A stretch of DNA of 64,000 nucleotides from Neobacillus massiliamazoniensis (GTDB lineage: Bacteria; Bacillota; Bacilli; Bacillales; Cytobacillaceae): the NCBI RefSeq assembly GCF_001048695.1, contig NZ_CVRB01000002.1, positions 930,001 to 994,000 on the forward strand. Direction: 5' to 3'. Made by a program: the position numbers and the translations under genes. Under the pieces are notes generated by a model. The model made no database searches. It was not told the origin of the DNA and saw only the letters and a program-made list of their open reading frames with translations. This document shows, piece by piece, positions 1 to 64,000 of this stretch. How positions within the stretch are numbered: position 1 is the first letter of the stretch; each line of letters begins with the position of its first letter.

Positions 1-1
1 T

Positions 2-340
2 GTTTGTGGTGAGCCGGTAAGGCTGGCAGCGCTTGAGGAGGAAGGGAAAAAGGTGGTCCATTGCCCTCGCTGTCTGGCTCATTGGCAAGGGAAACGCTTA
101 GAATGCGACCATTGCGGCAATGATGACCATCAAAAATTAAAGTTCTTGACCATTGAAGGAGATGCCATTTCACAAATCCAAGTTTGCGAGGTATGTAACG
201 GATATATGAAAGTAATCGATACGAGGCAATATATTACAAAGCCATCAGCAGCACAGATCGACTTAGACACCATTCATTTGGACTTTGTAGCCCAGCAAAA
301 TGGTTATCGGGCAGTTGGCGAGAAAAAAATAACGAATTAA
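2..340 (+). CDS. fdhE: FdhE-like formate dehydrogenase accessory protein (C-terminal part)
   Basis: The reading frame is open to the left edge, so only the C-terminal ~112 residues are present. Cys pairs are visible: CG at the edge (probably the end of a CxxC), then CPRC, CDHC and CEVC, spaced like the rubredoxin-like metal-binding half of FdhE. The ending, with DLDTIHLDFVAQQNGYR, matches the family pattern. FdhE proteins act as chaperones or sulfur-transfer/maturation partners for formate dehydrogenase, a molybdoenzyme. It lies 11 bp before mobA, so it is probably co-transcribed with the Moco genes. An internal GTG at 53 could be mistaken for a start, but the frame and the Cys pattern continue upstream of it. 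Confidence 0.85.
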   Translation, partial: VCGEPVRLAALEEEGKKVVHCPRCLAHWQGKRLECDHCGNDDHQKLKFLTIEGDAISQIQVCEVCNGYMKVIDTRQYITKPSAAQIDLDTIHLDFVAQQNGYRAVGEKKITN

Positions 341-351
341 GAGGTGGAATC

Positions 352-951
352 ATGAAGGCGGCTGCAATTATTTTATCCGGCGGGAAATCGAGCAGAATGG
401 GCACGAATAAAGCCCTCCTGAAAATTAATGAGAAAACCAATATTGAGAGAATTGTAGATAGGTTAAAGCCGCTTTTTGATGAAATGATCCTAGTTACAAA
501 TAATCCAAAGCAATATGAATTTTTGGAATTGAAAACGGTGACTGATCATTTTCCCGGCATGGGTCCGCTTGCAGGTGTGCATGCTGGGCTCGAGGCCAGT
601 TCCTATGAAACCAATTTTATCGTTGCCTGCGATATGCCGTTTGTTTTAGGGGAACTAGCCCGGGCCCTAGTGGACAAGAGCAGTGGTTATGATGCAGTGA
701 TTCCAGTCATTTTTGGAAAACAGCATCCTTTATTTGCAGTTTTCCAAAAAAGGCTTGTCCCAACTGTCGAGCAGTGCCTAAAGGAAGAGCGACTAAGGGT
801 GAAGAATTTGCTTGATCAGCTACATGTCCGTTACGTTACGGAAAATGACTTGACGGAGTTTGACCTTGCCCGTGTTTTTTTCAACATGAATCACCCAAAT
901 GAGTACGAAGATGCTTTAATGTGGGCCAAGAATGAGCAAGAGGGGAAGTAA
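352..951 (+). CDS. mobA: Molybdenum cofactor guanylyltransferase MobA
   Basis: This 199-residue protein is of normal family length. The N-terminal nucleotide-binding motif ILSGGKSSRMG is followed by a conserved Lys (NKALL), then GMGPLAGVHAGL and VACDMPF, whose Asp binds Mg-GTP in the family. It attaches GMP to molybdopterin-bound Mo to make the guanine dinucleotide cofactor used by enzymes such as formate dehydrogenase. A GAGGTGG ribosome-binding site precedes the ATG. It is the second gene of a tight Moco operon and moeA starts 5 bp after its stop. Confidence 0.95.
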   Translation: MKAAAIILSGGKSSRMGTNKALLKINEKTNIERIVDRLKPLFDEMILVTNNPKQYEFLELKTVTDHFPGMGPLAGVHAGLEASSYETNFIVACDMPFVLGELARALVDKSSGYDAVIPVIFGKQHPLFAVFQKRLVPTVEQCLKEERLRVKNLLDQLHVRYVTENDLTEFDLARVFFNMNHPNEYEDALMWAKNEQEGK

Positions 952-956
952 GGCAG

Positions 957-2189
957 ATGCAATTTTTCAAGGTAAAAACAGTCGAAGAGACATATGCCTT
1001 AATCGATGAAATGATTCCTTCCATTCAAGATGTGGAGGTCCGTTCACTTGAAGAAGCGCTCCACTATATCTTAGCCGAGCCGGTCGCAGCAACGGAAAAC
1101 GTCCCGGGCTTTGACCGTTCAACGGTGGACGGATATGCGGTAAAAGCCAAGGACACGTACGGTTCATCTGAATCAATGCCTGCATTTTTAACGGTTATCG
1201 GCGAAGTAAAAATGGGTGAAGGTGTCAGGCACCACATCGGGTCCAGTGAGGCAGTATATGTTCCAACAGGCGGGATGCTCCCTCCCGACAGCGACAGCGT
1301 CATCATGATCGAGCATTGTGAGGATATGGATGGTCTCCTCAATATATACAAACAAGTGGCACCGGGCGAAAATATCATCCGTGCCGGTGAAGATATTAGA
1401 AATGGAGATCTTCTTCTTCCGGAAGGGACGAAACTAAGGCCGCAGGAGTTAGGGGCACTTGCGTCGTTAGGGGTTACGCATGTCCGAGTGTACCGCAAAT
1501 TAAAGGTCGGTTACCTTTCATCCGGAGATGAGATCGTTCCCTATCAAACCAAAACGCTTTCCACCGGACAAATTCGTGACGTGAACTATTTAGCTATTTT
1601 AGGTCTGGCAAGCGAATGGGGTGTGGAGGTACTGTACGGTGGAATTGTTAAAGATGATATTTCTCAGTTTCAACAAAAAGCCCGCGAGCTGTATGACCAA
1701 GTTGATTGCTTAATTCTTTCCGGCGGCAGTTCAGTTGGGGTCAAAGACTATACAATTGAAGTTATTGAAGGGCTAGGCGAGCCTGGGGTGTTTGTTCACG
1801 GCATATCAATCAAGCCTGGGAAACCGACGATTCTCGCCCTGGCAGATGGAAAGCCCGTCATCGGCTTACCAGGGCACCCGGCATCAGCAATGATTATTTT
1901 TAAGCTTTTTGGCGAGCGCATTGTGAGAAAGCTGCAAGGGGAAAAAATTGCTAAGAAGCCTGACCGAATTTTTGCCCGAATGACGAAAAATATCCCCTCC
2001 TCTCCGGGGCGGTCAGATTATATTCGTGTCCGATTATTCGAGCTAAACGGCGAATGGTGGGCAGAACCCATCATTGGGAAATCAGGATTGATCACAACGC
2101 TCGTCAAAAGCGATGGCATTGTGGAGATTGCTTCAGAAAAAGAGGGTATTCTGCAAGGTGAGAATGTCCCTGTAATTCCATCGAGATAA
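957..2189 (+). CDS. moeA: Molybdopterin molybdenumtransferase MoeA
   Basis: This 410-residue MoeA has the standard layout: an N-terminal domain with GFDRSTVDGYAV, a central MoCF-binding-like domain with LSSGDEIV, SGGSSVGVKD and GLPGHPAS, and a short C-terminal beta domain. MoeA inserts molybdate into adenylylated molybdopterin in the cytoplasm. It sits between mobA and a second, longer MoeA-type protein, so this operon encodes two MoeA modules. The ribosome-binding site is weak (AGGCAG just after the mobA stop), which suggests translational coupling. Confidence 0.95.
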   Translation: MQFFKVKTVEETYALIDEMIPSIQDVEVRSLEEALHYILAEPVAATENVPGFDRSTVDGYAVKAKDTYGSSESMPAFLTVIGEVKMGEGVRHHIGSSEAVYVPTGGMLPPDSDSVIMIEHCEDMDGLLNIYKQVAPGENIIRAGEDIRNGDLLLPEGTKLRPQELGALASLGVTHVRVYRKLKVGYLSSGDEIVPYQTKTLSTGQIRDVNYLAILGLASEWGVEVLYGGIVKDDISQFQQKARELYDQVDCLILSGGSSVGVKDYTIEVIEGLGEPGVFVHGISIKPGKPTILALADGKPVIGLPGHPASAMIIFKLFGERIVRKLQGEKIAKKPDRIFARMTKNIPSSPGRSDYIRVRLFELNGEWWAEPIIGKSGLITTLVKSDGIVEIASEKEGILQGENVPVIPSR

Positions 2190-2202
2190 AGGGGGAACTG
2201 AC

Positions 2203-4131
2203 ATGAAGAACTTTGAGCGAAAAATATATTTAGAGGACAAACCCCGATCCGCAGCCAAGGAAGAACTTCTCGAGGCGTTCCAACAGACCCCTAAAACAGA
2301 GTATATCCCAGCTGCTGATACCTTAGGCCGTATCACCGCAGAACCGATTTTTGCCCGAATCTCGATGCCGCACTATCACGCCTCCGCGATGGATGGCATA
2401 GCTGTTGTCGCTGAAAGCACCTATTCTGCGCATGAGCAGAACCCACTTTTGCTTAAAAACGGTGAACAATTTCGCTATGTTGATACCGGGAACGCCATCC
2501 CCTCCCCGTTTAACGCAGTTATTATGATTGAGAATGTCCATGTTGTCGATGAGAAAACAATAGAGATTATTGAACCGGCTACTCCATGGCAGCATATTCG
2601 CCCGATTGGCGAAGATATTGTTCAAGAAGAAATGCTTTTTCCCCAGGGGCACACGATTCGACCGGCCGATATCGGTGTTTTACTCGCTTCCAGGCAAACG
2701 AAAATTCCGGTCGTGAAAAAGCCGGTTGTCACGATTATTCCTACAGGAAATGAGCTTGTTCCGGCTGATGCGGCTCTCGCGTCCGGACAAATTATCGAAT
2801 TCAACGGAACAGTATTTGCAAATTTTATCAAAGAATGGGGCGGCGAAGGCCGGCTTCATCCAATCGTTAAGGACGATCCTGAAAAAATTAAGCAAGCTCT
2901 GTCTCAGGCTGCAAATGATTCCGACATTGTTGTCATTAATGCCGGATCATCAGCGGGATCGAAGGACTATACTGTTCACATTATTGGTGAGTTAGGATCT
3001 GTTTTTACCCATGGTGTTGCTACTCGACCAGGTAAGCCTGTTATTTTAGGAAAAATTCATGATAAAATAGTAATCGGAGTACCAGGATATCCGGTTTCGG
3101 CCTACTTTGCGCTCGAATGGTTTGTCAAACCTTTGATCTGCAAGTATTTACAGATTCCTGAACCGAAACGGCAAACCTTATCCGTTAAACTCGGTCGTCG
3201 AATTGTGTCGACGATGGGTGCGGAGGATTTTGTGCGAATGAGCATCGGCTATGTGAATGGACAATATATGGCGAATCCGCTTACAAGAAATGCAGGGGTG
3301 ACGATGTCGTTTGTCAGAGCAGACGGCCTGCTCGTTGTGCCACCAAATGAGATTGGTTTGGAACAAGGCACGGTAGTCGAAGTCGAGCTGCTGCGGCCGC
3401 TTGAGGAGATAAAAAATGCAATTGTGTTTTGCGGCAGCCATGATCTAACCATTGACCTGTTGTCAGCCCAGTTAAAATCGTTGCGGACAGACATGAAAAT
3501 TGTCTCCTCCCATGTTGGTAGCATGGCAGGGCTGATGGCGATTCGCAAGGGAGAGGCCCATGTAGCGGGCGTTCATTTGCTCGATCCAGAGACAAAGCAA
3601 TACAATATTTCATATGTAAAAAAAGTATTGGCAGGGCAGGATGTTGTTCTATGCCCATTTTTAAAAAGAAAGCAGGGCTGGATTGTTCCGAAGGGAAATC
3701 CGCTCTGCATCACGAATGTGATCGATATTGCAGAAAAGAATGCTGATTTTGTAAATCGCCAAAAAGGCGCCGGTACGAGAATTTTATTTGACCTTTTACT
3801 AGATAAAGTGGGCTTGTCTTCCGAACAAATTAGCGGCTATGACCGGGAGATGTTCTCGCATCTGGCCGTTGCGGCTGAAGTAAAGGGCGGCACGAATGCT
3901 GTTGGCCTCGGAATTTTTCCAGCAGCTAAAGCGATGGAACTGGACTTTTTCCCAGTTGCTGATGAAGAATATGATTTAGTGATGACAAGAAGCTTCTACG
4001 AAAGTGAAAATGGCCGTTTTCTGTTGGAGCTTATCCATTCAGAGGTTTTTAAACAGCAGGTTAAAAAAATCGGCGGCTATGTCGTGGTGGAAAATACGGA
4101 GCCAAAGTTATTGACTAGGGCAGAAAGGTGA
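2203..4131 (+). CDS. MoeA-like protein fused to a periplasmic-binding-type domain
   Basis: This 642-residue protein has two parts. Residues 1 to about 400 form a second MoeA module (AMDGIAV, IPTGNELV, NAGSSAGSKD, GVPGYPVSA). Residues from about 405 to 642 resemble the substrate-binding (PBP-like) domain found joined to MoeA in many Firmicutes and archaea. There is no signal peptide, so the binding domain should act in the cytoplasm, perhaps sensing or delivering molybdate, tungstate or a cofactor intermediate; that is inference. The ribosome-binding site AGGGGGAA lies just before the ATG. Its stop overlaps the GTG start of moaE. Confidence 0.88.
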   Translation: MKNFERKIYLEDKPRSAAKEELLEAFQQTPKTEYIPAADTLGRITAEPIFARISMPHYHASAMDGIAVVAESTYSAHEQNPLLLKNGEQFRYVDTGNAIPSPFNAVIMIENVHVVDEKTIEIIEPATPWQHIRPIGEDIVQEEMLFPQGHTIRPADIGVLLASRQTKIPVVKKPVVTIIPTGNELVPADAALASGQIIEFNGTVFANFIKEWGGEGRLHPIVKDDPEKIKQALSQAANDSDIVVINAGSSAGSKDYTVHIIGELGSVFTHGVATRPGKPVILGKIHDKIVIGVPGYPVSAYFALEWFVKPLICKYLQIPEPKRQTLSVKLGRRIVSTMGAEDFVRMSIGYVNGQYMANPLTRNAGVTMSFVRADGLLVVPPNEIGLEQGTVVEVELLRPLEEIKNAIVFCGSHDLTIDLLSAQLKSLRTDMKIVSSHVGSMAGLMAIRKGEAHVAGVHLLDPETKQYNISYVKKVLAGQDVVLCPFLKRKQGWIVPKGNPLCITNVIDIAEKNADFVNRQKGAGTRILFDLLLDKVGLSSEQISGYDREMFSHLAVAAEVKGGTNAVGLGIFPAAKAMELDFFPVADEEYDLVMTRSFYESENGRFLLELIHSEVFKQQVKKIGGYVVVENTEPKLLTRAER

Positions 4132-4601
4132 AAAATTTGCGATACGAAATTTCAAAAGAACCAATAAACGTCCAAGCTGTTATTGATAAAGTCGTACAGC
4201 GTGAAGCGGGTGCGATCACGACCTTTATCGGCACCGTCAGGGAATTAACATATGGTAAGAAAACCTTGTTTTTAATTTATGAAGCATATGAGGCGATGGC
4301 TGTTAAGAAGCTTGAGCAAATCGGGACGGAAATTGAACAGCGCTGGTCGGGTGCAAAGGTTGCAATTACCCACCGGGTCGGGCGCCTCGAGATTACGGAT
4401 GTGGCAGTGGTCATCGCGGTTTCTACTCCGCACCGGGCTGATGCCTACGAAGCCAACCGCTATGCGATTGAGCGAATCAAAGAAATTGTCCCGATTTGGA
4501 AGAAAGAGCATTGGGAAGATGGCGAAGAGTGGGTCGGTAATCAGCTCGAAACCGTTTCCTATCCGAGCGGTAAACCAGAGGAGGCCGATGTTGATGAATA
4601 A
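4128..4601 (+). CDS. moaE: Molybdopterin synthase catalytic subunit MoaE
   Basis: This 157-residue protein has the family landmarks: an N-terminal AGAITTFIGTVR, HRVGRLEITDVAVVIAVS, and PIWKKEHWEDG, which carries the conserved catalytic-site Lys. MoaE with thiocarboxylated MoaD converts cyclic pyranopterin monophosphate to molybdopterin. The GTG start overlaps the preceding TGA (GTGA), and the 3' end overlaps moaD, so the three genes are translationally coupled. The stop lies inside the first codons of moaD. Confidence 0.95.
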   Translation: MKNLRYEISKEPINVQAVIDKVVQREAGAITTFIGTVRELTYGKKTLFLIYEAYEAMAVKKLEQIGTEIEQRWSGAKVAITHRVGRLEITDVAVVIAVSTPHRADAYEANRYAIERIKEIVPIWKKEHWEDGEEWVGNQLETVSYPSGKPEEADVDE

Positions 4602-4827
4602 GGTGTTGTTTTTTGCTCATTTGCGCGATGCAGTGGGTAAGGAATTTTTAATGCTGGATGCCTCTGGAAAGACCGTTGCCGAGCTAAAAGAGGATTTGTC
4701 CAATACCTATCACTTGCCAAAAATGGACACGGTTATGACGGCAGTGAATGAAGAGTTTGCGCCTGATGTGGTCATCATTGAAGACGGCGATGAAATTGCC
4801 TTCATTCCACCGGTGAGCGGGGGTTAA
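4594..4827 (+). CDS. moaD: Molybdopterin synthase sulfur carrier subunit MoaD
   Basis: A 77-residue ubiquitin-fold protein ending in the diagnostic Gly-Gly (PPVSGG), the site of adenylation by MoeB and of thiocarboxylation. The ATG at 4594 is preferred over the in-frame ATG at 4588 because GAGGAGG at 4578-4584 is then 9 bp away. It overlaps the 3' end of moaE by 8 bp, typical of a coupled moaE-moaD pair, and moeB follows after 2 bp. Confidence 0.93.
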   Translation: MNKVLFFAHLRDAVGKEFLMLDASGKTVAELKEDLSNTYHLPKMDTVMTAVNEEFAPDVVIIEDGDEIAFIPPVSGG

Positions 4828-4829
4828 AG

Positions 4830-5855
4830 ATGTCTATGTCTGAGCGGTATTCAAGGCAAGTCCTTTTTCCAGGAATCGGTAAAGAAGGCCAGGAAAAAAT
4901 CAGTAGGAAGCATGTGCTGATCATTGGGGCCGGCGCACTTGGCTCAGGAAGTGCGGAAATCCTTGTGCGAGCAGGAGTTGGAAAAATCACGATCGTCGAC
5001 AGGGATTATGTCGAAGCAAGCAATCTTCAGCGCCAGCAGCTTTACACAGAAGAGGATGTCGCGGAAAAGCTCCCTAAGGCCGCTGCGGCGGAAAAGCGCT
5101 TAAAGGCAATTAATTCTGATGTCATAATCCGGTCTATCATTGGCGATGCCACACCTGAGGTGCTGGAAGAGCTGATTGTCGGAGTCGACTTGATGCTTGA
5201 TGCCACCGACAATTTTGAAACGCGGATGGCAATGAACGATATAGCACAAAAATACGATGTTCCCTGGATTTACGGGGCCTGCGTCGGCAGCTTTGGGATG
5301 AGTTTTTCTATTATTCCTGGCAAAACCCCTTGTTTAAATTGTCTGCTGCGGACGATTCCGCTGCAGGGAATGACGTGCGACACCGGAGGGATTATTTCAC
5401 CTGCAGTGCAAATGGTGATTGCCCATCAAACAGCGGAGGCTCTAAAAATACTGGTCGAGGATTGGGATGCAGTCAGGACCTCATTTGTTAGCTTTGATGT
5501 ATGGCGAAACCAATACACAACGATGAAAATGTCAAAAGCAAAGTTTGCCGGCTGTTTGTCATGCGGTGAGGAACGGACTTATCCATATCTCGATCGTGAA
5601 AATATGACAAAAACAACGGTACTTTGCGGCCGTGACACAGTGCAAATCCGCCCGTCCTCTGTCCGTGGGCTATCTCTTGAACGTCTTGCTGAACAGCTAA
5701 GTGCGCTCGGCTACGATGTGAAAGGGAATCCCTATTTATTATCAGTGGAAATGGAAGCTGAGCGGATGGTGATTTTCCAAGACGGCCGCGCCCTCATTCA
5801 CGGCACAAAGGATTTAACCCATGCAAAATCAATTTATCAGAGGATATTAGGATAG
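4830..5855 (+). CDS. moeB: MoeB/ThiF-type adenylyltransferase
   Basis: This 341-residue E1-like enzyme has the Rossmann ATP-binding motif GAGALGSGSAEILVRAG, the DRDYVEASNLQRQ strand, LDATDNFETR, and two CxxC pairs (CLNC, CLSC) that bind zinc in the family. It should adenylate the MoaD C-terminus. About 75 extra C-terminal residues follow the second CxxC pair, as in several Bacillus ThiF/MoeB proteins, so it could also serve ThiS. The place directly after moaD favours MoeB. A second ATG lies two codons in. Confidence 0.9.
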   Translation: MSMSERYSRQVLFPGIGKEGQEKISRKHVLIIGAGALGSGSAEILVRAGVGKITIVDRDYVEASNLQRQQLYTEEDVAEKLPKAAAAEKRLKAINSDVIIRSIIGDATPEVLEELIVGVDLMLDATDNFETRMAMNDIAQKYDVPWIYGACVGSFGMSFSIIPGKTPCLNCLLRTIPLQGMTCDTGGIISPAVQMVIAHQTAEALKILVEDWDAVRTSFVSFDVWRNQYTTMKMSKAKFAGCLSCGEERTYPYLDRENMTKTTVLCGRDTVQIRPSSVRGLSLERLAEQLSALGYDVKGNPYLLSVEMEAERMVIFQDGRALIHGTKDLTHAKSIYQRILG

Positions 5856-5860
5856 TTCTC

Positions 5861-5890
5861 CCCCGTACCCGTTGTGGTACGGGGTTTTTG
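5861..5890 (+). terminator. Rho-independent terminator of the Moco operon
   Basis: A perfect 9-bp stem CCCCGTACC/GGTACGGGG with a 6-nt loop is followed by TTTTT, beginning 6 bp after the moeB stop. Confidence 0.93.
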
Positions 5891-6024
5891 GTCGTTACGA
5901 GAACGTGAGAGGTTATACTACAAATTCCAGAGAGTTATCTACAAAATCAGGAGTCCTTACTTCAATTTATAGGCATAGATGCAATTTCCGCATTCTTCAC
6001 TATCACATCCACCAAATTTCGACT

Positions 6025-6040
6025 TGTTTCACGTGGAACA
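6025..6040. promoter_or_regulatory. parS-type ParB (Spo0J) binding site
   Basis: The 16-mer TGTTTCACGTGGAACA reads TGTTCCACGTGAAACA on the other strand. As I recall it, this is the sequence of the parS site inside B. subtilis spo0J, and it has one mismatch to the perfect palindromic consensus. It lies in a 275-bp gene-free stretch between moeB and ywdI. Apart from this site and one TTATCTACA, I see nothing else definite in that stretch. Chromosomal parS sites load ParB and condensin near the origin; this neighbourhood lies in the origin-proximal part of the B. subtilis map. Confidence 0.85.
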
Positions 6041-6130
6041 TAGAAATATGTCGAATGGTCTAATTGTTCGAAAAAAAGGTCATACTCGTGTAAGATGGTA
6101 TTGAGAATGAATTTGTGAGGTATTTCAAAC

Positions 6131-6421
6131 ATGAATATATCTGTCAAAAAGCTATTAGCGAAAATAGAAGAGGAACTACAACTGGCAAAAAACAGTCCGC
6201 AGGAGGAGAGCTTGCGGGAAAAGATTTACTCTATAAAAATATTATGCGAGTTGATCTTGGCTGAAAAGCATGCGGTAACAGCACAAACCATACAGCCAGT
6301 CATACCACAGCCAACAGGATTCAATCAGCAGATAGTATTCCAGCAGCCTGTTCCCATCAATCAACCGAAAAAATTAGAGGTGGAAGACGGGGCAAACGGC
6401 GATTCATTATTTGATTTTTAA
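6131..6421 (+). CDS. ywdI: YwdI-like small protein (DUF5327 type)
   Basis: This 96-residue protein has a helical N-terminal half (KKLLAKIEEELQLAK, then REKIYSIKILCELILAEK) and a Gln/Pro-rich linker, and ends in a short acidic tail with DSLFDF. Its position immediately before ywdK matches the ywdI-ywdJ-ywdK order of B. subtilis, and the N-terminal pattern fits YwdI. No enzymatic function is known or suggested. GTGAGG lies before the ATG. Confidence 0.7.
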   Translation: MNISVKKLLAKIEEELQLAKNSPQEESLREKIYSIKILCELILAEKHAVTAQTIQPVIPQPTGFNQQIVFQQPVPINQPKKLEVEDGANGDSLFDF

Positions 6422-6438
6422 AAAGGGGATGATGGAAC

Positions 6439-6810
6439 ATGAAAACATTTATCATTATTGGGGCAATTAATGCCTTTTTGGCGGTGGCACTTGGAGCATT
6501 CGGTGCCCATGGATTAGCGAATAAGCTTGAGCCGAAGTATTTGGAGATTTGGAAAACAGGCGTAAACTATCAAATGTTTCATGCACTTGGAATGTTAGCA
6601 GTGGCTACAATACTTGGTCAATACGCAGCATGCTCGATATTCAGATGGTCAGGCTGGTTAATGTTGATTGGCGTAATTTTATTCAGCGGCAGCCTTTATG
6701 TACTAAGCTTAACGAAGATCAGCATTATCGGGGCCATTACACCTATCGGTGGGGTTTGCTTTTTAGCAGCTTGGCTTCTATTGGTTATTGGGGCCGTTAA
6801 AAATATGTAA
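6439..6810 (+). CDS. ywdK: DUF423 membrane protein YwdK
   Basis: This 123-residue protein has four predicted membrane segments. It contains the DUF423 hallmark GAFGAHGL near the N-terminus, followed by the Leu-rich helices of the family (WKTGVNYQMFHALGMLA, GVILFSGSLYVL, GGVCFLAAWLLL). It is an inner-membrane protein of unknown function. AAAGGGGATG is the ribosome-binding site, 17 bp after ywdI, so the two form a small operon. Confidence 0.9.
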   Translation: MKTFIIIGAINAFLAVALGAFGAHGLANKLEPKYLEIWKTGVNYQMFHALGMLAVATILGQYAACSIFRWSGWLMLIGVILFSGSLYVLSLTKISIIGAITPIGGVCFLAAWLLLVIGAVKNM

Positions 6811-6945
6811 ATAAGAAAAGCGGAAGCGCCCTGGTCAGCGGCGTATGGCCTCCTCGAAAAAGCTAACGCTTTTTCTTCGTGCGATGCTAATGCTGCCGAA
6901 GCTAGACAATTCTCGAAGTCGATTCGATATAAATTTTGGTGAGAT
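6811..6945. repeat. Dispersed palindromic repeat, family A, divergent copy
   Basis: It begins AGAAAAGCGGAAGCGCC and ends with GAAGCTAGACAATTCTCGA, the two ends of a repeat found about ten times in the window. The middle part differs from the standard ~130-bp copies. It fills most of the gap between the convergent ywdK and gerQ genes. Confidence 0.7.
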
Positions 6946-6986
6946 AAGAAGAAGAGGCATTGGTCCAGCAACCAATGCCGTTTTGT

Positions 6987-7475
6987 TTATCTTGGAGGAT
7001 AAGTCCCCATAGAAGGCCCTGCACCAAATGGATACTCATACTCGATCTCTTCACTAAAGGTAATGTAATCGACGGCTACCATTGGAATCAGGTACCGTGT
7101 TCCGGTTTGGGGGTCGCTTAAAATAACATGATCCCTTCCTGCTGCTTCGATAATCCCTCTAAACTCTTTTGCATTCCATTGGGTATTGCCCTCGAAGGTG
7201 GCAAATACGGTGACAAGCTTTCCTTTGTTTAGCCGTAAAATATTTTCGATATAGGATTGCTCAATGGGAAGCATTCCTGGAATTTGCTGCCCGGCGCCCG
7301 GAGCTGGCATGGTGGGCATGGTCGGCATAGTGGGAGCTCCTGCAGTCGAGAAGCCCGGCTGGCCGGCAAAAAAGGCTTGGTGTCCGCCCCCTCCCTGAAA
7401 GGTTTGTGCACCTTGCTGTCTTGTCGCTCCAGTATAAGGCTGCTGAAACCCTTGTGGATTGTAATATTGGTTCAT
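6987..7475 (-). CDS. gerQ: Spore coat protein GerQ
   Basis: This 162-residue protein has a Gln/Asn/Pro/Gly-rich N-terminal half, including MNQYYNPQGFQQPY and TMPTMPTMP. The conserved C-terminal GerQ domain follows (YIENILRLNKGKLVTVF, GIIEAAGRDHVILSD, YLIPMVAVDYITF). In B. subtilis GerQ is a coat protein needed for the cortex hydrolase CwlJ and is cross-linked by transglutaminase. An AGGAGG-like site (reverse of CCCCTCC) precedes the ATG. It is convergent with ywdK. Confidence 0.93.
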   Translation of the reverse strand: MNQYYNPQGFQQPYTGATRQQGAQTFQGGGGHQAFFAGQPGFSTAGAPTMPTMPTMPAPGAGQQIPGMLPIEQSYIENILRLNKGKLVTVFATFEGNTQWNAKEFRGIIEAAGRDHVILSDPQTGTRYLIPMVAVDYITFSEEIEYEYPFGAGPSMGTYPPR

Positions 7476-7668
7476 TTTTTCCCCTCCTAAAAATGAATAA
7501 ACGTATGGCCCAACATTCTATTCCTACTCTGCTAACCCCAAAGTGGTTCCATCGGGGTAGGATTTTTCTCCTCATTCCCATGAGAAGCTTCGGGACAGTT
7601 ACTAAAAACTCGCTGTTTAATAGTATGAAAGGATGGGGGAAAATATGACTTGCCAACGGGGTGAATAA

Positions 7669-7703
7669 TTAAAAAAAGCCCTCAGCATTTGCTGAAGACT
7701 TTT
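7669..7703 (-). terminator. Probable terminator of hemQ
   Basis: Read on the minus strand, an imperfect hairpin (CAGCA/TGCTG core with flanking AAAG/CTTT) is followed by a run of seven T, directly after the hemQ stop. The rest of the 7476-7668 gap shows no gene. Confidence 0.7.
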
Positions 7704-7708
7704 ATAAT

Positions 7709-8452
7709 TTAGACGTGAAGAAAGCTTGAAATCCGTTCTTCCTCGAGGATATTTCCTACAAAGAACGCTCCAAATTCACCATAGCGGGCGCTTACTTCAT
7801 CAAAACGCATTTCATAGATAAGCTTTTTAAATTGTAGGACATCGTCGGTAAACAGTGTGACTCCCCATTCATAGTCGTCAAAACCAACAGAACCAGTGAT
7901 GATTTGCTTAACTTTGCCTGCATATGTCCGGCCAATCATTCCATGGCTGCGCATCAGATTGCGGCGCTCCGCCATCGGCAGCATGTACCAGTTATCATTG
8001 CCCTGGCGGCGCTTATCCATTGGATAAAAACAAACATGCTTTGCTTTCGGAAGGATAGGATAAAGACGAGCTAACACATGTGGGTTTTGATAAGGGTCTT
8101 CCCCATCAGGCAAATAATTAGAAAGCTCGACGACCGAAACATAGGAATGTGCCGGAATCGTAAATTCCGCTAATTTTGTTTTGTTAAATTCTGTTTCGAT
8201 GGCGTTTATCTCTTCCATTGTCGGCCGTAAAATCATCATCATAAAATCAGCCTTTTGTCCGACAATTGTATACAAAGCATGACTGCCTTCTTTACGTTCC
8301 TGAACGGTATTCCATTTTTCAACTAGACTTAAAAACTCGTGAATGGCGGCTTGGCGTTCATCGCTAGAAAGCATTTTCCAAGTTGTCCAATCGACCGTGC
8401 GAAAGTCGTGTAAACAGTACCAACCATCAAGTGTTTGTGCTGCTTCACTCAT
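7709..8452 (-). CDS. hemQ: Coproheme decarboxylase HemQ
   Basis: This 247-residue protein belongs to the chlorite-dismutase-like family. HemQ converts Fe-coproporphyrin III to heme b with peroxide in Firmicutes. Visible are Tyr143 in YPMDKRR, the catalytic radical site of the family, the adjacent Lys147, and His170 in [12 protein letters not shown], the proximal heme ligand. The start at 8452 is chosen because AGGGGTGATA lies just upstream and the encoded [12 protein letters not shown] fits the family; a 48-residue in-frame extension has no support. It is divergent from pta, as in B. subtilis (ywfI-pta). Confidence 0.95.
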
Positions 8453-8595
8453 TATTATCACCCCTATGTTATCATTCGCAATAACTATAACATAGTTTGA
8501 CCAAGGGATGCCTGAAAAAAACCTTACCGAATGAAAATTAAGGAAGAAGCAAATCATAAAGGAGTGGAATTTTTGAAAAATAAAGACTTTTGTCA

Positions 8596-8640
8596 TGAAA
8601 CCGCTATCTGGTTTGAATTTTTTTTACGGTAAAGTATGCT
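8596..8640 (+). promoter_or_regulatory. Candidate cre (CcpA) site and promoter of pta
   Basis: TGAAACCGCTATCT at 8596-8609 matches the catabolite-response consensus except at one position. Just downstream, TTGAAT (8613-8618) and TATGCT (8635-8640), spaced 16 bp, form a plausible sigma-A promoter. In B. subtilis pta is activated by CcpA from an upstream cre, so the placement is sensible. Neither site is proven. Confidence 0.55.
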
Positions 8641-8674
8641 AATATTACAAGTTCTACTAAGGGAGGATACATAC

Positions 8675-9646
8675 ATGAGTGATTTGTTTGAAGGGTTAAA
8701 GCAAAAGATTTCTGGCCGTAATCTGAAAATCGTGTTTCCGGAAGGATTGGACGCGCGGATTTTAACAGCTGCCGGCAGATTGGCTAAAGAAAATCTAGTA
8801 ACACCGATTTTAGTAGGAAATATTGAAGAGGTTCAAGAGAAGGCAAAAGAGCTTGGTATTTCTTTGGATGCTGCTGAAATCTATGATCCGAAAAGCTATT
8901 TTGCGATGGATGAGCTCGTTTCTGCCTTCGTTGAGCGCAGAAAAGGGAAAGCAACGGAAGAGGATGCACGAAAAATTTTATTAGATGAAAACTATTTTGG
9001 AACGATGCTTGTTTATTTAAATAAAGCGGACGGGCTTGTCAGCGGTGCGGCCCACTCTACTGCTGATACGGTTCGCCCTGCCTTGCAAATTATTAAAACA
9101 AAACAAGGTGTTACCAAAACGTCAGGTGTTTTCATCATGGTACGTAATGATGAAAAATATGTCTTCGCTGATTGCGCGATTAATATAGCTCCGGATAGCC
9201 GCGATTTAGCGGAAATTGCTATTGAAAGTGCGAAAACGGCGAACATGTTCGATATTGAACCGCGCGTTGCGATGTTAAGCTTTTCAACGAAGGGCTCAGC
9301 GAAATCCCAAGAAACGGATAAGGTCAATGAGGCTGTGGCAGAAGCGAAACGCCGCGACCCATCACTTATGATTGATGGTGAGTTCCAGTTTGACGCCGCC
9401 TTTGTTCCATCTGTTGCAAAAAGCAAAGCACCGGGTTCGCAAATCCAGGGCGACGCGAAGGTATTTATTTTCCCAAGCTTAGAGGCAGGAAACATCGGCT
9501 ATAAAATTGCCCAGCGCCTAGGCGGCTTTGAAGCTGTTGGCCCAATTTTACAAGGCTTAAACAAGCCTGTAAATGACCTCTCCCGCGGCTGTAACGATGA
9601 AGATGTTTACAAGCTTGCGCTGATCACTGCAGCACAAGGATTGTAA
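8675..9646 (+). CDS. pta: Phosphate acetyltransferase Pta
   Basis: This 323-residue protein equals the B. subtilis Pta length. It interconverts acetyl-CoA and acetyl phosphate in overflow acetate metabolism. Landmarks are KIVFPEGLDARIL at the N-terminus, SGAAHSTADTVRPALQIIKT in the middle, and the C-terminal GPILQGLNKPVNDLSRGC. The ATG at 8675 follows GGGAGG by a good distance; an in-frame ATG 39 bp upstream lies in the promoter region and is rejected. Confidence 0.97.
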   Translation: MSDLFEGLKQKISGRNLKIVFPEGLDARILTAAGRLAKENLVTPILVGNIEEVQEKAKELGISLDAAEIYDPKSYFAMDELVSAFVERRKGKATEEDARKILLDENYFGTMLVYLNKADGLVSGAAHSTADTVRPALQIIKTKQGVTKTSGVFIMVRNDEKYVFADCAINIAPDSRDLAEIAIESAKTANMFDIEPRVAMLSFSTKGSAKSQETDKVNEAVAEAKRRDPSLMIDGEFQFDAAFVPSVAKSKAPGSQIQGDAKVFIFPSLEAGNIGYKIAQRLGGFEAVGPILQGLNKPVNDLSRGCNDEDVYKLALITAAQGL

Positions 9647-9659
9647 TATAATGAGGGTA

Positions 9660-9692
9660 AGCCGGTCCTGTTTGGGGCTGGCTCTTTATTTT
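9660..9692 (+). terminator. Rho-independent terminator of pta
   Basis: An imperfect stem, AGCCGGTCC against GGGGCTGGCT, is followed by CTTTATTTTT, 13 bp after the pta stop. Confidence 0.75.
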
Positions 9693-9711
9693 TAAAAGAA
9701 AAGAAAGTATA

Positions 9712-9882
9712 AATTTCGACTTCGAGAATTGTCTAGCTCCAGGCGCCCAGCGCCTAGTGTACTTCGCTCTTCTCCCTACGATAAGTCAACATCGGATCGC
9801 TTGCGCTCTCCGTGTTTCCTTTATCTCAGTCGAAGCGCTCCAGTCCATACGGCGCTAAACGGGCGCCTTGCGCTTTTCTTAT
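9712..9882. repeat. Dispersed repeat, family A, variant copy
   Basis: It carries the tail TTCGACTTCGAGAATTGTC and the word AGCTCCAGGCGCC at one end, and GCGCCTTGCGCTTTTCTTAT at the other. Both are shared with the family A repeats, but the middle is different. Together with the pta terminator it occupies most of the 305-bp gap before lipL. Confidence 0.65.
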
Positions 9883-9951
9883 AAAGCCAGTTTAACTAAA
9901 CAGCAGGATTTTGTTAAAATAACCTTAATTCATTCGTAAGGAGCTGCTAAA

Positions 9952-10767
9952 ATGAAAAGCTTGCTATATCAGCCTGAGTGGCGGGTCATTGATCAGTCTG
10001 CTGTGGGTACGCATTTTCTCGCGCTGCAGTCATTTGCCACCGACGACACCTTGTGTGCGTCTGTAGGGACTGGCCAAGCACCCGCGACAGTACGGACATG
10101 GGTCCATCAAAATACTATTGTTTTAGGCATTCAGGATACAAAACTGCCATTCTTGCAGGCAGGGGTGGAATTTCTTGCCCAGCAGGGATTTAAGTCCATT
10201 GTCCGGAATTCGGGTGGATTAGCAGTCGTTCTCGATGAAGGGGTTTTGAACATCTCGTTAATTTTGCCGGAATCGGAAAAAGGTATCGACATAAACCGCG
10301 GCTATGATACGATGTTGCAGCTGATTCAAGAGATGTTTGCCGATTTTCCGAAGCAAATTGAGGCACGAGAAATTGTTGGCTCTTATTGTCCCGGAAGCTA
10401 CGATCTCAGTATTGATGGAAAAAAATTCGCCGGTATATCCCAACGTCGCTTAAAAAAAGGCGTAGCCGTTCAAATATATCTTTGTGTGAGTGGCAGTGGC
10501 AGCAAGCGCGCCGAGTTAATTCAGCAGTTTTATAGGATGGCCATGCAAGGGGAACAAACCAAATTTTCTTACCCCGAAATTGTGCCGGATGTCATGGCCT
10601 CTCTATCGGAACTGTTAGGGGAAAATATAACGGTGTCTGATTGTCTTCTCAGACTCTTACATCAATTAAAAAGCAATTGTGATCATCTTTATGCCGGGCA
10701 ATTGAATAGCTATGAAATGGAGCTGTTTCCCGGCTATTATCAAAGAATCGTTGAACGGAATCAATAG
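9952..10767 (+). CDS. lipL: Octanoyl-[GcvH]:protein N-octanoyltransferase LipL
   Basis: This 271-residue protein of the lipoate-ligase fold (YwfL family) moves octanoyl or lipoyl groups from GcvH to the E2 subunits of 2-oxoacid dehydrogenases. The RNSGGLAV motif (Arg85), the acyl-acceptor Cys146 in [11 protein letters not shown], and the conserved Lys158 in DGKKFAG are present. The order pta-lipL-rsfA is the same as in B. subtilis. AAGGAG precedes the ATG. Confidence 0.93.
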
Positions 10768-10769
10768 TA

Positions 10770-10803
10770 AAAAGCCGTAAATCTTAAGTGATTTACGGCT
10801 TTT
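10770..10803. terminator. Bidirectional terminator between lipL and rsfA
   Basis: A perfect 14-bp inverted repeat, AAAAGCCGTAAATC/GATTTACGGCTTTT with a 6-nt loop, lies between two convergent genes. The A-run and T-run allow it to serve both strands. Confidence 0.93.
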
Positions 10804-10812
10804 GTTTGAATT

Positions 10813-11547
10813 CTACTCTGCTACTTTTTCTAAATTCCCATTGCGATCCATTTTGAATTTTGTAGCTGGTCTTTCCTCTTCCTCGAATAAAACAAGCTTG
10901 CGTGCCCGATTCATGATTTTCATCAATGTCTCGTAATCTTCCTGCATGGTTTCAGAATTTTCCTCTAGACCATTGATTTTTGCAGACAATTCTTCATTGT
11001 GGGCTTTAATCTCGGCTACTTCTCTTTTCAATCTTTCATTCTCATTTTTTAACGCTTCATTTTGCAGATTGGCATGATGAAAGTTTTGCAAATAATCGAT
11101 AACCTTATCAAGCGTAAGACCTGTTGTTGCAGGAGTCCTATAGCTTTGAACGACAGGCTGTACATATACCTCCCCTGCCATTTCTACCGCTAAATCCTCT
11201 CTTTCAAGTACTTCTTGAACAGTTTCAGCCGGTATAGGTAAGGTGTCCAATTCTTCGGTATGTGAGACCGGAGGACTGTATAGTAATTTTTTCTTGCCGC
11301 CTTGGTCTTTTCCTAAAATTCGTTGTCGTTGTTTCCGCTGTTTTTTTGATAATTGCAATGCTTTTTCATAGCGGTGGCGGACGACAGCGTTCCACCTAAA
11401 GCCACAGGCTGCAGAAGTACGGTTCAGCTTGTCGCCGACCTCTTCGAAAGCGTTGAGCTGGGTGCTTCCCTCTCGAACATGCCTGAGAACAGTCTCAGCC
11501 AAAAGTAAATCATTCTCATCTGTCCATGCATCTTGACGAACTTTCAT
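10813..11547 (-). CDS. rsfA: Prespore regulator RsfA-like DNA-binding protein
   Basis: This 244-residue protein has an N-terminal Myb/SANT-like segment ([15 protein letters not shown], then [16 protein letters not shown], residues ~7-60). A basic Lys/Arg/Gln-rich stretch follows, and there is a long coiled coil at about residues 150-215 with Leu/Glu heptads. In B. subtilis RsfA is a prespore-specific modulator of sigma-F genes. The neighbours (lipL before, ywfO after) match the B. subtilis order. It is convergent with lipL. Confidence 0.9.
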
Positions 11548-11916
11548 TTGATCAACTCCCTAAAATAATTAATGTTTTTAAAAGTTCTAGTCTTAGCATG
11601 GACAAGTTTTTTAGTCTTTATACCAATATCGTTAAAAGGATAGTAGATTTTTAATCAAGAATAATTTCGACTTCGAGAATGGCAAAGATCCGTAAGAGTA
11701 AGCTTTGGCGTGAGAGGTATCTTTCGCTTTTTTATTAAATATTGTATCTTGCATTGAAAACGGAGAAAGCGTAAAATACCTAAGGAGTTATGCTGTCAGT
11801 TTTTTGGATAAATGTTTACGTGCCATTTGGAGGCGCAGTTGAATTTATCCTTTCTTACAAGCTAAAATAATGATGAAATGGTTAAATAGATTGACCGAGA
11901 GAAAGGGTTGTCAGAA
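11548..11916. other. Gene-free stretch with a repeat fragment
   Basis: AT-rich sequence. At about 11660-11735 it contains ATTTCGACTTCGAGAATGG and nearby words related to the tail of the family A repeats. The rsfA promoter must lie near 11550-11650 on the minus strand. I see no coding region, strong terminator or recognised RNA here. Confidence 0.5.
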
Positions 11917-12138
11917 ATGTCGAATGAATTCCGTGTTTGCGATGATTGTCAGGCCGTAAATTTAAAGACATTAATCCCTCGATTAAAAGAGGTAGATCCG
12001 GAAGCTGAAATTAAAATTGGCTGCCAATCATATTGCGGACCAGGTCGGAAAAAGACGTTCGCTTTTGTCAACAATCGTCCGGTTGCTGCCTTAACGGAAG
12101 AGGAATTAATTGAGAAAGTCAATAAAAAGATTAAATAA
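11917..12138 (+). CDS. DUF1450 family small Cys protein
   Basis: This 73-residue protein has CDDC near the N-terminus and [21 protein letters not shown], the DUF1450 (YuzB-like) pattern of paired cysteines that suggests a metal or redox role; function unknown. The ATG at 11917 is preferred because AGAAAGGG is then 9 bp upstream; an in-frame TTG at 11908 would sit on the ribosome-binding site. Confidence 0.85.
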
Positions 12139-12171
12139 TCACCTTTTGTAGCATACATGGGTGATTTTTCT
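12137..12171 (+). terminator. Terminator after the DUF1450 gene
   Basis: A 7-bp stem AATCACC/GGTGATT with a long loop is followed by TTTTC, at the stop codon. Confidence 0.6.
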
Positions 12172-12270
12172 TTGGTCCAGAATTGTCGAAATCTCCCGTA
12201 GAATTTTGCTGAAAAAAGGGTGATTTTTGGGATATAATAGAAACACATGTAATGGAAGGTTGGGTTGCCC

Positions 12271-13572
12271 ATGGCTTATGCGACGGAAAAATTAGATGAA
12301 GAAAAAGTTTTTAAAGATCCCGTACATCGTTATGTTCACGTCCGTGACCGAGTGATTTGGGATTTAATCGGGACGAAAGAGTTCCAGCGCCTCCGTCGAA
12401 TCAAGCAGCTGGGTACCACGTTTTTAACCTTTCACGGTGCCGAACACAGCCGCTTCAACCATTCTCTTGGCGTATATGAAATTGTCCGCCGCATCATCGA
12501 TGATGTGTTTGCTGGCCGACCCGAATGGAATGATGATGACCGTCTTCTAACTCTATGTGCCGCACTTTTACATGATTTGGGGCATGGTCCTTTTTCCCAT
12601 TCATTTGAAAAGGTATTTGATTTTGACCACGAGGACTTCACCCGCAAGATTATTGAAGGGGAAACAGAAGTGAATCAAGTGCTGACGAAGGTGAGTGCGG
12701 ACTTTCCGAAACAGGTGGCAGAGGTCATCGCCAAAACGTCGGAAAAGAAGCTGGTCATAAGCCTCATTTCAAGCCAAATTGATGCGGACCGGATGGATTA
12801 TCTGCAGCGGGACGCCTATTATACCGGGGTAAGCTACGGACATTTTGATATGGAACGGATATTGCGCGTCATGCGGCCGAGAGAGGACCAGGCTGTCATT
12901 AAGCAAAGCGGCATGCATGCGGTCGAGGACTATATTATGAGCCGCTATCAAATGTACTGGCAGGTCTACTTCCATCCAGTCTCAAGAAGTGCCGAAGTCA
13001 TCTTATCGAAAATATTGCACCGTGCCAAAGATTTATTTGCGCAAAACTTTGCTTTTAAACATGAACCGCTCCACTTTTATTCTTTTTTCCATGAAAAAGT
13101 GACCTTAGAAGACTATTTAAAATTAGATGAAGCGATCATGTTCTACTATTTTCAAATATGGCAGGAAGAGGCTGACCCTATTTTAAGCGATTTATGCAAG
13201 CGGTTTGTCAATCGGAATTTATTTAAGTATGCCGAATTTGACCCGGCGAAGGAATATAAAAAGCTGGCGAAATTGACCAATCTTTTTGAAAAGGCCGGAA
13301 TAGACCCAGAATATTATTTGGTCGTCGATTCCTCCTCCGACCTACCGTATGATTTTTACCGTCCTGGTGAAGAAGAGGAGCGTCTTCCGATTCACCTATT
13401 AATGAAAAACGGAGAATTAAAGGAATTTTCCCGGGAATCAGAGATTGTCGATGCCATTTCCGGAAAAAGAAGGACCGACCATAAGCTCTATTATCCGGCT
13501 GACTTGATCCTGGATGATGACGCTTCGGAAATGAACAAGCAAATACGTAAGCTATTAGACATAGAAAATTGA
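12271..13572 (+). CDS. ywfO: HD-domain phosphohydrolase YwfO
   Basis: This 433-residue HD-superfamily enzyme, related to dGTPases and SAMHD1-type triphosphohydrolases, has HSRFNHSLGV followed by LLHDLGHGPFSHSFE with the HD metal ligands, then SSQIDADRMDYLQRDAYYTG. The likely role is nucleotide triphosphate hydrolysis, and the substrate is not readable from sequence. ATG 12271 is chosen (GGAAGG 11 bp upstream); an in-frame TTG at 12265 is also possible. ywgA follows after 31 bp. Confidence 0.9.
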   Translation: MAYATEKLDEEKVFKDPVHRYVHVRDRVIWDLIGTKEFQRLRRIKQLGTTFLTFHGAEHSRFNHSLGVYEIVRRIIDDVFAGRPEWNDDDRLLTLCAALLHDLGHGPFSHSFEKVFDFDHEDFTRKIIEGETEVNQVLTKVSADFPKQVAEVIAKTSEKKLVISLISSQIDADRMDYLQRDAYYTGVSYGHFDMERILRVMRPREDQAVIKQSGMHAVEDYIMSRYQMYWQVYFHPVSRSAEVILSKILHRAKDLFAQNFAFKHEPLHFYSFFHEKVTLEDYLKLDEAIMFYYFQIWQEEADPILSDLCKRFVNRNLFKYAEFDPAKEYKKLAKLTNLFEKAGIDPEYYLVVDSSSDLPYDFYRPGEEEERLPIHLLMKNGELKEFSRESEIVDAISGKRRTDHKLYYPADLILDDDASEMNKQIRKLLDIEN

Positions 13573-13603
13573 TCTGTTTAAATGGAGTAGGAGTTGACGA
13601 AAG

Positions 13604-14113
13604 GTGTTAAAGGATCATGCAAAGGTGATGCAGGCCATTTTAGTTTCCGGTGAAATTATCGGGAGAAAAAAGCTGCAAAAGATGATTTACATTGCAAAAA
13701 AAGTAGATTTTCCATTCCAGGAGAGGTTCCAGTTCCATTTTTACGGACCTTATTCCGAGGAATTAACGTTACGGGTTGAAGAGCTTTGTAATATGGGATT
13801 TTTAAATGAAGTGAAGGAAAAAAAGGGCGGTTACTTCCAATATCGCTACACCCTGACCGAGGACGGAAAAGAGTTTTTAAGTATGAATGAAGTAGACATG
13901 CCGTTTTTACAAGATTGCTTTACCGATATGAACGGACGGAATGCTAGATTTCTCGAGCTTGTTTCAACGGTTTTATATTTTGATAACCTTGCAAAAGAAG
14001 AAGTGGCGGACAAGGTGTTCACCTTAAAAAGCAGCCAGCGCTACACCGAGGCAGAAATCGATGAGGCGTACTCATACATTGAAGGATTAAAACAAAAAGC
14101 TAAGCTCCTCTAG
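13604..14113 (+). CDS. ywgA: YwgA family protein
   Basis: This 169-residue protein begins with a winged-helix-like segment (GRKKLQKMIYIAKKVDFPF, FHFYGPYSEELTLRVEEL), similar to the SocA/Panacea-type antitoxin fold seen in YwgA. There is no known function. It uses a GTG start with AGGAG 11 bp upstream. Its place after ywfO and before ywhB-ywhD repeats the B. subtilis order. The stop codon lies in the loop of its terminator. Confidence 0.85.
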   Translation: MLKDHAKVMQAILVSGEIIGRKKLQKMIYIAKKVDFPFQERFQFHFYGPYSEELTLRVEELCNMGFLNEVKEKKGGYFQYRYTLTEDGKEFLSMNEVDMPFLQDCFTDMNGRNARFLELVSTVLYFDNLAKEEVADKVFTLKSSQRYTEAEIDEAYSYIEGLKQKAKLL

Positions 14114-14129
14114 TAGGGCTTAGCTTTTT
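14094..14129 (+). terminator. Terminator of ywfO-ywgA
   Basis: A perfect 12-bp stem AAAAAGCTAAGC/GCTTAGCTTTTT with a 12-nt loop overlaps the last codons of ywgA. Confidence 0.9.
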
Positions 14130-14162
14130 GTACTTCACGCTGGTTCGACTAGATTTGTGGTG

Positions 14163-14301
14163 ATAACCACTTTTCTATTGTCCAGCTCCAGCGCCTAGCC
14201 CCTCGGGTCATAAGCCACTCCCCAAACGAAGGCAAAAAGCGCCTTCTTTTTGGAAGCGTCTTATGCCTGTCGGGGTTGACCAAGGCGCTTCCGCTTTTCT
14301 A
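14163..14301. repeat. Dispersed palindromic repeat, family A, reverse orientation
   Basis: It runs from TTGTCCAGCTCCAGCGCC to AAGGCGCTTCCGCTTTTCTA. An inner hairpin is visible (GGTCATAAGCC ... GTCTTATGCC around a central CTTCTTTTTGG core). It occupies the gap between the convergent ywgA and ywhB genes, and its last bases form the ywhB stop codon. Confidence 0.85.
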
Positions 14302-14484
14302 TTTGTCGCTTGCTCTTACTCCGGCAACGGCGTAATGATTTTTTGACATTTCTTCAATAAAAACGGTGATGTTTTCCTTTGGTGCTCCAGTTGTTTCGCT
14401 GACCGCATCAGTCACTTTTTCCACTAGCGCCTTTTTCTGGTCGTCTGTACGACCTTCGAGCATTTTGACTGTAACATATGGCAT
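14299..14484 (-). CDS. ywhB: 4-oxalocrotonate tautomerase-like protein YwhB
   Basis: This 61-residue protein begins MPYVTVKMLEGR, so the mature N-terminus is the catalytic Pro1 of the 4-OT superfamily; Arg12 is also present. It is a promiscuous tautomerase whose natural substrate is unknown. The start at 14484 is fixed by the Pro requirement and an AAAGGAGGGAT site; the long in-frame upstream extension is not real. The TAG stop overlaps the first bases of a family A repeat. Confidence 0.93.
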   Translation of the reverse strand: MPYVTVKMLEGRTDDQKKALVEKVTDAVSETTGAPKENITVFIEEMSKNHYAVAGVRASDK

Positions 14485-14655
14485 GGGGATCCCTCCTTTA
14501 TTGATTCTCGAGTTTAGTTTTTCATAAAAGGAGAAAAAGCGCAAGAAACCATCTATCATTTTCTTTTTTGGTAGGACTTCATGTATACTAAAAAGGAAAA
14601 TAAAAGAAGAAGTGGCGGATAAGGAAAATCCGTTAATCTCAGGGAGGAGAATGAT

Positions 14656-15306
14656 ATGGGAGGATTTCATCTTGCTTATCCACTTAAAGACATTCCATAT
14701 GTCGCGATTACGCTAATTTTGGCCTTCACATTTCATGAGTTTGCTCATGCCTATGTTGCTTATAAATTCGGGGATATGACCGCAAAAAAGCAAGGACGTT
14801 TGACGTTAAATCCCATCCAACATCTTGACCCAATCGGGACGCTGTTAATTTTTATTGCTGGCTTTGGCTGGGCGCGCCCTGTGCCGGTCAACCGTTTTTA
14901 CTTTAAAAAGCCGCGCCTTGCCGGTGTGCTTGTATCGATTGCAGGACCCTTGAGCAATCTCATCCTAGCATCGCTTGGCTTTATTGTCGGCTATGCCTTT
15001 AGCAGATTTGGAGCTCCTTCAAGTAATTTTATTTATTTTTTAAACTTATTTATTCAATTAAATGTGGTTCTGTTTGTTTTTAACCTGCTGCCATTCCCAC
15101 CGCTCGACGGCTACCGGGTTCTCGAAGATCTGGCTCCAAATGAAGTGCGGGCGAAAATGACGCAATATGAACAATACGGGTCTCTTATTTTTTTAGTATT
15201 CGTAATTACGCCGCTCAGCAATTACACGATTCAGCCTATTTTTAATATAGTAGTACCATGGGTGTTAGGTGGATTAAGCAATTTCTTTTATCAATTTTTT
15301 TTCTAA
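14656..15306 (+). CDS. ywhC: Site-2-protease-like membrane metalloprotease YwhC
   Basis: This 216-residue M50-family (rhomboid-unrelated) membrane peptidase has [14 protein letters not shown] with the HExxH zinc motif in the first membrane helix, and [13 protein letters not shown] with the third ligand Asp. There are four to five membrane segments. The substrate is unknown. GGGAGGAGA precedes the ATG. ywhD follows after 18 bp in the same unit. Confidence 0.93.
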
Positions 15307-15324
15307 CTGGGGGGTAGAGCATAT

Positions 15325-15828
15325 ATGGATGAAAAAAAGAAAATGGGCTTTAATATTATAAAAAGCGATCCAACGGACGGGCATAAGGGCTACGGAAAGG
15401 GTGCCTTGAGCCTTGATAATGTTTCGCCTGTCATCATTGATGTTGAATCAGGTGATGCGGTCATTGATATCGGTGCAATGCATGCTCGCAGTGCGGTCGA
15501 AAAAGGCATTAAATTTTTGCCAAATAAAGAAGAAGTGCCGAACGGCAAACCGTATTGGCTCGTCTGGGTTACGATTGACCGGAGAGTGGACGGTCCTTAT
15601 TATGCAGGGGTGACCGCTTGTGAAATGACGGTGGACCGGGAAATCCGCCGCGGCTACAAGTCACTTCCTGAGCATGTGAATCGGATGGATAAATCGCTGA
15701 AACGACACATCATCGTTGACCACATGGATGAGAAATCGAAGAAAATTTTAGCCGATTTCCTCCGTGGACACAATGAACAGCTTTGGAACCATTCCTCTGA
15801 TGAACTGAAAAAAAGCTTATTAGTGTAA
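15325..15828 (+). CDS. ywhD: YwhD family protein
   Basis: This 167-residue protein is homologous in pattern to YwhD of Bacillus (KMGFNIIKSDPTDGHKGYG, IDIGAMHARSAVEKGIKF, NGKPYWLVWVTIDR). It has no signal peptide or membrane segment, and its function is unknown. Its position directly after ywhC is conserved. The ribosome-binding site is GGGGGGTAGAG. Confidence 0.9.
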   Translation: MDEKKKMGFNIIKSDPTDGHKGYGKGALSLDNVSPVIIDVESGDAVIDIGAMHARSAVEKGIKFLPNKEEVPNGKPYWLVWVTIDRRVDGPYYAGVTACEMTVDREIRRGYKSLPEHVNRMDKSLKRHIIVDHMDEKSKKILADFLRGHNEQLWNHSSDELKKSLLV

Positions 15829-15900
15829 CAATAGTCATTGTAGTTTTTAGATAAAATGGTAAAATAATATCTAATGTGGAAAACACAGGTAATCTAGGAC

Positions 15901-15938
15901 ACAAAAAAGCTTCGGAGTGATTCCGGAGCTTTTTTGTT
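15901..15938. terminator. Bidirectional terminator between ywhD and pbpG
   Basis: A long inverted repeat, ACAAAAAAGCTTCGGA/TCCGGAGCTTTTTTGT with a small loop, has an A-run and a T-run on both sides. It can end ywhD and, read in reverse, pbpG. Confidence 0.88.
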
Positions 15939-15949
15939 TTTAACTTTGG

Positions 15950-16084
15950 TTATGCGCAACTTTAAGACGGTTATCCACAACTTTTATGAAGTTATCCACG
16001 ACTTTAAGGTGGTTATCCACAGTTTTTATGAAGTTATCCGCAACTTTCAGACGGCCATACGCAACTTTTATGCAGCTATCCACT
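15950..16084. repeat. Seven-unit 21-bp array of DnaA-box-like sequences
   Basis: A 9-mer resembling the DnaA box begins at 15950, 15971, 15992, 16013, 16034, 16055 and 16076, an exact 21-bp period. The words are TTATGCGCA, TTATCCACA, TTATCCACG, TTATCCACA, TTATCCGCA, CCATACGCA and CTATCCACT. Two are perfect DnaA boxes and two differ from one at a single base. Between the boxes the fill is mostly AACTTTTATGAAG or ACTTTAAGGTGG. A 144-codon open frame running through it gives a 7-residue repeat and is not thought to be a gene. Confidence 0.85.
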
Positions 16085-16119
16085 ACTCAAGGGCACTCCA
16101 TCCGACAGTAACCCCTTCC

Positions 16120-18183
16120 CTATCCTCCAAAGATCCGCTTATACCACGGAACTTTTTTCTGTGTTTGTCCCTTTTTAACAGAATTGGAGTCTTTGTTCTT
16201 CAAATGTTCGGTGCAATATTCGGTTGGTTCGGTCCCGGTTACAAAATAGGTAAACCGGCGAACGGGGCAATCCTTGGTAGCGAGCTTTCCATTGGAAGGG
16301 TCGACATACACACCGACAACGCCTTCTTTTGGCGGCTTAAAGGCTTTAACGGGCTTATCCTTTAAGGCTTCCTCCATAAATTGCGCCCAGATATTTTTGG
16401 CATATGATTTTTCGGCGACAAGGTCAATTGGCTTTGCGGCATCGTAGCCGGCCCAGACAGCCGTGGCAAGCTGTGGCGAGAAACCAATCATCCAGCTGTC
16501 TGTTTCTGTAGATCCAGATTTTCCGGCATAGGGACGAGTCAGGTCGTTTATGACGCTGTTGCCGGTAACTGTTGTATAGCCATTTAATTTTGGGTCGAAA
16601 ATTCCTGACAGCATCTGGGTCATGACATACGCTTTGGCTGGGTCCAAAACTTTTTCTTTATCATCTTTCTTTTCGTAAATAATGTGTCCGTTGTAATCTT
16701 CTACTTTTGTAATAACTGTCGGGCTGATCTTTTTTCCGCCATTGGCAAACATGGCGTAAGCATTAGCCATTTCAATGACCCTTACTCCAGAGGTGCCAAG
16801 GGCGAGGGAAGGAACCTGCTCCATTTTTGTGGAAATGCCAAACCGTTTCGCCGATTGAATGAGCGCATCCTCCCCTAAAAACAAGTGTGTTTTGATGGCA
16901 AAAATATTATCAGACACGGCCAATGCCTGCGCCATCGTAATTTCCCCATCCGCATACTTATCATTATAATTATGCGGGGTGTAGTCAGGGCTGCCATCAA
17001 AATGAAAGGTCGTATACTCGCTCCTCATTGTCGTTGATGGGGTAAACCCGTGTTCGAGCGCCGCATAATAGAGGATCGGTTTAATCGTCGATCCAGGCTG
17101 GCGGATGGCCTGGACCGCACGGTTAAACGGGCTTTTTTCATAATCTTTGCCGCCAATCATCGCTTTAACCTGGCCGTTTTTCGGATCGATGGCGACTAAA
17201 GCGACTTGGATCTCCGACGAATTGGACATATTCTTCTTGATTTGCTTTTCGGCTGCTTCCTGGTCTTTCACGTTCAGGGTGGTAAACACTTTTAACCCAC
17301 CCAGCGCAATCGTACTGTCACTTAAATGAAGTTGATTTTTCAACGCATTTTTTACCGCATCCTGAAAGTATGGTGCCACCTTTACTTGCTGATTGGAATA
17401 AGCACCGACAAGTGTTAACGGTGTTTGCTCAGCTTGTTGGGCTGCCTTTTTTGAGATGTATTCGTTTTTTACCATGCTGTTTAAAATAAAGTTCTGGCGT
17501 TCTTTGGCATTTTTCATCGAGGACAGCGGTGAATAAAGCTCGGGTCCCTTTGGAATGCCGGCAAGCATCGATGCCTCTGCTAAGGTTAAATCGGCTGCAT
17601 TTTTACCAAAATAATATTGGCTGGCGGCTTGGACTCCATACGCGCCATTTCCGTAATAAATCGTATTTAAATAGCCTTCAAGAATATCTTTTTTCGAATA
17701 ATTCATTTCGATACGGATGGTATAGAAGGCTTCAAGCAGCTTGCGCTTCCACGTCTTATCATGCGCGAGAAAAAGATTTCTTGCGTATTGCTGGGTGATG
17801 GTGCTTGCTCCTTGAACCTTCCCAAAAGCGCGGATATCTGCCAACACGGCACCGCCGATTCGTTTAACATCAAAGCCATGATGGTAATAAAAATTTTTAT
17901 CCTCAATTGAAACGGTCGCGTTCACTAAATCTGGCGAGATATTCTTAAGTGAAACCCAATAGCGCTTCTGACCGCTGTTGCTCTCTCCAATTAAGGTGCC
18001 ATCATCGGAAAAAAATAAGGTCGATTGCGGAACCGCGAGCGGGGGCGCACCTAATATTTTTGCATAGGCGAGAATACCGAAAAAAAGAATCAGCACACAA
18101 ATCATGCCAATCAAACTGATGATAATCAGCGCACGCAAATACTTAATCGTTTTTCGAAACCCTTGATCGGTCATGATTTCCAT
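16120..18183 (-). CDS. pbpG: Class A penicillin-binding protein PbpG (PBP2d type)
   Basis: This 687-residue bifunctional peptidoglycan synthase has a membrane anchor at residues ~18-40. The GT51 glycosyltransferase domain shows Glu94 in EDKNFYYHHGFD and GASTITQQYARNLFL. The transpeptidase domain has Ser365 and Lys368 (GSTIKP), SDN at 424-426 and KSGST at 555-559. A basic C-terminus follows. In B. subtilis pbpG is a forespore-expressed PBP next to speE, as here. Start 18183 is backed by AGAGAGGTGATG; it is convergent with ywhD. Confidence 0.93.
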   Translation of the reverse strand: MEIMTDQGFRKTIKYLRALIIISLIGMICVLILFFGILAYAKILGAPPLAVPQSTLFFSDDGTLIGESNSGQKRYWVSLKNISPDLVNATVSIEDKNFYYHHGFDVKRIGGAVLADIRAFGKVQGASTITQQYARNLFLAHDKTWKRKLLEAFYTIRIEMNYSKKDILEGYLNTIYYGNGAYGVQAASQYYFGKNAADLTLAEASMLAGIPKGPELYSPLSSMKNAKERQNFILNSMVKNEYISKKAAQQAEQTPLTLVGAYSNQQVKVAPYFQDAVKNALKNQLHLSDSTIALGGLKVFTTLNVKDQEAAEKQIKKNMSNSSEIQVALVAIDPKNGQVKAMIGGKDYEKSPFNRAVQAIRQPGSTIKPILYYAALEHGFTPSTTMRSEYTTFHFDGSPDYTPHNYNDKYADGEITMAQALAVSDNIFAIKTHLFLGEDALIQSAKRFGISTKMEQVPSLALGTSGVRVIEMANAYAMFANGGKKISPTVITKVEDYNGHIIYEKKDDKEKVLDPAKAYVMTQMLSGIFDPKLNGYTTVTGNSVINDLTRPYAGKSGSTETDSWMIGFSPQLATAVWAGYDAAKPIDLVAEKSYAKNIWAQFMEEALKDKPVKAFKPPKEGVVGVYVDPSNGKLATKDCPVRRFTYFVTGTEPTEYCTEHLKNKDSNSVKKGQTQKKVPWYKRIFGG

Positions 18184-18336
18184 TGAACATCACCTCTCTG
18201 TTTTTCATTTCCTAAATTAGCTATTATTAGTATGAAAAAAATGGATTCCTTTTAAACATTTATCTATCAAAAATAAAATTTTCATAAAATTACTAGACTT
18301 TTTCCTGCGTTTGTAATTCAATAGTTTGGGTAGTAT

Positions 18337-18560
18337 AAAAAAAGAAAAGCGGAAGCGCCTTGTTCAGCCACGACAGGTATAAGACGTTTCTAAAAAGAAG
18401 GCGATCTTTGCCTTCATTTTGGAAGTGGCTTATGACCCGAGGGGCTAGGCGCTGAAGCTAGACAAAGAAAAGTGGGGGCGCTGAAAACTTCACTTTTTTC
18501 GGCGTGCGAGGTATTGTTACCGAGCCTACTCATATAGAGCTAGACAATAAAAAACACTAG
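18337..18560. repeat. Dispersed repeat, family A, full copy plus partial copy
   Basis: A full copy runs from AGAAAAGCGGAAGCGCCTTG to GGCTAGGCGCTGAAGCTAGA. A variant follows (AAAGAAAAGTGGGGGCGCTG ... ATAGAGCTAGACAAT) that keeps the ends with a different core. They fill the gap between the divergent pbpG and speE genes; 18190-18336 is AT-rich with nothing else recognised. Confidence 0.8.
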
Positions 18561-18573
18561 GAGGAAAAAGAAC

Positions 18574-19401
18574 ATGGCAATTTGGTTCACAGAGTATCAA
18601 ACCGAAAAGTTTGGGATTACGATGAAAGTTAAACAAACTTTACATACAGAGCAAACAGAATTTCAAAAGCTAGATATGATCGAAACGGAAGAATGGGGCA
18701 ACATGCTACTGCTTGATGACATGGTCATGACAAGCGTGCGCGATGAATTTGTTTACCATGAAATGGTCGCACATGTGCCGCTATTTACTCACCCAAACCC
18801 TGAGAATATTTTGGTTGTCGGCGGCGGCGACGGCGGTGTTATTCGCGAAGTGTTAAAGCATCCTAGCGTGAAAAAAGCAACGCTTGTTGATATTGACGGC
18901 AAAGTAATTGAGTATTCAAAGAAATTCCTTCCAGAAATTGCTGGAAAGCTGGATGATCCACGCGTGGATGTCCGTGTTGACGATGGCTTTATGCATATCG
19001 CCAAAAGTGAAAATGAATACGACGTTATTATGGTCGACTCAACTGAGCCAGTAGGACCTGCAGTAAACCTTTTCACAAAAGGATTCTATGCTGGAATTTC
19101 AAAAGCTCTGAAGGAAGACGGGATCTTCGTTGCTCAATCAGACAACCCATGGTTTAAAGCTGATTTGATCCGTAACGTACAAAAGGACGTGAAAGAAATC
19201 TTCCCTATTACGCGTCTTTATGTTGCTAACATTCCAACATACCCAAGCGGCTTATGGGCCTTCACAATCGGCTCCAAAAAATACGACCCGCTTGAAGTAA
19301 GCGATGATCGCTTCCATGAAATTGAAACCAAATACTACACTAAAGAACTTCACAAAGCCGCATTCGTCCTACCTAAATTCGTCGGCGACCTAGTGAAATA
19401 A
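18574..19401 (+). CDS. speE: Spermidine synthase SpeE
   Basis: This 275-residue aminopropyltransferase has the MTA/dcSAM-binding motif [16 protein letters not shown], then [21 protein letters not shown] and the catalytic [11 protein letters not shown] (Asp). It makes spermidine from putrescine and decarboxylated SAM. It has 276 residues or so in B. subtilis. AGGAGGAAAA precedes the ATG. speB lies downstream on the same strand, completing an agmatine-to-spermidine pathway. Confidence 0.96.
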
Positions 19402-19415
19402 AATAGGTGTAAATG

Positions 19416-19567
19416 GGTGTCAGGCACCGTCCGTGTACATTTGTCCGTCTCCAGTGGACACTATGTGAATGGTGCCTGACACCATATGATTTTAGATGAA
19501 ATAATGAGGGACTGTCCGCCCCACGTGGACAAAATCGGTGTTTTGTCCACGGACGGTGCCTGACACC
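19416..19567. repeat. Family B repeats (GGTGTCAGGCACC) between speE and speB
   Basis: The first element is 19416-19483: GGTGTCAGGCACC at the left, GGTGCCTGACACC at the right, with a 42-bp interior containing TTGTCCG and GTGGACA. A second element ends with GGTGCCTGACACC at 19555-19567 and contains a perfect hairpin GTGGACAAAA/TTTTGTCCAC. It stops exactly where the speB ribosome-binding site AGGAGG begins. Confidence 0.88.
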
Positions 19568-19580
19568 AGGAGGAATGTTG

Positions 19581-20453
19581 ATGCGTTTTGATGAGGCGTA
19601 TTCGGGGAAAGTGTTTATTAAGAGTCACCCGGATTTTGATGAGAGTAAGGTTGTTTTGTACGGGATGCCGATGGATTGGACGGTTAGCTATCGTCCGGGC
19701 TCACGCTTTGGCCCGGCGCGAATTCGCGAGGTGTCAATTGGTCTTGAAGAGTACAGCCCATATTTGGACCGCGAGCTCGATGAGGTGAAATATTATGATG
19801 CGGGTGATATTCCGTTGCCGTTCGGAAATCCGCAACGAAGCCTTGATTTGATTGAAGAATTTGTTGACCAGGTATTGGATGCTGGGAAATTCCCACTTGG
19901 AATGGGCGGAGAACACTTAGTATCTTGGCCAGTTATGAAGGCTGTTTATAAGAAATACCCTGATTTGGCGATTATTCATATGGATGCCCATACGGACCTC
20001 CGTGAAAATTACGAAGGCGAGCCATTATCGCACTCGACCCCAATCCGCAAGATTGCTGAGTTGATTGGGCCGCAAAACGTCTTCTCCTTCGGGATCCGCT
20101 CGGGAATGAAGGAAGAATTCGAATGGGCAAAGCAAGCCGGCATGCATATTTCGAAATTCGAAGTCCTCGAGCCGCTAAAGGAAATCCTGCCGAAGCTAGC
20201 AGGACGTCCGGTCTACGTTACGATTGACATCGACGTACTCGACCCGGCCCACGCTCCTGGAACAGGAACAGTGGATTGCGGTGGCATCACTTCAAAAGAG
20301 TTGCTCGCATCCATTCATGAGATTGCAAAATCGGATGTGAAAGTAGTTGGCGGAGACTTAGTCGAGGTGGCGCCAATTTATGACCCATCTGAACAAACCG
20401 CTAACACGGCGAGCAAATTGATTCGTGAAATGCTGTTAGGCTGGGTGAAATAA
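19581..20453 (+). CDS. speB: Agmatinase SpeB
   Basis: This 290-residue ureohydrolase hydrolyses agmatine to putrescine and urea. The Mn ligands are visible in GGEHLVS, HMDAHTDLRE and TIDIDVLDPAHAPGTG. Start 19581 is chosen over the in-frame ATG at 19575 because AGGAGG at 19568-19573 is then 7 bp away and the length equals the B. subtilis enzyme. Its leader is made of family B repeat sequence, which may have been added between speE and speB. Confidence 0.95.
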   Translation: MRFDEAYSGKVFIKSHPDFDESKVVLYGMPMDWTVSYRPGSRFGPARIREVSIGLEEYSPYLDRELDEVKYYDAGDIPLPFGNPQRSLDLIEEFVDQVLDAGKFPLGMGGEHLVSWPVMKAVYKKYPDLAIIHMDAHTDLRENYEGEPLSHSTPIRKIAELIGPQNVFSFGIRSGMKEEFEWAKQAGMHISKFEVLEPLKEILPKLAGRPVYVTIDIDVLDPAHAPGTGTVDCGGITSKELLASIHEIAKSDVKVVGGDLVEVAPIYDPSEQTANTASKLIREMLLGWVK

Positions 20454-20495
20454 GTAGTACTTTTCATTTGCGAAGTTTACTGAAAGATTCTTTTT

Positions 20496-20530
20496 GATGC
20501 CTGTCTCTAATTAGGGACGGGCATCTTTTG
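20496..20530 (+). terminator. Terminator of speE-speB
   Basis: A GATGCCTGTCTC/GGGACGGGCATC stem (one G-T and one mismatch) with a 6-nt loop is followed by TTTT. Confidence 0.85.
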
Positions 20531-20556
20531 AATGACGGGCAAGTATTGGTTATAAT
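20528..20556 (+). promoter_or_regulatory. Sigma-A promoter of ywiB-argS
   Basis: TTGAAT (20528-20533) and TATAAT (20551-20556), 17 bp apart, lie 78 bp before the ywiB start and overlap the end of the speB terminator. Confidence 0.75.
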
Positions 20557-20634
20557 AGAAAAAGTGGTATAAGGACCGGAACGCTTCGAATGAGCTTTAC
20601 GTGGTTCCTTTTTAAAAAATGAGGTGTGAAATGA

Positions 20635-21033
20635 TTGTCCACTCCTGTAAAAATTAATGTGAAAACGACGATTAATGAGCAAGAAACGTTTGAGTTAGTC
20701 GTGTTTGGCCAATATGATCAAAAAGAGCATTCCAGCTATCTTCGATATGAAGAGGTGTTGGAAGAAGGATCGGTTCGCACGATTGTCAAGACGACTGATG
20801 ATGAGGTGCTCATTTTACGAAGCGGTGCAGTTAAGATGAGATTACCTTTTCAATTACATAAAAAAATGAAGGGCAGCTTTGAAACGCCGTTAGGTCGGTT
20901 TGATACGACGACAACGGCGCAGCGGCTGCAGCATGGCAAAGGCATGATTGACATTCTGTACGATTTTTCGCTGCAGGGCAGTCATGCAGGTACGTACCAT
21001 ATGGAAATAAGCTTTCAGGAGGATAAAATATGA
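20635..21033 (+). CDS. ywiB: DUF1934 beta-barrel protein YwiB
   Basis: This 132-residue protein of the YwiB family has the calycin-like pattern ([41 protein letters not shown]). Its function is unknown. The TTG start has GAGGTG 8 bp upstream. The stop overlaps the argS ATG (ATGA), so it is coupled to argS as in B. subtilis. Confidence 0.88.
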
Positions 21034-22700
21034 ATATAGTGCAACAGGTTCAAACAAGAATTAAGGAGGAAATCCGCGCTGCTGTTCTTAAAGCAGGACT
21101 TGCAGCTGAAGAGCAGATTCCTGATGTGATTCTCGAAATCCCAAAGGAAAAGGCTCACGGCGATTACTCCACGAATATGGCGATGCAGTTGGCCCGGGTG
21201 GCGAAGAAGGCACCAAGGATGATTGCGGAGGAATTGGTAGCGAACTTCGACCGTTCGAAGGCATCGATTGAAAAAATTGAGCTGGCGGGGCCGGGCTTTA
21301 TTAATTTTTATATGAATAATAGCTATTTGACTGATTTAGTTCCAACGATTCTAAATGCAGGGGAAAAGTACGGGGAAACGAATGTAGGGAACGGTCAAAA
21401 AATTCAAGTTGAATTTGTTTCTGCGAACCCAACTGGTGACCTTCACCTTGGACATGCACGCGGCGCGGCAGTCGGCGATTCGCTTTGCAATGTTTTGGCT
21501 AAGGGCGGCTATGACGTCTCGCGCGAATATTATATTAATGACGCCGGCAATCAGATCAATAATCTGGCTTTATCGGTTGAAGCGCGTTATTTCCAGGCGC
21601 TCGGACTAGATAAGGCAATGCCTGAGGACGGCTATCATGGCGAGGATATCATCGGTATTGGCCGCGAATTGGCTGAACAATATGGGAAGAAATATGTCGA
21701 GACTTCCGCTGAGGAACGCTTCGAATTTTTCCGCGAGTATGGTTTGAAATACGAAATGGCAAAATTGAAAAAGGACCTGGAGGATTTCCGTGTCGGCTTT
21801 GATGTCTGGTATTCGGAAACGTCCCTTTATAAAAATGGCAAAATTGATGAAGCGCTAAAGGCATTGCGTGAGAGCGGCTATATTTATGATCAGGATGGTG
21901 CGACATGGCTGCGCTCGACCGATTTCGGCGATGACAAAGACCGTGTGTTAATTAAGCAGGATGGCTCCTATACGTATTTGACTCCGGACATCGCTTATCA
22001 TAAGGATAAGCTTGACCGTGGTTTTGAACAATTGATCAATATTTGGGGTGCAGACCATCACGGTTATATCCCAAGAATGAAAGCGGCGATTCAAGCGCTC
22101 GGTTATGACCGCGATGCCCTCGAGGTTGAAATCATTCAGCTTGTGCACCTGTTTAAAGACGGTGAGAAGATGAAGATGAGCAAGCGAACCGGTAAGGCTG
22201 TGACGATGCGCGATTTGGTCGATGAGGTTGGCCTCGACGCGACCCGCTATTTCTTCGCGATGCGCAGCTCCGATACTCATCTGGATTTCGATCTTGATTT
22301 GGCTGTTTCCCAGTCCAATGAAAACCCGGTTTATTATGCTCAGTATGCACATGCTCGGATTTGCAGTATTCTCCGTTCTGGCGCAGAACAGGGCGTTCAG
22401 TGGGATGCTGGTGTCGACTTGAGTCTGATTGAAGCGGAGAAGGAAATCGATCTGTTGAAAAAGCTGGGTGAGTTCCCTGCGGCAGTCGGAGAGGCCGCGT
22501 TGAAACGAGTGCCACACCGTATTACGAATTATATTTTTGAACTGGCGTCGACGTTCCACAGCTTTTACAATGCCGAAAAGGTGCTCGACAGCGAGCAGCC
22601 TGAGCGCACGAAAGCCCGCCTTGCTTTGGTAGAAGCGGTGCAAATCACCTTGAAAAACGCGCTTGCATTGATTGGCGTATCCGCTCCGGAAAAAATGTAA
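21030..22700 (+). CDS. argS: Arginyl-tRNA synthetase
   Basis: This 556-residue protein has the same length as B. subtilis ArgS. The N-terminal Add1 domain recognises the tRNA elbow. The class I catalytic motif appears as [13 protein letters not shown] (HxGH) and the KMSKS-like loop as [10 protein letters not shown] helical anticodon domain closes the protein ([19 protein letters not shown]). It charges tRNA-Arg. AGGAGG lies inside the end of ywiB. No T-box leader is visible. Confidence 0.97.
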
Positions 22701-22720
22701 TTAGATGCGTATGTGAAATA

Positions 22721-22754
22721 AAAAGAGTGAAATGCTGAGCCATTTCACTCTTTT
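22721..22754. terminator. Bidirectional terminator after argS
   Basis: A perfect 14-bp inverted repeat, AAAAGAGTGAAATG/CATTTCACTCTTTT with a 6-nt loop, lies between convergent genes. Confidence 0.93.
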
Positions 22755-22758
22755 AAAA

Positions 22759-23010
22759 TTATCTTTTAATCGGACGTTCAAGGGTTAAGATTTCATCTTC
22801 AAGAGAAGAGAATTGCTGTTCAACTACATGTTTCACATCTAAGACAGCAGCGTTATAGAAATGTGGAGCAAGTGACTCCTTAACGAAATCCAATACTCTT
22901 TCAGCAGCAAATTCAGATATCTCTTCATCTCTTTCTTGAGAAAAGAAAGATTGTATGTCCGCTATCATGAATTGTTTCTGCTCTTTTGTAAGCTTAATAA
23001 ACAAAGACAA
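22759..23010 (-). CDS. DUF2164 family protein
   Basis: This 83-residue protein resembles the DUF2164 family (LTKEQKQFMIADIQSFFSQE, DEEISEFAAERVLDFVKE, APHFYNAAVLDVKHVV). It is likely a small helical cytoplasmic protein of unknown function. It uses a TTG start with AGGAGTGA upstream. It is divergent from sspH and convergent with argS. Confidence 0.8.
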   Translation of the reverse strand: MSLFIKLTKEQKQFMIADIQSFFSQERDEEISEFAAERVLDFVKESLAPHFYNAAVLDVKHVVEQQFSSLEDEILTLERPIKR

Positions 23011-23200
23011 AGTAAATCACTCCTTGAAAAATTCATTACTGTAACTATACAAGTGAAATTTAGAAAATGATAGGCTATCTTTTTCCGGGAAATTGTGTCC
23101 ATCTCCATTTAATTCGGTAGACGTTCACTCGAAAAGCAATGAATATTTCCCTCGAATTGGTAAATATTATAAGGGTAATTTTTTTTGAGGAGTGAACCAA

Positions 23201-23380
23201 ATGAATGTTGGAAGAGCGAAGGAAATTGTTGAGTCCGCAGATATGTTCAATGTGACGTATGAGGGGGCACCGGTTATCATTCAGCATGTCGATGAAAAAT
23301 CGAAAATGGCCCGGGTTTATTTTCGAAAAAGTCCTGAAGAGGAACGGGATGTGCCTGTATTAAACCTAATCGAAGAATAA
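23201..23380 (+). CDS. sspH: Small acid-soluble spore protein, H-type
   Basis: This 59-residue protein matches the SspH pattern (MNVGRAKEIVESADMFNVTY, VIIQHVDEKSKMARVYF, DVPVLNLIEE). Minor SASPs of this type are made in the forespore under sigma-G. ATG 23201 is chosen, with GAGGAGTGA upstream; an in-frame GTG at 23192 would lie on the ribosome-binding site. Confidence 0.92.
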   Translation: MNVGRAKEIVESADMFNVTYEGAPVIIQHVDEKSKMARVYFRKSPEEERDVPVLNLIEE

Positions 23381-23383
23381 AAA

Positions 23384-23420
23384 GGAGTCTCCGAAAGCGT
23401 TTCGGGGACTCTATTTAATA
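23384..23420 (+). terminator. Terminator of sspH
   Basis: GGAGTCTCCGAAA/TTTCGGGGACTC with a 3-nt loop; the U-tract is weak (TATTTAAT). Confidence 0.7.
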
Positions 23421-23431
23421 GGATAAGAAAG

Positions 23432-23577
23432 TATAAAAATTGACTTCGAGAATTGTCCAGCTCCAGCGCCTAGCCCTTCGGGTCATAAGCCACTCCCAAA
23501 ATGAAGGCAAAAAGCGCCTTCTTTTTGGGAGCGTCTTATGCCTGTCAGGGCTGACCAAGGCGCTTCCGCTTTTCTTA
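23432..23577. repeat. Dispersed palindromic repeat, family A, reverse orientation
   Basis: TTGACTTCGAGAATTGTCC and CAGCTCCAGCGCCTAGCCC stand at one end, and AAGGCGCTTCCGCTTTTCTT at the other, with the inner GTCATAAGCC/GTCTTATGCC hairpin. It lies between the convergent sspH and clsB genes and is nearly identical to the copy at 14163. Confidence 0.88.
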
Positions 23578-23601
23578 TTAGGCGCGAATTATTTATATGG
23601 G

Positions 23602-24795
23602 TTATAAAAAATACGACACTGCCCCGGCAATGACTTCCTTTATCGATCGATACAAATTCGGTGTATTTAAATCAGCCAATGTTAACGGTCGGGAGTTCTG
23701 GATATCCCAATTCATTACGTTCTTCACGCGGCTAATAAATTCGCGGTCGTAAATATAGCAGTTAATTTCTTTGTTTAAATACAGACTTCTTTTATCAAAA
23801 TTGGCCGAGCCGATGTCACAAACCTTGTCATCAATCACAATTGTTTTGGCATGGTAAAAGCCATTATTAAATTGAAAAACCTGGACCCCTTGTTTCAGAA
23901 GCGGACGCAGATAGCGGAAGGAGGCCTCCTGAACAAGGATATGATCGGCGGTATAAGGAACAATGATCGTAATTTTGACACCACGGTGCTCTGCCTTGAG
24001 CAGTTCTGTGACCATTTTTTTGCTCGGAATAAAATAAGGTGTTCCAATGATAATGGCATCTTCTGCCGACTGGATCAGTTTGATATATTTTTCCTCAAGC
24101 CCATGAGCTTCGGTCGGGATAAATTGATGGCGAATACTCCCATCATGGGATTCAGGGAAATACTTGGAGTCATCCAACAAATTTTCTCTCCCATATTCTT
24201 TCCAATCAATCAAAAACTCTTTTTGTAAAGAGGGAACGCCGGCGCCGGTTATTTTTAAATGATAGTCACGCCAAGGGCTAAGTTTCGGATCCTCGTCAAT
24301 GTATTCCTTTGCGACATTAAACCCGCCAAGATAACCTATTTTCCCATCAATGATTGAAACTTTACGATGATTGCGTACCTGTGAGGAATAAAACAGAAAG
24401 GGAAGCCGAATCGAATTACTATAGGCAAAATGCACTCCCGCTTCCCGAAGCTCCATGACCATTTGTTTTGACACCTTCAGGCTGCCGAGACGGTCAATCA
24501 GAAGCCGCACTTCCACACCTTCACGAGCCTTATCTTTTAAAATCTGTAAAAATTCCCGGCTAAATCGATCGTTCTTCACGATATAAAACAAGATATGAAT
24601 ATGTCTGGCCGCGTTTTTCAACTCGGCAAAATAATCAGCGAACAGCTTCTTTCCATGGGGGAAAATATCAAGATTTCCATGGACAATCGGTGTCTCTCTT
24701 ATTTTAGAAAGCCGAAGATGCTTTTTTCTGCCTAAAATAAAATCGCAAGTACACCAAATGATAATGAATAGTACGACATACCCTACAACTTTCAT
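23602..24795 (-). CDS. clsB: Cardiolipin synthase ClsB (YwjE)
   Basis: This 397-residue phospholipase-D-type enzyme has one N-terminal membrane helix (MKVVGYVVLFIIIWCTCDFI) and two HKD motifs: HRKVSIIDGKIGYLGG and HAKTIVIDDKVCDIGSANFD. It joins phosphatidylglycerol units to cardiolipin; in B. subtilis the orthologue is a minor, sporulation-linked enzyme. Start 24795 is chosen from the GGGGAG spacing; an in-frame ATG lies six codons upstream. The length matches YwjE. Confidence 0.92.
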   Translation of the reverse strand: MKVVGYVVLFIIIWCTCDFILGRKKHLRLSKIRETPIVHGNLDIFPHGKKLFADYFAELKNAARHIHILFYIVKNDRFSREFLQILKDKAREGVEVRLLIDRLGSLKVSKQMVMELREAGVHFAYSNSIRLPFLFYSSQVRNHRKVSIIDGKIGYLGGFNVAKEYIDEDPKLSPWRDYHLKITGAGVPSLQKEFLIDWKEYGRENLLDDSKYFPESHDGSIRHQFIPTEAHGLEEKYIKLIQSAEDAIIIGTPYFIPSKKMVTELLKAEHRGVKITIIVPYTADHILVQEASFRYLRPLLKQGVQVFQFNNGFYHAKTIVIDDKVCDIGSANFDKRSLYLNKEINCYIYDREFISRVKNVMNWDIQNSRPLTLADLNTPNLYRSIKEVIAGAVSYFL

Positions 24796-24856
24796 GGATT
24801 TTTCTCCCCACATCCTTTCAAATAGTTAGCTTTCCCAAAACATTTTCTCACTATGT

Positions 24857-25160
24857 TAGAAAAGCGAAAGCGCCTTGTTCAGCCCCGACAGGCATAAGAC
24901 GCTTCCAAAAAGAAGGAGTTTTTTTCCTTCGTTTTGGAAGTGGCTTATGACCCGAGGGGCTAGGCGCTGGAGCTGGACAAAGAAAAGCGGAAGCGCCTTG
25001 TTCAGGGGCGACAGGCATAAGACGAGCCGGCGTGAAGGTTGTTCTTTAACCTTCATGAAGGATTGGCTTATGACCCGAGGGGCTAGGCGCTGAAGCTGGA
25101 CAAAGAAAAGCAGTAACGCGGTATTGCTTACTCTTATGTAGCTAGACAATTCTCGAAATC
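24857..25160. repeat. Two tandem family A repeats plus partial third
   Basis: Copy one is at about 24860-24978 and copy two at about 24986-25100. They share their outer ends (AAAAGCGGAAGCGCCTTGTT ... GGCTAGGCGCTGGAGCTGGA) but have different hairpin cores: an AAGACGCTTCC type and an AAGACGAGCCGGCGTGAAGG type. A short remnant (AAAAGCAGTAACGCGG ... GTAGCTAGACAATTCTCGA) follows. They separate the divergent clsB and fadF. Confidence 0.9.
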
Positions 25161-25192
25161 GAAAATATATTCTTTTTTTTCAAAAAAATCCG

Positions 25193-25220
25193 TTGACTGA
25201 ACGCTCGCTCATAATATAAT
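25193..25220 (+). promoter_or_regulatory. fadF promoter with an overlapping TetR-type operator
   Basis: TTGACT (25193-25198) and TATAAT (25215-25220), spaced 16 bp, form a strong sigma-A promoter. The interval contains TGAACGCTCGCTCA (25198-25211), an inverted repeat TGA(A/G)CG-N2-CG(C/T)TCA. The larger 16-mer that includes it recurs on the opposite strand at 27601, before the thiolase gene. Position over the -35 and spacer fits a repressor, probably the TetR protein at 32444. Confidence 0.8.
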
Positions 25221-25289
25221 AGAGATAAGTTCAGAAAATTTATTTGTTTTTAAATTTTCTTCATTATAAAAAGGGAAGGGGCGATTTAT

Positions 25290-27437
25290 TTGAATGGACT
25301 TTTATGGGTAAACCTCGTTGCATTCCTAGCTGTAACCGCTTACGGAATCGGTTTATTCGCTTATGTAGTGAAGACTAGGATTCAATACATTAAGCTCGGC
25401 AAAAAGGTCGAATTTGACAACAATGTCAAAGAGCGGATGAAAAAGATCTGGGTCATGGTCTTTGGACAGAAAAAACTCTTAAAAGATAAAAAGAGCGGCG
25501 CTATCCACGTTATGTTTTTCTATGGATTTATTCTCGTTCAATTCGGCGCAATTGATTTTATTTGGAAAGGAATTAAGCCGGGCTCGCATTTGCCGCTTGG
25601 GCCTTTATACGCAGGCTTTACCTTCTTCCAGGAAATTGTCACTCTCGTTATTTTAGTAGCGGTAGTTTGGGCGTTTTATCGCCGCTACATTGAAAAGCTT
25701 GTCCGCTTAAAAAGAGGCTTTAAATCAGGCCTTGTGCTCATCTTTATCGGCGGCTTAATGCTTTGGGTGCTCATCGGGAATGGAATGGACATCGTTTGGC
25801 ACGGTGAAGACCCATCCTGGACTGAACCGATTGCATCCCTTCTATCACTTCTCTTCGCAGGAATTGGCAAAACAGCAGCAATTGCTATTTTCTATGTAGC
25901 TTGGTGGCTCCACTTGATTTTCTTGTTAGCCTTCTTAGTTTATGTACCACAGGGAAAGCACGCGCACTTAATTGCCGGACCGGCCAATGTGTATGTGAAC
26001 CGCTTAGATAAACCAGGAAAGCTTAGAAAAATTAATTTTGAAGATGAATCACAGGAATCCTTTGGGGTTGGAAAAATTACTGACTTTGACCAGCTGCAAA
26101 TGCTTGATTTTTATGCATGTGTCGAATGCGGCCGCTGTACGAATATGTGTCCGGCGACAGGCACAGGCAAAATACTATCGCCAATGGATTTAATCTTGAA
26201 AATGCGCGATCACTTGACCCATTACGGGGCATCCGTCACCTCGAAGCAGCCATGGGTGCCGAAATTTGCCTTTGCAAATACAAAAGGAAATCAACTCGCC
26301 CTTGCTGCAAGCGGCCAAGGGGCAGAAGAATCTGCAGCAGCCGTTGCTTACAACCCAAGTTTGATCGGCGATGTGATTACTGAAGAAGAAATCTGGGCAT
26401 GTACGACCTGTCGAAATTGCGAGGACCAATGTCCAGTTATGAACGAGCACGTTGAGAAAATCATCGACCTGCGCCGTTTTCTTGTTTTAACAGAAGGAAA
26501 AATGAACCCTGATGCACAGCGTGCGATGACCAATATTGAGCGGCAGAGCAACCCTTGGGGCTTAAACCGCAAAGAGCGGGAAAAATGGCGCGAGCTTCGT
26601 GATGATGTTCATGTTCCGACCGTTAAAGAACTGAAAAAGGCCGATGAAGAATTTGAATATCTCTTCTGGGTAGGTTCAATGGGTTCTTACGATAACCGCA
26701 GCCAGAAGATTGCTTTATCATTCGCAAAGCTGTTAAACGAAGCAGGTGTGAAATTCGCGATCCTCGGGAACAAAGAGAAAAACTCCGGCGACACAGCGCG
26801 CCGTCTTGGTAACGAGTTCCTGTTCCAGGATCTTGCTGCTAAGAATATCGAGGAATTCGAAGATGCAGGGGTCAAGAAAATTATTACCACTGACCCGCAT
26901 GCCTACAATATTTTTAAAAGTGAATACCCTGATTTCGGGCTAGAGGCAGAAGTGTATCATCATACCGAGATTCTGGATCAGCTTGTGAAGGAAGGAAGAC
27001 TTGTTCCGAAATACGCAGTGAACGAAACCATTACCTTCCATGATTCCTGCTATCTTGGCCGTTACAATGATGTTTACGATCCGCCGCGGGAAATCTTGAA
27101 AGCCATTCCGGGCGTCAAGCTTGTGGAAATGGAGCGAAACCGAGAAAAAGGAATGTGCTGCGGTGCTGGAGGCGGCTTAATGTGGATGGAGGAAGATACT
27201 GGCCAGCGTATTAACGTTGCTAGAACTGAGCAGGCGCTTGAAACAAAATCGACGGCCATCAGCTCAGCATGTCCATATTGCTTAACCATGCTTTCAGATG
27301 GAACGAAGGCGAAAGAAGTAGAAGACAAGGTCGCCACATACGACGTTGCTGAATTGCTTGAAAAAGCAGTTTGCGGCGAAAGAACAGCGGAAGCGACCGT
27401 TAGCGACGTACACGAGTCGCTGGAGTTAGACAGTTAA
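25290..27437 (+). CDS. fadF: Iron-sulfur membrane oxidoreductase FadF (YwjF)
   Basis: This 715-residue protein has about five N-terminal membrane helices (NarI-like, residues ~5-225) and two 4Fe-4S motifs, CVECGRCTNMCP and CTTCRNCEDQCPV. Heterodisulfide-reductase-like CCG domains follow (CYLGRYN and CCGAGGGLMW). It is thought to pass electrons from acyl-CoA dehydrogenases and ETF to quinone during beta-oxidation; in B. subtilis the orthologue is in the FadR regulon. The TTG start has AAGGGAAGGGG upstream. It heads the degradation cluster. Confidence 0.92.
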   Translation: MNGLLWVNLVAFLAVTAYGIGLFAYVVKTRIQYIKLGKKVEFDNNVKERMKKIWVMVFGQKKLLKDKKSGAIHVMFFYGFILVQFGAIDFIWKGIKPGSHLPLGPLYAGFTFFQEIVTLVILVAVVWAFYRRYIEKLVRLKRGFKSGLVLIFIGGLMLWVLIGNGMDIVWHGEDPSWTEPIASLLSLLFAGIGKTAAIAIFYVAWWLHLIFLLAFLVYVPQGKHAHLIAGPANVYVNRLDKPGKLRKINFEDESQESFGVGKITDFDQLQMLDFYACVECGRCTNMCPATGTGKILSPMDLILKMRDHLTHYGASVTSKQPWVPKFAFANTKGNQLALAASGQGAEESAAAVAYNPSLIGDVITEEEIWACTTCRNCEDQCPVMNEHVEKIIDLRRFLVLTEGKMNPDAQRAMTNIERQSNPWGLNRKEREKWRELRDDVHVPTVKELKKADEEFEYLFWVGSMGSYDNRSQKIALSFAKLLNEAGVKFAILGNKEKNSGDTARRLGNEFLFQDLAAKNIEEFEDAGVKKIITTDPHAYNIFKSEYPDFGLEAEVYHHTEILDQLVKEGRLVPKYAVNETITFHDSCYLGRYNDVYDPPREILKAIPGVKLVEMERNREKGMCCGAGGGLMWMEEDTGQRINVARTEQALETKSTAISSACPYCLTMLSDGTKAKEVEDKVATYDVAELLEKAVCGERTAEATVSDVHESLELDS

Positions 27438-27452
27438 TGAGCGTATAGCGTT

Positions 27453-27527
27453 GCAGAAGTTGCTTTGTGAATTCATAAAATTTTAGGAATTTTGTGTAAA
27501 ACATTTCAACTTCTGCTTCTTTTTTTG
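27453..27527 (+). terminator. Terminator of fadF
   Basis: GCAGAAGTTG and CAACTTCTGC pair across a long loop and are followed by TTCTTTTTTT. The unit therefore ends here and the thiolase needs its own promoter. Confidence 0.75.
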
Positions 27528-27543
27528 TAAAATAAATTATGAA

Positions 27544-27616
27544 GTAAAACGCTTACATTTCTTTAACGCAGGATCTGCGTTACTTTTTTCGAGCAATTTC
27601 GAGCGAGCGTTCAGTC
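27544..27616 (+). promoter_or_regulatory. Candidate cre site and TetR operator before the thiolase gene
   Basis: 27601-27616 reads GAGCGAGCGTTCAGTC, identical over 16 bases to the reverse complement of the fadF operator. GTAAAACGCTTACA (27544-27557) reads TGTAAGCGTTTTAC in reverse, close to a catabolite-response element. No convincing -35/-10 pair was found here, so the promoter position is unknown. Confidence 0.6.
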
Positions 27617-27682
27617 GCCTCAAAGGGAAGTTGCTTAGGAAAAAGGAGCCAATGGTAATTTTTGAAAAAGGGAAGTGTTTTC

Positions 27683-28870
27683 ATGGAGAGAACGGTTATT
27701 TTAAGTGGGGTTAGAACACCATTCGGAAAGTTTGGCAACGCATTAAGCGGCCTTACAGCATCGGAGTTAGGCGGAATCGTTGTTAAAGAAGCATTACAGC
27801 GGGCGGGTGTTAAGCCAGAGGAAGTTCAAGAAGTCATTTTGGGAACGGTTTTACAAGGGGGACAGGGACAAATTCCTTCGCGTCAGGCAGCAAGACATGC
27901 CGGACTGCCATGGGAAGTGAAAACAGAAACGGTTAATAAGGTATGCGCTTCAGGGATGCGCAGTGTGACCTTGGCAGATCAGATCATCCGCGTCGGTGAC
28001 GAAGAGGTCATCGTCGCTGGCGGAATGGAATCGATGAGCAATGCCCCGTACCTGATGCCAAAAGCACGCTGGGGTCTACGCATGGGCGATGCCCCGGTGG
28101 TTGATTTAATGGTTCATGATGGCTTAAGCTGCAGCTTTACCGGTGTTCACATGGGGACGTACGGGAACTCGACAGCTGTTGAGATGGGGATTAGCCGCGA
28201 AGCGCAAGATGAGTGGTCGTACCGCAGCCACCAACGTGCAATCGCAGCCATCGAAAGCGGGAAATTTGCTGAAGAAATCGTTCCGGTCATAATACCGCAG
28301 CGAAAAGGCGACCCAGTGGTAGTTAATCACGACGAATCCCCAAGGAAAGACACCTCTTTAGAAAAGCTGTCTAAACTTGGACCGGTATTTAATGGTGAAG
28401 GGACGATTACGGCCGGGAATGCTCCTGGAGTCAATGACGGTGCGGCCGCCCTCGTCCTAATGAGTGAAGAGCGCGCAATCCAAGAAGGAAGAAAAGTCGA
28501 AGCAGTTATCCTTGCTCACGCCGCGATTGCTTTAGAAGCAAAGGATTTCCCGAAAAGTCCTGGAGTTGTCATCAATGAGCTGTTAAGAAAAACAGGCAAA
28601 AGCGTGGAAGAAATCGACCTTTTCGAAATAAACGAAGCCTTTGCAGCAGTAGCCTTAGCAAGCGAAAAAATTGCCGGGCTTGACCCAGAAAAGGTCAATG
28701 TCAATGGCGGTGCAGTCGCATTAGGGCATCCAATCGGGGCAAGCGGGGCACGTATTATCATTACCTTGATGCATGAATTGAAGCGTCGCGGCGGCGGAAT
28801 CGGAATTGCCGCTATTTGCAGCGGCGGCGGCCAAGGCGATGCCGTTATGATTGAAGTTCCAAAGGCGTAA
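27683..28870 (+). CDS. mmgA: Acetyl-CoA C-acyltransferase (thiolase), MmgA-like
   Basis: This 395-residue thiolase has the acyl-enzyme Cys88 in [10 protein letters not shown], then [16 protein letters not shown] (His) and [10 protein letters not shown] (second Cys). It cleaves or condenses 3-ketoacyl-CoA. Start 27683 is chosen because the protein then begins [18 protein letters not shown] like the family; an in-frame TTG at 27662 adds only seven residues. It is followed by Hbd and acyl-CoA dehydrogenase genes as in the mmgABC operon of B. subtilis. Confidence 0.93.
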
Positions 28871-28878
28871 ATGGTGCG

Positions 28879-29040
28879 TTCGCGCATAACTTGGTTGGAT
28901 TCGCGCATATCTCGCTTCAAATCGCGCATAATTCGGCAGTAATAATCGATTCGCAGATAAAATGTAAGTTTCGTAGATATATCCGTTCAATACACGGATA
29001 AAACAAAATAATCGCAGATAAATTCGTTCAATTCGCAGAT
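28879..29040. repeat. Array of TCGCGCATAA/TCGCAGATAA words, ~21-bp period
   Basis: TCGCGCATA begins at 28879, 28900 and 28921. TCGCAGATA or a near match follows at 28950, 28970, 28991, 29011 and 29032. Spacing is 20-21 bp except for one 29-bp step. It fills the 203-bp gap between the thiolase and mmgB within an apparent operon. Confidence 0.85.
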
Positions 29041-29073
29041 AAATTTTAAAAAAACGAACCTGGAGGGGAAATC

Positions 29074-29925
29074 ATGAAGGTTGAAAAAGTAATGGTAATC
29101 GGAGCAGGACAAATGGGGTCAGGAATTGCCCAAGTTTGCGCACAAGCAGGGTATCAAGTCGTATTACATGACTTAAAACAAGATTTTGTTGATCGCGGCT
29201 TAGGCATCATCAATAAAAATCTATCACGTAACGTGGATAAAGGCCGGTTAACCGAGGAGCAGAAGCAAGTCATTTTGGGCCAGCTTACCACTTCAACAGA
29301 TTTGAAGAATGCAGGCGACGTTGACCTTGTCATCGAAGCTGCTGTGGAAAATATGGAAATTAAAACGAAGCTGTTTGCAGAGCTAGACAAAATTGCTCCG
29401 GCACATGCTATTTTAGCAAGCAATACCTCCTCGCTGCCGATCACAGAAATCGCCGCTGCGACCACCCGACCAGAAAAAGTAATCGGCATGCATTTTATGA
29501 ATCCAGTGCCGGTTATGAAGCTTGTTGAAATTATCCGCGGGCTCGCCACTGCAGATGAGGTTTACCAAGTCATTGAGGACATGACGAAATCATTGGGCAA
29601 GGTGCCGGTTGAAGTTAACGACTTTCCAGGCTTTGTATCTAACCGTATTCTCATGCCGATGATTAACGAAGCGATTTATACATTGTACGAAGGAGTAGCC
29701 ACGAAAGAAGCCATTGATGAAGTGATGAAGCTGGGGATGAATCATCCGATGGGACCGCTTACCCTAGCTGACTTTATTGGCTTGGATACATGCCTTTATA
29801 TTATGGAAACTCTTCAGGAAGGCTTTGGGGATGACAAGTACCGTCCATGCCCGCTCCTTCGCAAATATGTAAAAGCAGGCTGGCTCGGCCGTAAAACGGG
29901 TCGTGGTTTTTACACATACGAATAA
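29074..29925 (+). CDS. mmgB: 3-hydroxybutyryl-CoA dehydrogenase
   Basis: This 283-residue protein has the N-terminal NAD-binding motif [20 protein letters not shown] and the conserved [15 protein letters not shown], with the catalytic His. The C-terminal dimerisation domain ends [10 protein letters not shown]. It oxidises 3-hydroxyacyl-CoA to 3-ketoacyl-CoA, the step before the thiolase. CTGGAGGGGAAA precedes the ATG, and the acyl-CoA dehydrogenase gene begins 12 bp after the stop. Confidence 0.95.
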
Positions 29926-29937
29926 GGGGAGAGCAAC

Positions 29938-31068
29938 ATGAATTTGACCTTCACAGAAGAACAAGAAATGATGCGGAAAATGGTGCGCGATTTTGCTGCT
30001 AGCGAAATCGCACCCTTTATCGAAAAAATGGAAAAAGGGGAATTCCCGCGCGAGATTCTTCGCAAGATGGGCGAACTCGGCCTTATGGGCATTCCTGTTC
30101 CTGAAAAATACGGCGGTGCTGAGATGGATTTCACCTCTTACATCATCGCCATCAATGAAATCTCTCGAGTCAGCGCCACTTTGGGCGTGATTCTTTCCGT
30201 CCATACGTCTGTTGGCACGAATCCGATTCTCTATTTTGGCACAGAGGAGCAGAAGCAAAAATACTTGCCAAAGCTGGCATCAGGGGAGTATTTAGGCGCC
30301 TTTTGCTTAACGGAGCCAAGCGCGGGCTCAGATGCGGCCAGTTTAAAGACGCGTGCTGTAAAGGATGGCGACCATTATGTTCTTAATGGCTCTAAGGTGT
30401 TCATCACCAACGGCGGAGAAGCGGACATTTATATTGTGTTTGCCACAACCGACCCTAAATTAGGAACAAAGGGAATCGTGGCCTTTATTGTTGAAAAAAA
30501 TACGCCCGGCTTTGTCATCGGTAAGGATGAACAGAAAATGGGGCTGCACGGCTCAAGAACAGTCCAGCTGACCTTTGATAACATGCGGGTTCCAGTGGAG
30601 AATATGCTTGGAAAAGAACACGAGGGCTTTAAAATTGCGATGGCAAACCTCGATGTAGGCCGAATTGGGATTGCCACCCAGGCGCTAGGAATTGCAGAGG
30701 CGGCACTCGAGGCGGCAACGAACTACGCCAAGGAGCGACAGCAATTCGGCAAACTGATTGCTGCCCAGCAAGGAATCGCCTTTAAGCTTGCGGATATGGC
30801 GACAAGCGTCGAGGCTGCAAGATTACTAGTTTATCGTGCAGCCGATCTACGGACGAACGGCTTAAAATGCGGGCTAGAAGCATCGATGGCGAAGTTATTC
30901 GCGTCAAGGACAGCGGTTGAAGTTGCAACCGAAGCGATCCAAGTGTTTGGAGGCTACGGCTACACCGAGGATTACCCGGTCGAACGCTACTTCCGCGACG
31001 CTAAAATAACGGAAATCTACGAAGGCACAAGCGAGATTCAGAGGATTGTTATTAGTAAAAATCTATAA
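29938..31068 (+). CDS. mmgC: Acyl-CoA dehydrogenase (MmgC-like)
   Basis: This 376-residue flavoprotein has the family landmarks [37 protein letters not shown], the FAD-binding [19 protein letters not shown], and the catalytic Glu in [10 protein letters not shown] near the C-terminus. It is a short-chain acyl-CoA dehydrogenase by context, feeding electrons to ETF and FadF. AAGGGGAGAGC precedes the ATG. It is co-transcribed with mmgB. Confidence 0.92.
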
Positions 31069-31137
31069 GTTTTTCAGATAAGGATAGAGCTTTAAAGATT
31101 TATTTTGTTATGCGTTTCCTTATTTTTCTAAAAAATG

Positions 31138-31250
31138 TCGTAAACAACCTAAAATTTGTAGTAAGTCATCGGAAATATGTTGTAAAGCACTTAAATGGTG
31201 TTGTAAGTCTAAAAAAATGGTCGTAAGTCACCTGATATATGTAGTAAGCC
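31138..31250. repeat. Array of GTAAGTC words, ~21-bp period
   Basis: GTAA words (TCGTAA, TAGTAAGTC, TTGTAAAGC, TTGTAAGTC, TCGTAAGTC, TAGTAAGCC) begin near 31140, 31161, 31182, 31203, 31223 and 31244, a step of 20-21 bp. It lies between the two acyl-CoA dehydrogenase genes. Confidence 0.82.
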
Positions 31251-31290
31251 TCGAATGACCATACAGGAAAACCACAAGGGGGACTCAATA

Positions 31291-32430
31291 ATGAACTTTA
31301 AATTAACCGAAGAACATGAAATGATTCGTAAAATGGTTCGCGATTTTGCCAAAAATGAAGTGGCGCCGACTGCAGCTGAACGGGATGAGAACGAAACCTT
31401 TGACCGTGAAATTTTTGACAAAATGGCCGAGCTTGGCTTAACGGGGATTCCGTGGCCGGAAGAATACGGCGGCATCGGCAGTGATTACCTCGCTTACTGT
31501 ATTGCTGTTGAAGAGCTTTCCCGTGTCGACGCGTCCATTGGCGTAACTCTTTCAGCTCACACTTCGCTAGCAGGCTGGCCGATTTTCAAATTCGGTTCCG
31601 AAGAGCAAAAGCAAAAATTTCTTCGTCCGATGGCAGAGGGAACGAAGATTGGTGCTTACGGCTTAACAGAGCCTGGCAGCGGTTCGGATGCAGGTGGGAT
31701 GAGAACGGCGGCCCGTCTTGAGGGCGATCATTACGTCCTTAACGGTTCTAAAATTTTCATCACAAATGGTGGTGTGGCTGATATTTATGTAGTGTTTGCC
31801 TTAACAGATCCATCCAGCAAACAAAGAGGAACGACCGCTTTTATTGTTGAAAAAGACTTTCCAGGATTTTCTGTTGGGAAAAAAGAAAAGAAACTCGGTA
31901 TTCGTTCATCACCGACAACGGAAATTATTTTTGAAGATTGCAAGGTTCCTGTTGAAAATCGCCTTGGCGAAGAGGGAGACGGCTTTAAAGTTGCGATGAT
32001 GACGCTTGATGGCGGTCGCAACGGGATCGCAGCTCAAGCGGTGGGAATAGCCCAAGGAGCGCTTGATGCAGCGGTTGATTATGCAAGAGAGCGCCACCAG
32101 TTCGGCAAGCCAATTGCCGCCAACCAAGGAATCAGCTTTAAGCTTGCAGACATGGCTACAGGCATTGAAGCTGCAAGACTATTAACATATCAAGCAGCAT
32201 GGCTTGAATCAAACGGACTGCCATACGGAAAAGAATCGGCGATGTCGAAGCTGTTTGCCGGTGATACAGCAATGAAGGTTACAACAGAAGCAGTACAGGT
32301 TTTTGGCGGCTATGGATATACAAAGGATTACCCGGCTGAACGCTTCATGCGCGATGCAAAAATTACGCAAATCTACGAAGGAACGCAAGAAATCCAGCGC
32401 CTTGTAATTTCACGGATGCTAACAAAATAA
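31291..32430 (+). CDS. acdA: Acyl-CoA dehydrogenase (AcdA-like)
   Basis: This 379-residue paralogue of the preceding dehydrogenase has the same motifs ([54 protein letters not shown]) and catalytic Glu in [10 protein letters not shown]. The length equals B. subtilis AcdA. Substrate chain length or branching cannot be read from the sequence; the nearby icmF suggests short branched acyl-CoAs. ATG 31291 follows AGGGGGA; an in-frame ATG at 31255 is too early. Confidence 0.92.
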
Positions 32431-32443
32431 GGCGGTTAAACGG

Positions 32444-33109
32444 ATGAAGAAGCGGGAAGTAATGGCCTCGGTCAAGGATGAGCGTTTGGTGCAAAAACGG
32501 CGTGATCAAATGATCAAAGGAGCGGTAGCCCTTTTTAAACAAAAGGGGTTCCACCGGACAACGACGAGAGAAATTGCCAAAGCGGCGGGCTTTAGCATCG
32601 GGACGTTATACGAATATATTCGCACAAAGGAAGATGTCCTTTACCTTGTATGTGACAGCATCTATGACCATGTAAGTGATCGTCTGGAAAAAGAGCTTGA
32701 TAATAAAAAGGGTACATTAGAAAGCTTGAAGCTGGGAATAGCGAACTTTTTTCAAGTCATGGATGAAATGCAGGCCGAGGTTCTGGTGATGTACCAGGAG
32801 GTAAAATCACTATCAAAGGATGCCCTTCCATATGTTTTGAAGAAGGAAATGGATATGGTAGGCATGTTTGAGAACCTGCTGACACGCTGCGTGGAAAACG
32901 GTGAGCTCAAGCTTAGCGAACAACAAGTCAAAATCATTGCCCACGACATCTTTGTTCAAGGCCAAATGTGGGGCTTCCGCCGCTGGGCCCTCCAAAAACT
33001 ATTCACGCTCGAACAGTACATCGAGCTGCAAACAGAGCTGTTGTTCACAGGAATCAAAGGCGATGCCTTAAAAATGGTGCCTGACACCAAAATGGATGTT
33101 GGAAAATGA
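32444..33109 (+). CDS. TetR/AcrR-family regulator of the acyl-CoA degradation cluster
   Basis: This 221-residue protein has an N-terminal TetR helix-turn-helix (GFHRTTTREIAKAAGFSIGT, then LYEYIRTKEDVLY) and an all-helical ligand domain. It is the likely repressor acting at the two GAGCGAGCGTTCAGTC operators, with an acyl-CoA as inducer; this is inference from position and operator sharing. The last codons (MVPDTKMDVGK) are encoded by a family B repeat (GGTGCCTGACACC at 33076), so the native C-terminus may have been replaced. Confidence 0.88.
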   Translation: MKKREVMASVKDERLVQKRRDQMIKGAVALFKQKGFHRTTTREIAKAAGFSIGTLYEYIRTKEDVLYLVCDSIYDHVSDRLEKELDNKKGTLESLKLGIANFFQVMDEMQAEVLVMYQEVKSLSKDALPYVLKKEMDMVGMFENLLTRCVENGELKLSEQQVKIIAHDIFVQGQMWGFRRWALQKLFTLEQYIELQTELLFTGIKGDALKMVPDTKMDVGK

Positions 33110-33166
33110 ACTGTCCACTCCACACGTACAAAAGAGGGGTTTTGTCCACGAGCGGTGCCTGACACC
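33076..33166. repeat. Family B repeat overlapping the tetR 3' end
   Basis: Two copies of GGTGCCTGACACC (33076-33088 and 33154-33166) lie in the same orientation. Between them are CTGTCCACTCC and TTTTGTCCACG, words shared with the speE-speB copy. The element lies partly in tetR and reaches to 35 bp before icmF. Confidence 0.85.
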
Positions 33167-33200
33167 AAAACATCAATAGGGAAGAATAAGGGGGAGAAGG

Positions 33201-36200
33201 ATGAGCACGACGGGAAATTATCAGCCAAAGCATCATATTCGGTTTGTAACGGCGTCTAGTTTGTTTGACGGTCACGATGCTTCCATCAATATTATGAGAC
33301 GGATCCTTCAAGCGAGCGGGGCCGAGGTCATTCATCTTGGCCACAACCGCTCGGTAGAGGAGGTTGTGAACGCGGCAATCCAGGAGGATGTGCAGGGGAT
33401 CGCAATTTCTTCCTATCAGGGGGGACACGTTGAATACTTCAAATATATGTACGATTTATTAAAGGAAAAAGGTGCACCTCATATCCGCATTTACGGCGGC
33501 GGGGGTGGCGTTATCATTCCACGCGAAATCAAGGAACTTCAAGACTACGGTATTTCCGGAATCTTTTCACCTGAGGATGGCCGGAGACTCGGGCTGCAAG
33601 GGATGATCAACGTTATGCTCGAGGAGTGCGACGTTGCAACGGTGACCACAGAAGTCACAGAGCAGATGAATAAGCTCCCATCCGGTGATGCCGTCGCCGT
33701 CGCCAAGCTGATTACGCTTGCTGAGCTTCATGTTGATCAAAACGAAGAGGCAGCAGCAGCGCTAGAGAAAGTGAAAGAGCTAACCAAAAATGTACCAGTA
33801 ATCGGTATCACAGGTACGGGCGGTGCTGGAAAAAGCTCGCTGACCGATGAGCTCATCCGCCGCTTCCTCAATGAGCTGCCAGATAAAAAAGTGGCGATTC
33901 TTTCTGTTGACCCGACGAAACAAAAAACAGGCGGTGCTCTCTTAGGAGATCGGATCCGCATGAATGCGATTTTTTCACCAAATGTCTACATGCGCAGCCT
34001 TGCAACAAGGCATTCGAAAAATGAGCTTTCGCTGGCGATTAAAGATGCAGTGACCGTCACGAAAGCAGCCGGCTTTGACCTCGTCATCGTCGAAACGAGC
34101 GGGATTGGCCAAGGCGATGCCGAAATCACGGAAATTTGTGATGTTTCCTTATATGTGATGACGAGCGAATTCGGTGCGCCATCCCAGCTAGAAAAAATCG
34201 ATATGATTGACTTCGCTGACCTCATTGTCATCAACAAATTTGAGCGCAAAGGCTCCGAGGATGCGAAGCGCCAGGTGCAAAAGCAGTACCAGCGTAGCCA
34301 TATGCTGTTTGAAAAAGACGCATCCGAAATGCCGGTCTATGGCACGATTGCCAGCCAGTTCAACGACCCGGGAACGAACGCTTTGTTCGCGGCGTTAATT
34401 GAAACTATCAATCAAAAAATGAACACAGCTTGGGAAACTTCTTTTAGCAAAAACGCCCTTGTAGAAAAACAAAATGTCATCATCCCAACGGACCGCCGCT
34501 ATTACTTAAGAGAAATCTCGGAAACCGTAAGACGTTACCATCAAAATGCGGCAGTGCAGGCGGATTTAGCACGGAAATTATTCCAGCTTGAGGGTGCCAT
34601 GGCCCTTGTAAACGATCAGCCAGAAGTCCTTCAATCATTAGAGGCTATCAAGCAAGACGTTGAAAGCAAACTAACAGCGGAATCGAAGAAAATTCTCGCC
34701 AGCTGGGAAAATACAAAGAAAGAATATGCTGCCGACCAGTTTGTCACGAGAATTCGCGACAAAGAAATCATTACCGTTTTAAAAACAAAAAGCCTTTCCG
34801 GCCTCGATATTCCGAAAGTGGCCCTGCCAAAATTTAAAGACTACGGCGAAATTCTCCGCTGGGTCTACCAAGAAAATATTCCAGGTGCGTTCCCGTACAC
34901 AGCAGGAGTATTCCCGTTCAAGCGTGAAGGCGAAGATCCGAAACGGCAATTTGCCGGCGAAGGAACACCGGAAAAAACGAACCGCCGCTTCCACTACCTG
35001 TCAAAGGATGACCCTGCGAAGCGCCTGAGTACCGCGTTCGATTCCGTGACCTTGTATGGCGAAGATCCTGATTACCGTCCCGACATTTACGGTAAAATCG
35101 GTGAGAGTGGCGTCAGCGTTTGTACGCTAGATGACATGAAAAAACTGTACGCAGGCTTTGATTTATGCCATCCATCTACATCTGTCTCGATGACGATCAA
35201 TGGTCCGGCGCCGATTATTTTAGCGATGTTCATGAATACCGCGATTGATCAGCAGGTGAAACTGAAGGAGGCAGAGCTTGGCCGCATCCTTACACTTGAA
35301 GAGTTCGCCGCTGTGAAGGCTTATACATTAAAAACTGTCCGCGGTACAGTGCAGGCTGATATTTTAAAAGAAGACCAAGGACAAAACACATGTATTTTTT
35401 CAACCGAATTTGCTCTAAGGATGATGGGGGATATCCAGCAATATTTCATCGATCATCAAGTCCGTAATTACTATTCGGTATCGATTTCTGGCTATCATAT
35501 TGCTGAAGCAGGAGCCAATCCGATTTCGCAGCTAGCCTTCACCCTTTCTAATGGCTTCACTTATGTTGAGTACTATTTAAGCCGTGGCATGAACATCGAC
35601 GATTTTGCGCCAAACCTGTCGTTCTTCTTCTCCAATGGCTTGGATCCAGAATATACGGTCATTGGCCGCGTGTCACGCCGCATTTGGGCAACGGTCATGC
35701 GCGATAAGTACGGGGCAAACGAGCGTAGCCAAAAGCTGAAATACCATGTTCAAACATCCGGCCGTTCGCTGCACGCTCAGGAAATTGATTTTAATGATAT
35801 CCGTACAACGCTGCAGGCATTGATGGCGTTGCATGATAATTGCAACTCGCTTCATACGAATGCCTATGACGAAGCGATTACAACGCCAACGGAAGAGTCT
35901 GTACGTAGGGCGATGGCGATCCAGATGATCATCACCAAAGAACACGGTTTAACGAAAAACGAGAACCCGCTTCAAGGCTCGTTTATTGTTGAAGAGTTAA
36001 CCGATCTCGTTGAGGAAGCGGTCCTTCAGGAATTTGAACGTTTAAACGACCGCGGTGGGGTGCTAGGCTCGATGGAAACCCAGTATCAGCGCGGTAAAAT
36101 TCAAGACGAATCAATGTATTATGAAATGAAAAAGCATACTGGCGAATTACCGATCATCGGTGTGAACACCTACTTGAACCCAAATCCTCCTTCAGAGGAA

Positions 36201-36446
36201 GATGTGAATAATATGGAGTTAGCAAGGGCAACGACTGAGGAAAAAGAATTGCAAATTCACAATTTGCGTGCCTTCCAGGAAGCCAACGTGGAAGTAGCAG
36301 CTCCGGCCTTAAAGCGGTTAAAAGAAACGGCGGTGTCGGGCGGCAATATTTTTGCAGGATTAATGGAAACCGTCAAGGTGGCAAGCCTCGGCCAAATCAC
36401 AAGGGCACTGTATGAAGTGGGCGGTCAATATCGTAGAAATATGTAG
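33201..36446 (+). CDS. icmF: Fused isobutyryl-CoA mutase IcmF
   Basis: This 1081-residue protein has three modules: an N-terminal B12-binding domain ([10 protein letters not shown] with His25, the lower cobalt ligand), a MeaB-like chaperone GTPase (P-loop GTGGAGKS at 205-212), and a C-terminal acyl-CoA mutase barrel from about residue 550. It interconverts isobutyryl-CoA and n-butyryl-CoA with adenosylcobalamin, and the G domain guards cofactor loading. Context with acyl-CoA dehydrogenases, Hbd and thiolase indicates that branched C4 acyl-CoA is routed into beta-oxidation. The ribosome-binding site is GGGGGAGAAGG. Confidence 0.93.
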
Positions 36447-36500
36447 GTCGTCTTCAGAAGTCGTGAATACACCGACAGATAGCATCACCTAAAAAAGGCA

Positions 36501-36621
36501 AGAGGATGTCCCAAAAGGGTCCGACCCCTCGTTCAAAACTCAATCTATAGAAGCTGATGAAGCAAAGTTTACTATAAATTGTGGGTTGAGGGGTCTGGCA
36601 CTTTGTTTTGGGTTATCCTTC
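36501..36621. repeat. Inverted-repeat element, family C (after icmF)
   Basis: The left end AGAGGATGTCCCAAAAGGGT plus CCGACCCCTC faces a degenerate inverted right end (GAGGGGTCTGGCACTTTG, TTTTGGGTTATCC). The interior is AT-rich. It resembles a MITE or a 3'-end palindrome, and a second, better-preserved copy is at 46121. Confidence 0.8.
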
Positions 36622-36670
36622 TTTTTTTTTGCTAAGGCTGTGTTAAAGGTCATTGTTGATTTTGCCACAA

Positions 36671-36767
36671 TGTTGATTGGAGCGGATGGCGCTCGACTCC
36701 TGCGGGAGTGCCGAGGAGGCTCCCCGGACCGCCCGCGGAAAGCGATCGCCTGGAGCGGAAATCAACA
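36671..36767. repeat. GC-rich palindromic repeat (TGTTGATT...AATCAACA)
   Basis: The ends TGTTGATTGGAGCGG and GGAGCGGAAATCAACA form imperfect inverted termini around a GC-rich core (CTCCTGCGGGAGTG, CCGAGGAGGCTCCC, GCCCGCGGAAAGCG). The wording is familiar from many Bacillus genomes. It lies in the gap between icmF and a small gene. An 85-codon open frame across it and the family C element is not considered coding. Confidence 0.8.
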
Positions 36768-36848
36768 GGCAAGTTTAACAGGACCTTTGCTAAAAATAGA
36801 CGCTGTTTATGCTAAAGGGCTTACAATTGCCGAACGAAAATAAATTAT

Positions 36849-36876
36849 TTGTTTTACTATCAATATCTTATATAAT
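36849..36876 (+). promoter_or_regulatory. Sigma-A promoter of the small membrane protein gene
   Basis: TTGTTT (36849-36854) and TATAAT (36871-36876), spaced 16 bp, lie 45 bp before the ATG. Confidence 0.65.
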
Positions 36877-36921
36877 AGATTAGCAAACAATCTTTGCTTT
36901 CAACAGGCGGGTGACAACAGA

Positions 36922-37131
36922 ATGAAGTTTATATATGCTGTGATTATTATAGCTGTATTAGCCTGGCCGTTTAATTATCTTTATCAGATGCAATTAGGGT
37001 CGATTCCCTTCTTGTTGCTGGCGCTTTTCTTTATTTTTATGACCGTGAGACAGATAAAAAAAGTAAAGGCTCAAAAAGGGGTTAACAAGGATCAAGCAAA
37101 ACGGGAAAAAATCAAGAGAAACAAAGGATAG
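36922..37131 (+). CDS. Small two-helix membrane protein, unknown
   Basis: This 69-residue protein is not recognised. It has two hydrophobic segments (FIYAVIIIAVLAWPFNYLY and SIPFLLLALFFIFMTV) and a highly basic tail (KKVKAQKGVNKDQAKREK), so the C-terminus is probably cytoplasmic. AGGCGGGTGA precedes the ATG and a good promoter lies upstream, supporting real expression. It sits alone before rpoE. Confidence 0.7.
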   Translation: MKFIYAVIIIAVLAWPFNYLYQMQLGSIPFLLLALFFIFMTVRQIKKVKAQKGVNKDQAKREKIKRNKG

Positions 37132-37185
37132 AACTAGCATAAACGGCAGGAATTTGTTTATAATGAAGAATATGTATTTTGGAAA

Positions 37186-37232
37186 GATAAGCTAAAGGCG
37201 CCTTGACTAGGCGCTGAAGCTGGACAAGGAGA
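37186..37232. repeat. Family A repeat remnant before rpoE
   Basis: AAGCTAAAGGCGCCTTGACT joins directly to AGGCGCTGAAGCTGGACA. The two outer ends of the family A repeat are present with the central hairpin missing. Confidence 0.65.
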
Positions 37233-37286
37233 ATGTCCTTTAACCACTCTTTTAAGAGTGTTAAATAGAGAAAGGAAGTGCCTATA

Positions 37287-37880
37287 TTGAGTTTAAAACA
37301 ATACTCAAAGGAGCAATTACAAGAGTTTTCTCTTATTGAATTGGCTTACGAATTTTTAAAAAATAGTAAGCAGCCGATTGCTTTTAATGATTTAGTAAAC
37401 GAAATTGCCACAGCAGCGGGAATTTCAGCAGAAGAAATCCGCACAAGACTTGCACAATTTTATACCGATATGAATATCGATGGCCGCTTCCTTACACTAG
37501 GGGAAAACCGCTGGGGTCTTCGCGTTTGGTATCCAGTAGATACGGTTGAAGAAGAAGTGATAACCTCTGCGAAGCCTAAGAAGAAAAAGGCGAAGAAGGT
37601 TGTCGATGAGGATGTCGTTGACGAATTCGACGAGATGGACGAGATGGAAGAAGAAGACTACGATGATCTCGATGATTTTGCTGACGATGAAGATCTTGGT
37701 GAAGATGAAGACGACTTCGATGATATTGACGACCTAGATGAAGACGAGGATGTCATTGAGGAAGATGCTGACTTCGATCTTGGTGAAGATGAAGATCTTG
37801 GTGAAGATGAAGATCTTGATGAAGACCTCGACGAGGATGACGAGTTAGTCGACGAAGATGAAGAAGAGGAAGATAAATAA
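37287..37880 (+). CDS. rpoE: RNA polymerase delta subunit RpoE
   Basis: This 197-residue protein has an N-terminal HARE-type domain (SLKQYSKEQLQEFSLIELAY, LGENRWGLRVWYPVD), a Lys-rich patch (AKPKKKKAKK), and a long disordered tail made almost only of Asp and Glu. Delta helps polymerase recycle and lowers open-complex stability, which makes promoters sensitive to initiating NTP. The TTG at 37287 fits the AAAGGAAG site and the B. subtilis N-terminus; the GTG at 37278 overlaps that site. pyrG follows, as in B. subtilis. Confidence 0.95.
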   Translation: MSLKQYSKEQLQEFSLIELAYEFLKNSKQPIAFNDLVNEIATAAGISAEEIRTRLAQFYTDMNIDGRFLTLGENRWGLRVWYPVDTVEEEVITSAKPKKKKAKKVVDEDVVDEFDEMDEMEEEDYDDLDDFADDEDLGEDEDDFDDIDDLDEDEDVIEEDADFDLGEDEDLGEDEDLDEDLDEDDELVDEDEEEEDK

Positions 37881-37885
37881 TCGGC

Positions 37886-37998
37886 TTGACTTTTCATTCA
37901 TGCCCTTGTAAAATCTTTTTTGGGCTCCTTAAAATAGGAACGATTCAATCATTAATCAAAATGCGCTCCCTTACTTATTGTAGGGTGGGCGCTTTTTT
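37886..37998 (+). promoter_or_regulatory. pyrG promoter and CTP-responsive attenuator
   Basis: TTGACT (37886-37891) and TAAAAT (37909-37914), spaced 17 bp, put the start at 37922, so the transcript begins GGGCUCC. About 40 nt later a terminator hairpin (GCGCTCCCTTAC ... GTAGGGTGGGCGC, then TTTTTT) has a C/U-rich left arm. This is the layout of the B. subtilis pyrG attenuator: at low CTP polymerase stutters G residues at GGGC, and the poly-G pairs with the C/U-rich arm and prevents termination. Confidence 0.88.
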
Positions 37999-38004
37999 AT
38001 TTTT

Positions 38005-38202
38005 GTCTAGCTTCAGCGCCTAGCCCCTCGAGGTCATAAGCCAATCCGTCATGAAGGTTAAAAAGCAACCTTCCTGCCGGCTCGTCTTATGCTTGGCTAC
38101 AGAAGGCTAACGCCTTCTGTGCGCATTAAGGGAGACTAAGGCACTTATCAGTGCCAAGTCTCCCTATATCGGGGCTGATCAAGGCGCTTACGCTTTTCTT
38201 AT
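38005..38202. repeat. Family A repeat inside the pyrG leader
   Basis: It starts TTGTCTAGCTTCAGCGCC and ends AAGGCGCTTACGCTTTTCTT in reverse orientation, with an enlarged core containing two further hairpins (GAAGGCTAACGCCTTC and GGGAGACTAAG...TCTCCC). It lies between the attenuator and the pyrG ribosome-binding site, stretching the leader to nearly 390 nt. Confidence 0.88.
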
Positions 38203-38303
38203 TGTTTCACTTCCTTGTCGAAGAGCGACGAGGCGAAATTATTTTAGATAAATTAGCCTTAAACCATTTAGAAATTGTACACACTGAATTAGAGGGGGAA
38301 TAA

Positions 38304-39902
<1,599 letters not shown>

Positions 39903-39906
39903 ACAA

Positions 39907-39937
39907 GTGTAATAGGCCAGCTCTGCTGGCCTATTTT
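39907..39937 (+). terminator. Terminator of pyrG
   Basis: A perfect 11-bp stem AATAGGCCAGC/GCTGGCCTATT with a 3-nt loop is followed by TTTT. Confidence 0.92.
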
Positions 39938-39961
39938 TATGCATGGGGTTGGTTTGGCAAT

Positions 39962-40480
39962 GGCACATGAGTGGGTCAAAACGGCACATAAGTGGGTCAA
40001 AACGGCACATAAGTGGGTCAAAACGGCACATAAAATCCAAAAATGGCACATAAAATGGAAAAACGGCACATATCGTATTTAAAGCAGGGGAAATCTGCAA
40101 AAAAGTAACTAAAAAGAGCAGCAGCCACAGTCAGAAAACAGGCGTTTTAGAAGGATTGGATAGACTTTTAAGAGAAACGGCACATAAAAAAGAAAAATGG
40201 CACATAAGTGGGCCAAAACGGCACATAAAATCCAAAAATGGCACATAAAATGGAAAAACGGCACATATCGTATTTAAAGCAGTGGAAATCTGCAAAAAAA
40301 TAACTAAAAAGAGCAGCAGCCAGTCAGAAAACAGGCGTTTTAGAAGGATCGGATAGACTTTTAAGAGAAACGGCACATAAAAAAGAAAAATGGCACATAA
40401 GTGGGTCAAAACGGCACATAAAATCCAAAAATGGCACATATATCGGAAAAATGGCACATATATCGGAAAAACGGCACATA
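39962..40480. repeat. GGCACATA array with ~193-bp higher-order repeat
   Basis: GGCACATA or GGCACATG begins at 39962, 39983, 40004, 40025, 40045, 40065; 40179, 40199, 40220, 40240, 40260; 40372, 40392, 40413, 40433, 40453 and 40473. Steps are 20 or 21 bp inside each block. Blocks are separated by a repeated ~105-bp sequence containing TAACTAAAAAGAGCAGCAGC and GGATAGACTTTTAAGAGAAA. The first three units share the 21-mer period GGCACATAAGTGGGTCAAAA. No gene is present; the gap lies between the convergent pyrG and ywjG. Confidence 0.93.
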
Positions 40481-40537
40481 AATCCAATCGCCGTCGGTCC
40501 GCCACAACAAAAAAACGGCCTTTCTCCTGGCCGCTTT

Positions 40538-41059
40538 TTACAGATCATATTCCTCCAAAATTTCCTCAATCGTGAACTTCAGTCCATAATAAACAAACAA
40601 TCCTGCCATCGAAGAGGGTATACAGAAGCGATTGCCGAATTCATCTGGAAGCAACCCCTTTTTAAGAGCTAAATCAATATGAACATCCGCTAGTTCCGCG
40701 AGCTTGCCCTCACCGTTCAGAGCAGTGGATACACCAACAAACGGGATTTCTTTTTCCTGTAGCTGTATAGCAAGTTCGACAGCATCGGAATCAGACGCAT
40801 AACGGGTAAAAATGACCACCCGGTCCGCATCTGTTACTTCTTCAATATTTGCAAACGGTTTGGCAAATTTGAATGGTTCTGCACCTTCTATGGCCTCATT
40901 CACAATTGCTTTCATTTCGTTTGGCCCGTAAAGATAAATCACCCCATCACCAACCGGTGCTTGGGCTAGCAAGCGGGCTCCGTCCTCAAATGAAAATGCT
41001 TCTTTTTCCTCGATGCGCTTAAACAAGCCAGTTAATTGGGTCGTTAACATTTTTAACAA
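40538..41059 (-). CDS. ywjG: DUF2529 family protein YwjG
   Basis: This 173-residue protein has a SIS-like fold pattern (GDGVIYLYGPNEMKAIVNEA, ADRVVIFTRYASDSDAVELA, IPFVGVSTALNGEG), so it may bind a sugar phosphate; function unknown. The TTG at 41059 has AAGGAG 8 bp upstream and is preferred; ATG 41050 is the alternative. It lies between pyrG and spo0F as in B. subtilis and is divergent from spo0F. Confidence 0.85.
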   Translation of the reverse strand: MLKMLTTQLTGLFKRIEEKEAFSFEDGARLLAQAPVGDGVIYLYGPNEMKAIVNEAIEGAEPFKFAKPFANIEEVTDADRVVIFTRYASDSDAVELAIQLQEKEIPFVGVSTALNGEGKLAELADVHIDLALKKGLLPDEFGNRFCIPSSMAGLFVYYGLKFTIEEILEEYDL

Positions 41060-41147
41060 AACTACCACTCCTTTCAAGCCTTTATTATAGACTTTTTCCA
41101 AAAAAGAAAAAATAAAAGTCAATTTCCACAATATAGAAACAATTTAA

Positions 41148-41177
41148 GAAGGAATTTTGATAAAATAAGTAGAACTA
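41148..41177 (+). promoter_or_regulatory. Candidate sigma-H promoter of spo0F
   Basis: GAAGGAATT (41148-41156), a 12-bp spacer and GTAGAACTA (41169-41177) match the sigma-H consensus with one deviation in the -10. spo0F of B. subtilis is driven by sigma-H. Confidence 0.65.
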
Positions 41178-41213
41178 TATTCATAGGTATTGAAATAGGA
41201 AGAGGTGAAGGTT

Positions 41214-41585
41214 GTGAAAGAGAAGATTTTAATCGTAGATGATCAGTTTGGAATTCGGATTTTACTAAATGAGGTGTTTCAAAAGGAGGGGTATCAAACC
41301 TTTCAGGCTGCAAATGGACTCCAAGCGTTAGATATTTTAAAAAAGCATGACCCAGATCTTGTCCTTTTAGATATGAAAATACCAGGAATGGATGGAATTG
41401 AAATTTTAAAACGTATGAAAGTGATTGACCCGGATATTCGAGTTATTATCATGACCGCTTACGGGGAATTGAATATGATTCAAGAAGCCAAAAATCTCGG
41501 GGCTCTTACGCATTTTGCCAAGCCGTTTGACATTGATGATATCCGCGCTGCTGTAAGAAAACATATGCCTCAGAAAACTAATTAA
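41214..41585 (+). CDS. spo0F: Sporulation phosphorelay response regulator Spo0F
   Basis: This 123-residue single receiver domain has the acidic pair VDD, phospho-acceptor Asp53 in [11 protein letters not shown], the switch Thr in IIMTAYGE and the conserved Lys in FAKPFD. It passes phosphate from sporulation kinases to Spo0B. It is almost collinear with the B. subtilis protein. GTG 41214 gives the family start [10 protein letters not shown], and the AGGAAGAGG site supports it over GTG 41205. Confidence 0.97.
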
Positions 41586-41779
41586 AAAGTGGCTACGCTT
41601 ACAATGTTACAGTTTGATCAGAGTGATGGAATTTCTTCTTTCCTTTTGTTATGATACATATGAACTTCACTAGATGGTTAACTTTTTTCGAGAATACATA
41701 ATTGCAAAAATAGAGGGAAAACCTTTATATGGAAAGTCATGTTTCGAATAAAGTAACCAAAATTTAAGGAGGAATTCAA

Positions 41780-42637
41780 ATGCCTTTAGTTTCTATGACT
41801 GAAATGCTTAAGAAAGCAAAATCAGAAGGATATGCTGTAGGACAATTTAATATCAATAACCTTGAATTTACTCAAGCCATTCTACAAGCAGCGGAAACAG
41901 AAAAATCACCAGTTATTTTAGGTGTTTCTGAAGGTGCTGGCCGCTATATTGGCGGTTTCAAAACTGTTTGCAAAATGGTAGAAGGCTTAATGGAAGATTA
42001 TAAAATTACCGTTCCGGTTGCAATTCACCTTGACCACGGTTCTAGCTTTGATAAATGTAAAGAAGCAATTGATGCAGGCTTTACTTCTGTTATGATTGAT
42101 GCTTCTCACCATCCTTATGAAGAAAATATTGAAATCACTACAAAAGTGGTAGAGTATGCTCATTCTAAAGGTGTTTCTGTTGAAGCTGAGCTTGGAACAG
42201 TCGGCGGACAAGAGGACGATGTAGTTGCAGACGGCATTATTTATGCAGATGCAAATGAGTGTGTGGATCTTGTGAAACGCACTGGCATCGATTGCCTTGC
42301 TCCAGCGCTTGGTTCCGTTCACGGCCCATACAAAGGTGAACCAAAGCTTGGTTTCAAAGAAATGGAAGAAATCGGAAACCTTACAGGTGTTCCATTAGTA
42401 CTACACGGTGGAACTGGAATCCCTACAAAGGATATCCAAAAATCAGTTTCCCTTGGAACTGCAAAAATCAATGTTAACACTGAAAACCAAATCGCTTCTG
42501 CTAAAGTAGTGCGTGAAGTGTTAGCAGCAAAACCAGCAGAATATGATCCACGTAAATATTTAGGACCAGCACGTGACGCCATTAAAGAAACAGTTATCGG
42601 CAAAATGCGCGAGTTTGGTTCTTCAAACAAAGCATAA
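41780..42637 (+). CDS. fbaA: Class II fructose-bisphosphate aldolase
   Basis: This 285-residue zinc aldolase has the metal-site His in [39 protein letters not shown] and [11 protein letters not shown]. It is the glycolytic cleavage of fructose 1,6-bisphosphate. Codon use looks that of a highly expressed gene. AAGGAGGAATT precedes the ATG. The order spo0F-fbaA-tal-murZ matches B. subtilis. Confidence 0.97.
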
Positions 42638-42717
42638 TAAAGAGCGGCGCTAATCGAAGATGTGACTTGCGTCTCTTGCAAATAGGTTACAATCTTTGGT
42701 AACATTTGATTGAAGTG

Positions 42718-42756
42718 AAGCCGCCCTTGCCAAAAGGGCGGTTTCAAATGTTTTTT
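42718..42756 (+). terminator. Terminator of fbaA
   Basis: A perfect AAGCCGCCCTT/AAAGGGCGGTTT stem with a 4-nt loop is followed by a T-rich tract. Confidence 0.88.
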
Positions 42757-42925
42757 AAAGAAAAGCGGAAGCGCCTTGCTCAGGGGCGACAGGCATAAGA
42801 CGAGCCGGCTTGAAGGTTGGTTTTTAACCTTCATGACGGATTGGCTTATGACCCCGAGCCCCTAGGCGCTGGAGCTGGACAAAAGAAAAGCGGAAACCGA
42901 TACTCTTTTGAAGCTGGACATTACT
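42757..42925. repeat. Dispersed palindromic repeat, family A
   Basis: It runs from AAGAAAAGCGGAAGCGCCTT to CTAGGCGCTGGAGCTGGACA, with the AAGACGAGCCGGCTTGAAGG core. A short second fragment follows (AAAAGCGGAAACCGATACTC ... GAAGCTGGACA). It separates fbaA from tal. Confidence 0.88.
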
Positions 42926-42979
42926 CAAGATCCAAAGAAACAAATTCTAATAAAAATAACAAACTTGGAGGAAATCATC

Positions 42980-43630
42980 ATGAAATTTTTTATTGACACA
43001 GCAAATATTAATGAAATCCGTGAAGCAAATGAGCTTGGCTTACTTGCAGGCGTAACAACTAATCCATCGCTTGTAGCAAAAGAAAAAGGCGTCTCATTCC
43101 ATGACCGCTTGAGAGAAATCACTACGCTTGTCCCAGGTTCCGTAAGCGCTGAGGTAATTGCATTAGACGCAGAAGGAATGATTCGTGAAGGAAGAGAACT
43201 TGCTGCGATCGCACCAAATATTACAGTTAAAGTTCCAATGACTCTTGAAGGATTAAAGGCAGTCCATGCTTTTTCTAAAGAAGGTATTAAAACAAACGTT
43301 ACTTTGATTTTTAATGCAAACCAAGCCTTGCTTGCAGCAAGAGCAGGAGCTACATATGTTTCTCCATTCCTTGGCAGATTAGACGATATCGGACAAAATG
43401 GGCTCGATCTTATTTCAACGATTTCTGAAATCTTTGACGTTCATGGTATTGAAACAGAAATTATCGCGGCTTCTATTCGTCATCCTATGCATGTGACTGA
43501 AGCAGCTTTAAGAGGTGCACATATTGCCACAATTCCTTATAATGTTATTATGAGCTTATGCAAGCACCCGTTAACTGATAAAGGCATTGAAGCATTCTTA
43601 AAAGATTGGAATTCACGTACAAACGCCTAA
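42980..43630 (+). CDS. tal: Transaldolase (TalC/MipB type)
   Basis: This 216-residue small transaldolase has [28 protein letters not shown], the Schiff-base Lys in NITVKVPMT, and [12 protein letters not shown]. It is part of the non-oxidative pentose phosphate pathway and is close in size to B. subtilis YwjH. ATG 42980 follows TTGGAGGAAA; an in-frame upstream ATG at 42908 lies in the repeat and is not used. Confidence 0.95.
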
Positions 43631-43799
43631 TTTTCCGCAGTTTTTCCATTTTCGAATATTTTTTTAAATAGGAATACATGAAAATAAAATTTTCGTGTAA
43701 ACTATATAAATAGACAAGCTGTCGGAATTTGCTGTTTAATGTTGGAAAAAAATACCTTGAGCTACACTAGGCGATTTCAGGCTTAGAAGGGAGTCGAAA

Positions 43800-45086
43800 A
43801 TGGAAAAACTAAAGATTGCAGGCGGCTACCCATTAAAAGGAACCGTTCGGATCAGCGGTGCAAAAAATAGCGCAGTTGCCCTAATTCCAGCCACTATTTT
43901 AGCAGAATCACCGGTCACCATTGAAGGATTACCGGATATTTCTGATGTTGAAATTCTAAAGGGCTTGCTCGAAGAAATCGGCGGGAAAGTCACGCTAACC
44001 GAAGATGAAATGACAGTGGACCCTACCACGATGATTTCTATGCCGCTTCCAAACGGGAAGGTAAAAATGCTACGCGCATCCTATTATTTAATGGGGGCGA
44101 TGCTGGGTCGGTTTAAAAAAGCAGTCATTGGTTTACCTGGTGGCTGCCATCTAGGCCCAAGGCCGATTGATCAGCATATTAAAGGTTTTGAGGCCCTAGG
44201 TGCAACCGTTACCAATGAGCAAGGAGCTATTTATTTGCGCGCCGATGAACTCCGAGGTGCAAGGATTTATCTTGACGTCGTCAGCGTCGGGGCGACGATT
44301 AATATTATGCTTGCTGCGGTAAAAGCTAAAGGGCGGACCATTATCGAAAACGCTGCTAAGGAACCAGAAATCATTGATGTAGCCACGTTATTGACGAATA
44401 TGGGGGCGAAGATCAAAGGAGCCGGAACAGATGTCATTCGCATTGACGGTGTTGATTGTCTCCATGGTTGCCGCCACACCATTATTCCCGACCGAATCGA
44501 AGCGGGGACCTATATGATTATCGCCGCAGCGGTTGGGGAAGGAATTTTAATCGATAATGTCATCCCGCAGCATTTAGAATCCTTAACGGCTAAATTGCGT
44601 GAAATGGGTGTTCAGGTAGAATCAGGCGATGATCAAATTTTTATTAGCGGTTCATCTGCATTAAAAACCGTTGATATCAAGACGCTTGTCTATCCTGGTT
44701 TTCCAACAGATTTGCAGCAGCCGTTTACCACCCTGTTAACTCGTGCAGCTGGCTCTAGTGTGGTTACCGATACTATTTATGGTGCCCGCTTTAAACATAT
44801 TGATGAGTTAAGAAGAATGAATGCCAATATTAAAGTTGAGGGACGTTCGGCGATTACTAACGGTCCGGTCCAACTTCAGGGGGCAAAGGTTAAGGCAAGC
44901 GATCTAAGAGCCGGTGCGGCATTAGTCATTGCTGGGCTGATTGCAGAAGGCATTACCGAAGTGACGGGGCTCGATCATATTGACAGGGGATACAGCAATC
45001 TTGTCGAAAAACTAAACGGGCTTGGGGCAACAGTCTGGCGTGAAGCATTAACGAAAGAAGAAGTCGAGCATTTAAAGAACATCTAA
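43800..45086 (+). CDS. murZ: UDP-N-acetylglucosamine 1-carboxyvinyltransferase (MurZ paralogue)
   Basis: This 428-residue EPSP-synthase-fold enzyme has the PEP-binding and fosfomycin-target Cys116 in [16 protein letters not shown] and [11 protein letters not shown] at the N-terminus. It makes the first committed peptidoglycan precursor. B. subtilis has two MurA enzymes, and the one at this position, between tal and glpX, is MurAB/MurZ; the main MurAA gene is beside the atp operon. AGAAGGGAG precedes the ATG. Confidence 0.94.
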
Positions 45087-45149
45087 GAGTTCAAACGGTA
45101 AGACTAAAAAATCTGATCGTTAGGAATCAGAATTGGGAGATGGAAACCG

Positions 45150-46112
45150 ATGGAAAGAAGTTTATCGATGGAGCTTGTCCGTGTAACAGAGGGTGCTGCC
45201 CTCGCTTCAGCCCGCTGGATGGGCCGTGGAAAAAAAGATGAAGCAGACGGAGCGGCAACATCGGCCATGCGTGACGTGTTTGACACAGTTCCGATGAAAG
45301 GAACTGTTGTTATTGGTGAAGGAGAAATGGATGAGGCGCCGATGCTTTATATTGGCGAAAAACTTGGAACTGGCTTTGGTCCTCGCGTGGATGTGGCCGT
45401 TGACCCCCTTGAAGGGACAAATATTTTAGCCTCTGGCGGCTGGAATGCGCTTGCCGTCCTTGCTATTGCCGATAATGGCAATCTCCTCCATGCACCAGAT
45501 ATGTACATGGAAAAAATAGCCGTTGGTCCTGAAGCCGTAGGACTTGTAGATATCAATGCTTCTGTACTCGATAATTTGAAAGCGGTGGCAAAAGCTAAAA
45601 ACAAAGATATCCAAGACGTTGTGGCAACAGTCTTGAACCGTCCGCGTCATGAGCATATCATTGCCCAGCTTCGCGAAGCAGGCGCAAGGATTAAACTTAT
45701 AAACGACGGAGATGTAGCCGGTGCCATCAATACAGCGTTTGAAACGACTGGCGTCGACATTTTATTTGGTTCAGGTGGAGCGCCTGAGGGAGTGCTTTCA
45801 GCGGTTGCCCTCAAATGCCTTGGCGGCGAGCTAATCGGAAAATTGCTGCCGCAAAGCGATGCAGAGCTCGAGCGTTGCATTAAAATGGGTCTTGATGTCA
45901 ACAAGGTGCTCAGGATGGAAGACCTTGTAAAAGGTGACGATGCTATATTTGCCGCAACAGGGGTTACAGACGGCGAATTATTGCGCGGTGTCCAATTTAA
46001 AGGCTCATACGCGTCAACCCACTCCCTTGTTATGAGAGCAAAATCAGGCACCGTCCGCTTTGTTGAAGGCCGACACAGCTTGAAAAAGAAACCGAATTTA
46101 GTGATAGGTTAG
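45150..46112 (+). CDS. glpX: Class II fructose-1,6-bisphosphatase GlpX
   Basis: This 320-residue phosphatase has [14 protein letters not shown] and the metal-binding [12 protein letters not shown], then [18 protein letters not shown]. It hydrolyses fructose 1,6-bisphosphate in gluconeogenesis. It sits between murZ and rho as in B. subtilis (ywjI). TGGGAGATGG lies upstream of the ATG. A family C palindrome follows 8 bp after the stop. Confidence 0.95.
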
Positions 46113-46120
46113 GATTGCAG

Positions 46121-46228
46121 GAGGATGTCCCAAAAAAAGTGTCAGACCCCTCTCCCTACAATATATAGTTGAAAACGACAATATATTGAGTGTTGAGCCA
46201 GAGGTCAGACCCTTTTGGGACATCCTCT
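46121..46228. repeat. Inverted-repeat element, family C (after glpX)
   Basis: The left end GAGGATGTCCCAAAA plus GTCAGACCCCTC and the right end GAGGTCAGACCCTTTTGGGA plus CATCCTC form long inverted termini around an AT-rich 45-bp centre. The long stem could also end glpX transcripts. Its relative is at 36501, also just after a gene. Confidence 0.88.
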
Positions 46229-46288
46229 ACCCCAAAACTTCAAGAGTTAACTTCCTCCCGAGAAAATTTTTCCAAACAAAAAATGTAG

Positions 46289-46318
46289 TTGATTATTTTT
46301 TTAGTAAAAGGGTAAAAT
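46289..46318 (+). promoter_or_regulatory. Candidate promoter of rho
   Basis: TTGATT (46289-46294) and TAAAAT (46313-46318), spaced 18 bp, imply a leader of about 130 nt before rho. Rho genes often have long autoregulated leaders; nothing more specific can be read here. Confidence 0.5.
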
Positions 46319-46456
46319 AGAAGTTGTTTTATTATGCTTTTTTTTCTGCCAATCTATTCATTTCATTTATACTTCTTTCATCCTTCTTTGAAAAAGATGT
46401 ATACTTTCTACCCCAAAAAACTCTAAAGAGAAAAAATATTAAAGAGTGGTGTACAC

Positions 46457-47722
46457 ATGGACTTAACAATTTCAGGTTTAGAAAATATGAAACTAAAGGA
46501 ACTTTATGAGCTTGCTCGCGAATATAAGGTGACCTATTACAGCAAATTAACGAAAAAAGAATTAATTTTTGCCATCCTCAAATCCCGTGCAGAACAGCAA
46601 GGTTATTTTTTCATGGAAGGCGTCCTAGAAATAATCCAATCCGAAGGGTTCGGATTCTTACGGCCAATCAACTACTCTCCAAGCTCAGAGGATATTTATA
46701 TTTCGGCATCGCAAATCCGCCGATTTGATCTTCGCAATGGTGATAAAGTTTCTGGTAAGGTACGGCCTCCAAAAGAAAATGAACGCTATTACGGACTTTT
46801 ACACGTAGAAGCGGTGAACGGTGAAGACCCTGAATCCGCGAAGGAACGTGTTTACTTTCCAGCTTTAACTCCTCTCTATCCAGACAGACAGATGAAGCTC
46901 GAAACCAATCCGAAACATCTTTCCACAAGAATTATGGATTTAGTAGCACCGGTTGGATTTGGCCAAAGGGGATTGATCGTTGCGCCTCCGAAAGCTGGTA
47001 AAACGATGCTGTTAAAAGAAATTGCCAATAGCATTACAACAAACCATCCGGAAGTCGAACTGATTGTACTGTTAATTGACGAACGTCCGGAAGAGGTAAC
47101 CGACATTGAACGCTCCGTAGCGGGTGATGTTGTCAGCTCTACCTTCGATGAAGTGCCGGAAAATCATATTAAAGTGGCCGAGCTTGTTCTCGATCGAGCG
47201 ATGCGCTTAGTCGAGCACAAACGCGATGTAGTCATCCTGATGGATAGTATTACTCGCCTGGCGCGTGCATACAACCTTGTCATTCCACCAAGTGGCCGGA
47301 CACTCTCCGGAGGGATTGACCCAGCTGCCTTCCACCGTCCGAAGCGCTTCTTCGGGGCTGCCCGTAATATTGAAGAGGGCGGCAGCTTAACGATCCTAGC
47401 GACCGCATTGGTCGATACCGGTTCACGGATGGATGACGTCATTTATGAGGAATTTAAAGGGACGGGAAATATGGAGCTTCACCTTGACCGTACTCTTGCC
47501 GAACGTCGCATTTTCCCTGCCCTCGACATTCGCCGTTCCGGAACACGGAAAGAGGAGCTGCTCATTCCGAAGGACCATCTCGACAAATTATGGGTGATTC
47601 GCAAATCAATGTCAGACTCGCCAGACTTTGCCGAACGCTTCTTGAAAAAATTAAAACAAACAAAGTCAAACGAAGAATTTTTCGAGCAAATAGGGGAAGA
47701 ATTGAAAACCCGCCGTTCATAA
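46457..47722 (+). CDS. rho: Transcription termination factor Rho
   Basis: This 421-residue hexameric RNA helicase has an N-terminal helical domain, an OB-type RNA-binding domain ([28 protein letters not shown]), the Walker A loop in [15 protein letters not shown], Walker B in [15 protein letters not shown], and the Q/R loops. It ends untranslated transcripts. AAAGAGTGGTG precedes the ATG. Confidence 0.97.
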
Positions 47723-47822
47723 TGGTAGGACTTAGGAAAAATATGAAGGATAAGATTACGCTAAAACTAAATTCGGTCTTGGAGTCTGGTTGCTTGAGGG
47801 CTAAAATCCTAAAAATCCCATC

Positions 47823-47851
47823 TTGCAAAAGCGAGTTCTCCTTGCTATAAT
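47823..47851 (+). promoter_or_regulatory. Sigma-A promoter of rpmE
   Basis: TTGCAA (47823-47828) and TATAAT (47846-47851), spaced 17 bp, lie about 95 bp before rpmE. Confidence 0.8.
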
Positions 47852-47947
47852 AGTTGCAGTGTGTTTTTAGTATATTGGTGCTGGTTTTAGACAAGCACTT
47901 ATGATAACTCTGTTTCGAAAGATTCAGGGCAGAAGGAGCTGAAAATA

Positions 47948-48154
47948 ATGAAAGCAGGAATTCATCCTAATTACAAAACAGTTAAGGTGACTTGTGCATG
48001 CGGAAATACGTTTGAAAGTGGATCTGTTAAACAAGAGATTCGCGTAGAAACTTGCTCTGAGTGCCATCCATTCTATACTGGTCGCCAAAAATTCGCTGAA
48101 GCAGGCGGACGTGTTGACCGCTTCAACAAAAAATACGGCCTTAAGCAACAATAA
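47948..48154 (+). CDS. rpmE: Ribosomal protein bL31 (zinc-binding form)
   Basis: This 68-residue protein begins [19 protein letters not shown] and has the zinc ligands CxC (TCACG) and CxxC (TCSECHPFY), so it is the C+ form that is replaced by YtiA-type L31 under zinc starvation. AGAAGGAGCTG precedes the ATG. Confidence 0.96.
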
Positions 48155-48162
48155 GCTCAGAA

Positions 48163-48196
48163 ACAGGCAAGCAGAGACACTACTTGCCTGTTTTTT
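48163..48196 (+). terminator. Terminator of rpmE
   Basis: ACAGGCAAG/CTTGCCTGT with an 11-nt loop is followed by TTTTTT. A degenerate family A remnant (TGTCCAGCTAGAGCCTAGGG ... GACCAAGG) lies at about 48225-48275, and the rest of the gap to tdk shows nothing else. Confidence 0.85.
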
Positions 48197-48407
48197 ATTT
48201 ATCATTAATAGCTTTTCAGTAAGTGTCCAGCTAGAGCCTAGGGACTATTAGAGCCCCCTGACCAAGGAGTTTGGGCATTTCTTAAATAATATATGTTTGA
48301 AAAGTGAAGTGCTCAACTTCAGTATCGCTGGGCACTTCAACTATTCACGATCAAATAGATACAAATAATGTAATTTAGGGTTTGCGCATAGGAAGGAGTC
48401 GCCATTC

Positions 48408-49004
48408 ATGTACGTAATGAAGCAAAGCGGATGGGTTGAGATTATCTGCGGCAGTATGTTTTCAGGAAAATCAGAGGAATTGATTCGTCGCGTCAGACGT
48501 GCTCAATTTGCTAAACAAAAAATCGCTGTTTTTAAACCGAAAATTGATAATCGCTACAGTGAACATTCTGTAGTATCCCATAATGGATCCTCTTTTATTG
48601 CGACGCCAATATCCCACTCCATCGAGATTTTACATCATGTCGAATCAGATATTGAAATTATCGCGATTGACGAAGTACAGTTTTTCGACGAAGGAATCGT
48701 CCGTGTCGTTCAGCAGCTTGCTGACAGCGGCCACCGCGTCATTGCCGCTGGGCTTGACCAGGATTTTCGCGGCGAACCATTTGGCCAAATGCCAGAATTA
48801 ATGGCCATCGCAGAACAAGTAACCAAATTACAGGCCGTCTGCACCGTTTGCGGCTCGCCATCAAGCAGAACACAGCGTCTCATCGACGGCAGACCAGCAT
48901 CCTACCATGACCCAGTCATCCTAGTCGGCGCCGCTGAAGCCTACGAGCCTCGCTGTCGCCATCACCACGAAGTCCCAAAAACCATCCCAGTCAACACCCG
49001 CTAA
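48408..49004 (+). CDS. tdk: Thymidine kinase
   Basis: This 198-residue protein has the P-loop [14 protein letters not shown], the DEVQFF Walker B element, and a zinc lasso with CTVCG and a C-terminal CRHHHE in place of a second CxxC. It phosphorylates thymidine with ATP in the salvage pathway. AGGAAGGAGTC precedes the ATG. It follows rpmE as in B. subtilis. Confidence 0.96.
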
Positions 49005-49023
49005 GAGTTGGTGTCTCCCTGTT

Positions 49024-49075
49024 GGTGCCTGACACCCTTGGTGGACATTTGTCCGCGTGGGGTGGACAGTGGTGG
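49024..49075. repeat. Family B repeat after tdk
   Basis: GGTGCCTGACACC (49024-49036) is followed by TGGTGGACATTTGTCCGCGT and GGTGGACAGTGG, words shared with the copies at 19.4 kb and 33.1 kb. Confidence 0.8.
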
Positions 49076-49142
49076 TTGGAAAGATTTTTCTTGAGCGATT
49101 GAGTGTGTAGGCTGGGCATCCTAGTAATAGGAGGTGGAAATA

Positions 49143-49619
49143 GTGAAAAAGTTCATTTTTCCCTCACTATTACTATTGATTATGGCGATTCTTGTCTGTG
49201 GCTGTCAGGGCATTAAGAATAATGAAACAGCCTATGATTTTCGCAAGGATAAAAACGCACCCAACTATATGTCAAACGAACTGACAGGTCCCGACAAAGG
49301 AAGGGTTATGGGGAATGACGTAACCAATCAAAACCCGAATTTCCTTAAGCTGAGAGGAACAAGGAATGGCAATGCATCAGGGGGCAGCGGTAATCTTGGT
49401 GTAGATGCCGATAAAGCTAAGCAAGTCATAGCAGATACAAAAGAGTTCAGAACTGATTCCGTATGGATTAACGGCGACCGGATGTGGGTCAATGTTTATA
49501 AAATGGACCAGCTTACTATTCAAGAAAAACTTGACGCTCAAGCACGCCTCCATCGCAAATTAGTCGAAGCCTTACCAAGGTATAATATTGAAGTAAGTGT
49601 TCAGGAAGATAGAAGATAG
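49143..49619 (+). CDS. Putative lipoprotein, unknown
   Basis: This 158-residue protein has a lipoprotein signal peptide: MKKFIFPSLLLLIMAIL followed by VCGC, giving Cys19 as the lipidated residue. The mature part is hydrophilic, with a Gly/Asn-rich stretch and a C-terminal alpha/beta segment (VDADKAKQVIADTKEF, SVWINGDRMWVNVYKMD) vaguely like the YhcN/YlaJ sporulation lipoproteins, but I do not recognise the family securely. GTG 49143 follows AGGAGGTGG at good distance; GTG 49134 overlaps that site. Confidence 0.75.
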   Translation: MKKFIFPSLLLLIMAILVCGCQGIKNNETAYDFRKDKNAPNYMSNELTGPDKGRVMGNDVTNQNPNFLKLRGTRNGNASGGSGNLGVDADKAKQVIADTKEFRTDSVWINGDRMWVNVYKMDQLTIQEKLDAQARLHRKLVEALPRYNIEVSVQEDRR

Positions 49620-49648
49620 CATGCTCTGATATCAAGGGCATGTTTTTT
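49620..49648 (+). terminator. Terminator of the lipoprotein gene
   Basis: CATGCTC/GGGCATG with a 9-nt loop is followed by TTTTTT, directly at the stop codon. Confidence 0.8.
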
Positions 49649-49663
49649 GTATACAACAAGATG

Positions 49664-49731
49664 TATGTGCTGTTTTTCAAATTTATGTGCCATTATTAAA
49701 ATATATGTGCCAAAACAACCTACTTATGTGC
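49664..49731. repeat. Short TATGTGCC array, 20-bp period
   Basis: TATGTGC begins at 49664, 49684, 49704 and 49725. The word is the reverse complement of the GGCACATA of the arrays at 40 kb and 60 kb. It lies between the lipoprotein terminator and the prfA promoter. Confidence 0.82.
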
Positions 49732-49783
49732 CAATCTAACTTTTACCTTTATTTGCAAAATGCTTACAGGGTAAAAATGTTTT

Positions 49784-49812
49784 TTGACGGTGCATTTTTC
49801 CTATAATATAAT
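49784..49812 (+). promoter_or_regulatory. Sigma-A promoter of prfA
   Basis: TTGACG (49784-49789) and TATAAT (49807-49812), spaced 17 bp, lie 36 bp before the GTG start. Confidence 0.75.
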
Positions 49813-49847
49813 TAGAATGTTATGGACTAAAACCAGAGGTGAATAGA

Positions 49848-50921
49848 GTGTTTGATCGTCTTCAATCCGTAGAAGATCGCTATGAAAAGTTGAATGAGCT
49901 TTTGAGCGATCCAGAGATAATTAATGATTCCAAAAAACTTCGAGAATATTCAAAAGAACAATCTGATATACAAGAAACCGTCCAAGCCTACCGCCAATAT
50001 AAAGAAGCGAAGCAGCAGCTTCAAGATGCGAAAGCTATGCTTGATGAGAAGCTTGATGCTGAGATGCGCGAAATGGTTAAAGAAGAAGTGAACGAACTAG
50101 ATACGCTTATTGGTGAATTGGAAGAGCAGTTGAGAATTTTGCTCATTCCGAAGGACCCGAATGATGATAAAAACGTTATTATGGAAATCCGCGGTGCAGC
50201 GGGCGGGGAAGAGGCGGCGTTGTTTGCCGGATCGCTTTACCGGATGTACAGCCGCTATGCTGAATCACAAGGCTGGAAAACGGAAGTTATTGATGCGAAC
50301 GAGACAGGTCTCGGTGGCTTCAAAGAGATTATTTTTATGATTACGGGAACTGGTGCCTATTCTAAATTGAAGTATGAAAATGGTGCCCATCGTGTTCAGC
50401 GTGTGCCGGAAACGGAATCTGGTGGCCGGATTCACACGTCGACGTCAACTGTTGCCTGCATGCCAGAAGCAGAAGAATTTGATATTGAAATCCACGATAA
50501 AGATATCCGCTTCGATACATTTGCATCAAGCGGTGCCGGTGGACAGAGCGTAAACACGACGATGTCAGCTGTTCGTTTAACCCATATCCCGACAGGTATC
50601 GTCGCAACAAGCCAGGATGAACGGTCGCAGCATAAAAACAAAGATAAGGCGATGAAGATCTTACGTGCCCGTGTATACGATAAGTTCCAGCAGGAGGCCC
50701 AAGCTGAATTGGATCAAGCAAGGAAATCCGCAGTTGGTACAGGCGACCGTTCAGAACGGATTCGCACCTACAATTATCCGCAAAATCGTGTCACTGACCA
50801 TCGCATTGGTTTAACGATTCAAAAGCTTGATCAAATTATCGAAGGCAAAATCGACGAAATCGTAGATGCCTTAATCCTTGATGATCAATCAAATAGACTG
50901 GCAAGTGCAACCAATGAGTAA
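49848..50921 (+). CDS. prfA: Peptide chain release factor 1
   Basis: This 357-residue protein recognises UAA and UAG. The codon-reading PxT appears as PET at 187-189 and the catalytic GGQ is at residues 231-233 ([20 protein letters not shown]). GTG 49848 is chosen with AGGTG 6 bp upstream; GTG 49839 is inside the ribosome-binding site. It overlaps prmC by 8 bp, and PrmC methylates the GGQ glutamine. Confidence 0.96.
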
Positions 50922-51756
50922 AAAAATTTACGAAGCTCTTCAATGGGCTTCTTCTTTTTTAAAAACAGCAGACCGCGACGAGAATGCAGGGGAGTTGCTG
51001 CTCCGTCACTACACCGGCATGTCGCGGTCACAGCTATTTGCCAACGTCCGGGAAGAATTAATGCCTTCCATTTGGCAGACATTTGAAAAAGCAGTCATGG
51101 ACCACGCCGCCGGCAGACCGATTCAATATATCATCGGTTCGGAGGAGTTTTATGGGAGGACCTTTGTTGTTAACGAAGAGGTGCTCATCCCAAGGCCGGA
51201 AACCGAAGAGCTTGTGTTGGAAACACTTCGCAGGGTAAAAAATGGACAAAAACTGCTAGATGTCGGGACAGGTAGCGGTGCAATCGCCATCACCTTGAAG
51301 CTTGAGCAACCATCCTTATTGGTGTCAGGCACCGATATAGCCTTAGAGTCACTAGCTGTCGCGAAGGAAAATGCCAATCGGCTTGGGGCGGATGTTCAGT
51401 TTGTTCATGGAGATTTGCTGCAGCCGTTTTTTGGGGAAGAGTTTGATGTAATTGTGTCGAACCCGCCGTATATCCCGGTTGGTGATATAGCGGAGATGTC
51501 CGAGGTAGTAACAGAGCATGAGCCGCATCGGGCCTTGTTTGCAGGCGCGGACGGACTCGACTTTTACCGCCGATTTATGGTTGAGCTTCCGGCTGTGCTG
51601 GCGCCGTGCGCGCTCGTTGCCTTTGAAATTGGGGCCGGTCAGGGCGAAGCGGTAGCGGAGCTTTTTCAAAAGACATTTGAAAATGTAAAGGTTGATATTC
51701 TAAATGATATTAACGGCAAGGACCGGATGGTGTTTGCGGAAATAAAGAGAGTGTGA
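50914..51756 (+). CDS. prmC: Release factor glutamine methyltransferase PrmC
   Basis: This 280-residue SAM-dependent enzyme has an N-terminal helical domain, [13 protein letters not shown] for SAM, and NPPY at 183-186 binding the target Gln. Start ATG 50914 overlaps the prfA stop. The 13-mer GGTGTCAGGCACC, identical to the family B repeat, occurs in frame at 51321-51333 (encoding Val-Ser-Gly-Thr); this may be coincidence. The last codons form one arm of the terminator. Confidence 0.95.
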
Positions 51757-51771
51757 ATTCACACTCTCTTT
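51744..51771 (+). terminator. Terminator of prfA-prmC
   Basis: A perfect palindrome, AAAGAGAGTGTGAA/TTCACACTCTCTTT, continues into a run of T; the stop codon lies in it. At 51782-51840 a family A tail remnant follows (TTTGACTTCGAGAATTGCC, TAGCTTCAGCGGCATAGCC). Confidence 0.88.
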
Positions 51772-51949
51772 TTTTATTGGATAAGACTTTGACTTCGAGA
51801 ATTGCCTAGCTTCAGCGGCATAGCCTCTCCCAAACAGAGGACTCTTATTAAGTAGTGAGCGAGATTGGCGAGTAAATGATAAAAAGTGGCGAGTAAAGGG
51901 TATGTAAGTACGTGGGAAAGAGTGCAAAATATCGGTTCTCCTTTAAACA

Positions 51950-51981
51950 AAAAAGGACCGGGCGGATTTTTGCCCGGTTTT
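51950..51981. terminator. Terminator of the small coiled-coil membrane gene
   Basis: ACCGGGC/GCCCGGT with an 8-nt loop has an A-run on one side and a T-run on the other; on the minus strand it directly follows the stop of the gene at 51984. Confidence 0.82.
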
Positions 51982-51983
51982 TC

Positions 51984-52202
51984 TCACATAAACTTATCAT
52001 TTGGTGCTTCAAGCCTGATTTTTTCAAGCTCGAGCTTCATTTTTTCGGTTTCGATAAGGTAGTTTTCTTGCTTTAGTTTTTCGAGCTCTAGTTGGTCTTT
52101 AATCATTTCGTGTTTTATTTTGTTTTGCTTGCCAAAATGATCAGTCAAGATTGCAATGATTGGAATCGTGAGTGCCAAAGCCGGGATAATTACCCAAATC
52201 AT
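51984..52202 (-). CDS. Small membrane-anchored coiled-coil protein, unknown
   Basis: This 72-residue protein has one hydrophobic N-terminal helix (WVIIPALALTIPIIAILTD). A charged heptad-like helix to the C-terminus follows (MIKDQLELEKLKQENYLIE and onward). The topology is a membrane anchor with a cytoplasmic coiled coil. I do not recognise the family. GTGGGGGAAG precedes the ATG, and a terminator and divergent spoIIR flank it. A longer upstream in-frame extension lacks support. Confidence 0.72.
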   Translation of the reverse strand: MIWVIIPALALTIPIIAILTDHFGKQNKIKHEMIKDQLELEKLKQENYLIETEKMKLELEKIRLEAPNDKFM

Positions 52203-52320
52203 AAACTTCCCCCACCTTTCTTTAGTTAAATAATACCAAATACAGACTATTTTTAAAATTAATAGTTTAAGATTTTTGGCTTTTGTCCACAATGAGGATA
52301 GAGAAGGGGCGGTGCTGGGG

Positions 52321-53256
52321 ATGAGAAGCAAAGCTATAGTGTGGGGATATTTGATCTTATTATCGTTAGGAACAATTTTCAGTTTATGGATACCGAAAAA
52401 TGAGGCGGTTGCAAAGGAATCGATTATTATACCGGGCGATGCGATTCGGCTGAGGATTCTTGCCAACAGTGACACGGAGAGTGACCAGGCGCTGAAGCGA
52501 AAGGTGCGCGATGCGGTCAATGCGAAAATTACTCTTTGGGTTCAGGATTTAACTTCGATGGATAAAGCAAAAGTAGTGATTAAAGATAAGCTTCCGGAAA
52601 TCCAGACGATTGCCGAAAAAGTAGTGCAGGATTACGGATCGAAACAATCGGTTAAAGTGGAATTCGGCAAAGTTCAGTTTCCGACGAAATTATATGGCCA
52701 ATTTTTATATCCGGCCGGGCAGTACCAAGCAGTGTTAATTACGTTAGGCGAGGGAAAAGGGGCCAATTGGTGGTGCGTCCTCTATCCGCCGTTATGTTTC
52801 CTTGATTTTTCGAATGGTGTAGCTGTAAGCGACGGCTTTGAAGAAAAGCATAAGGCGAAAGCAAAGGTAAAATCAACCGAAGAAATTGCGGCCTCGGCGG
52901 CCCTGACGGAAGTGGCAGCTGCGGGTGACGAGAACACTGATTCATCGGCGCCAGAAGAAGAAATCACTTCGGCGGCAAAGGAAAACTCTGATGCGAAAAC
53001 AGAAGTGACAGACAAAAAAGCTCCGGCAACTTCGGCAAAGGAAAGGTCTGTGAAGAAAGTAGAAACGGTTGACGAAAAAACTCCGGCAAAGGAAACTTCT
53101 GCGGCGAAAGTAGAAGCGTCAGAAAAAAATACTCCGGCTGAAAATCATAACCCAAAAAAGCTTCAAGCAGAAAAGCCAGTATATACATCGGAGGATGAGG
53201 AGCCAGTAAAAGTAAAATTTTTCGTTGTGGAGCTTTGGAAAAAGCTATTTGATTGA
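52321..53256 (+). CDS. spoIIR: Stage II sporulation protein R with long low-complexity insert
   Basis: SpoIIR is the forespore-secreted signal that activates SpoIIGA and pro-sigma-E in the mother cell. The protein has 311 residues: a signal anchor (~5-24), the conserved SpoIIR domain (DAIRLRILANSDTESDQALK to WWCVLYPPLCFLDF, residues ~40-165), an Ala/Lys/Glu/Thr/Ser-rich stretch of about 100 residues with repeated Pro-Ala-Lys-Glu/Thr units, and a conserved-looking end (VKVKFFVVELWKKLFD). As I recall, B. subtilis SpoIIR is about 224 residues, so the linker is expanded. ATG 52321 is preferred; GTG 52312 is possible. Confidence 0.92.
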   Translation: MRSKAIVWGYLILLSLGTIFSLWIPKNEAVAKESIIIPGDAIRLRILANSDTESDQALKRKVRDAVNAKITLWVQDLTSMDKAKVVIKDKLPEIQTIAEKVVQDYGSKQSVKVEFGKVQFPTKLYGQFLYPAGQYQAVLITLGEGKGANWWCVLYPPLCFLDFSNGVAVSDGFEEKHKAKAKVKSTEEIAASAALTEVAAAGDENTDSSAPEEEITSAAKENSDAKTEVTDKKAPATSAKERSVKKVETVDEKTPAKETSAAKVEASEKNTPAENHNPKKLQAEKPVYTSEDEEPVKVKFFVVELWKKLFD

Positions 53257-53259
53257 ACC

Positions 53260-53293
53260 GATCCAGTCTCAAAAGTGGGACTGGATTTTTTAT
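53260..53293 (+). terminator. Terminator of spoIIR
   Basis: ATCCAGTC...GACTGGAT with an internal AAAAG loop is followed by TTTTTATT. Downstream to 53410 lies a diverged repeat-like stretch ending GCCTTCCGCTTTTTTTAC. Confidence 0.82.
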
Positions 53294-53484
53294 TGAGCGT
53301 TCAAGAATGGGCCAGCTTCATAGGAGCAAGCTGCAGAAGCAATACATAGTACGTTGAAAAACATGAGTTTTCGGCGGAGGCGCCCAAAGAGTGCCTTCCG
53401 CTTTTTTTACTAGATTCCACTAGTTCTATTTAATCTAGTTTTTTCATATTCATAGAGTAGATGATGAAAATGAGGTGGTAAAGG

Positions 53485-53931
53485 ATGCAGTCAGTGATTC
53501 GCAAAGCAGATAAAGAAGATTTGAAAAAGGTAAGAGAGTTTCTCACGAACGCTCAGCTGGGGACAGAGGGACTAACGGAGGAAAGCATGGACTATTTTTT
53601 GCTGCTAGAGGATGGGGACGGGAATATCAGGGGATCACTGGGGATGGAAGTGTTTGCTAGATATGGTTTGCTGCGTTCGTTAGTAGTTACATCCAGCCAA
53701 GCAGAGAAGGAAATTCTAATTCTACTAAATCAGATGCTGCAGTTGGCAAAGGAAAAGAGAATGAGCAGCATGTTTTTAGCGACAAATAAGAGCGCAGCGC
53801 TTCCTTTTTTTGAGGTGCTGGGCTTTCAAAGACTCGAGCAGGAAAAATTACCAAGTGAATTTTACAGCGCTGAGCATATAAAGCATATTTTAAATGTGGA
53901 TAACTCCTATTTTTTGAAAATTTCGCTATAG
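53485..53931 (+). CDS. ywlB: GNAT-family acetyltransferase YwlB
   Basis: This 148-residue protein has an N-terminal IRKADKEDLKKVREFL and a GNAT-like core (GSLGMEVFARYGLLRSLVV, LATNKSAALPFFEVLGFQRL). The substrate is unknown. AGGTGGTAAAGG precedes the ATG. It sits before ywlC as in B. subtilis. DnaA-box-like sequences begin within its last codons. Confidence 0.82.
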   Translation: MQSVIRKADKEDLKKVREFLTNAQLGTEGLTEESMDYFLLLEDGDGNIRGSLGMEVFARYGLLRSLVVTSSQAEKEILILLNQMLQLAKEKRMSSMFLATNKSAALPFFEVLGFQRLEQEKLPSEFYSAEHIKHILNVDNSYFLKISL

Positions 53932-54134
53932 TTGTGGATAGATTCGCAAAGTTATCCACTATTTCAACAAGGTTATTCACAATTTGTGGATAAAGCTTGT
54001 ATTTAACCACACCTTCTTATATACTTGCAAACGTAAATATGAGGTAAGGTACGTTTTATATAAAGGTGGATCAAGATGAATACAAAGGTTTGGAAAGTGG
54101 ATAAGTATGTGGATAATCTCGAAAATAATCCACA
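53895..54134. promoter_or_regulatory. DnaA-box cluster at the ywlC start
   Basis: Boxes (consensus TTATCCACA, reverse TGTGGATAA): perfect at 53895-53903, 53985-53993 and 54108-54116. TTATTCACA is at 53973-53981. One-mismatch boxes are at 53933-53941, 53952-53960, 54096-54104 and 54126-54134. Eight boxes fall in 240 bp, spanning the end of ywlB, the intergenic space and the first codons of ywlC. DnaA binding near ywlC is known in B. subtilis as far as I recall. Confidence 0.88.
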
Positions 54135-55119
54135 TGTTGTGGATGCAGCACAGCTTTTAAGGGAAAATGAGGTCGTTGCCCTGCCAACGGAAACGGTTTA
54201 TGGCCTCGGCGGTAATGCCGAAAGTGATGCAGCTGTGGAAAAGATTTTTAGCGCCAAGGGGAGGCCGAGCGATAATCCACTGATTATTCACATTGCGGAA
54301 CGGGAGCAGCTCCAGCGCTTTGTGGCGGAAATACCGGCAAAGGCAGAACAATTAATGGAGGCGTTTTGGCCGGGGCCTCTTACGATTATTTTTAAAAAGA
54401 AAGCTGGCGTCCTTTCGGAAAAAGCAACGGCCGGACTGGATAGCGTCGGTGTGAGAATGCCGGATCATCCTGTTGCCCTCGCCTTGCTGAAACGCTGCGG
54501 GCTGCCGATTGCAGCGCCAAGTGCAAACAGCTCCGGCAAACCAAGTCCGACGAGAGCTGAGCACGTGATTGAAGATTTGCAAGGTAAAATTGCCGGTGTG
54601 CTCGATGGTGGGGCGACCGGGGTGGGCGTCGAATCAACGGTCATCGACTGCACTGACTCGGTTCCAGTTATTTTTCGGCCAGGCGGGGTAACGAAGGAGC
54701 AGCTCGAGGCTGTGATTGGCGAAGTCCGGATGGATCCAGCGTTAAGCGAGGAAACTGCGAAACCAAAAGCCCCAGGAATGAAGTACACCCACTACGCGCC
54801 CAATGCCCCGCTCTATTTAGTCGCGGGAAGCAAGGCGTTTTTGATGAAATTAGTAGAGGAAAAACAGCGGGAAGGCTTAAAGGTCGGGGTGCTGACGACA
54901 GAAGAAAACGTGAGCGAGTACGATGCGGATCTTGTTCTCGCCTGTGGAAAACGGGCCGAGCCGAAAACAGTCGCAGCCGCTCTCTATGATACGTTAAGGG
55001 CCTTTAACCATGAAAAGGTGGATATTATTTTTAGCGAAATGTTTTCTTACGAAGGCGTGGGCGATGCCATCATGAACCGGCTGCAAAAAGCGGCGGGAAA
55101 TAAGGTGATTATTGAGTAG
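54076..55119 (+). CDS. ywlC: Threonylcarbamoyl-AMP synthase YwlC (Sua5 type)
   Basis: This 347-residue protein has a YrdC domain (VVALPTETVYGLGGNA, KGRPSDNPLIIHIA, PSANSSGKPSPT) followed by a linker with KAPGMKYTHYAPNAPLYLV and a C-terminal Sua5 domain. It makes threonylcarbamoyl-AMP from Thr, bicarbonate and ATP for t6A modification of tRNA. The first ~20 codons carry several DnaA-box words. AAAGGTGGATC precedes the ATG. Confidence 0.95.
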   Translation: MNTKVWKVDKYVDNLENNPHVVDAAQLLRENEVVALPTETVYGLGGNAESDAAVEKIFSAKGRPSDNPLIIHIAEREQLQRFVAEIPAKAEQLMEAFWPGPLTIIFKKKAGVLSEKATAGLDSVGVRMPDHPVALALLKRCGLPIAAPSANSSGKPSPTRAEHVIEDLQGKIAGVLDGGATGVGVESTVIDCTDSVPVIFRPGGVTKEQLEAVIGEVRMDPALSEETAKPKAPGMKYTHYAPNAPLYLVAGSKAFLMKLVEEKQREGLKVGVLTTEENVSEYDADLVLACGKRAEPKTVAAALYDTLRAFNHEKVDIIFSEMFSYEGVGDAIMNRLQKAAGNKVIIE

Positions 55120-55127
55120 GCTGGGCG

Positions 55128-55387
55128 CTACATTCCCGAAGTGAGCCAAAATTCAATATTTCGGGAAACTAGAAGGTTTCTACGTTCATGAAAAGCGGTT
55201 AGAAATAAGATTTCGTTTACGTAGACACCTTCTACGTTCACGAAAAGCGATTGAAAACAGGAAATTGTTTACGTAGACACACTCTACATTCCCGAAATCG
55301 GGTAAAATTCAAATCTATGGGAAACTAGAGGCATTTTACGTGCTCGAAAAAGGGAAAATAGCATGATTCGGGTCACGTAAATTTGTA
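55128..55387. repeat. Five tandem 52-bp units with internal inverted repeats
   Basis: Units begin at 55128, 55180, 55232, 55284 and 55336, exactly 52 bp apart. Each contains an inverted repeat, but the arms differ: TTCCCGAA/TTCGGGAA (unit 1), CTACGT/ACGTAG (units 2 and 3), TTCCC/GGGAA with CTA/TAG (unit 4), TTTACGTG/CACGTAAA plus CGAA/TTCG (unit 5). It lies between ywlC and mntP and contains no gene. Confidence 0.9.
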
Positions 55388-55428
55388 AATTGCTATTAAA
55401 TAGAAGAAAATTTTGCTGCAGCTGAGCC

Positions 55429-55480
55429 CTATCAGCGGATTTCAGCAGTCTATCAGCAATTACGACCTTCTATCCGCGAA
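55429..55480. repeat. Three CTATC(A/C)GC words, 20-21 bp apart
   Basis: CTATCAGC begins at 55429 and 55450, and CTATCCGC at 55470, directly downstream of the 52-bp array. They belong to the same type as the other 20-21 bp arrays. Confidence 0.6.
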
Positions 55481-55582
55481 TCGCATTTCCGGACCTAACC
55501 GAGCGGCTTCTCCAACTCGACTTCTAAAATACTTTGGACGTGCATATGCTGAATTAGCAAGTCCAAGGGGGCTGATTTTAGA

Positions 55583-56140
55583 ATGACAGCAATGGTTGGA
55601 GAAATAGTCACGCTGTTAATCATGGCATTTGCGCTAGGAATGGATGCATTTTCGGTGGGACTTGGCATGGGAATGTACAAACTGCGGATGAGGCAGATTT
55701 TTAAAATAGGGATTACAATAGGGCTTTTTCACGTATGGATGCCGCTTGTGGGCTTGTTGATGGGAAAGCTTTTATCGGAGAAATTCGGCACCTTTGCCAG
55801 CATTATCGGCGGCTTGCTGCTGATCATTTTAGGTGTGAACATGATATGGGCAAGCGTTAAAAAGGGCGAAGAAAAAATTATCACTCCGACAGGAATGGGC
55901 TTGCTTATTTTTGCCTTAAGTGTCAGCCTTGACAGTTTTTCAGTCGGACTTTCATTAGGAATCTTCGGGGCGAAAACAGCCTTGGTTCTTTTATGCTTTG
56001 GAATTGTGGCAACGGTGCAAACATGGGCCGGCCTGTTGTTGGGCAGAAAGGTTCAAGCCTGGATTGGCTCATACAGCGAAGCGCTTGGCGGCGCCATATT
56101 ACTTGCATTTGGTTTGAAACTGCTGTATCTTTTTTTCTAA
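55583..56140 (+). CDS. mntP: Manganese efflux pump MntP
   Basis: This 185-residue membrane protein has six predicted helices in two repeats. The conserved acidic motifs are [14 protein letters not shown] and [15 protein letters not shown]. It exports Mn(II). AAGGGGG lies before the ATG and forms part of the 3' arm of a hairpin (TTGGAC/GTCCAA) upstream. I see no yybP-ykoY riboswitch. Confidence 0.93.
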
Positions 56141-56174
56141 AAAAATACAGAAAAATAGGAGAGAAGGAATGCTC

Positions 56175-56612
56175 ATGCGGCGCATTTTGTTTGTATGTAC
56201 GGGAAATACATGTCGAAGCCCAATGGCAGAGGCCATTTTGAAAAATAAAAAAATTGACGGCCTGGAGGTAAAATCAGCCGGCATTTTTGCTGTGAACGGA
56301 AGTGACGCCTCGACCCATGCCAAGCAAGTGCTCGATGAAAATAACATTTTCCATCACCATCAATCAAGTTTGCTGGCCAAAGAGGACCTGAACTGGGCTG
56401 ATTTGGTTTTAACAATGACTACCTCCCATAAATACGCCATCCACCAGCAATACCCCAGCGTAAGTGCGAAGCTTTTTACATTGAAGGAATTTGTTGGTGA
56501 ACCATTTGATCATGATGTCGTTGACCCATTTGGCGGTAACCTTGCCATCTACCAAGAAACCTATCAAGAGCTTGAAAAACTCATTAATAAAGTGTTGGAA
56601 AAAATTGGATAG
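56175..56612 (+). CDS. ywlE: Protein-arginine phosphatase YwlE
   Basis: This 145-residue low-molecular-weight phosphatase has the P-loop CTGNTCRSP. The Thr (residue 12) in the loop is the one that gives phospho-arginine specificity in the family, and DPFGG near the C-terminus supplies the general-acid Asp. It reverses McsB-type arginine phosphorylation. ATG 56175 is preferred (AGAAGG spacing, B. subtilis-like start); ATG 56169 is two codons upstream. Confidence 0.93.
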   Translation: MRRILFVCTGNTCRSPMAEAILKNKKIDGLEVKSAGIFAVNGSDASTHAKQVLDENNIFHHHQSSLLAKEDLNWADLVLTMTTSHKYAIHQQYPSVSAKLFTLKEFVGEPFDHDVVDPFGGNLAIYQETYQELEKLINKVLEKIG

Positions 56613-56617
56613 ATAAC

Positions 56618-56645
56618 TAGGGAGCCTTTAGGGCTCCTATTTTAA
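56618..56645 (+). terminator. Terminator after ywlE
   Basis: GGAGCC/GGCTCC (extended by flanking pairs) with a 5-nt loop is followed by TATTTT. Confidence 0.75.
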
Positions 56646-56735
56646 TGACTAGCTTTTCTAATATTTTTTACCCGCGAGCTTTCTATTTTTTTTTCAATAT
56701 GTCAAAATGAAAGAAAACAACAGGAGGAGTCTAAC

Positions 56736-57182
56736 ATGAAAGTAGCATTGGCATCTGATCATGGTGGCATTAATATTCGCAAAGAAATCGCAAACTTATT
56801 GGAAGAATTGAACATTGAATACGTTGATTTTGGTTGTGATTGCAACACATCGGTGGATTATCCGGATTACGCGCTGCCTGTGGCGGAGAAAGTGGCAAGC
56901 GGAGAGTTCGACCGCGGCATTTTGATTTGTGGAACTGGAATTGGGATGAGCATCGCCGCCAACAAGGTAAAAGGAATTCGCTGCGCACTCGTTCATGATA
57001 CATTTAGCGCAAAAGCTACGCGCGCTCATAATGACACTAATATATTGGCAATGGGCGAACGCGTCATTGGTCCAGGGCTGGCAAGGGAAATTGCGCAAGT
57101 TTGGCTGACCGGCGAATTTGAAGGCGGTCGTCATGTTGCACGGATTGATAAAATTAAGGCTATCGAAAACAAATACCTCTAA
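56736..57182 (+). CDS. rpiB: Ribose-5-phosphate isomerase B
   Basis: This 148-residue protein has [14 protein letters not shown] at the N-terminus and the catalytic Cys in [16 protein letters not shown], then [18 protein letters not shown]. It interconverts ribose 5-phosphate and ribulose 5-phosphate. CAGGAGGAG precedes the ATG. ywlG starts 13 bp after the stop. Confidence 0.94.
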
Positions 57183-57195
57183 GGGGACAAACAAA

Positions 57196-57762
57196 ATGAT
57201 TCAACAATGGGAAACGGAATTAGAAGCGATCTTGGCAGAGTTTAAGGAGCAAGTTGGATTCAAGCCTGGACAGTTGCTCGTTGTGGGCTGTAGCACGAGC
57301 GAGGTCATGGGCGAACGAATTGGTACAGCAGGAACCTTTGATGTGGCGGAAATGATTTTTCGCACCTTGACGAAGCTGCAGCAGGAAACGGGAATCGAGC
57401 TAGCGTTTCAATGCTGTGAGCATCTAAACCGCGCCCTAGTGGTGAAAAGAACGGTTGCCCTCGAGCACGGCTTGGAGGAGGTTTCCGTAGTTCCTGTCCG
57501 CAAGGCTGGTGGAGCAATGGCGACGTATGCTTTTGAACACACGAACGATGCCGTTGTCGTGGAATTCTTGAAAGCAGACGCTGGTATCGACATTGGTGAT
57601 ACCTTCATAGGCATGCATTTGAAGCATGTTGCAGTACCGATTCGTGTTAAACAGAAAATGGTCGGCCATGCCCGTGTGACGCTGGCTAAAACAAGACCGA
57701 AGCTCATCGGCGGGGAGAGAGCCGTTTACGTGCGTAATCGTGACAATTCCAGCTGTTCGTAA
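57196..57762 (+). CDS. ywlG: YwlG family protein (TIGR01440/DUF436)
   Basis: This 188-residue protein of the YwlG family contains [33 protein letters not shown] and [14 protein letters not shown]. Conserved Cys and His residues are visible; no function is known. ATG 57196 follows AAGGGGACAA; an in-frame start inside rpiB is rejected. A 10-bp inverted repeat (ATTCCAGCTG/CAGCTGGAAT) without a T-run spans its stop codon. 57780-57940 is AT-rich. Confidence 0.88.
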
Positions 57763-57944
57763 GCAGTCAGCTGGAATGTTGTGAATTTCAGGCTGCTATT
57801 TTTTACAGCAGGTTAGCGTAAAGCCAATTTTTAACATGTTTTTTTAATTATCTTAAAACTTTTAAAATAAAGCAAAAACATGCTAAAATAAAATGGAATT
57901 TTCGAAAGTTTTCGGTTTCATACAATAAGGGGGATACGATTACG

Positions 57945-59186
57945 ATGAAGCATTTGTCACAGCAGGATGAGGCAGTTTTTCAGGGGATTCAACAGGAATT
58001 GGGCCGTCAGCGCGCCAAAATTGAATTGATTGCCTCAGAAAACTTTGTTAGCGAAGCGGTCATGGAAGCCCAGGGCTCTGTGTTAACGAACAAATATGCA
58101 GAAGGATACCCGGGACGCCGCTACTATGGTGGCTGTGAATATGTTGATGTTGTCGAAAACATTGCTCGCGATCGTGCAAAACAAATTTTCGGCGCGGAAC
58201 ATGTGAATGTTCAGCCACATTCCGGTGCCCAAGCCAACATGGCGGTCTACTTCACGATCTTAGAGCAAGGTGACACAGTACTCGGCATGAATTTATCACA
58301 TGGCGGCCACTTAACGCATGGTAGCCCGGTCAACTTTAGTGGAATTCAATATAACTTTGTTGAATATGGTGTTGATGAAGTAACGCAACAGATCAATTAT
58401 GATGATGTCTTGGCAAAGGCACGCGAGCATAAACCAAAGCTGATTGTGGCAGGGGCAAGCGCCTACCCAAGGGAAATTGATTTTAAAAAGTTCCGTGAAA
58501 TCGCCGATGAAGTTGGCGCCTATTTGATGGTCGATATGGCTCATATCGCCGGATTGGTTGCGGCAGGACTGCACCAAAATCCAGTTCCATATGCTGATTT
58601 CGTGACAACGACTACGCATAAAACATTGCGTGGGCCACGCGGCGGGATGATCCTTTGCCGTGAACAATTTGCCAAACAAATAGACAAGTCAATTTTCCCA
58701 GGCATTCAAGGCGGTCCTTTAATGCATGTCATTGCTGCAAAAGCAGTTGCTTTTGGCGAAGCGCTCCAGGACAGCTTTAAAGACTATGCAGGAAACATTA
58801 TCGCCAATTCCAAACGCCTTGGTGAAAGTCTGCAAAAAGAAGGTATTAAACTTGTTTCCGGTGGCACGGATAACCACTTATTGCTCGTCGACCTGCAAAA
58901 CCTTGGTTTAACAGGGAAAGTGGCAGAACATGTGCTTGATGAAATCGGTATTACCGTGAACAAGAACACCATTCCATTCGATCCACAAAGCCCGTTTGTA
59001 ACGAGCGGTATTCGGATCGGAACAGCTGCTGTGACATCGCGCGGCTTTGGCTTAGAGGACATGGACGAAATTGCCTCTATTATTGCCTTCACGCTAAAAA
59101 ATCACGAAGACGAAGCAAAGCTTGCTGAGGCACGTGAACGCGTGACGACTCTAACCAACAAATTTACGCTATACCCTGAATATTAA
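57945..59186 (+). CDS. glyA: Serine hydroxymethyltransferase GlyA
   Basis: This 413-residue PLP enzyme has [32 protein letters not shown] and the PLP Lys226 in [14 protein letters not shown]. It makes glycine and methylene-tetrahydrofolate from serine. AAGGGGGATACG precedes the ATG. upp follows as in B. subtilis. Confidence 0.97.
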
Positions 59187-59187
59187 T

Positions 59188-59230
59188 AGGAAACCGGCTG
59201 TGGTGCCTGACACCAAGCCGGTTTTCTTTT
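59188..59230 (+). terminator. Terminator of glyA with a family B repeat in its loop
   Basis: The AAACCGGCT/AGCCGGTTT stem encloses GGTGCCTGACACC (59202-59214), whose own GGTG and CACC ends pair and extend the helix. TTCTTTT follows. Confidence 0.88.
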
Positions 59231-59319
59231 TAAGGAAATTGATAGTGTCGCCGATTTGAAAAAGGTAGAAAAGAATGGCCACTTTGAGTTGCCCATTCTA
59301 TTTTTTTTCTGTAAAATGA

Positions 59320-59988
<669 letters not shown>

Positions 59989-59996
59989 TTTGAAAG

Positions 59997-60025
59997 CCAG
60001 GCATTTGAAATGCCTGGTTTTTTTA
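59997..60025 (+). terminator. Terminator of upp
   Basis: A perfect CCAGGCATTT/AAATGCCTGG stem with a single-base loop is followed by TTTTTT. Confidence 0.92.
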
Positions 60026-60069
60026 TTTTGAATGGGTGGGGCGGTCGGCGTCGCGAATCCTGGACAAAT

Positions 60070-60732
60070 GGCACATAAAAGTGAAAAACGGCACATATAT
60101 TTTTAAAATGGCACATAAAATGAAAAAACGGCACATAAAACACAAAAATGGCACATATATTGGAAAAACGGCACATATCGTAATTCAAGCAGGTGAAATC
60201 CTTAAAAAAGTAACTGAAAAGAGCGGCTGCCAGTCGGAAACCAGGCGTCTTAGATGATTAGGATAGACTTTTGAAAGAAACGGCACATAAAAATGGAAAA
60301 TAGCACATAAGTGGGTGAAAACGGCACATAAAACACAAAAATGGCACATATATTGGAAAAACGGCACATATCGTAATTCAAGTAGGTGAAATCCTTAAAA
60401 AAGTAACTGAAAGAGCGGTTGCCAGTCGGAAAACAGACTTCTTAGATGATTAGGATAGACTTTTGAAAGAAACGGCACATAAAAATGGAAAATGGCACAT
60501 AAGTGGGTGAAAACGGCACATAAAACACAAAAATGGCACATAAATTTGAAAAACGGCACATATCGTAATTCAAGCAGGTTAAATCTTTCAAAAAGTAACT
60601 GAAAAGAGCGATTGCCAGTCGGAAAACAGGCGTCTTAGATGATTAGGATAGACTTTTGAAAGAAACGGCATAAAAATGGAAAATGGCACATAAAAGTGAA
60701 AAAACGGCACATATCCTGTCCAAAACGGCACA
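60070..60732. repeat. GGCACATA array with ~192-bp higher-order repeat, second locus
   Basis: GGCACATA begins at 60070, 60090, 60110, 60130, 60150 and 60170 (exact 20-bp step). Three further blocks (from 60282, 60474 and 60666) are separated by ~105-bp sequences containing GTAACTGAAAAGAGCG, GCCAGTCGGAAA and TTAGATGATTAGGATAGACT. The block step is 192 bp. The long inter-block sequence is related to that at 40.1 kb. No gene is seen between upp and the protease. Confidence 0.93.
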
Positions 60733-60829
60733 TAAACCACTTCCTCCCCCCTAATTTTCTTTTAAAACCGAAAAGAATACTTTCCCCATTTTAGAAAAAC
60801 CTAATAAAAAAAGGGGAAATCATTCTTAT

Positions 60830-63007
60830 ATGAAAAAACTCATCGTGTTGCTCGCGTTCATGCTAACCCTTCAAGTTCTTCCGGCAGCTGCTGCTCGAAA
60901 GCTGCTCATCATACCAAGCCTCCCAAATGACACGCAAATTGCGATTGTTGTGCTCCAAAACCCGCAAACTGAACAGGAAATTCAACAATTCCTCGCGCCC
61001 TATAAAGACATCAGGCTACGCAAAATTTTTCGAGAGGCACTTAACGGGTTTTCTGTTCAAGGGCCAGCGAAAACAATTGCTCAGCTTGCCCAGAACAAAC
61101 AAATTATGAATATTTCGCCCGTCAACCAATACACCGTGCAAACTGAAGAAGGTGTGAAAATTATTGGTGCGGAGAAGGTTCGGACAATTTTTGATGAGAA
61201 AAATCAACGGCTTACCGGGAAAGGGATCACGGTTGGAGTCATTGATACCGGGATCGATTACACTCATCCTGACTTGAGACGGAACTACGCAGGCGGCCAC
61301 GATCTTGTTGATCAAGATAAAGATCCGATGGAAACCCGATCCCAAGGAAAGGCAACTCTTCATGGCACTCATGTGGCTGGGATCATCGCCGCGAATGGAA
61401 AAATCCAAGGGGTCGCTCCGGAGGCCAAGATTATCGCTTATCGAGCGCTTGGGCCTGGAGGCGGCGGGACGACTGAGCAGGTGATTGCAGCGGTTGAGCA
61501 GGCCATCAAGGATAAGGTCGACATCATCAACCTTTCGCTCGGCAATGATGTAAACGGACCGGACCTTCCCATTAGTCTTGCCTTAAACAATGCGGTGGAT
61601 AAGGGGATTGTGGCTGTGGCGGCAAATGGCAATTCTGGGCCAAATGTATGGACAGTGGGTTCACCTGGGACAGCTACGAAAGCCATTTCTGTTGGCGCCT
61701 CCACGCCTACGATGGAAGTGCCATACTTAATAATAGAAGGAAAGCAATTCCGCATTCAACCAATGGAAGGGTCAGCGCCATGGTCGTTCGAACGCGCTAT
61801 CGATATGGTCGATGGCGGTATTGGGACAAAAGAGGACCTGCAAAAGGCTAAAGACAAGATCGTGCTCATTAAGCGGGGCCAGTTAACTTTTTCCGAAAAA
61901 GCGAAAAACGCCCAAGAAGCGGGAGCTGCCGCGGTCATTATCTACAATCATATGAGCGGCAACTTTATGGGGAATTTAGAAACGCAAAGCGACATTCCGG
62001 TGGCGTCGCTGTCTAAGCAGGACGGAGAATTTTTAAAAAAGAAAGTAACCAACCGCTTATCAACAAGAATCACAACCATCGAAGAAAAGGACAGGCTTGC
62101 CGACTTTAGCTCACGCGGTCCCGTTACCGGCACGTGGGAAATTAAACCGGACCTTGTAGCACCCGGTGTTGCGATTAACTCAACCGTTCCGGGAGGCTAT
62201 CTATCGTTGCAAGGAACAAGTATGGCAGCACCCCATGTCGCCGGTGCCTGCGCCTTGATTAAGCAGGCGCATCCCGAGTGGTCGCCGCTTGAAATCAAGG
62301 CAGCATTAATGAACACCGCTAAGCCGCTCGGAAAAAACTATCGGATGTACGAACAAGGAGCGGGGCGAATTCAGGTCGACGAGGCGGTGAAAGCCGGTTC
62401 ACTTGTAATCCCAAGCTCGCTGAAGTTTGGCAAGTTTCCAAACAGTGGGCAAGTCCACAAAGCTACGGTAAAAGTGGAAAATACAAGCGGGAACACCGTT
62501 CGTTACTCCTTTGACATCCCGTTCCAAACTGATGGATTAAAGTGGCGATTCCCGCTTCCGTTTACGCTCGGACCGAAGCAAACGAAGGATGTAACAGTCG
62601 AGCTAATGGTCGAGCCGAAAGAATTAAAAGGGAAAATTCATGATGGTTCCCTACAATTGAATGCAGGTTCAAACCAGATTCAAATTCCGTATATTTATGT
62701 TCTCGAGGAGCCGAATTACCCTAGGGTCATGGGCTTTGATTTCGCCGCAGGTGACAAGCCTGGTGATTACCTCTATGAAGTGTATTTACCGGGTGGGGCT
62801 GAGGAATTTGGAATTGCGTTGTTTAACCCGGAGGATTTTCGCTTTATTGGCTTTTTGGATACAGGAAGAAATGTAAAGAAAGGGTTGATTCGTAAGGAAA
62901 TTTCTCCTGATCAGCTTCCGTCAAAAGGAATCTATCTCGCAAAAGTGTTTGCCAAAAAAGCAGGACAAGAAGATTCAATTGAAAAGATAATTGAAATTGG
63001 AAAATAA
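60830..63007 (+). CDS. Secreted subtilisin-like serine protease (Vpr-like)
   Basis: This 725-residue S8 peptidase has a signal peptide (residues 1-21, cut near AAA), an I9-type propeptide to about 115, and a catalytic domain with Asp139 (VIDTGIDYTHPDL), His178 (HGTHVAG), oxyanion Asn268 and Ser464 (GTSMAAPHVAG). A PA domain is inserted at ~300-410, and a beta-sandwich C-terminal region follows. Architecture is that of Vpr, about 80 residues shorter than the B. subtilis protein. It should be exported. AAAGGGGAAATC lies before the ATG. Confidence 0.9.
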   Translation: MKKLIVLLAFMLTLQVLPAAAARKLLIIPSLPNDTQIAIVVLQNPQTEQEIQQFLAPYKDIRLRKIFREALNGFSVQGPAKTIAQLAQNKQIMNISPVNQYTVQTEEGVKIIGAEKVRTIFDEKNQRLTGKGITVGVIDTGIDYTHPDLRRNYAGGHDLVDQDKDPMETRSQGKATLHGTHVAGIIAANGKIQGVAPEAKIIAYRALGPGGGGTTEQVIAAVEQAIKDKVDIINLSLGNDVNGPDLPISLALNNAVDKGIVAVAANGNSGPNVWTVGSPGTATKAISVGASTPTMEVPYLIIEGKQFRIQPMEGSAPWSFERAIDMVDGGIGTKEDLQKAKDKIVLIKRGQLTFSEKAKNAQEAGAAAVIIYNHMSGNFMGNLETQSDIPVASLSKQDGEFLKKKVTNRLSTRITTIEEKDRLADFSSRGPVTGTWEIKPDLVAPGVAINSTVPGGYLSLQGTSMAAPHVAGACALIKQAHPEWSPLEIKAALMNTAKPLGKNYRMYEQGAGRIQVDEAVKAGSLVIPSSLKFGKFPNSGQVHKATVKVENTSGNTVRYSFDIPFQTDGLKWRFPLPFTLGPKQTKDVTVELMVEPKELKGKIHDGSLQLNAGSNQIQIPYIYVLEEPNYPRVMGFDFAAGDKPGDYLYEVYLPGGAEEFGIALFNPEDFRFIGFLDTGRNVKKGLIRKEISPDQLPSKGIYLAKVFAKKAGQEDSIEKIIEIGK

Positions 63008-63011
63008 GAAA

Positions 63012-63056
63012 AGGGGAGGGCGCCTCATTGAAGAACGAGGCGCAATCTCCTTTTTC
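63012..63056 (+). terminator. Terminator of the protease gene
   Basis: GCGCCTC/GAGGCGC with a 10-nt loop, flanked by GGGGAG and TCTCC that can add a few pairs, is followed by TTTTT. Confidence 0.8.
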
Positions 63057-63199
63057 CAAATTAAGGGATTAACTCCTCTTTATACGAATATTGTAATCTG
63101 GAAAAAACGAAAGGCAGAAGGTTGAAAAACATGAAATTTTATAGGGGGGAATAGAGCGGATTTCTGGAAATTGATTGTGGATTATTTCACGTAAATGCA

Positions 63200-63228
63200 T
63201 TGACATTGATAGGGCGCTATTGTATGCT
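63200..63228 (+). promoter_or_regulatory. Sigma-A promoter of the atp operon
   Basis: TTGACA (63200-63205) and TATGCT (63223-63228), spaced 17 bp, predict a leader of about 120 nt. The remaining sequence in 63057-63354 shows no coding region. Confidence 0.85.
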
Positions 63229-63354
63229 AACAAAGGGTATGAAATGATAGGGTTTTCAATATCTGCGTGATGTTAATGTTGGTATTGTAAGGCATTATCT
63301 TTTCCAATTTCCAAGTGTCTGTTTTCCATTCTCAAAAAGTGAGGATGCGATAAT

Positions 63355-63576
63355 ATGAAGAAAAATAACCGCAATCCATTTCAAGCGATGGCTTTGATGT
63401 CGGCAATTGTTTCCCAGTTAGTCGGTTCCATTCTTATCGGTATTTTTTCAGGCAGATGGCTAGACCACCAATGGGGTACTGAGCCTATTTTCTTAATAAT
63501 CGGATTGTTAATAGGGCTTTCAGCAGGAGTCTATGCTATGCTTTTTTCCATCCGTCATTTCTATTCAGGAGATTAA
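63355..63576 (+). CDS. AtpZ/AtpI-type small membrane protein
   Basis: This 73-residue protein has two membrane helices (MALMSAIVSQLVGSILIGIF and PIFLIIGLLIGLSAGVYAM) joined by GRWLDHQWGTEP, the pattern of the ATPase gene-1 (AtpZ) family found before atpI. In related systems AtpZ/AtpI form a cation channel or assist c-ring assembly. The ribosome-binding site is GTGAGGATG. It is first in the atp operon. Confidence 0.88.
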   Translation: MKKNNRNPFQAMALMSAIVSQLVGSILIGIFSGRWLDHQWGTEPIFLIIGLLIGLSAGVYAMLFSIRHFYSGD

Positions 63577-63582
63577 CTAACT

Positions 63583-63957
63583 ATGCCAGAATTCAGAGTG
63601 ATTTACAATAGGCAACGTAAATGGATTTTTTACTTGTTGTCGATTTATGTTCTTGGCTGGGGATTTACTTCTTACAAGACCATTTTTTCAGGCTTGATTT
63701 TAGGGACATGCTTTAGCTTCCTCAATCTTTGGATGCTAGTGAGGAAAACGGAACGCTTTGATAAGGCCATTGCAAAAGGGAAAAAGGTAGCGTCACTCGG
63801 ATCGCTGCAAAGGATGGCAACAGCCGCGATTGCTGCAATCATCGCATTAAAATACCCTCAATATTTTAATATTGTATTTGTTGTAGCGGGACTAATGACA
63901 TCTTATTTTGTCATTATGATAGATTATTTTTACCATGCAATGAAAATACATAAATAA
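63583..63957 (+). CDS. atpI: ATP synthase subunit I
   Basis: This 124-residue protein has four predicted membrane helices (WIFYLLSIYVLGWGFTSY, FSGLILGTCFSFLNLWML, ATAAIAAIIALKYPQYF, VVAGLMTSYFVIMIDYF), matching the AtpI family, which aids assembly of the F0 c-ring. It begins 6 bp after the preceding gene, and atpB follows 22 bp after its stop. Confidence 0.9.
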   Translation: MPEFRVIYNRQRKWIFYLLSIYVLGWGFTSYKTIFSGLILGTCFSFLNLWMLVRKTERFDKAIAKGKKVASLGSLQRMATAAIAAIIALKYPQYFNIVFVVAGLMTSYFVIMIDYFYHAMKIHK

Positions 63958-63979
63958 ACGGGAAGCGAGGTGAGTTTAC

Positions 63980-64000
63980 ATGCATCATGGAGCTCCTCAG
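63980..64000 (+). CDS. atpB: ATP synthase subunit a (start only)
   Basis: Only seven codons are in the window (MHHGAPQ). GCGAGGTGAG precedes the ATG. Identity rests on its place directly after atpI and on the His-Gly-Ala-Pro start common in Bacillus AtpB. Confidence 0.8.

Follow-up and report, generated by a model that had tools for sequence, protein, structure and literature searches.

Between ywhD and pbpG of Neobacillus massiliamazoniensis, seven words resembling the DnaA box TTATNCACA follow one another at a fixed distance, raising the question of whether they form a site for DnaA or belong to a repeat whose word only looks like such a box. The locus was analysed within a window of 64,000 nucleotides, the whole stretch of DNA under study. 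The convergent arrangement of the two flanking genes described in an earlier note on this DNA was confirmed by protein family matches, with ywhD (15325–15828, + strand) matching Pfam YwhD and the pbpG-like gene (16120–18183, − strand) matching class A penicillin-binding proteins (TIGR02074). A terminator scan placed a terminator-like hairpin 3′ of ywhD (15901–15937, + strand), and a hairpin of similar look was seen by eye 3′ of ywhD in congeners. The same note had located the repeats beyond a bidirectional terminator; they do lie past the hairpin for ywhD, but its bidirectional character was not borne out by the scan, in which only the + strand gave a terminator score. The hairpin may be the end of pbpG transcripts as well. 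Seen from pbpG, the repeats are located between the stop codon (16120) and the hairpin, and are therefore probably within the pbpG 3′UTR. As anticipated, no promoter-like sites were found when positions 15700–16300 were scanned. An open frame of 143 codons that starts at TTG (15934–16365) runs through the array, which lies between two convergent genes.

The placement of the seven words at 15950, 15971, 15992, 16013, 16034, 16055 and 16076 was reproduced, every step being exactly 21 bp. From unit 1 to unit 7 they read TTATGCGCA, TTATCCACA, TTATCCACG, TTATCCACA, TTATCCGCA, CCATACGCA and CTATCCACT, so that the two perfect words already reported (unit 2, 15971–15979, and unit 4, 16013–16021, both on the + strand) and the two words one base off TTATCCACA were recovered, while units 6 and 7 are poor matches to it. 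Position 7 of the word is A in four units and G in three. Self-identity of the array was 79/117 (0.68) at lag 21 and 74/96 (0.77) at lag 42, compared with a top identity of 0.46 at any lag from 10 to 63 in 1000 dinucleotide shuffles, confirming that the periodicity is real and not due to chance. Tandem Repeats Finder (TRF) reported the array with a score of 166 and a period of 42 (span 15949–16087). As the spacers alternate between an AAGACGG type and a TATGAAG type, 42 bp is the better repeat unit. Furthermore, the ACTTT that follows the box on its 3′ side is as well conserved as the box itself: with column values averaged by hand, the nine box columns carry about 1.5 bits, the next five (ACTTT) about 1.5 and the spacer about 1.0. 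Since box and ACTTT columns are equally informative, the repeated element is best described as a 14-bp core, TTATNCRCAACTTT, and not as a 9-bp box, and the feature (15949–16087, + strand) as a 21-bp tandem array of seven units with a 42-bp super-period.

Repeats of constant size in this genome and its relatives

Tandem repeats of constant size, 20–21 nt and 52 nt, have been described in Bacillus (Subirana and Messeguer 2021, PMC8161180). They form several families per genome, are mostly non-coding, use species-specific words and include multiples at 40–41 nt; a length of 20–21 nt was equated with two helical turns, and no function is known for the repeats (PMC8161180). The class is defined by at least four equal repeats of 20–21 nt, and the present array has seven units separated by six 21-bp steps. 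Judged by its sequence features, the array fits this constant-size, variable-sequence class as a new member, as this genome shares with it the period, the occurrence of several families, a species-specific word, an apparently mostly non-coding location and 40–42-bp multiples. In some species of that study, as here, 20–21-nt arrays occur alongside 52-nt arrays.

The extent of the class in this genome was estimated with TRF in an 864-kb sample consisting of the window and forty 20-kb stretches. A total of 76 arrays was found, of which 50 were counted as non-coding after leaving out those overlapping predicted ORFs by at least half (70% or more in the family work). Thirty-three of these had a period of the 20–22-bp type (multiples included), 14 were of the 51–53-bp type and 3 were others; the own arrays collapsed into 12 families, showing that several families of the same length coexist. 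Extension of the sample to 1.264 Mb with 20 more stretches raised the count to 94 arrays and left the leading sizes unchanged. Within the window itself, TRF placed arrays of the same class at 39962–40484 (GGCACATAA word, periods 20, 21 and 41) and 60061–60713 (GGCACATAA word), and short arrays at 49664–49712 (same class, TATGTGCC word) and 28879–28935 (TTCGCGCATAAC word, 21 bp), all given on the + strand. A perfect TTATNCACA was present in 1 of the 33 non-coding arrays of the 20–22-bp type, the target array alone, and TTATCCGCAACTTT recurred at two places elsewhere in the genome (C2:26926 and 26968, and C1:1412365) with neighbours at about 21 bp. The alternative offered by the earlier note, that this is one of several 20–21-bp arrays whose word happens to look like a DnaA box, is well supported.

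The own-genome arrays occupy convergent, co-directional and divergent gaps. Convergent context was seen in 9 of the 28 array rows for which context is known, compared with 72 of 425 background gaps, although the rows are not independent. The core lies on the − strand in 23 of 33 own rows, many rows being fragments of a single array; in these 33 rows the strand of the core followed no clear rule with respect to gene direction or the G-rich strand.

Several further observations were made on the distribution of the arrays. Seen after the fact, 25 of the 32 rows of the 20–22-bp type scoring at least 75 fall in six of 61 stretches, some rows being pieces of one array, and the array-rich regions are C1:1.10–1.42 Mb (L062, L079, L063 and L064) and C2:0.88–0.994 Mb (L056 and the window). 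No arrays of this type and score were found in the 220 kb sampled from C3, and C3 carries a terminus-like skew flip. Arrays of 51–52 bp were present at 55178–55297 of the window and in many other stretches of the genome; by eye, several of their units contain a word and a near-inverted copy of it (e.g., TTTACGTGACC and GGGCACGTAAA), unlike the single-strand 20–21-bp class.

The ywhD gene was then used as an anchor in relatives. Matches were obtained in 36 same-genus genomes and 30 loci were compared (own genome included in both counts), and a wider set of 110 loci combined these 30 with 80 named loci that partly overlap them. Among named genomes, the closest orthologues of ywhD were those of Neobacillus. 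A convergent pbpG-like match was located downstream of ywhD in all 110 loci. No array was detected by TRF in the ywhD–pbpG gap of any of the 29 congeners in oriented loci, the single two-copy match (L038) overlapping the pbpG match, and none of the 29 had a perfect TTATNCACA within 300 bp after ywhD, compared with two at the own locus. Among the 80 named loci, six (L156, L158, L168, L174, L186 and L196) carried 20-bp or 21-bp arrays of other words in this gap, with 2.8 to 6.3 copies. The conservation of the 21-bp phase together with the box bases for which the earlier note had proposed a search was thus not found in these loci: the spacing recurs in the gap and the box bases do not. A separate 123-bp repeat of the window (24858–25111, 2.1 copies) has look-alikes, by eye, in the ywhD–pbpG gap of some congeners.

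The word of the array is likewise restricted. Pairs of CNCAACTTT occurred three times in the own genome and once each in two of 60 other genomes of the genus, in one of which CGCAACTTT recurs at 20 bp and the TTAT part is missing; the second carries CTCAACTTT. By this genus-wide search the array has the species-specific word expected of the 20–21-nt class.

A common core was found between families. For the core search, 56 arrays (from the own genome, congeners and other families of the order, with six at orthologous ywhD loci) were clustered into 29 families, which superseded an earlier, looser clustering into 13 groups that had chained unlike arrays. The best common 10-mer of the 29 families, TATCCGCGAA, reached 8.33 bits, compared with 7.01 ± 0.18 (maximum 7.43) in a null of 100 dinucleotide-shuffled sets. 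With the target left out and each consensus cut to 21 nt, the values were 7.79 and 6.55 ± 0.21 (maximum 7.07). The shared core was weaker in subsets: the best motif of the 17 non-own families was TTATCAGCGA (7.86, a value equalled or exceeded by 1 of 100 null sets), and the 11 own families other than the target gave a different best motif, ATTTTCGAAT. The match of the target array to the class core is TTATCCRCAACTTT, its DnaA-like word being one or two changes away from TATCCGCGAA, and the likeness to a DnaA box can be explained by a single transition, which turns TTATCCGCA into TTATCCACA.

Two copies of TATCCGCGA separated by a gap of 6–20 were found 523 times across the order, where 15 of 397 genomes and 7 of 135 genera contained such pairs, while a reversed-pattern control gave one occurrence in the 397 genomes. 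These pairs are concentrated, with 377 of the 523 in one genome (G180) and 382 of the 397 genomes containing none. Among the 83 pairs listed, and with spacings of 15–29 allowed, the distance was 20 in 66, 21 in 16 and 26 in one. The spacers between the cores vary widely by eye, the intact cores being partly selected by the search, as the pairs were retrieved by exact core. In 11 hand-picked arrays of 4–14 units each, core columns were better conserved than the remaining columns in 11/11 (mean 0.93 compared with 0.75); the matrix placing the core had been derived from consensus sequences that overlap with this set, and some arrays were divided into units over part of their length only (in L049, 5 units out of about 15). 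The ACTTT tail of the target was also seen elsewhere, as TATCCGCGAACTTTT in the order-wide pairs and as TATCTGCGACTTT in own-genome arrays, and since this tail is not required by a DnaA box, its recurrence counts in favour of the class core. The published account of the class reported no sequence conservation across species and a short characteristic word within species only (PMC8161180), whereas here the degenerate core TATCCGCGAA appears to be common to array families across genera, which would be the new element of this analysis. No cross-genus core of the TATCCGCGAA type was found in print among the papers listed, those matching the core word being unrelated by title.

It was also considered that the arrays might be neutral minisatellites, in which slippage creates the units, the mutational mechanism dictates the period and there is no binding. 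This would agree with the absence of the array from congeners, with the 42-bp super-period as a sign of recent copying, and with the partial conservation of sister 52-nt arrays between strains (PMC8161180). It would not, however, account readily for the advantage of core columns over spacers in all of the hand-picked arrays, for the same core in several genera, or for the single listed spacing outside 20–21 bp, and we regard it as rather unlikely, although mutational origin and slow decay could be the source of part of the pattern.

Comparison with DnaA-box clusters

The other proposal of the earlier note was a site for DnaA titration or replication timing. A site dedicated to such a role would be comparable to datA or to an oriC-distal DnaA-box cluster. 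Box density at the locus is in its favour. When 150-bp windows were scored by the number of TTATNCACA words with at most one mismatch plus the number of perfect ones, the array locus scored 7 and was tied third with two others in the 1.264 Mb sampled, behind a cluster at L055 (10) and ywlC (9); several good boxes thus stand close together, the five counted words including two perfect ones and one (15875, − strand) that falls outside the array. The clusters sharing third place are the irregular ones in L063 and L273. Moreover, perfect TTATCCACA pairs, present in 48 of 60 related genomes, favour the same phase, with 41 at 21 bp and 45 at 22 bp among 98 listed. Most of them are recurring sequences at two kinds of site, presumably (own-genome hits included) oriC and the region upstream of rlmH. 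The density rank and the 21/22-bp phase of these pairs make DnaA binding to the array possible, and such binding may be incidental.

A conserved DnaA-box cluster was available for comparison in the same window (53895–54134, boxes on both strands, irregular spacing), covering sequence upstream of ywlC, a gene of the threonylcarbamoyl-AMP synthase family, and part of the gene itself. In B. subtilis, DnaA binds upstream of ywlC and appears to repress the gene (PMC4447404). Matches to ywlC were obtained in 40/40 genomes, and in all 30 loci compared the cluster retained three to five perfect boxes, which occupy both strands and whose irregular positions are conserved. The same test thus detects a conserved DnaA cluster where one is present. 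The array shares with the Bacillus clusters (PMC4447404) the word TTATNCACA and, through the relatives, perfect pairs at 21–22 bp; however, it has none of the three traits of the ywlC cluster (conservation, boxes on both strands and irregular spacing), and it lies downstream of both of its neighbours. Its words all share one strand and recur with an exact period, and 0/29 congeners have a perfect box at the locus compared with 30/30 loci for ywlC. Further points against a DnaA site are the lack of a promoter-like site at 15700–16300, a conservation that runs past the box, and the mixture of G and A at position 7 of the word. Neither ywhD nor pbpG is among the DnaA regions named in the available part of PMC4447404. 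A DnaA site was therefore rejected as the main reading on the grounds of locus conservation, strand, exact period and a core longer than the box. A titration or timing role fares badly, given the missing gap array in 29/29 congeners, and is considered improbable. As the array fits the 20–21-base class with a core word of its own, its DnaA likeness is probably incidental. Overall, the interpretation given in the earlier note was partly supported.

Two of the high-scoring clusters were characterised further. That of L063 (1556–1689, at about 1.3016 Mb of C1) has six near-DnaA words on one strand with irregular spacing and is a candidate DnaA site; it lies downstream of an epimerase-like frame, presumably mnaA-like. 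That of L273 (1901–1999) has six near-DnaA words on both strands.

An RNA element transcribed in the pbpG 3′UTR and acting as a small RNA or stability element, which the position between stop codon and hairpin and the transcription proposed for the 52-nt class (PMC8161180) might suggest, is highly improbable, given that neither strand showed excess folding (z −0.43 and +0.23) and that own-genome arrays are found in gaps of all three orientations.

Proposed role of the arrays

The likely explanation is that the array is a member of the 20–21-nt class and serves as an interchangeable, one-faced platform for a putative DNA-binding protein other than DnaA. Each core would be a weak site for one such protein, and with a spacing of two helical turns all cores would share one helix face, allowing several molecules of the protein to bind side by side. 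Many such arrays would be interchangeable, with a role that is probably in chromosome organisation, which would account for the gain and loss of individual arrays under a lasting core and spacing. The constant phase, the retention of the core over the spacers and the turnover of arrays are all consistent with platforms of this kind.

Plasmid iterons, too, are direct repeats that each span about two helical turns and share one helix face, and the array resembles them in this respect. Iterons, however, adjoin a Rep gene and an origin, whereas the neighbours of the array are ywhD and pbpG, with no Rep gene.

More tentatively, the 20–21-nt repeats of Bacillales as a whole might be phased arrays for one conserved, putative chromosome-organising protein with a degenerate TTATCCGCGAA core, the arrays of this genome being concentrated in one or two regions of the chromosome; we put this forward as a possibility that is less probable than not. 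The target array by itself is ordinary for its class, and its resemblance to a DnaA-box cluster illustrates that scans for DnaA boxes may also report satellites of similar appearance. For a class of repeats without known function, a core that crosses genera at a fixed two-turn spacing would provide a concrete bait for the protein.
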